The position numbers and the translations under genes are program-made. A stretch of DNA of 20,035 bases from a virus: positions 1-20,035 of the IMG/VR virus record IMGVR_UViG_3300027522_000059; one strand, written 5' to 3'. Numbering within the stretch: the stretch's first letter is position 1; each line of letters begins with the position of its first letter. Below are positions 1-20,035 of this stretch, piece after piece. Under the pieces are notes generated by a model that searched no databases, was not told where the DNA came from, and saw only the letters and a list, made by a program, of their open reading frames with translations.

Positions 1-17
1 ATACAGGAGAAATACAC

Positions 18-332
18 ATGTCAGCAGAAACAATAAAAGCAAACACAACAGCAGAAGAGTTTAAGATTATCACAGACAAAAAGGATGAGCCTAAATATCC
101 AGAGGTAAAAGAGTTTGTAGGTGGAATGGTTGAGGCTATCACGTTTCCTAATGGTGACTTACTTCTTTTAAATGAAGAGGGTAAGTTAATGCAACTGCCA
201 CTTAATCCAGAAGCTACTGCATTGTGGAGAATGACATTCACTAAAGAAACACATATCAACGGCTATAATGATTGGGTAAGCGGACCTGCTATATTAATCA
301 AAGCCAAGGCTCTAGATACTTGGGCTAACTAA
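18..332 (+). CDS. DUF3846-like hypothetical protein
   Basis: A 104-aa acidic protein. The core (about residues 34-95) has a glycine-rich turn, a short beta hairpin, the string NEEGKL at 52-57, a proline-rich PLNP segment and a terminal SGPAILI strand near 88-94. This order resembles DUF3846, a small phage domain of unknown function; the match is from memory and was not searched. The start is supported by a CAGGAGA ribosome binding site at 4-10, the same sequence used by the portal gene and the gene at 10324. It is followed by a hairpin and non-coding DNA, so it appears to be the last gene of an upstream transcription unit rather than part of the packaging operon. It does not look like a small terminase, although it sits where one might be expected. 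Confidence 0.75.
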   Translation: MSAETIKANTTAEEFKIITDKKDEPKYPEVKEFVGGMVEAITFPNGDLLLLNEEGKLMQLPLNPEATALWRMTFTKETHINGYNDWVSGPAILIKAKALDTWAN

Positions 333-346
333 ACCGAACACCAACT

Positions 347-368
347 GTGTGGTCCTGTAGGACCACAC
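347..368 (+). terminator. Perfect 9-bp hairpin after the DUF3846-like gene
   Basis: GTGTGGTCC (347-355), loop TGTA, GGACCACAC (360-368) form a perfect inverted repeat 15 bases after the stop codon at 332. There is no U-tract after it, so intrinsic termination is uncertain; it may be a 3'-end stabiliser or a partial terminator. The TGTGG...CCACA base is shared with hairpins at 16141 and 17323. Confidence 0.55.
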
Positions 369-512
369 TCACACGCACAAGTTGTGCCACCGCGCTCGCA
401 TATAAATACGTAATCAATAGAGGTACCAGACCCGATTGGGTTTATCTTTTATCTATAGAAGTCGATACACCCTTTATATAAAAAGGGGTCCCACTACTTT
501 GGGTTATATTGC

Positions 513-541
513 TTGTTTTAGACAGTCAGGGGTGCTATAAA
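513..541 (+). promoter_or_regulatory. Possible sigma70-type promoter for terminase
   Basis: TTGTTT (513-518) and TATAAA (536-541) are separated by exactly 17 bases. The -10 matches 5 of 6 consensus bases and the -35 only 3 of 6. Transcription would start near 548, about 39 bases before the terminase start. In AT-rich DNA such matches are frequent, so this is a candidate only. Confidence 0.3.
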
Positions 542-586
542 ACTTCTCCACCCTTAAAAAGGTGCAAAAATTTTATAAAATTTTTT

Positions 587-2065
587 ATGGATTTAAAAGA
601 TATAGATATAAGCAAACTACCTTCTGAAGTTAGAAAAGAACTTTTACAGTTACAAGTAATGGTAGCTGAAAAAAAAATAAAAAATAAAGCCAAGGATGAT
701 TTCATGTCCTTTGTTAAAACCGTATGGCCCGAGTTTATTGAGGGTCCACATCATAGAGTTATAGCTCAAAAATTTAATGACCTTGCAAATAAAAAAATAA
801 ACAGACTAATTGTTAATATGCCTCCGCGTCATACTAAGTCTGAGTTTGCTTCGTTCTTGTTACCAGCGTGGATGGTGGGCCGTAACCCTAAGTTAAAAAT
901 AATCCAAGCAACTCACACCGGGGAACTGGCTGTGAGGTTTGGACGTAAAGCAAAACACTTAATTGATAGTGATGAATATAGAAAAGTATTTGATACAACT
1001 CTAAGAGAAGATAGTCAGGCTGCCGGTAGATGGGAGACGGCACAAGGTGGAGAGTACTTTGCTGCTGGTGTTGGTGGAGCAATAACAGGTCGTGGTGCGG
1101 ATTTACTAATTATTGATGATCCTCACTCGGAGCAAGACGCAATGTCTGCCAACGCCTTTGATAGTGCTTATGAATGGTACACATCCGGTCCTAGACAAAG
1201 GCTTCAACCTGGCGGACAAATCGTATTGGTTATGACTCGTTGGTCTAAAAAAGATTTAACAGGAGTTTTATTGGACAATCAAAAGCAAGTTAAAGGAGAT
1301 AAATGGGATTTAGTAGAATTTCCAGCTATTTTAGGAGACGGCGATGCTAAAAAACCAGTTTGGCCACAATATTGGAAACTAGATGAGTTAGAATCTGTTA
1401 AAGCAACTCTTCCGGTTGGAAAATGGAATGCACAATGGATGCAAAAGCCAACTTCTGAAGAAGGAGCACTTATAAAACGTGAATGGTGGAAGAAATGGGA
1501 CAAAGATTGGCTTCCAGAGTGTCATTACCTTATTCAAAGTTACGATACTGCATTTTTAAAGAAAGAAACTGCCGATTACTCTGCTATTACAACTTGGGGA
1601 GTATTTTATCCAAATGCGGACTCAAAACCAAATTTAATTTTGTTAGATTCTATAAAAGACCGTTTTGAGTTTCCTGAACTAAGACGTAAAGCTCTTGAGC
1701 AATATAAATACTGGAATCCGGATATGGTAATCATTGAGCAGAAAGCATCTGGAACTCCTCTAACCCATGAACTTAGACAAATGGACATTCCGGTGATGAC
1801 ATTTACGCCAAGTCGTGGTAATGATAAGCACGTAAGAGTAAATTCTTGTGCACCGTTATTTGAAGCCGGATTAATTTGGGCTCCTAATATGAAATTTGCA
1901 GAAGAAGTTGTAGAAGAATGTGCGTCATTCCCTTACGGCGATCATGATGACTTAGTCGATAGTATGACTATGGCTGTCATGCGCTTCAGGCAAGGAGGTT
2001 TTTTAACCCACCCTGAAGATTATGAAGACGAGATACAACCAACTAAAATATTAGAGTATTATTAA
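587..2065 (+). CDS. terL: Terminase large subunit
   Basis: A 492-aa DNA packaging motor with ATPase and nuclease domains. The N-terminal ATPase shows a Walker A-type loop PPRHTKS (79-85), a Walker B IIDDP with D177/D178, and a coupling segment VMTRWSKKD shortly after. The C-terminal RNase H-like nuclease shows three acidic positions: D320 in SYDTAF, E384 in IIEQKASG, and D452/D454/D455 in GDHDDLVDSM. The length is normal for the family. I start at the ATG at 587 because it opens with a typical MDLKDIDISKLP helix; an in-frame TTG at 509 would add 26 residues that look non-coding. No clear Shine-Dalgarno precedes 587. The gene is usually next to the portal, but here two giant genes intervene. 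Confidence 0.96.
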   Translation: MDLKDIDISKLPSEVRKELLQLQVMVAEKKIKNKAKDDFMSFVKTVWPEFIEGPHHRVIAQKFNDLANKKINRLIVNMPPRHTKSEFASFLLPAWMVGRNPKLKIIQATHTGELAVRFGRKAKHLIDSDEYRKVFDTTLREDSQAAGRWETAQGGEYFAAGVGGAITGRGADLLIIDDPHSEQDAMSANAFDSAYEWYTSGPRQRLQPGGQIVLVMTRWSKKDLTGVLLDNQKQVKGDKWDLVEFPAILGDGDAKKPVWPQYWKLDELESVKATLPVGKWNAQWMQKPTSEEGALIKREWWKKWDKDWLPECHYLIQSYDTAFLKKETADYSAITTWGVFYPNADSKPNLILLDSIKDRFEFPELRRKALEQYKYWNPDMVIIEQKASGTPLTHELRQMDIPVMTFTPSRGNDKHVRVNSCAPLFEAGLIWAPNMKFAEEVVEECASFPYGDHDDLVDSMTMAVMRFRQGGFLTHPEDYEDEIQPTKILEYY

Positions 2066-2070
2066 TAACT

Positions 2071-5000
2071 ATGAACCCATTATTAAAATTTTTAGCCGCA
2101 GCAAGATCCCTTGCAAGTCAAGGTTTTAAAAAAGAACAAATTTATGATTTTGCTGTACGTGAGTTTGGAGAAGTAAATTCACTTATGCAAAAACAAATTG
2201 ATAATATTTTTAAACCTCAAAAACCTATAACACCAAAAGATCCTGATTTTGATAACACTGTTCAAAAACTTGGTATCGATGATCAAGGAAAACCTTTTAA
2301 TCCAAAAGATCCTTTAAATAATATGGCAACTGGCGGACGTGCAGGCTATGTAGAAGGTGGACCAATTCATCCAAGATTAGGAGAACTATCTTCAGGAGTT
2401 TCTTCTGCCGAAGAACAACTACAACAAATTAATCAATCACTACAAACAGCTGAAACTAGTTTGGGTGAATCTGGACCAGGTGGTGCGGGTTCCGTGACTC
2501 CTTCTGTTAATGGATATGAATCTAGCGGCAGTAGTTTATATAATGAAAGTCCAGCAGGAGAAGTTAGTAATCCTTACCAGGCTCCGGTTGGAATGAATCC
2601 TTTTGATAATCCAAAAATAACAAATTTAAACCAACTACCTCCTGGACAACCACAAAAAGTTGCCGAACCTTATGTTCCCGATCAATACACGCCCGGTAAT
2701 TCCAGCGAACCCTTACAACAAACTGCAGATCCTGTAAGACAAGCTTACGATAAAGAAGTACAAGCTGCAAAAAAACAACGAGCAGAAGGTTTTATGGGTA
2801 GAGTAGTTTTACCTGGAGAAAGGAGTTTTGAAGATTTTTCAAGTGGTTATAATTATATGCAAGACAAACCTAATTCATTAGGTCAATTACAATCTTTAGG
2901 TGGAGGCCTAGGAGGATTACTTGGTGAAGGTGGCGGAAATTCAAATGCACCACCAGACAGAGAAACTGACATGATGCAGAATGATCCAAGATTTCAAAAT
3001 TTAACAACAGATCAATATAAAGGTAAAGACACCATGTTTTTAAGTGGCATGGGACAACAAAGCACAATCTTACCTGGCGGAAACTCACCCGAACTTCCTT
3101 ACCCAGCATTAGAAGTATCAGGTATGCAGTACGCCAAAGGCGGACGTGCAGGTTATTACATGGGCGGTCAAGCAATGGTGGGCGAAGATCTGTCAGACGT
3201 TGGCCATGGTTCGGATTCCTTGATGGCAAGAAACATGCAACTTTCTCCAGGAAGCCAAGCTACAACTTCCACAGGATTAAATTATTTATTAGGTCAAGAC
3301 AACGACACAGTTAGAGTTCCTTATAGTAAAGGTAAACTTGCTAAGAAAACCGTGGACGAAGGACGAAGAGGATTTATGAAAGCTGCTGGCGCAGCGGGCG
3401 CTGGTATAGCCGCACTTAAAACAGGATTATTAGGATTTGGAGAAAAAGTAGCTCCGGTTGCTAAAGAAGCTGTTGAAGCAGTTAGTAATACTGCTGGACA
3501 AGCTCCAGCGTACTTTTTTAAGTTAGTAGATAAAATTAGAAAACTTGGTGACGACGCACCAAGACTTGCAGTAAAAGATAGAGAAAAAGTTACAACATAT
3601 AAAGAATATCAATTAACTGAAGATGTTACAACCGGGGAACAAACAATTCAAAGAATGAAAGTAACTGACCCTGATTCAGCAAGTTATTATGGTCAACCTC
3701 TAACTGAAGAAACTTATATGAATTATAAACCTGGAAAAGGTCTGGCTGATGAAACGACTAAAGGTAAAACTCCAATAGATGAATATGAAGAAGGCACTGC
3801 TTATATAAGAAGTGATCGTATGAATGCGGGAGAAATTGTTGAGGAGTCATCTGGTGTTTCTGATGAAATATATGAAGAGGTGGGTGAAGCTATACCGGAA
3901 GTTATTAGAAAGACAAAAGCAGATGGTGGTAGAATTGGTTTTAGTAAAGGTAAACTTGCAACAGAAGGAATTCCTGCTTTAATCAATAAAATAAAATCTT
4001 TATTTGGTAACGATGCAATTACAACTGCAGACAAACTTCCTATACCACAGAAAACACTAGACAGAGCTATGTTTAACAAATTTGATGACAGAAACCCTGA
4101 TCCAAACCGTTTGTTAAATGATGCAGAAATAGAAGATTACGAAATGGAATTAGGGGATAGTGAAACTTGGATGATGGATGGAACTATTGGAGAAGCAGAA
4201 AAAGCTTTAATAGATCAAAAAGAATATATGGCTAATATTATGAGAATGAAAGAAAGAGGAGACTTTGGTGATTTTTCACCTTCAAAATTAGATAATGTAA
4301 ATGATAATCAAATTGAAGAAGCTGTTCAAAATATTTTCCCTACAGGAGATACTAAACTTGATGCAGAGATGGCTGCAGAATCTTTAGTAGAACTTAACCC
4401 TCAAATTTTTGGAGATGTACTTTTAGATGATCTAGACGATATAACTAGATCTAAAATTTATGGTGCAGTGTATGACAGGCTTTCAAATAATATGGCTAAA
4501 ATGATAAAAGACAAAAGAAATTTACCTAATCCAACTAAAACTTTAGAGGGAATTAAAAAAACTGGAACAATAGATATTTCAGATCCAGATATAGCAGATG
4601 AGTTTGCAAGATTTATGAAAGAGAAAGACCCTAAGGGATATAAAGATATGGAACAAAAAATTCAATTAGAATCTTTTGACCCTAAAACTAAAGGTCGTAA
4701 AGGTAATTCACAGGGTGGTAGAATTGGCATGTTATCTGGAGGTGGTATTTTAAAAGCAGTGTTAAAAAATTCAGCTGATGCAAAAGGAATGACCGTTAGA
4801 GATTTTATAATGGCCATGAACCCTAAATCAATTCCTTCAAACATTAAAAATCTTATATCAAAAGTAGACCTTGAACAACTTCAAGCTGGTTACAAATCTT
4901 ACTATGAAAATATTGCAGATATGATGAAAACAAGATTTGATTTTCAAAAAAATGTTGAAATTGGTAAAGGAACTCCCGTAGAATCATTGTTTAAAAATTT

Positions 5001-5151
5001 AGAAAAAACTATGGATGAACAAAGTTATGTTCCAAAAAACGTAACACAAGATGATATTGCTAAAACAGAATTAATGATTAAAAATAAATTTTTTGGTAAA
5101 GGCCGTAAAGCAAACGCAACTGGTGGCCTAGCTACTATGTTAGGGGAATAA
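2071..5151 (+). CDS. Giant motif-bearing phage protein A (1026 aa), probable virion or ejection protein
   Basis: I do not recognise a named family. It begins with an amphipathic helix (MNPLLKFLAAARSL). Residues 100-350 are low-complexity, rich in G, S, P, Q and N, with a G-rich run near 275-290. Residues 418-455 hold YSKGKL and then an internal twin-arginine-like string RRGFMK (432-437) followed by an Ala/Gly-rich hydrophobic stretch. Residues 475-1026 look folded and helical. Short motifs recur: GGRAGY (88-93 and 357-362), GGRIGF fused to SKGKL (619-629), GGRIGM (882-887), and GGLATMLGE at the C-terminus (1018-1026). It lies six bases after terminase and overlaps the next gene by one base (TAATG). 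Its size, position and mix of disordered and Ala/Gly-rich segments suggest an internal or ejected virion protein; this is inference. No catalytic motif was seen. Confidence 0.85.
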   Translation: MNPLLKFLAAARSLASQGFKKEQIYDFAVREFGEVNSLMQKQIDNIFKPQKPITPKDPDFDNTVQKLGIDDQGKPFNPKDPLNNMATGGRAGYVEGGPIHPRLGELSSGVSSAEEQLQQINQSLQTAETSLGESGPGGAGSVTPSVNGYESSGSSLYNESPAGEVSNPYQAPVGMNPFDNPKITNLNQLPPGQPQKVAEPYVPDQYTPGNSSEPLQQTADPVRQAYDKEVQAAKKQRAEGFMGRVVLPGERSFEDFSSGYNYMQDKPNSLGQLQSLGGGLGGLLGEGGGNSNAPPDRETDMMQNDPRFQNLTTDQYKGKDTMFLSGMGQQSTILPGGNSPELPYPALEVSGMQYAKGGRAGYYMGGQAMVGEDLSDVGHGSDSLMARNMQLSPGSQATTSTGLNYLLGQDNDTVRVPYSKGKLAKKTVDEGRRGFMKAAGAAGAGIAALKTGLLGFGEKVAPVAKEAVEAVSNTAGQAPAYFFKLVDKIRKLGDDAPRLAVKDREKVTTYKEYQLTEDVTTGEQTIQRMKVTDPDSASYYGQPLTEETYMNYKPGKGLADETTKGKTPIDEYEEGTAYIRSDRMNAGEIVEESSGVSDEIYEEVGEAIPEVIRKTKADGGRIGFSKGKLATEGIPALINKIKSLFGNDAITTADKLPIPQKTLDRAMFNKFDDRNPDPNRLLNDAEIEDYEMELGDSETWMMDGTIGEAEKALIDQKEYMANIMRMKERGDFGDFSPSKLDNVNDNQIEEAVQNIFPTGDTKLDAEMAAESLVELNPQIFGDVLLDDLDDITRSKIYGAVYDRLSNNMAKMIKDKRNLPNPTKTLEGIKKTGTIDISDPDIADEFARFMKEKDPKGYKDMEQKIQLESFDPKTKGRKGNSQGGRIGMLSGGGILKAVLKNSADAKGMTVRDFIMAMNPKSIPSNIKNLISKVDLEQLQAGYKSYYENIADMMKTRFDFQKNVEIGKGTPVESLFKNLEKTMDEQSYVPKNVTQDDIAKTELMIKNKFFGKGRKANATGGLATMLGE

Positions 5152-7682
5152 TGGAATACGATATAGAATCTATTCTAGAAAAATACGAGGACGACTATAA
5201 CCCTGGTCCAAGGCCCATGGTCCAAGAACCACGGAACATGTATAGTAAAGGTAAGTTAGTGAAAGAAACAGTAGAAACGTTAGCTTCTAAAATTTTTAAA
5301 CCAAAAACAGAATTAGATGCTTTGGAACCAGCGACTGTTAAACCTAGTATCCTTAGACGAGAAGCTGCCCCATTAGATCTAAGTCAAATTAACTCTATTA
5401 TGAAAAATAAAGAGTTCGAACAAGCATGGAAGAATTATAAAATATCAATTAAAGATGTTGGACGTAGAAAATACGACAAAGATCAGTTCTTTGAAATGTG
5501 GGCTAGAGAGAACATGGCTGAAGGCGGACGAACTGGTTACTTTTTAGGAGGACCAGCAATTAAAGCTATCTTTAAAAATAAAATTCCAGGCATAACTTAC
5601 TATCCTCCAAACTCACCCGGTAAAACAACCAAAGATAGTATTGCTCTTTTAACTAGAACTACTGATGAGTCTGGCAAAAGAATCAGTAATTCTAAAACGT
5701 TTAATGTAAATACAGCAACTAAAAAAGAAGTTGATGATTATTTAAAACAACAAGAAACACAATTAGAAGGTAAAGTTCAAAAAAAAGGAGGAGACGTAAA
5801 CGAAATAAGACAGGCTTACACTAAATCTAAAATCGGTTTTACGGAGGAATTAATTAAATGGCTAGATACAAATGCGAGTAATCCTAAATATGATACTCCT
5901 GAAAAATTAATAGCTGGAGCTAAAAAAGTATTTAATCAACCTAAATATACAGAAGCACCCAATAAAGTAGAAAAGAATAAAGTTTTCTTTAGTAAAGATA
6001 AAGGTTTTGTAATTCCTAAAGAATATGAATTCTATGGGGCAAAAGTAGATAGTAGAAATCCTGATAAAGTCCAAAAAGACATGGCAATGATTTCTTTGTT
6101 AAAATCTGACAACCCGGCTTTCAAAGGTAAAAAAGACACTTTAATGAAATTTTTTAACAGAGATCCAGATTCCCCGAAACCCGATTTATCAAAAGAAGAA
6201 GACAGCTTTTTAAAAAACTTCAGTAAAAATTTTATAAGATCAGGAGCAGGTGGTGCGGGTACTGTTAAAGATGTAGCTAAAGGTTCTGTTATTTTAAGAT
6301 ATTTAAAAAATGAAGGTGCTAATTTTGATAACAAATTAAATAACTGGAATGAAATTAGAAGATTGCAAACAGATATTCAAAAAGAATTACAACTAACAGA
6401 TCTAAGTCCTAATAGAATTGATTTTTTAAATAAAAGTTTAGTCGCTGTTAAAGATAAACAAAGAAATGTGTCCGAAGCTTTAAGAAAAGAGTATCCTGAT
6501 TTATTCACAGGTAAAGAAGGAGATATATCGGGTGCTTTGGTTCAAGAGCATAAAGTTGCAAGAGCACTCGGAGACAAAAGACTTAAAGGAGAAGTAGGTA
6601 AGAGTTTTATTCCTTCTACTTATTTAGCAAGAGCAGAATTCACTCCAGCTTTTTTTAACTTACAAAAATTAAAAGATTTTGATACTCCTTTTATGTCACT
6701 TGTGGAAAAATATAATAATGCTCCTACAAAACAAACAAAGCTAGCTGTTAAAAAACAGATCGAGACACTAAAAAATACATTTAACAAAAATTCAGGTGGA
6801 TATCTAAATGATGTAGATATTAACTACGGAACAAAAACAGTTAAGATAAAAGATAAAACTCCAGAGATATACAAAACTTCAAAAGAAGATACGTATGCTC
6901 AAATACTAAAAAATGTAAAACACAGTAATACTTATTTTAAAAACAAAGGAATGGATGATCGTATTCTTCAAGGAGATAAATTTAACAGATTCCAAAGAGA
7001 TTTAAAAAATAGAATTAACGCAAATCAAAATTATAAAAGTTTAGCAATAGGTGTTCCAACAGTTGCAGTAGCAACACAATTTTTATCTGGGGAAGCAACC
7101 GCTGAAATAAAACCACAAGGCTCACCCGGACAACTAAATCCAGAAACAGAAAAAACTTTTGCAGAAAGAAACCCGAAAACTACACAGGCTGCTGGATCAG
7201 CCGTGGTGGGAGGAACTGTTTTAAAACAAAAACCTGTTAGAGACGTGATTACAAAAGGTTTAGGAAAAATTTTTAGAGGTCTTGGAACAAATTTAGCTGG
7301 TAGTGGTTTTGCTGCTACACAAATATACAATAATTTAAAAGAAGGTAAAGGAGTATATGAATCTGTAAAAGATCCTATGGTTGGTGTAGAATTAATGTTT
7401 CCATCTTTATTTAAAGAAAATATTTCTAAAATTACAAAAAATAAAGCGATTCAAAAAGCTTTAAGTGGATTTGGAGCTGGAAAATATTTAAATCCGATAG
7501 GTGCAACCATATTAGCAGGAGATGCTCTTAGTAAAAATAAACCAGATTCAGAATCTCTTTTTATAAAAGACATGATAAAAGGACCTGATTATTTTAAAGA
7601 AAAAAATAATGATTACTATGAACAAGGTGAGCATTATGATGATGTCGGACTAGCCGGATTAATGAAAAAATATTATGACTAA
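5151..7682 (+). CDS. Giant motif-bearing phage protein B (843 aa), probable virion or ejection protein
   Basis: Unrecognised family, sharing short peptides with the preceding 1026-aa protein. It has YSKGKL at 31-36, GGRTGY followed by FLGGPAI at 125-137, and SGAGGAGTV at 364-372, which matches SGPGGAGSV in its neighbour. The middle (about 140-620) is lysine-rich and helical. The last 220 residues contain several Gly/Ala-rich hydrophobic stretches (about 630-645, 677-691, 707-727 and 781-797) that could insert in or lie on a membrane, separated by polar linkers, and an acidic, tyrosine-rich tail. The ATG overlaps the upstream stop (TAATG), implying translational coupling. A role in DNA ejection or as a minor capsid or neck component is inferred from size, membrane-active-looking C-terminus and location before the portal. 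It is not a recognisable lysozyme, protease or tail fibre. Confidence 0.85.
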   Translation: MEYDIESILEKYEDDYNPGPRPMVQEPRNMYSKGKLVKETVETLASKIFKPKTELDALEPATVKPSILRREAAPLDLSQINSIMKNKEFEQAWKNYKISIKDVGRRKYDKDQFFEMWARENMAEGGRTGYFLGGPAIKAIFKNKIPGITYYPPNSPGKTTKDSIALLTRTTDESGKRISNSKTFNVNTATKKEVDDYLKQQETQLEGKVQKKGGDVNEIRQAYTKSKIGFTEELIKWLDTNASNPKYDTPEKLIAGAKKVFNQPKYTEAPNKVEKNKVFFSKDKGFVIPKEYEFYGAKVDSRNPDKVQKDMAMISLLKSDNPAFKGKKDTLMKFFNRDPDSPKPDLSKEEDSFLKNFSKNFIRSGAGGAGTVKDVAKGSVILRYLKNEGANFDNKLNNWNEIRRLQTDIQKELQLTDLSPNRIDFLNKSLVAVKDKQRNVSEALRKEYPDLFTGKEGDISGALVQEHKVARALGDKRLKGEVGKSFIPSTYLARAEFTPAFFNLQKLKDFDTPFMSLVEKYNNAPTKQTKLAVKKQIETLKNTFNKNSGGYLNDVDINYGTKTVKIKDKTPEIYKTSKEDTYAQILKNVKHSNTYFKNKGMDDRILQGDKFNRFQRDLKNRINANQNYKSLAIGVPTVAVATQFLSGEATAEIKPQGSPGQLNPETEKTFAERNPKTTQAAGSAVVGGTVLKQKPVRDVITKGLGKIFRGLGTNLAGSGFAATQIYNNLKEGKGVYESVKDPMVGVELMFPSLFKENISKITKNKAIQKALSGFGAGKYLNPIGATILAGDALSKNKPDSESLFIKDMIKGPDYFKEKNNDYYEQGEHYDDVGLAGLMKKYYD

Positions 7683-7827
7683 AGACAATCCAACACTTGT
7701 AAAAAACATGAAACATGTTAAATGGGATAGTATTCCACCTTTGAAAGGACCGAATCCTAAAGGGTTGATTAAAGACAAGAAACAAGATAAACCAATACAG
7801 GAGAATAAATATGGCAGATATAGATAA
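7675..7827 (+). CDS. Small basic protein (50 aa) bridging to portal
   Basis: ATG at 7675 overlaps the end of the 843-aa gene by 8 bases and the stop at 7825-7827 lies 17 bases inside the portal gene, so it fills the gap exactly. The product is lysine-rich with a central KWDSIPPLKGPNPKGL block (about 16-31). I recall similar KWD-IPP-GPNPQGL mini-proteins near portals in marine phages, but could not check. An alternative start is the internal ATG at 7708. No function can be assigned. The portal Shine-Dalgarno lies within it. Confidence 0.6.
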   Translation: MTKDNPTLVKNMKHVKWDSIPPLKGPNPKGLIKDKKQDKPIQENKYGRYR

Positions 7828-10297
7828 ATCTCTTCCCAATGTTGCAAGACCCGAAGATGAAGTTGTAGAAGATATTAACATTGAAGAGGTTGAAGAATTA
7901 AAAGGTCCCGTTGAAATTACAGATGAAGAAGATGGTGGAGCAACTATCGACTTTGATCCCAATGCTGTAAACATACCACAAGATGGCGGCGATCACTTTG
8001 CAAATTTAAACGAATTACTTCCTGAAGACGATACTGATGAAATAGGTGACCAGTTACAGAATGACTACATGGAATATAAAACTTCTCGTAAAGAATGGGA
8101 AAGAGCTTATATCACCGGCCTAGATTTATTAGGCTTTAAATACCTAAACAGAACGGAACCTTTTCAAGGAGCAAGTGGTGCAACTCACCCGGTACTCGCT
8201 GAAGCAGTTACTCAGTTTCAATCTTTAGCTTACAAAGAATTACTACCTGCCGATGGTCCAGTTAGAACCATGGTTATGGGTGCAAGTGACCCGCAAAAAG
8301 AAATGCAGGCGCAAAGAGTTAAAAATTTTATGAACTATCAAATCATGGATCAGATGAAAGAATATGAACCTGAGTTTGATCAAATGTTATTTTACCTTCC
8401 ATTATCAGGTTCAACATTTAAAAAAATTTATTACGACGATTTATTGGGACGAGCAGTTTCTAAGTTTGTTCCAGCAGATGACCTTGTTGTTCCGTACACG
8501 GCTACTTCATTAGACGATGCGGAAGCAGTCATCCATGTTTTAAAAGTTTCTGAAAACGAACTAAGAAAACAAATGGTTTCCGGTTTCTATTCTGACATAG
8601 AACTTACAAAACCAACTGGAACTATTACAAATGAATTAGATGAAAAAGAAAGAGAAGTTGAAGGAGTTTCCAAAACGCAAAGAACAGATCCTTTATACAC
8701 AATTCTAGAATGCCACGTTAATCTAGACTTAGAAGGTTTTGAAGATATGGGTGCCGACGGAGAACCCACTGGAATAAAATTACCTTACATCGTTACAGTA
8801 GAAGAAGGTAGTAGAAAAGTTTTGTCTATTAGACGAAACTTTGCGCAAAATGATCCAAAAAAAATAAAAATTAATTACTTTGTCCATTTCAAATTTCTGC
8901 CTGGACTAGGTTTTTATGGTTTAGGATTAATTCATATGATTGGCGGTTTGAGTCGTACTGCAACTGCGGCTCTCCGTCAGTTATTAGATGCTGGAACTTT
9001 ATCAAATTTACCAGCCGGATTTAAACAAAGAGGTGTTAGAGTTAAAGATGATGCTACACCAATACAACCAGGAGAATTTAAAGATGTTGATACTCCAGGG
9101 GGTAATCTAAAAGATGCTTTCGTATTCTTACCGTACAAAGAACCGTCGCAAACATTATTACAGCTGATGGGGATTGTAGTCCAAGCAGGACAAAGATTCG
9201 CATCAATTGCTGACATGCAGGTTGGTGATGGGAACCAACAGGCCGCTGTTGGTACAACTGTAGCTCTTTTAGAACGTGGTTCAAGAGTCATGTCAGCGAT
9301 CCATAAAAGATTGTATGTCGGTCTGAAACAAGAATTTAAATTACTTGCTAAAATATTTGGCGAGTCATTACCACCAGAATATCCTTACGATGTTATTGGT
9401 GCTGCAAGAAATGTTAAAGCAACTGATTTTGATGACAAAGTAGATGTCTTACCTGTTGCAGATCCAAACATTTTTTCAATGTCTCAAAGAATTGGTTTAG
9501 CTCAAGAACAATTAAGATTAGCTACATCTAATCCTGAAATGCATAATATGTACTCAGCTTACAGAAGTATGTATGAAGCTATTGGAATAAAAGATATTGA
9601 TAGAATTTTACCACCACCTCCACCGGAGCAACCAAAAGATCCGGCGATCGAACATATTGATGCAATGGGTGGAAAACAGTTTAAAGCATTTCCAGGACAA
9701 GATCATAGAGCGCATGTGACAGCTCACTTAAACTTTATGGCTAGTAATTTTGTTAGAAATAATCCTAGTATTACTGCCGCGTTAGAAAAAAATATCATGG
9801 AACACATATCATTGATGTCACAAGAACAAGTTGAACTAGAGTTCCAGCAAGAAATGCAAATGTTGCCACAAATGCAACAAGCTGCAACCCAAAACCCACA
9901 AGTTAAACAACAGGTTGAACAGATCTCACAAAAAATTGAGTCTAGAAAAGCTATTTTAATTGCGGACATGATGGAAGAGTTTATGAAGGAAGAAAAAGCT
10001 ATTACAAATCAATTTGATAATGATCCATTATTAAAACTTAAAGAAAGAGAAGTTGACCTTAAAGCTATGGAAGCAGAACGTAAGTTAAAAGAAGATGAAG
10101 CTAGAATTAATCTTGACAGAGCTAAGATGGTACAAGCTAAAGAACTTAGTGAACAGAAACTAGAACAGAATGAAGATTTAGCTAATTTAAGAGCTGATAC
10201 AGCTATGGCTAAGTCAGAAATGTCTGCTGAAGTCAAATTAACCTCAGATGCTATGAAGGCTAGAGACGTAAATGTCTTGAAAGGCCCTAGAAATTAG
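7811..10297 (+). CDS. Portal protein (P22-like)
   Basis: An 828-aa portal, the dodecameric ring at the packaging vertex through which DNA enters and leaves. The first 75 residues are strongly acidic and probably disordered. The region after that (EYKTSRKEWERAYITGLDLLGF, then GATHPVLAEAV and LLPADGPVRT) is typical of P22-type portals. Residues 340-500 contain the LGFYGLGLIHMIGGLSRTA and ALLERGSRVMSA helices expected around the channel stem. From about 715 to 820 is a long charged coiled coil rich in K, E and A, comparable to the C-terminal barrel of the P22 portal. P22's own portal is shorter (about 725 aa), so this is a long version. The start is supported by CAGGAG at 7798-7803. The family assignment is from sequence recognition, not a search. 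Confidence 0.92.
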   Translation: MADIDKSLPNVARPEDEVVEDINIEEVEELKGPVEITDEEDGGATIDFDPNAVNIPQDGGDHFANLNELLPEDDTDEIGDQLQNDYMEYKTSRKEWERAYITGLDLLGFKYLNRTEPFQGASGATHPVLAEAVTQFQSLAYKELLPADGPVRTMVMGASDPQKEMQAQRVKNFMNYQIMDQMKEYEPEFDQMLFYLPLSGSTFKKIYYDDLLGRAVSKFVPADDLVVPYTATSLDDAEAVIHVLKVSENELRKQMVSGFYSDIELTKPTGTITNELDEKEREVEGVSKTQRTDPLYTILECHVNLDLEGFEDMGADGEPTGIKLPYIVTVEEGSRKVLSIRRNFAQNDPKKIKINYFVHFKFLPGLGFYGLGLIHMIGGLSRTATAALRQLLDAGTLSNLPAGFKQRGVRVKDDATPIQPGEFKDVDTPGGNLKDAFVFLPYKEPSQTLLQLMGIVVQAGQRFASIADMQVGDGNQQAAVGTTVALLERGSRVMSAIHKRLYVGLKQEFKLLAKIFGESLPPEYPYDVIGAARNVKATDFDDKVDVLPVADPNIFSMSQRIGLAQEQLRLATSNPEMHNMYSAYRSMYEAIGIKDIDRILPPPPPEQPKDPAIEHIDAMGGKQFKAFPGQDHRAHVTAHLNFMASNFVRNNPSITAALEKNIMEHISLMSQEQVELEFQQEMQMLPQMQQAATQNPQVKQQVEQISQKIESRKAILIADMMEEFMKEEKAITNQFDNDPLLKLKEREVDLKAMEAERKLKEDEARINLDRAKMVQAKELSEQKLEQNEDLANLRADTAMAKSEMSAEVKLTSDAMKARDVNVLKGPRN

Positions 10298-10323
10298 TAT
10301 ATTAAATAAACAGGAGATAAATT

Positions 10324-10542
10324 ATGAAGGACCCAAAAATAACAAAAGCAGCTGGAATCAACAAAGACGGTTACTGTAGTGGTGGAGTTGACATAGAAGT
10401 TCCTTCTCAAAACTTGGAATTAGATCCTAGATCTAAAACAAGTATAAGAGGAAGAAGCTACATTGCTCAAGGTGATAATGTCGAAGTTAAAGGCACTAAA
10501 AGAATGTTGGCTTCGAAAAGTAAAAAAGCTACTTGGTACTAA
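10324..10542 (+). CDS. Small conserved phage protein (72 aa)
   Basis: A basic 72-aa protein with an N-terminal GYCSGG turn (16-21), a central VDIEVPSQNLELDPRSKTS segment that looks beta-rich, and the C-terminal string KGTKRMLASKSKKATWY, which I recall as a recurring ending of small marine phage proteins placed just after the portal. It has a strong CAGGAGA ribosome binding site (10311-10317) and lies 26 bases after the portal. The next gene starts two bases after its stop. Function unknown. Confidence 0.75.
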   Translation: MKDPKITKAAGINKDGYCSGGVDIEVPSQNLELDPRSKTSIRGRSYIAQGDNVEVKGTKRMLASKSKKATWY

Positions 10543-10543
10543 C

Positions 10544-10921
10544 ATGTGGTTATCGGCAATTAAATTAGCCGTTTCTGCTGGAAGTAAAATCTACGCTAAT
10601 AAGCAGAGAACGAAGATGGCTATGTCAGACGCGCAGTTAATGCACGCTGAGAAGATGGCTACTGGTGCGGAAGCTTACCAGGGAAAATTATTAGAATCTA
10701 GAAACTCAGACTGGAAAGACGAATTTATTTTAATTTTACTTTCGGTCCCTATTGTAATGTTGGGATGGTCAGTCTGGTCAGATAATCCTGTACATATGGA
10801 GAAAATGGAGTTATTCTTCGTCCACTTTGGAAATTTACCTTTATGGTATCAAACAATTTTTGTTGGTGTAATTGCAAGCGTCTATGGACTTAAAGCAACA
10901 CATCTGATAAAGAACAAGTAA
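10544..10921 (+). CDS. Holin-like membrane protein (125 aa)
   Basis: A helical N-terminus (1-55, basic and Ala-rich) is followed by a transmembrane segment at 61-78 (FILILLSVPIVMLGWSVW) and a second at 101-117 (WYQTIFVGVIASVYGLK), ending in a lysine tail. The arrangement, amphipathic start plus two hydrophobic segments and the WYQ lead-in, resembles three-helix holins seen next to structural genes in podoviruses and gene transfer agents. I start at ATG 10544, two bases after the previous stop; an upstream in-frame ATG at 10463 would overlap the previous gene by 80 bases and adds an implausible Lys-rich leader. Holin function is inferred; a virion-associated membrane protein is the alternative. 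No endolysin lies beside it. Confidence 0.6.
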   Translation: MWLSAIKLAVSAGSKIYANKQRTKMAMSDAQLMHAEKMATGAEAYQGKLLESRNSDWKDEFILILLSVPIVMLGWSVWSDNPVHMEKMELFFVHFGNLPLWYQTIFVGVIASVYGLKATHLIKNK

Positions 10922-10936
10922 CAAGGAGAAAATATT

Positions 10937-11113
10937 ATGAGAAACGATTATGGAACAAGACCTTACATCTCAAGATTTTCAGCTAAAGCTGCAAAGTCAC
11001 CTAAGAAACAAACAGCTAACGACAAGCTAGATGAATCTTTAGGAGCAAGAGACGGTAAAGAATCTACAAAGACACAAAGTTTTAAAGATAGAAGAGACGA
11101 ATCTAAAGGATAG
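10937..11113 (+). CDS. Small charged protein (58 aa)
   Basis: ATG at 10937 follows a strong AAGGAG site. The 58-residue product has almost no hydrophobic core; it starts MRNDYGTRPYISRFS and carries NDKLDESLGARDGKES (28-43) and a KTQSFKDRRDESKG tail. I recall close relatives of the LDESLGARDGKES string in small marine phage proteins, which supports this as a real gene. Likely disordered. It sits 15 bases after the holin-like gene and 2 bases before the next ORF. Function unknown. Confidence 0.65.
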   Translation: MRNDYGTRPYISRFSAKAAKSPKKQTANDKLDESLGARDGKESTKTQSFKDRRDESKG

Positions 11114-11115
11114 TT

Positions 11116-11400
11116 ATGACTTTACTTACTAAAGGAATGGGTGCAGTTCTTACAAAAATTTTTAAACCTAAACCTAAACCTTCACCTACTATTAGTTCTG
11201 TTAAGGCAAATAAATCTGACAACATGTCAAAGCATAAAGTTGCCTTGGCTCAAATTCCAGGACAAACTGCTAACAAATGGAAAAAAAGTTTTGATGATGC
11301 AGATAGAATAGGTGCAAAAGTAAGACAACTTACTCAAAAAATAAAGGGTGAGAAAAAAACTGAATCAGGTGTTTCAAAAGGTAAAGACCTAAAAGACTAA
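11116..11400 (+). CDS. Small basic protein (94 aa)
   Basis: A strongly basic 94-aa protein. Residues 1-30 contain a hydrophobic helix and then a KPKPKPSP proline/lysine linker; residues 35-80 look like one helix (QIPGQTANKWKKSFDDADRIGAKVRQLTQKI); the end is charged and disordered. An AAAGGAT site lies eight bases before the ATG, across the previous stop. Its last base is the first base of the next ATG (TAATG). I recognise no family. Confidence 0.7.
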   Translation: MTLLTKGMGAVLTKIFKPKPKPSPTISSVKANKSDNMSKHKVALAQIPGQTANKWKKSFDDADRIGAKVRQLTQKIKGEKKTESGVSKGKDLKD

Positions 11401-11567
11401 TGATCAAATCTATTAAAAAATTTATTTGTAATTTATTCAATATCAAAGCATGCAAATGCAAAGATGAACATCTTGAATTTTATGAAGATGTACCAAAACC
11501 AACCCACTGCGGAGCACATACTTATTATAGAAAAAGCTGTACCGCGTGTATTACAATAACTAAATAA
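11400..11567 (+). CDS. Cys/His-rich mini-protein, possible zinc-binding (55 aa)
   Basis: The ATG overlaps the previous stop by one base. After an N-terminal basic helix, the sequence has KACKCKDEH (16-24), THCGAH (35-40) and KSCTAC (45-50). The spacing C18-x-C20-x3-H24, H36-C37-x2-H40 and C47-x2-C50 supplies enough ligands for a zinc site, in the style of a zinc ribbon or knuckle. A following gene with a good ribosome binding site starts 10 bases later. Zinc binding is inferred from ligand spacing only. Small zinc proteins in phages often act as nucleic-acid binders or host inhibitors, but nothing here decides between them. Confidence 0.6.
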   Translation: MIKSIKKFICNLFNIKACKCKDEHLEFYEDVPKPTHCGAHTYYRKSCTACITITK

Positions 11568-11577
11568 AGGAGAAGAT

Positions 11578-11775
11578 ATGCCGGGAAAAGAAATTAAAGG
11601 AAAAAGTAAAATAGCAACTTATAGAAGTGGCGGAAGAGCTGGTTACAAAACTGGTAAATCTGTTAAAGAAAGTAAATTTCCAGATCACTCCGGTGATGGT
11701 AAAATTACTAAAAAAGATATTTTAATGGAAAAAGGAGTTATTCCTAAAACTAAAAAAATGACAAGGAAAGCATAA
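11578..11775 (+). CDS. GGRAGY and EF-hand-like mini-protein (65 aa)
   Basis: A 65-aa, very basic protein with an AAAGGAGA ribosome binding site. It carries GGRAGY at 18-23 followed by KTGKSVKES, matching the GGRIGF-SKGKL-ATEG block of the 1026-aa protein. Residues 36-47 (DHSGDGKITKKD) fit the 12-residue EF-hand calcium loop: acidic or polar ligands at positions 1, 3, 5 and 12, glycine at 6 and isoleucine at 8. The following ILMEKGV is a plausible exit helix. There is only one loop, so binding would need dimerisation or could resemble a dockerin-type half site. It overlaps the next gene by one base. Function unknown; calcium binding is inferred. Confidence 0.72.
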   Translation: MPGKEIKGKSKIATYRSGGRAGYKTGKSVKESKFPDHSGDGKITKKDILMEKGVIPKTKKMTRKA

Positions 11776-11921
11776 TGGCTAAAGCAAAAGGTCTATGGGC
11801 CAACATTAATGCTCGTAAAAAAAAGGGGATCTCAAGAAGTAAAAAAGATTCTACAATCACAGCTAAAGCATATAAAAATATGAAAGCTGGTTTTCCCAAA
11901 AAGAAAACAAAAACAGCGTAA
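11775..11921 (+). CDS. Small basic protein with GLWANI motif (48 aa)
   Basis: This 48-aa product starts MAKAKGLWANINARKKKGISR. The GLWANI-A-(K/R)-rich start is one I recognise from a widespread family of tiny phage proteins (GLWANIHAKRKRI type), though here the usual GSGE-MRKPG segment has diverged to RSKKDSTITAKAY. It is embedded in a TAATG chain: its ATG overlaps the preceding stop and its stop overlaps the next ATG. About one third of residues are Lys or Arg. Nucleic-acid binding or virion association is possible; unproven. Confidence 0.65.
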   Translation: MAKAKGLWANINARKKKGISRSKKDSTITAKAYKNMKAGFPKKKTKTA

Positions 11922-12034
11922 TGGATAAAAATAAAAAAAATAAAATTAAAAAAGTATCTAAAGCTTTGGTAAAAGCATCTAAGTTACATGCAGGTCAAGC
12001 TAAGGTATTAAAAAAAATAATAAAGAAAAAATAA
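11921..12034 (+). CDS. Lysine-rich 37-aa protein
   Basis: A 37-residue ORF whose ATG overlaps the previous stop and whose stop overlaps the next ATG, both as TAATG. The sequence is a single probable amphipathic helix, MDKNKKNKIKKVSKALVKAS then KLHAGQAKVLKKIIKKK, with 17 lysines. Exact fit into the coupled chain is the main evidence that it is translated, and I recall KASKLHAGQAK-like strings in other marine phage mini-proteins. It could bind DNA or membranes. Confidence 0.55.
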   Translation: MDKNKKNKIKKVSKALVKASKLHAGQAKVLKKIIKKK

Positions 12035-12273
12035 TGGCTACTGCAGCTTGGACTAGAAAAGAAGGTAAATCTAAATCAGGTGGACTGAACGCTAAAGGTA
12101 GAGCAAGTTATAAGGGTGGTACTCTTAAAGCGCCTACTAAATCTAAAACAAGTTCTAGACGTAAATCGTTTTGTGCAAGAATGAGTGGAATGAAAAAGAA
12201 ACTTACTTCAGCAAAAACAGCAAGAGATCCTAATTCAAGAATAAACAAATCTCTTCGTAAATGGGATTGTTAG
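12034..12273 (+). CDS. DUF6321-like protein (79 aa)
   Basis: A 79-aa basic protein with three blocks I recognise from DUF6321 proteins of phages: AAWTRKEGKSKSGGLNAKGR (4-23), a SRRKSFCARMSGMKKKL block (41-57), and a C-terminal DPNSRINKSLRKWDC (65-79). The family is common in aquatic phages and has no established function. Its ATG overlaps the previous stop. Cys47 and Cys79 are the only cysteines. Confidence 0.85.
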   Translation: MATAAWTRKEGKSKSGGLNAKGRASYKGGTLKAPTKSKTSSRRKSFCARMSGMKKKLTSAKTARDPNSRINKSLRKWDC

Positions 12274-12440
12274 TGAGAGATACTAAAGCAATAGAAAGCT
12301 TTTTAAAAAAAAATTACAAAGAGATAAAAGAAATGAGTTTGTTTAGATACTTGAAAAAAGAAGTTGAAACAGGTGCTAGTGGAACTCAGGATTATGTAAT
12401 AAAAAAAGGACCCAATAAAGATAAAATAGCAAAAAAATAG
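12261..12440 (+). CDS. Small protein (59 aa)
   Basis: An ORF starting at ATG 12261, overlapping the previous gene by 13 bases, gives 59 residues with a helical first half (DTKAIESFLKKNYKEIKEMSLFRYLKKEVETG) and a DYVIKKGPNKDK end. GTG 12273, the first codon after the upstream stop, and ATG 12333 are alternative starts. No strong Shine-Dalgarno is visible for any of them. Without this ORF there would be an isolated 177-bp gap in an otherwise gapless array, which supports it. Function unknown. Confidence 0.55.
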   Translation: MGLLVRDTKAIESFLKKNYKEIKEMSLFRYLKKEVETGASGTQDYVIKKGPNKDKIAKK

Positions 12441-12450
12441 AAAGGAAGAC

Positions 12451-12687
12451 ATGGAACCAGAACAAGTATTAAACAAACTAAGAAGAGTTTTAGACAAGAG
12501 ACTAACCTCACTTTCATTATCTGTTACCTCAGGAGGGGTTGACAGTATGGATACTTACAAGTATATTATAGGACAAATAAATGCATTGGAATCAGTGCGC
12601 CAGGAAATCATTAGCCTGCTCAACGATAAGGAAGAAAATGAAAAAAACGGAACAGTCATCGACCTCAACCGAGGTACCAAAAACTAA
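12451..12687 (+). CDS. Small helical protein (78 aa)
   Basis: A 78-aa protein that looks like a helical hairpin: residues 3-25 and 33-58 form two amphipathic helices (LNKLRRVLDKRL and YKYIIGQINALESVRQEIISLL) joined by a SGGVDSMDT turn, with a charged tail. This SGSV-(D/S)-MEEYK...GQI-ALE-x-(V/A)-R-EI-LL pattern is one I recall from several marine phage genomes near scaffold and capsid genes. It has a good AAAGGA site and overlaps the start of the GroES-like gene by 50 bases. Function unknown. Confidence 0.75.
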   Translation: MEPEQVLNKLRRVLDKRLTSLSLSVTSGGVDSMDTYKYIIGQINALESVRQEIISLLNDKEENEKNGTVIDLNRGTKN

Positions 12688-13078
12688 ATCAGCGTTATTA
12701 GATAAATACGAAAAAGAACCTAAAAAAGAAGTCACTCAAGAGACCACTAAACTTCCCATGCCTACGGGTTGGAGAATGTTAGTACTACCTTTTAGAATGA
12801 ATGAAAAAACTAAAGGTGGAGTTTTATTAGGAACAGAAACAATTGATAGACAACAAGTTGGATCGCAATGCGGAAACGTAATTGCTATGGGACCTGATTG
12901 TTACAATGACCCAAAAAGATTCAACGATGGTCCGTGGTGCAAGGTGGGAGACTGGGTGGTCTTCGCACGTTATGCAGGGTCAAGAATAGAAATTGATGGC
13001 GGAGAAGTCCGTTTATTAAATGACGATGAGATACTAGCAACCGTACAGGATCCAACAGATATCCTGCACAAATATTAA
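12638..13078 (+). CDS. GroES-like co-chaperonin (Cpn10 fold)
   Basis: A 146-aa protein with a 40-residue charged N-terminal extension and a Cpn10 barrel (about 41-139). It aligns by eye with bacterial GroES: GWRMLVLPF at the first strand, the mobile loop NEKTKGGVLLGTETI (55-69) with GG-VLL where GroES has GG-IVL, a GNVIAMGP strand, a VGDWVVFARYAG strand, and the NDDEILATV end matching GroES SESDILAIV. The mobile loop is what contacts GroEL, so it probably caps host GroEL and adapts it to fold phage capsid protein, as T4 gp31 does; this role is inferred from position just before scaffold and major capsid genes. No GroEL is in the window. ATG 12638 is chosen for its AAGGAAG site; an in-frame ATG at 12581 lies deeper in the upstream gene. 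Confidence 0.92.
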   Translation: MKKTEQSSTSTEVPKTKSALLDKYEKEPKKEVTQETTKLPMPTGWRMLVLPFRMNEKTKGGVLLGTETIDRQQVGSQCGNVIAMGPDCYNDPKRFNDGPWCKVGDWVVFARYAGSRIEIDGGEVRLLNDDEILATVQDPTDILHKY

Positions 13079-13098
13079 CATAGTTGAAAGGAGATACT

Positions 13099-14037
13099 AT
13101 GCCAGAAGAAGAGAGAAAAACAAGCAGTCAAATGCCTGTTGAAATGGATACATCAGGCCCAGAGGTCGACGTATCTATTGAGGAAGTAGTTGAAGAGTCG
13201 GTAGTTGATACTGCTCCAGAAACCACGGAACAGGAAACAGTAACAGAAACAATAAAAGAAGAAGACGCACCTTTAGAAGACTATAGTAAAAAAGTTCAAT
13301 CTCGTATTGCTAAACTCACAGGAAAACTTAGAGAAGCACAACGTAGAGAGAATGCTGCTGTAGAATATGCGTCTGCTGTAGAAAAGAAAAGACAAATTGA
13401 TAACGAAAGATTTCAAAAAGTTGATTCTGATTATACAGCTAAATTTGAAGAGAGTGTAAAAACCGGAATTGAATCAGCAGAAAGAGAACTTTCTATTGCT
13501 ATTGAAAACGGTGATGCGTCTGCTCAAGTTTTAGCTAATAAAAAAATTGCTTCACTTGCATTTGAAAATGCAAAATTAGAGCAAAGAAAACAAACACAAC
13601 CCGTTGTACAACAACCCGTACAACTATCAGACGGTGGTAGATTACCAGAACAGACACCTAGAAGAATGCCTGAATCTGACCCTATGGCTGAGACTTGGGC
13701 TTCAAAAAATAAATGGTTTGGTACAGATCGAGCCATGACATTTACTGCTTTTGAAATTCACAAGGATTTAGTGGATAAAGAAGGTTTTGATCCTCAATCT
13801 GATGAATATTATCAAGAAATTGACAAGAGGATTAAAGTTGACTTTAGTCACAAATTTGATAATACTGAGACTAAGCAAACGAACAGGGCCGTTCAGTCGG
13901 TAGCCTCAGCTAATAGAAGCTCAAAACCTGGTCGCAAAACTGTGAGACTCACATCATCACAGGTAGCAATAGCTAAAAAATTAGGTGTGCCACTAGAAGA
14001 GTATGCAAAACAATTAAAACTCACGGAAGGAGCATAA
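13099..14037 (+). CDS. Probable capsid scaffolding protein
   Basis: A 312-aa protein without hydrophobic core at its ends. Residues 1-55 are very acidic (repeated E, V, T), 60-155 form a probable coiled coil (SKKVQSRIAKLTGKLREAQRR onward), then a Pro/Gln-rich linker, a WASKNKWFGTD...MTFTAFEIHKDLV...DEYYQEIDKRI block (about 200-255), and a basic C-terminus ending KKLGVPLEEYAKQLK. An acidic, helical protein with a basic C-terminal helix immediately before the major capsid genes fits a scaffold, and I recall the WF-GxD...YYxEID block from scaffold-annotated proteins of marine podoviruses. The start at 13099 has an AAAGGAG site (13087-13093); a TTG at 13084 would add only MKGDT. Confidence 0.78.
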   Translation: MPEEERKTSSQMPVEMDTSGPEVDVSIEEVVEESVVDTAPETTEQETVTETIKEEDAPLEDYSKKVQSRIAKLTGKLREAQRRENAAVEYASAVEKKRQIDNERFQKVDSDYTAKFEESVKTGIESAERELSIAIENGDASAQVLANKKIASLAFENAKLEQRKQTQPVVQQPVQLSDGGRLPEQTPRRMPESDPMAETWASKNKWFGTDRAMTFTAFEIHKDLVDKEGFDPQSDEYYQEIDKRIKVDFSHKFDNTETKQTNRAVQSVASANRSSKPGRKTVRLTSSQVAIAKKLGVPLEEYAKQLKLTEGA

Positions 14038-14041
14038 GCAT

Positions 14042-14503
14042 ATGAAAAACGAAGATACAAAACAACCTTTACGTGCGGCTGGAACTCGGACAAAAACTGA
14101 TCGTCCAAAAGAGTACAAGCCCCCATCATCTTTAGATGCACCTCAAGCGCCTGACGGATTTAGGCACAGATGGATAAGAGCAGAGTCAATGGGTTTCAAT
14201 GATGCCAAGAATATTCATGGTAGATTGAGATCTGGTTATGAGTTAGTGAGAGCTGACGAATACGATGACGATACTTACCCAACAGTGCTAGACGGAAAAT
14301 ACGCTGGAGTCATTGGAGTAGGTGGCCTTCTCCTGGCAAGGATACCCGAAGAACTCGCACAGCAACGTATGGACTATCAGAGAAAACAAACTGAAGGTCA
14401 AGACGAAGCTATCGAAAACGACTTACTTAGGGATCAGGATAAAAGAATGCCTATCAGTGTTGATAGAAATTCGAAGCACACTTTCGGTGGTACAAAGAAG
14501 TAA
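14042..14503 (+). CDS. Conserved capsid-module protein (153 aa)
   Basis: A 153-aa protein with the block GFRHRWIRAESMGFNDAKNIHGRLRSGYELVRADEY (about 39-73), then DGKYAGVIGVGGLLLARIPEELAQQR and a C-terminal RMPISVDRNSKHTFGG. I recognise this block order from conserved proteins encoded between scaffold and capsid genes in cyanophages and pelagiphages, where the function is unassigned. No transmembrane segment or catalytic motif is visible. The AAGGAG ribosome binding site lies in the end of the scaffold gene. A virion or assembly role is inferred from context. Confidence 0.8.
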   Translation: MKNEDTKQPLRAAGTRTKTDRPKEYKPPSSLDAPQAPDGFRHRWIRAESMGFNDAKNIHGRLRSGYELVRADEYDDDTYPTVLDGKYAGVIGVGGLLLARIPEELAQQRMDYQRKQTEGQDEAIENDLLRDQDKRMPISVDRNSKHTFGGTKK

Positions 14504-14531
14504 TTCAAAGTCCAACGAAATAAATTAAACC

Positions 14532-14560
14532 GAACTGGAGGCCGCTAACGCGGCAGGTTC
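14532..14560 (+). promoter_or_regulatory. Hairpin leader before decoration/capsid genes
   Basis: GCCGC (14541-14545), TAAC, GCGGC (14550-14554), flanked by GAAC/GTTC (14532-14535 and 14557-14560). It lies between a stop and a strong AAGGAG site (14564-14569). No U-tract follows, so it is more likely an mRNA processing or stabilising hairpin than a terminator. Confidence 0.4.
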
Positions 14561-14578
14561 ACTAAGGAGAAAATAACT

Positions 14579-15187
14579 ATGGCAAATAGAAACACTGTAG
14601 GATTTGGTCTTATAGCTCAAGGTACCGTTGGTTCATCCGACGCAAACCAGGGTCAGGGCAAATACTTCATCGATGCTAACTACGGCGTTGCAATGTTTCA
14701 GGGATCTGTTGTTCAGTCAAAAGCTGGATACATCGCTGATGCAGAAGCAGCACGTACTAGGCTAACTATTGGCATACTAAATGGTATTTTTTTTAACGCG
14801 GCTACTACACAGAAGCCAACTTTTCAAAACCATTATGTAGCTAATACAGTACCAGCAAACTCAGAAGATATTACTGCGTTTGTAATTGATAACCCTTTAC
14901 AATTGTTCGCAGCTGGCGTCGATGGCGCAGTAGCAGCAGCATTGTATGGATCTACAGCAAGTACGACTCAGGCAGTGCCTGCAGGAAGTACTTTATCTGG
15001 TCAATCAAGTAAACAATTAAATGTTGCAGCTAATACAAGTGCAACAGCTAACCAATTCAGACTATTAAGATCTGCAGAGGATGTTGAGAATGAAGACGGA
15101 ACAGTAGCAAATTCTACTATTATCGTTACTCAGAATCTTAACCAATACATGCAGAACACTGGTACGGCTGGAATAACTTGGCAATAA
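14579..15187 (+). CDS. Probable head decoration or minor capsid protein (202 aa)
   Basis: A 202-aa protein rich in A, G, S, T and N with few charges, typical of beta-rich virion proteins. The start MANRNTVGFGLIAQGTVGSSDANQG leads to YGVAMFQGSVV and an ILNGIFF strand, with long Thr/Ser/Ala loops in the middle (about 120-160). It sits immediately before the major capsid gene, behind a strong ribosome binding site, where many phages encode a decoration or stabilising protein. The assignment comes from composition and position; I do not recognise a named family. Confidence 0.65.
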   Translation: MANRNTVGFGLIAQGTVGSSDANQGQGKYFIDANYGVAMFQGSVVQSKAGYIADAEAARTRLTIGILNGIFFNAATTQKPTFQNHYVANTVPANSEDITAFVIDNPLQLFAAGVDGAVAAALYGSTASTTQAVPAGSTLSGQSSKQLNVAANTSATANQFRLLRSAEDVENEDGTVANSTIIVTQNLNQYMQNTGTAGITWQ

Positions 15188-15202
15188 TAGGAGTATAACG
15201 AC

Positions 15203-16123
15203 ATGGCAATATCACGAGCACAGCTAGTTAAAGAACTAGAACCAGGTCTGAATGCACTATTCGGACTAGAGTACAAAAGGTATGAAAATCAGCATGCTGA
15301 GATTTATACAACAGAATCATCTGACAGAGCTTTTGAAGAAGAAGTAATGTTAAGTGGTTTTGCTAACGCAGATGTAAAAGCAGAAGGTCAAGGAATTGCG
15401 TACGACGACGCGCAAGAAACTTACACTGCTAGATACACAATGGAAACGATTGCGCTAGCTTTCGCTATCACTGAAGAAGCTATAGAGGACAACCTTTATG
15501 ACAGACTTTCTTCTAGATACACAAAAGCACTAGCAAGATCTATGTCTAACGCTAAAGAAGTTAAAGGCGCGGCAGTTTTAAATAATGGTTTACCCGGCGT
15601 AGCCGCGGCATCTGCATTTAGAACTGGTGATGGTGTTAACTTACTTTCGCTATTACACCCAACTATCGCGGGTACTGTAGCGAATACACTTGGCACACAA
15701 GCTGACTTAAACGAAACTTCATTAGAACAAGCGCTAATCGACGTAGCTGCTATGACTGATGAAAGAGGTTTAAGAATAGCTGCTAAAGCGGTTAAGATGA
15801 TCATTCCATCAGCTAACCAGTTCAACGCTGAGAGACTTATGAAGTCTCAAGGTAGAACTCAGACTGCTGATAATGATATCAATGCAATCAACTCAATGGG
15901 AATGGTTCCTCAAGGTTACAGAGTGAACAATTTCCTAACTGACGCTGATTCTTGGTACTTGATCACAGACGTTCCAAATGGTATGAAAATGTTCTCAAGA
16001 ACTCCGTTGACTACGTCAATGGAAGGGGACTTTGATACTGGTAACGTTAGATACAAAGCTAGAGAAAGATACGCTTTCGGCGCATCTGACTATAGAGGTA
16101 TCTTCGGTTGCGAAGGTGCGTAA
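15203..16123 (+). CDS. Major capsid protein (HK97 fold)
   Basis: A 306-aa protein whose features match HK97-fold capsid proteins of the Mu gpT-like kind: an N-terminal helix (LVKELEPGLNALFGLEYKR), the FEEEVMLSGFANADVKAEGQGIAYDDAQETYTARYT stretch corresponding to the E-loop region (about 44-79), FAITEEAIEDNLYDRL and KALARSMSNAKEVKGAAVLN forming the spine helix region, a P-domain with VKMIIPSANQFNAERLM, and the closing DFDTGNVRYKARERYAFGASDYRGIFG. The short N-terminus suggests no long cleaved delta domain, consistent with a separate scaffold gene. GGAG precedes the ATG, and a terminator-like hairpin follows, as expected for a highly expressed gene. Confidence 0.9.
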   Translation: MAISRAQLVKELEPGLNALFGLEYKRYENQHAEIYTTESSDRAFEEEVMLSGFANADVKAEGQGIAYDDAQETYTARYTMETIALAFAITEEAIEDNLYDRLSSRYTKALARSMSNAKEVKGAAVLNNGLPGVAAASAFRTGDGVNLLSLLHPTIAGTVANTLGTQADLNETSLEQALIDVAAMTDERGLRIAAKAVKMIIPSANQFNAERLMKSQGRTQTADNDINAINSMGMVPQGYRVNNFLTDADSWYLITDVPNGMKMFSRTPLTTSMEGDFDTGNVRYKARERYAFGASDYRGIFGCEGA

Positions 16124-16140
16124 GCATAACTAAATAATTT

Positions 16141-16165
16141 TGTGGCGGGACATAGTTCCGCCACA
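16141..16165 (+). terminator. Hairpin after the major capsid gene
   Basis: TGTGGCGGGA (16141-16150), loop CATAG, TTCCGCCACA (16156-16165): a 10-bp stem with one G-U pair, followed by TTTAAATAA. It starts 17 bases after the capsid stop. The U-tract is weak but this is the best terminator candidate in the window. Confidence 0.7.
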
Positions 16166-16186
16166 TTTAAATAAGAAAGTGATAAT

Positions 16187-16444
16187 ATGAAAAAAACTCT
16201 CATCAACATCTGGGCCTACAATTACCATGCTAAATTTAATGTTGAGCATGATAAAGATACAGCTAAAAGCGTTGAAGATGCAATACTTGACAAACTAGGA
16301 GAAAAGAGTATAGTTTGGGAATATCTCGGAGATAGTTATCATCCGGGAATAAATAGAATAACTTATGAAGAGGTTATCGATGATACAAGACCTATACAAA
16401 GCAAAAAGGTCCTTGGAGTTGAAGTGGGAACAAGAGCATATTAG
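16187..16444 (+). CDS. Small hypothetical protein (85 aa)
   Basis: An 85-aa protein beginning MKKTLINIWAYNYHAKFNVEHD and containing a helix AKSVEDAILDKLG and an aromatic WEYLGDSYHPGINRITYEE segment. It probably folds as a small alpha/beta unit. It begins 21 bases after the post-capsid hairpin with only a weak AAGAAAG site, and overlaps the next ORF by about 65 bases. I recognise no family. Confidence 0.65.
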   Translation: MKKTLINIWAYNYHAKFNVEHDKDTAKSVEDAILDKLGEKSIVWEYLGDSYHPGINRITYEEVIDDTRPIQSKKVLGVEVGTRAY

Positions 16445-16589
16445 TGAAGATAGATATACTCTTGAAATGGTCAGAATTGATGACAAGGTTAGAGAAGTCA
16501 TTACTGAGATCAAGCTTGAAGAAGCTAGAATTGCTCACTTACAGAACAACGTAGAAGGTTCTGCTCCACAAGTTTCTGTAGCTACTTAG
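16380..16589 (+). CDS. Small coiled-coil protein (69 aa)
   Basis: The 69-aa product is mostly one charged helix (DLYKAKRSLELKWEQEHISEDRYTLEMVRIDDKVREVITEIKLEEARI) with a NNVEGSAPQVSVAT tail, consistent with a coiled coil. ATG 16380 follows GAAGAGG; an in-frame ATG at 16365 is an alternative. It overlaps the previous gene in a different frame, so about 65 bases encode both. Function unknown; small helical proteins after capsid genes are sometimes assembly factors, but that is not shown here. Confidence 0.65.
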   Translation: MIQDLYKAKRSLELKWEQEHISEDRYTLEMVRIDDKVREVITEIKLEEARIAHLQNNVEGSAPQVSVAT

Positions 16590-16687
16590 ACAAAAGCTAC
16601 ATCGCTGAAATGCACAAATACCTTAGGATCTCTTGCACTCTATTCAAAAGTAGTATACAAATTAATCACTATACATAAATAATACAA
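16590..16687. other. Non-coding stretch, possible promoter
   Basis: No ORF. TTGCAC (16633-16638) is followed at 17 bases by TACAAA (16656-16661) and at 15 bases by TATACA (16654-16659); CATAAATA at 16674-16681 is one base off the T4 late consensus. Each match is weak on its own. Confidence 0.25.
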
Positions 16688-16747
16688 TTAAATGTAGACG
16701 CGTATAGTCGACAACCCCTAGGGACTACATTTAAATATTCTAGGAGG
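16688..16747 (+). promoter_or_regulatory. Structured leader with possible ribosome-site pairing
   Basis: TTAAATGTAG (16688-16697) pairs perfectly with CTACATTTAA (16725-16734) around a 27-base loop. The loop holds three short palindromes: ACGCGT (16698-16703), GTCGAC (16707-16712) and CCCTAGGG (16716-16723). The loop segment CCCCTAG (16715-16721) can pair with the Shine-Dalgarno CTAGGAGG (16740-16747) with one bulged A, which would hide the ribosome site of the gene at 16757. TAGTC (16705-16709) can alternatively pair with GACTA (16723-16727), disrupting the long stem. All pairings were read by eye. Confidence 0.5.
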
Positions 16748-16756
16748 AATATTAAT

Positions 16757-17311
16757 ATGGCAAATACTACATTTAACGGACCGGTTAGATCCTTACACGG
16801 ATTTGAAATGGCAACTAAAAACGCTACAACAGGAACAGTTACAACTAGATACAGTTCAGGTATGCCTGACTTAACTGGTTTGTTGATTGCAGACACAGCG
16901 ACAGCAGCTAACATCACTATCGCAGATGGTATTATAGCAACTGTTAACTATACTGGAGCAGCAGCGTGTGCATGTGCATTACCTGTAGCAACTTCAGGAG
17001 CAATCGCTGTTTATGTTCAATCTAAAGATACAGCAGGCGGAACTGCAACATTAACTTTTAATGCTAATGGTACAGATACTTGGCAACTTATTTCTTTAAT
17101 AGAATCAAGAGCATCAGCAGAAGTAACTTTTGATAAGTCAGTAGCGGGTGAAGGACAACTAGTTTTCACTCCTGCTAACGCAGCTACAAATCTTTTAACA
17201 ACAGGAAGTATGATTGCTTTCCAATGTTTTGAAGATGGAGTTTGGACTATCTCTAGTAGATTAGGTGGAGCAGCGGCAGCAACTACTGGTGCTTTCGCAT
17301 TTGCAGCGTAA
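16757..17311 (+). CDS. Probable virion structural protein (184 aa)
   Basis: A 184-aa protein rich in A, T, G and S. It starts MANTTFNGPVRSLHGFEMATK, an N-terminal pattern (TTFNGPVRS...GF) I recall in structural proteins of marine cyanophages and pelagiphages. The remainder alternates short strands and Ala/Thr-rich loops, with ALPVATSGAIAVYVQSKDTAGGTATLTFNANG in the centre and a terminal GVWTISSRLGG strand, suggesting a beta-sandwich. It has a strong AGGAGG site and its own structured leader and downstream hairpin, which argues for separately tuned, high expression. A head decoration or tail-surface role is inferred. Confidence 0.7.
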   Translation: MANTTFNGPVRSLHGFEMATKNATTGTVTTRYSSGMPDLTGLLIADTATAANITIADGIIATVNYTGAAACACALPVATSGAIAVYVQSKDTAGGTATLTFNANGTDTWQLISLIESRASAEVTFDKSVAGEGQLVFTPANAATNLLTTGSMIAFQCFEDGVWTISSRLGGAAAATTGAFAFAA

Positions 17312-17322
17312 TAACTAATTAG

Positions 17323-17342
17323 TGTGGGGTTTCGGCCCCACA
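17323..17342 (+). terminator. UUCG-loop hairpin
   Basis: TGTGGGGT (17323-17330), UUCG loop, GCCCCACA (17335-17342): eight pairs including one U-G. It is 11 bases after the stop at 17311. No U-run follows, so it may be a partial terminator or 3'-end protecting hairpin. Confidence 0.6.
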
Positions 17343-17366
17343 TAAACAAAATTTAAGGAGAAAAAT

Positions 17367-17699
17367 ATGTCGTCAATATCATCAAAAGTAAAACAATCGG
17401 TTGTGTTAGCAGCAGACGGACAAGTGCAATCACTCGTAGCCGGTTCAGCAGCCAATATTACTAAAGCAAATATTATGACCATATATGGTCAAGCTTCTGC
17501 AGCGGATGCTGAAATTAAACTTTATAATGAAATAGGTGATGCTAAAACAGCATCTGCATTAATTTTTCATGGTAAGTTTGGAACAGCAGCTAATGAAATT
17601 ATGGAATTTAATTTACCAGGAGCAGGTATTTATGCTAACACTGGAATATATGCAGATGTAACTAACTGTGATTTCTTTTATATTATAGGAACATTTTAA
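17367..17699 (+). CDS. Small probable structural protein (110 aa)
   Basis: A 110-aa protein with low charge and regular strand-turn pattern: VKQSVVLAADGQVQSLVAG, NIMTIYGQASAADAEIKLYNE, ALIFHGKFG, EIMEFNLPGAGIYANTGIYADVTNCDFFYIIGTF. This looks like a small beta-sandwich or jelly-roll-like domain. AAGGAG precedes the ATG. The position between two other virion-type genes and absence of enzymatic motifs suggest a minor structural role. No family recognised. Confidence 0.65.
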   Translation: MSSISSKVKQSVVLAADGQVQSLVAGSAANITKANIMTIYGQASAADAEIKLYNEIGDAKTASALIFHGKFGTAANEIMEFNLPGAGIYANTGIYADVTNCDFFYIIGTF

Positions 17700-17710
17700 A
17701 GGAGTATTAA

Positions 17711-18517
17711 ATGTCTAATACAACTTCAGGTAATTATCAATTTGATCAAGACTTTTCAATTGATGAAATTATTTCTGATGCTTACGACCGTTTAGGTTTA
17801 GTAGGTACTTCAGGTCATCAACTAAGAACTGCAAGAAGATCATTAAATATTCTTTTACAAGAATGGGGAAATAGAGGAGTTCATTTTTGGGAAGTTGGAA
17901 ATGCTAATGTTAATTTAATAGTAGGTTCATCTACAAATGTAGATGCAACTGCAGAAGGTTCTGGAACTTATACTTTTTACAGGAATCCATCTGATGTTCC
18001 AGCAGGAGGAGCTAATCCACCACAAGCTACAACTGTACCTGTTGCAAATATTTATGGTATTACAGATATTTTAAATTGTACGTACAGACAAAATTACAAT
18101 ACCACAAACCAATCAGATACAGGGTTAACTAAAGTTGCAAGAGATTCTTATGCAGCAACAGCAAACAAAGCATCCCTTGGAACACCTTCACAGTTTTGGG
18201 TTCAAAGATTTATTGATAAAGTCACTATCACTGTTTACCCTTTACCTAATTCAACAGCAGCAGGAAACTTTTTAAATGTTTACTATGTAAAAAGAATTCA
18301 AGATGTTGGAGCTTACACTAACGGATCAGATGCACCTTATAGATTTATGCCTTGTATGGTTTCAGGGTTGACTTATTATTTATCTATGAAGTTTGCACCA
18401 CAACGAACACAAGAGATGAAACTGTTATATGAGGATGAATTTGCTAGAGCATTATCTGAAGATGGTTCTGCAGCTAGTACTTACATTACTCCTAAAGCAT
18501 ATTATCCGAACATATAA
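17711..18517 (+). CDS. Head-tail connector, P22 gp4-like
   Basis: A 268-aa protein whose N-terminus (about 10-60), FDQDFSIDEIISDAYDRLGL then GHQLRTARRSLNILLQEWGNRGVHFWEV, matches the helical start of gp4-like tail accessory factors that bind the portal after packaging. It continues with beta-rich regions (VTITVYPLPNSTAAGNFLNVYYVKRIQDVG) and a helical end with YRFMPCMVSGLTYYLSMKFAP and RTQEMKLLYEDEFARALSED. It therefore probably forms the first ring below the portal. AAAGGAG precedes the ATG. The family call is by recognition of these blocks and by co-occurrence with a P22-like portal. Confidence 0.8.
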   Translation: MSNTTSGNYQFDQDFSIDEIISDAYDRLGLVGTSGHQLRTARRSLNILLQEWGNRGVHFWEVGNANVNLIVGSSTNVDATAEGSGTYTFYRNPSDVPAGGANPPQATTVPVANIYGITDILNCTYRQNYNTTNQSDTGLTKVARDSYAATANKASLGTPSQFWVQRFIDKVTITVYPLPNSTAAGNFLNVYYVKRIQDVGAYTNGSDAPYRFMPCMVSGLTYYLSMKFAPQRTQEMKLLYEDEFARALSEDGSAASTYITPKAYYPNI

Positions 18518-18519
18518 TT

Positions 18520-19089
18520 ATGGCTAGATTTGCAAAAGGTAGTAGAGCATTAGCAATCTCAGACAGGTCTGGGGCAGCGTTTCCTTATAGAGAAATGGTT
18601 AGAGAATGGAATGGAGCTTGGGTACATAACTCTGAGTTTGAAATTAAACAACCACAATTAGAACCACATCCTGTAGGAGCAGATCCGCAAGGATTATTAC
18701 ATGCAAGACCTGCAAGAGTTGAGTTTCCTGTTTTAGATATTTTACAAAATAATCCTTTTCAAACATACCAAGTAGGGTCAGCCGTTGTTAATGTTTTTTT
18801 ATCAGGTAATGGTTATACAACAGGTAATATTAAAAGATTTAGAGGTTCTCCAACTACTGCAGGAGAATTTAATATACCACTAGGTGTAGGAGGTATAACA
18901 GGATCTACGATTGCAAAAGCTGCTGGATACACTATAACCGTAGGTAAATTTATTAATGGTGCCACAAATACAGATGGGTCTAACGGAACAGATTGGTTTT
19001 ATTTTAGCGCTGATACAAATGCAACAAGTGTTGTAAACGGAGGGGGAGGTTTTCCAGTCTCAGTTGGACCGGTAACTTTAGAAGCATAA
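18520..19089 (+). CDS. Conserved virion-type protein (189 aa)
   Basis: The N-terminal 75 residues (AISDRSGAAFPYREMVREWNGAWVHNSEFEIKQPQLEP...ARPARVEFP) are a block I recognise from many phages, typically encoded among neck and tail genes; its function is not established to my knowledge. The C-terminal half is Gly/Thr/Asn-rich with SGNGYTTGNI and GGITGSTIAKAAGYTITVGKF, likely beta-structured and surface-exposed. It starts two bases after the connector gene stop with no strong Shine-Dalgarno, and overlaps the next gene by one base, so translation is probably coupled to its neighbours. Confidence 0.75.
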   Translation: MARFAKGSRALAISDRSGAAFPYREMVREWNGAWVHNSEFEIKQPQLEPHPVGADPQGLLHARPARVEFPVLDILQNNPFQTYQVGSAVVNVFLSGNGYTTGNIKRFRGSPTTAGEFNIPLGVGGITGSTIAKAAGYTITVGKFINGATNTDGSNGTDWFYFSADTNATSVVNGGGGFPVSVGPVTLEA

Positions 19090-19820
19090 TGGCAGGATTA
19101 ACTTACGCAACATTAACAACAGCAATTCAAGATTATACAGAGGTAGGAACTAATGTATTTACTTCTACTATAACTGATCAATTTATAATGAATGCGGAAT
19201 ACAGAATTGGATATGATATTCCAATAGATGCAGATAGATTTCAATCTCAAGCACAATTAGCTGCAGATAATAATAGTATAAATGTTCCGGCTGAATGTTT
19301 ATTTGTTAGAGCATTACAAGTTTTTCCTTCAACAACATCTACCACGGTTCAAGGTTCGTATTTAGAGAGACGTGACCAGACTTTTATGCAAGAGTATGTA
19401 GGTGAATTAACCGGGGATGTTGGAGCAGGAACGGGTCAAGATACTACAGGACTTCCTAAATACTACTCTATGTTTGGCGGAGCAACTGGTACAGGGGCCA
19501 CTACTTCAGGGGCTGTTTACTTAGCGCCTACACCTGATCAAAATTATCTTTATATTATGCATTGGAACAAGCTCCCACAAGCACTTTCAGGTAGTAATAC
19601 AACAACTTATATCAGCCAATATTTTCCTCAAGGACTGCTATATGCATGTTTAGTAGAGGCTTATGGTTTCTTAAAAGGCCCACAAGATCTGTTGACATTG
19701 TATGAGAAAAAATATAAACAAGAGTTAGAAAAGTTTGCAGCATTGCAAATTGGAAGAAGAAGAAGAGACGATTACACGGATGGTACAGTAAGAATACCTA
19801 TCGAGTCACCGCCTCAATAA
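19089..19820 (+). CDS. Head-tail adaptor (SU10-type)
   Basis: A 243-aa protein starting MAGLTYATLTTAIQDYTEVG, followed by an ADRFQSQAQLAADNNSINVPAECLFVRALQVFP region, beta hairpins carrying SYLERRDQTFMQEYVG, LPKYYSMFGG, YLAPTPDQNYLYIMHWNKLPQAL, and a helical end with GLLYACLVEAYGFLKGPQDLLTLYEKKYKQELEKFA. This order is that of adaptor proteins of phage SU10 and related podoviruses, which link portal and tail. The C-terminus is basic (GRRRRDD). Its ATG overlaps the previous stop (TAATG). Family recognised from memory, not searched. Confidence 0.8.
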   Translation: MAGLTYATLTTAIQDYTEVGTNVFTSTITDQFIMNAEYRIGYDIPIDADRFQSQAQLAADNNSINVPAECLFVRALQVFPSTTSTTVQGSYLERRDQTFMQEYVGELTGDVGAGTGQDTTGLPKYYSMFGGATGTGATTSGAVYLAPTPDQNYLYIMHWNKLPQALSGSNTTTYISQYFPQGLLYACLVEAYGFLKGPQDLLTLYEKKYKQELEKFAALQIGRRRRDDYTDGTVRIPIESPPQ

Positions 19821-19836
19821 TTAGGAGATAAAAATT

Positions 19837-20035
19837 ATGGCAATAACATCAGCAATATGTAACAGTTTTAAAACACAGATTTTAACAGCAGTCCACAATT
19901 TTACAAACGGAGCTAATACTTTTAGATTAGCATTGTACACAAGTAGTGCTACATTAAATAAATCAACTACAGTTTATATAACAGCTAACGAAGTAGCTAA
20001 CGGAAATGGTTACACTACTAAAGGTGCAGCGTTAA
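19837..20035 (+). CDS. Virion protein, 5' part only
   Basis: TTAGGAGA (19821-19828) precedes ATG 19837; the frame is open to the window end, giving 66 residues. It starts MAITSAICNSFKTQILTAVH, continues with NTFRLALYTSSATLNKSTT and ends NEVANGNGYTTKGAAL. I recognise this as the N-terminus of a common phage structural protein (LYTSSATL then NEV-GTGYT-GG), found among tail-module genes of cyanophages and other phages. Its specific role is not known to me. Truncated by the window edge. Confidence 0.8.
   Translation, partial: MAITSAICNSFKTQILTAVHNFTNGANTFRLALYTSSATLNKSTTVYITANEVANGNGYTTKGAAL

Follow-up and report, generated by a model that had tools for sequence, protein, structure and literature searches.

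Gene order and motif copies between TerL and the portal gene

The DNA analysed here, referred to as the window, is a single IMG/VR virus record of 20,035 bases and probably represents a genome fragment. TerL lies at 509-2065, and two large genes on the plus strand separate it from the portal gene. Gene A (2071-5151) begins directly after TerL and encodes an accessory modular protein of 1026 aa; gene B (5151-7682), which overlaps A by one base at 5151, encodes a second one of 843 aa. An SU10-type portal gene (7811-10297) lies just downstream of B and is followed by the start of the head genes. The portal protein of the window is 67%, 62%, and 52% identical to those of HTVC027P (MN698241), 023Pt_psg01, and HTVC023P, respectively. 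The first of these values, obtained with a Pelagibacter phage, groups the window with the HTVC027P/HTVC023P-type phages of SAR11. In addition, the homology of portal and TerL and the order TerL, slot, portal, GroES, capsid match those of HTVC027P/HTVC023P-type pelagiphages. The source of the window is an uncultured relative of SAR11-infecting phages. Contigs from other IMG/VR samples (L003, L020, L021, and L023) are 100% identical to the A and/or B proteins of the window over the matched range. Further downstream, ORF 12581-13078 is GroES-like by eye and by position, and a co-chaperone GroES is annotated at its place in HTVC027P, HTVC023P, and psg01.

Five copies of a GGRxG-aromatic motif lie in A and B, all on the plus strand. 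Joint 1 (GGRAGY, encoded by GGC GGA CGT GCA GGC TAT; 2332-2349, A residue 88) stands at the end of module A1, and the DNA of joint 2 (GGRAGY, GGC GGA CGT GCA GGT TAT; 3139-3156, A residue 357) is identical to it at 17 of 18 positions. Joint 3 (GGRIGF, GGT GGT AGA ATT GGT TTT; 3925-3942, A residue 619) marks the end of a beta-rich domain and is followed by joint 4 (GGRIGM, GGT GGT AGA ATT GGC ATG; 4714-4731, A residue 882), and joint 5 (GGRTGY, GGC GGA CGA ACT GGT TAC; 5523-5540, B residue 125) is a homology breakpoint within the window. A degenerate relative of the motif, GGLATM (within ATGGLATMLGE; 5122-5139, plus strand, A residue 1018), is found at the C-terminus of A. A preliminary description of this DNA had located the five copies and GGLATM at exactly these positions and had rightly remarked on the codons, Arg being encoded by CGT in joints 1 and 2, by CGA in joint 5, and by AGA in joints 3 and 4. 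When the residues of A and B were shuffled 20,000 times, the mean number of copies was 0.006 and the maximum was 1 versus the 5 observed, so that the motif is far above chance. A sixth copy, outside the span that had been described, occurs as GGRAGY (11629-11646, plus strand) in a 65-aa ORF at 11578-11775, upstream of the EF-hand-like DHSGDGKITKKD. In small post-portal proteins of relatives that resemble this ORF, the motif is joined to various tails.

In 121 loci, the slot between TerL and portal measured 103 to 7912 nt; two large ORFs are its usual content, and slots with one, with none, or with more than two also occur. Two large genes with the motif fill it in each of HTVC027P and 023Pt_psg01, a single 201-aa gene without the motif in HTVC023P, and one PcfJ-like gene in DSL-LC04, while TerL adjoins the portal gene with no large gene between them in Roseobacter CRP-902, Caulobacter GB2A, and Planktothrix Pag-Yong1. 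Since the slot is empty or differently filled in relatives, A and B are accessory. Across all fetched contigs, which are related sequences and not independent, the density of the motif was 1.73 per 1000 aa in TerL-portal ORFs of at least 150 aa and 0.4-0.7 per 1000 aa after the portal, where it occurs in small proteins without assigned function; 0 copies were found in portal ORFs (~149,000 aa) and in TerL and earlier ORFs (67,000 aa). Individual proteins carry 0 to 5 copies, and many B proteins carry none; in the portal-anchored sample, the motif is present in 19 of 43 complete B genes.

Searches of window A and B against Pfam, PHROGs, and NCBIfam returned nothing except a weak Tat match, and neither protein matched adhesin families. 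With the structural models of both proteins, Foldseek gave no PDB match at E <=0.001, and VIA-align against the PDB reached best Z scores of 6.1 and 7.8, on parts of the models, which supported no family. Some B bodies showed DNA-binding or nuclease-like Pfam matches (HTH_7, HNH_repeat, HTH_32, and Ntox15), which were weak, rare, and mostly below curated cut-offs; Ntox15 was weakly matched in 3 of 53 (best E 4.5e-4) and in the window not at all, and the matches as a whole are too few to assign a function. Two candidate identities for B were rejected: for an HNH nuclease near residue 470 (H...TPxxFN, a pattern present in 13 sequences), the model shows helices at residues 500-548 and the fold searches listed no nuclease, and an AP2/Arm-like reading of residues 135-205, drawn from the order of strands and helices, found no fold match. 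A/B-type genes are not mentioned in the searched passages of papers that deal with the transcriptomes or the uncultivated genomes of relatives.

Predicted linkers, homology boundaries, and joint DNA

Overall confidence is low in the AlphaFold models of the two proteins (mean pLDDT 67 and 61), which were built from shallow alignments, but folded parts can be made out clearly. In the model of A 345-890, pLDDT falls to ~33, ~55, and ~40 at the copies at 357, 619, and 882, with values of 75-98 in the adjoining parts. In B, residues 124-132 have pLDDT below 50 and separate the helical head (residues 77-123; 5379-5519, plus strand) from the next folded part. Four of the five copies (357, 619, 882, and B 125) are accordingly placed in predicted low-confidence linkers, which agrees with the earlier suggestion of modular units with conserved joints. 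Between joints 3 and 4, residues ~706-869 of A (4186-4677, plus strand) are predicted by AlphaFold to form a mostly helical module.

Gene A also contains an internal twin-arginine-like signal, RRGFMK (residues 432-437), followed by a hydrophobic stretch (RRGFMKAAGAAGAGIAALKTGLLG; 3364-3435, plus strand), and this signal is conserved in most relatives. The pattern [KR]RxF[LM]K with a hydrophobic stretch was detected in 141 of 1523 ORFs of at least 100 aa, 120 of which also carry the GGRxG-aromatic motif; in 93 instances the motif stands 2-36 residues upstream of the pattern, mostly 11-15. Of 84 relatives, 46 matched PF10518 (TAT_signal; best 5.6e-6) and 28 matched TIGR01409, and the window's own copy falls under both curated cut-offs. 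A profile search of solved structures yielded only three marginal matches, two of which are Tat substrates (formate dehydrogenase and the NapA precursor). In the annotated frame, the signal lies at residue 432 and not at the N-terminus as expected of a Tat substrate. Since a Met directly precedes xRR in many relatives (GMTRRTFLK), an internal start is conceivable. The Tat-like segment is followed by a conserved beta-rich domain (A ~474-620; 3490-3930, plus strand), mostly with pLDDT 75-98, for which fold searches gave no convincing known fold and BFVD gave one uncharacterised viral relative (E 2e-9). A close-relative scan of 84,980 bacterial and archaeal genomes found no relatives of the Tat-like domain, and nothing direct was found in the literature on twin-arginine signals with phage ejection proteins or on boundary sequences.

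The ends of homology between relatives cluster at the motif. With the motif masked in 273 nonredundant proteins, 2096 of 5966 homology ends lay within 20 aa of it, compared with 667 ± 82 for rotated positions, and 1363 lay near it in both partners, compared with 73 ± 19. The excess is about three times random placement, and 18 times with both partners scored, for homology ends that come from related sequences and are not independent; the result was alike without masking. In window A, masked homology ends at 74-85 and restarts at 99 around copy 88, starts at 367-373 after copy 357, ends at 603-610 before copy 619, and ends at 879 and restarts at 892 around copy 882. The strongest homology boundary of window A is 428-432, the start of the Tat-like segment, and no joint exceeds it. 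The head of window B is common to L009 (87%) and L004 (61%) up to ARENMA[EQ]GGR, after which the three proteins diverge; the body of B (5553-7682, plus strand) matches that of L022 instead and shows no relation to the bodies that follow this head in L009 and L004. Modules also differ in order, since the module that comes after the Tat-like domain in the window sits before that domain in L006, L008, L183, and L217. Unlike the window, HTVC027P carries the Tat-like domain in its second gene, gp42, with a B-type head at the start and the Tat-like domain at the end.

Some further variation was seen in these proteins and nearby. A second motif copy lies between two cysteines in some B proteins (L183, L150, L157, L186, and L193; e.g. 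KCKVNLKADGGRIGFANSIECIQDGL). The tail of B in most relatives reads AGGGIAG...GP..QGLxxLxKR, of which window B (7600-7682) keeps only a part (GLAGLMKKYYD). At 12034-12273, the window encodes a 79-aa DUF6321 protein (Pfam E 7e-19) that PHROGs places at the C-terminus of larger phage proteins, which vary in length; this again suggests module exchange.

At the DNA level, the 18-mer GGTGGACGGATCGGGTTT was found in 102 IMG/VR contigs, once per contig and always in frame GGRIGF. This set was chosen by exact match, and thus its internal uniformity is no evidence by itself. The portal gene lies downstream of the gene with the 18-mer in all 91 contigs that reach the portal, within 185 nt except in L026. 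Comparison of the 98 B genes that contain the exact 18-mer gave 145 pairs with homology upstream of it (75% or more over 60 nt) and unrelated sequence downstream, and 23 pairs with the reverse; identity steps from ~0.9 to ~0.3 across the joint. The 38 head clusters and 61 body clusters of 18-mer B genes occur in 73 combinations. The limits of single alignments fall at or next to the joint itself, as in L038/L061 (95%) and L111/L116 (84% over 642 nt), which are alike up to its last base, and in L095/L068 (81% over 1.9 kb) and L032/L075 (78% over 2.4 kb), in which homology starts one base before the joint and at its first base, respectively.

The codons of the joint are atypical as well. In the head joints of the portal-anchored sample, which was not chosen by the motif, Arg is encoded by CGN in 15 of 15 (background 21%) and by CGG in 6 of 15 (background 2%). 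In the wider collection, CGN encodes the Arg in 74% of copies before the Tat-like segment and in 53% of the others, against a background of 20%. On the other hand, in some members the joint is common as protein only and its codons are ordinary, and a degenerate scan found many synonymous versions of the motif, indicating that the amino acids are under constraint too.

Module exchange and alternative readings

We consider it likely that [A][DEQ]GGRxG[FYL]xxG joins interchangeable modules of the accessory TerL-portal proteins of pelagiphage-type podoviruses, acting both as a linker and as a crossover point. In the protein, it is a short glycine-rich linker predicted to lie outside the folded modules; since its Arg and aromatic residue are kept, it does more than space the modules apart. 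In the DNA, the joint is a short, atypically coded stretch common to otherwise unrelated genes, with modules exchanged at a breakpoint there. The short shared DNA may mediate the exchange through recombination or annealing, a process that would also keep the joint DNA uniform. Recombination at the joint is read here from its footprint, namely the breakpoints, the head-body combinations, the reordering of modules, and the codon signature. Since many B genes are without the motif, exchange presumably happens elsewhere too, or the motif has been lost.

The preliminary description had interpreted a near-constant step of ~800 bp as modular units of ~265 residues with conserved joints. The step is real in the window, where its evenness corresponds to ~5e-6 for five uniform random points (a post hoc figure), but it is absent from the family: the 126 steps in 88 proteins with at least two copies are irregular, ranging from ~20 to 580 residues with a mode of 40-60, only 9 of them measure 250-275 residues, and no second protein with four evenly spaced copies was found among the 88. 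Irregular spacing in homologues had itself been named as refuting evidence, and it counts against periodicity. Since the motif exceeds the shuffles and its steps are irregular in relatives, we accept the motif as real but not the period; the ~800-bp regularity is a local coincidence of three module lengths and the head of B. The joints of the earlier reading are upheld by linkers, breakpoints, reordered modules, and codons, but a 265-residue unit as a rule is not. It is therefore highly improbable that the proteins are built periodically from ~265-residue repeats, or that a single ancestral protein was divided into A and B, although single-gene versions of the slot exist (1366 aa in L138, 735 aa in L126, and 866 aa in L228). 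The segments between copies appear to be different modules, each with its own set of homologues, and their order is permuted among relatives. Slots with no gene, one gene, or two genes, together with modules moved between genes, fit repeated gain and exchange better than the splitting of a single ancestor that had been proposed. It is scarcely credible that metagenome assembly produced the head-body combinations as chimeras, at a short word that the contigs share. Metagenome contigs do make up almost all of the sequences, but the k-mers usual in assembly are longer than 18 bp, one and the same head-body pair was met in several samples (L025, L034, L069, and L112), and the complete genome of the cultured HTVC027P has rearranged modules of the same kinds.

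The motif could instead be mainly a processing or docking site, for a protease or for a capsid or portal partner, with swapping as a by-product; we regard this reading, which is not exclusive of a joint, as possible though doubtful. It would account for the retention of Arg and the aromatic residue where a bare linker needs only glycines, for the recurrence of the motif in A, B, and small post-portal proteins and not in TerL or portal, and for the protein-level constraint shown by the synonymous versions. A cut at the copy that often stands 11-15 residues before the Tat-like RR in A would leave a Tat-like N-terminus. However, a range of 0 to 5 copies per protein, with many B proteins having none, is awkward for an essential cut, the codon signature is unexplained by a purely protein-level role, and no protease was identified. 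A dedicated enzyme, such as a site-specific recombinase or a homing-type endonuclease that targets the joint DNA and drives exchange, is unlikely. The presence of exactly one 18-mer at one locus in each of 102 contigs and the weak Pfam matches in a few bodies speak for it, but the 20-kb window shows no recombinase, there is no evident dyad symmetry in the 18-mer, the joint serves as breakpoint in several DNA versions, and the matches are rare and mostly under curated cut-offs, with no nuclease from fold searches. Selection for a translation pause between domains, with atypical codons slowing the ribosome and thereby conserving the DNA, is very unlikely: the rare CGG, ATC, and GGG codons do lie exactly at the predicted domain boundary, but most copies use CGT, a moderately used codon, many use AGA, and a pause does not require one exact 18-mer in unrelated contexts.

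As for what the modular proteins do, our guess from gene position and from the Tat-like and hydrophobic segments is that the virion carries A and B and delivers them into the host. A more specific version, in which the slot is a shuffled cargo locus of virion-packaged modules that are cleaved at GGRxGF, one of them being directed to the inner membrane by a now N-terminal Tat signal, appears quite improbable.

Significance and relation to known systems

SAR11-type phages are among the most abundant marine viruses, and most genes of their structural region have no assigned role. With a recognisable joint, large uncharacterised proteins can be divided into modules for cataloguing, comparison, and separate expression. 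At this locus, which distant relatives leave empty and others have shuffled, module exchange tied to a short piece of shared DNA can be studied as it occurs in nature, and cultured relatives are available for testing (HTVC027P on HTCC1062). The internal twin-arginine-like signal, unexpected beside the motif, is a concrete and testable lead on the role of the protein. The gene A family resembles Tat signal peptides in [KR]RxF[LM]K with its hydrophobic stretch but differs from them in that the signal is internal (residue 432) and not N-terminal, and export is putative.

In polymorphic toxins, a junction motif precedes variable ends, and conserved parts are joined to many unrelated segments. The proteins described here likewise have conserved parts that a fixed, short motif connects to many unrelated segments. 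Unlike in those toxins, matches to toxin domains are weak, and B has a conserved C-terminal end, not a variable one.

A further parallel is provided by the T-even gp38 tail-fibre adhesins, in which, according to the passages of PMC12529663 that cite Tetart et al. 1998 and Trojet et al. 2011, conserved glycine-rich motifs separate hypervariable segments and inter-motif recombination swaps them. As far as those passages describe gp38, the likeness is a conserved glycine-rich motif flanked by segments that are unrelated between relatives. The proteins considered here differ from it in being large TerL-portal accessory proteins not classed as adhesins, with large and often unrelated modules, and their motif is GGRxG-aromatic and occurs in several genes of one phage. 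By analogy, the joint may work like the gp38 motifs but in unrelated, larger proteins, which are not of the periodic repeat type.
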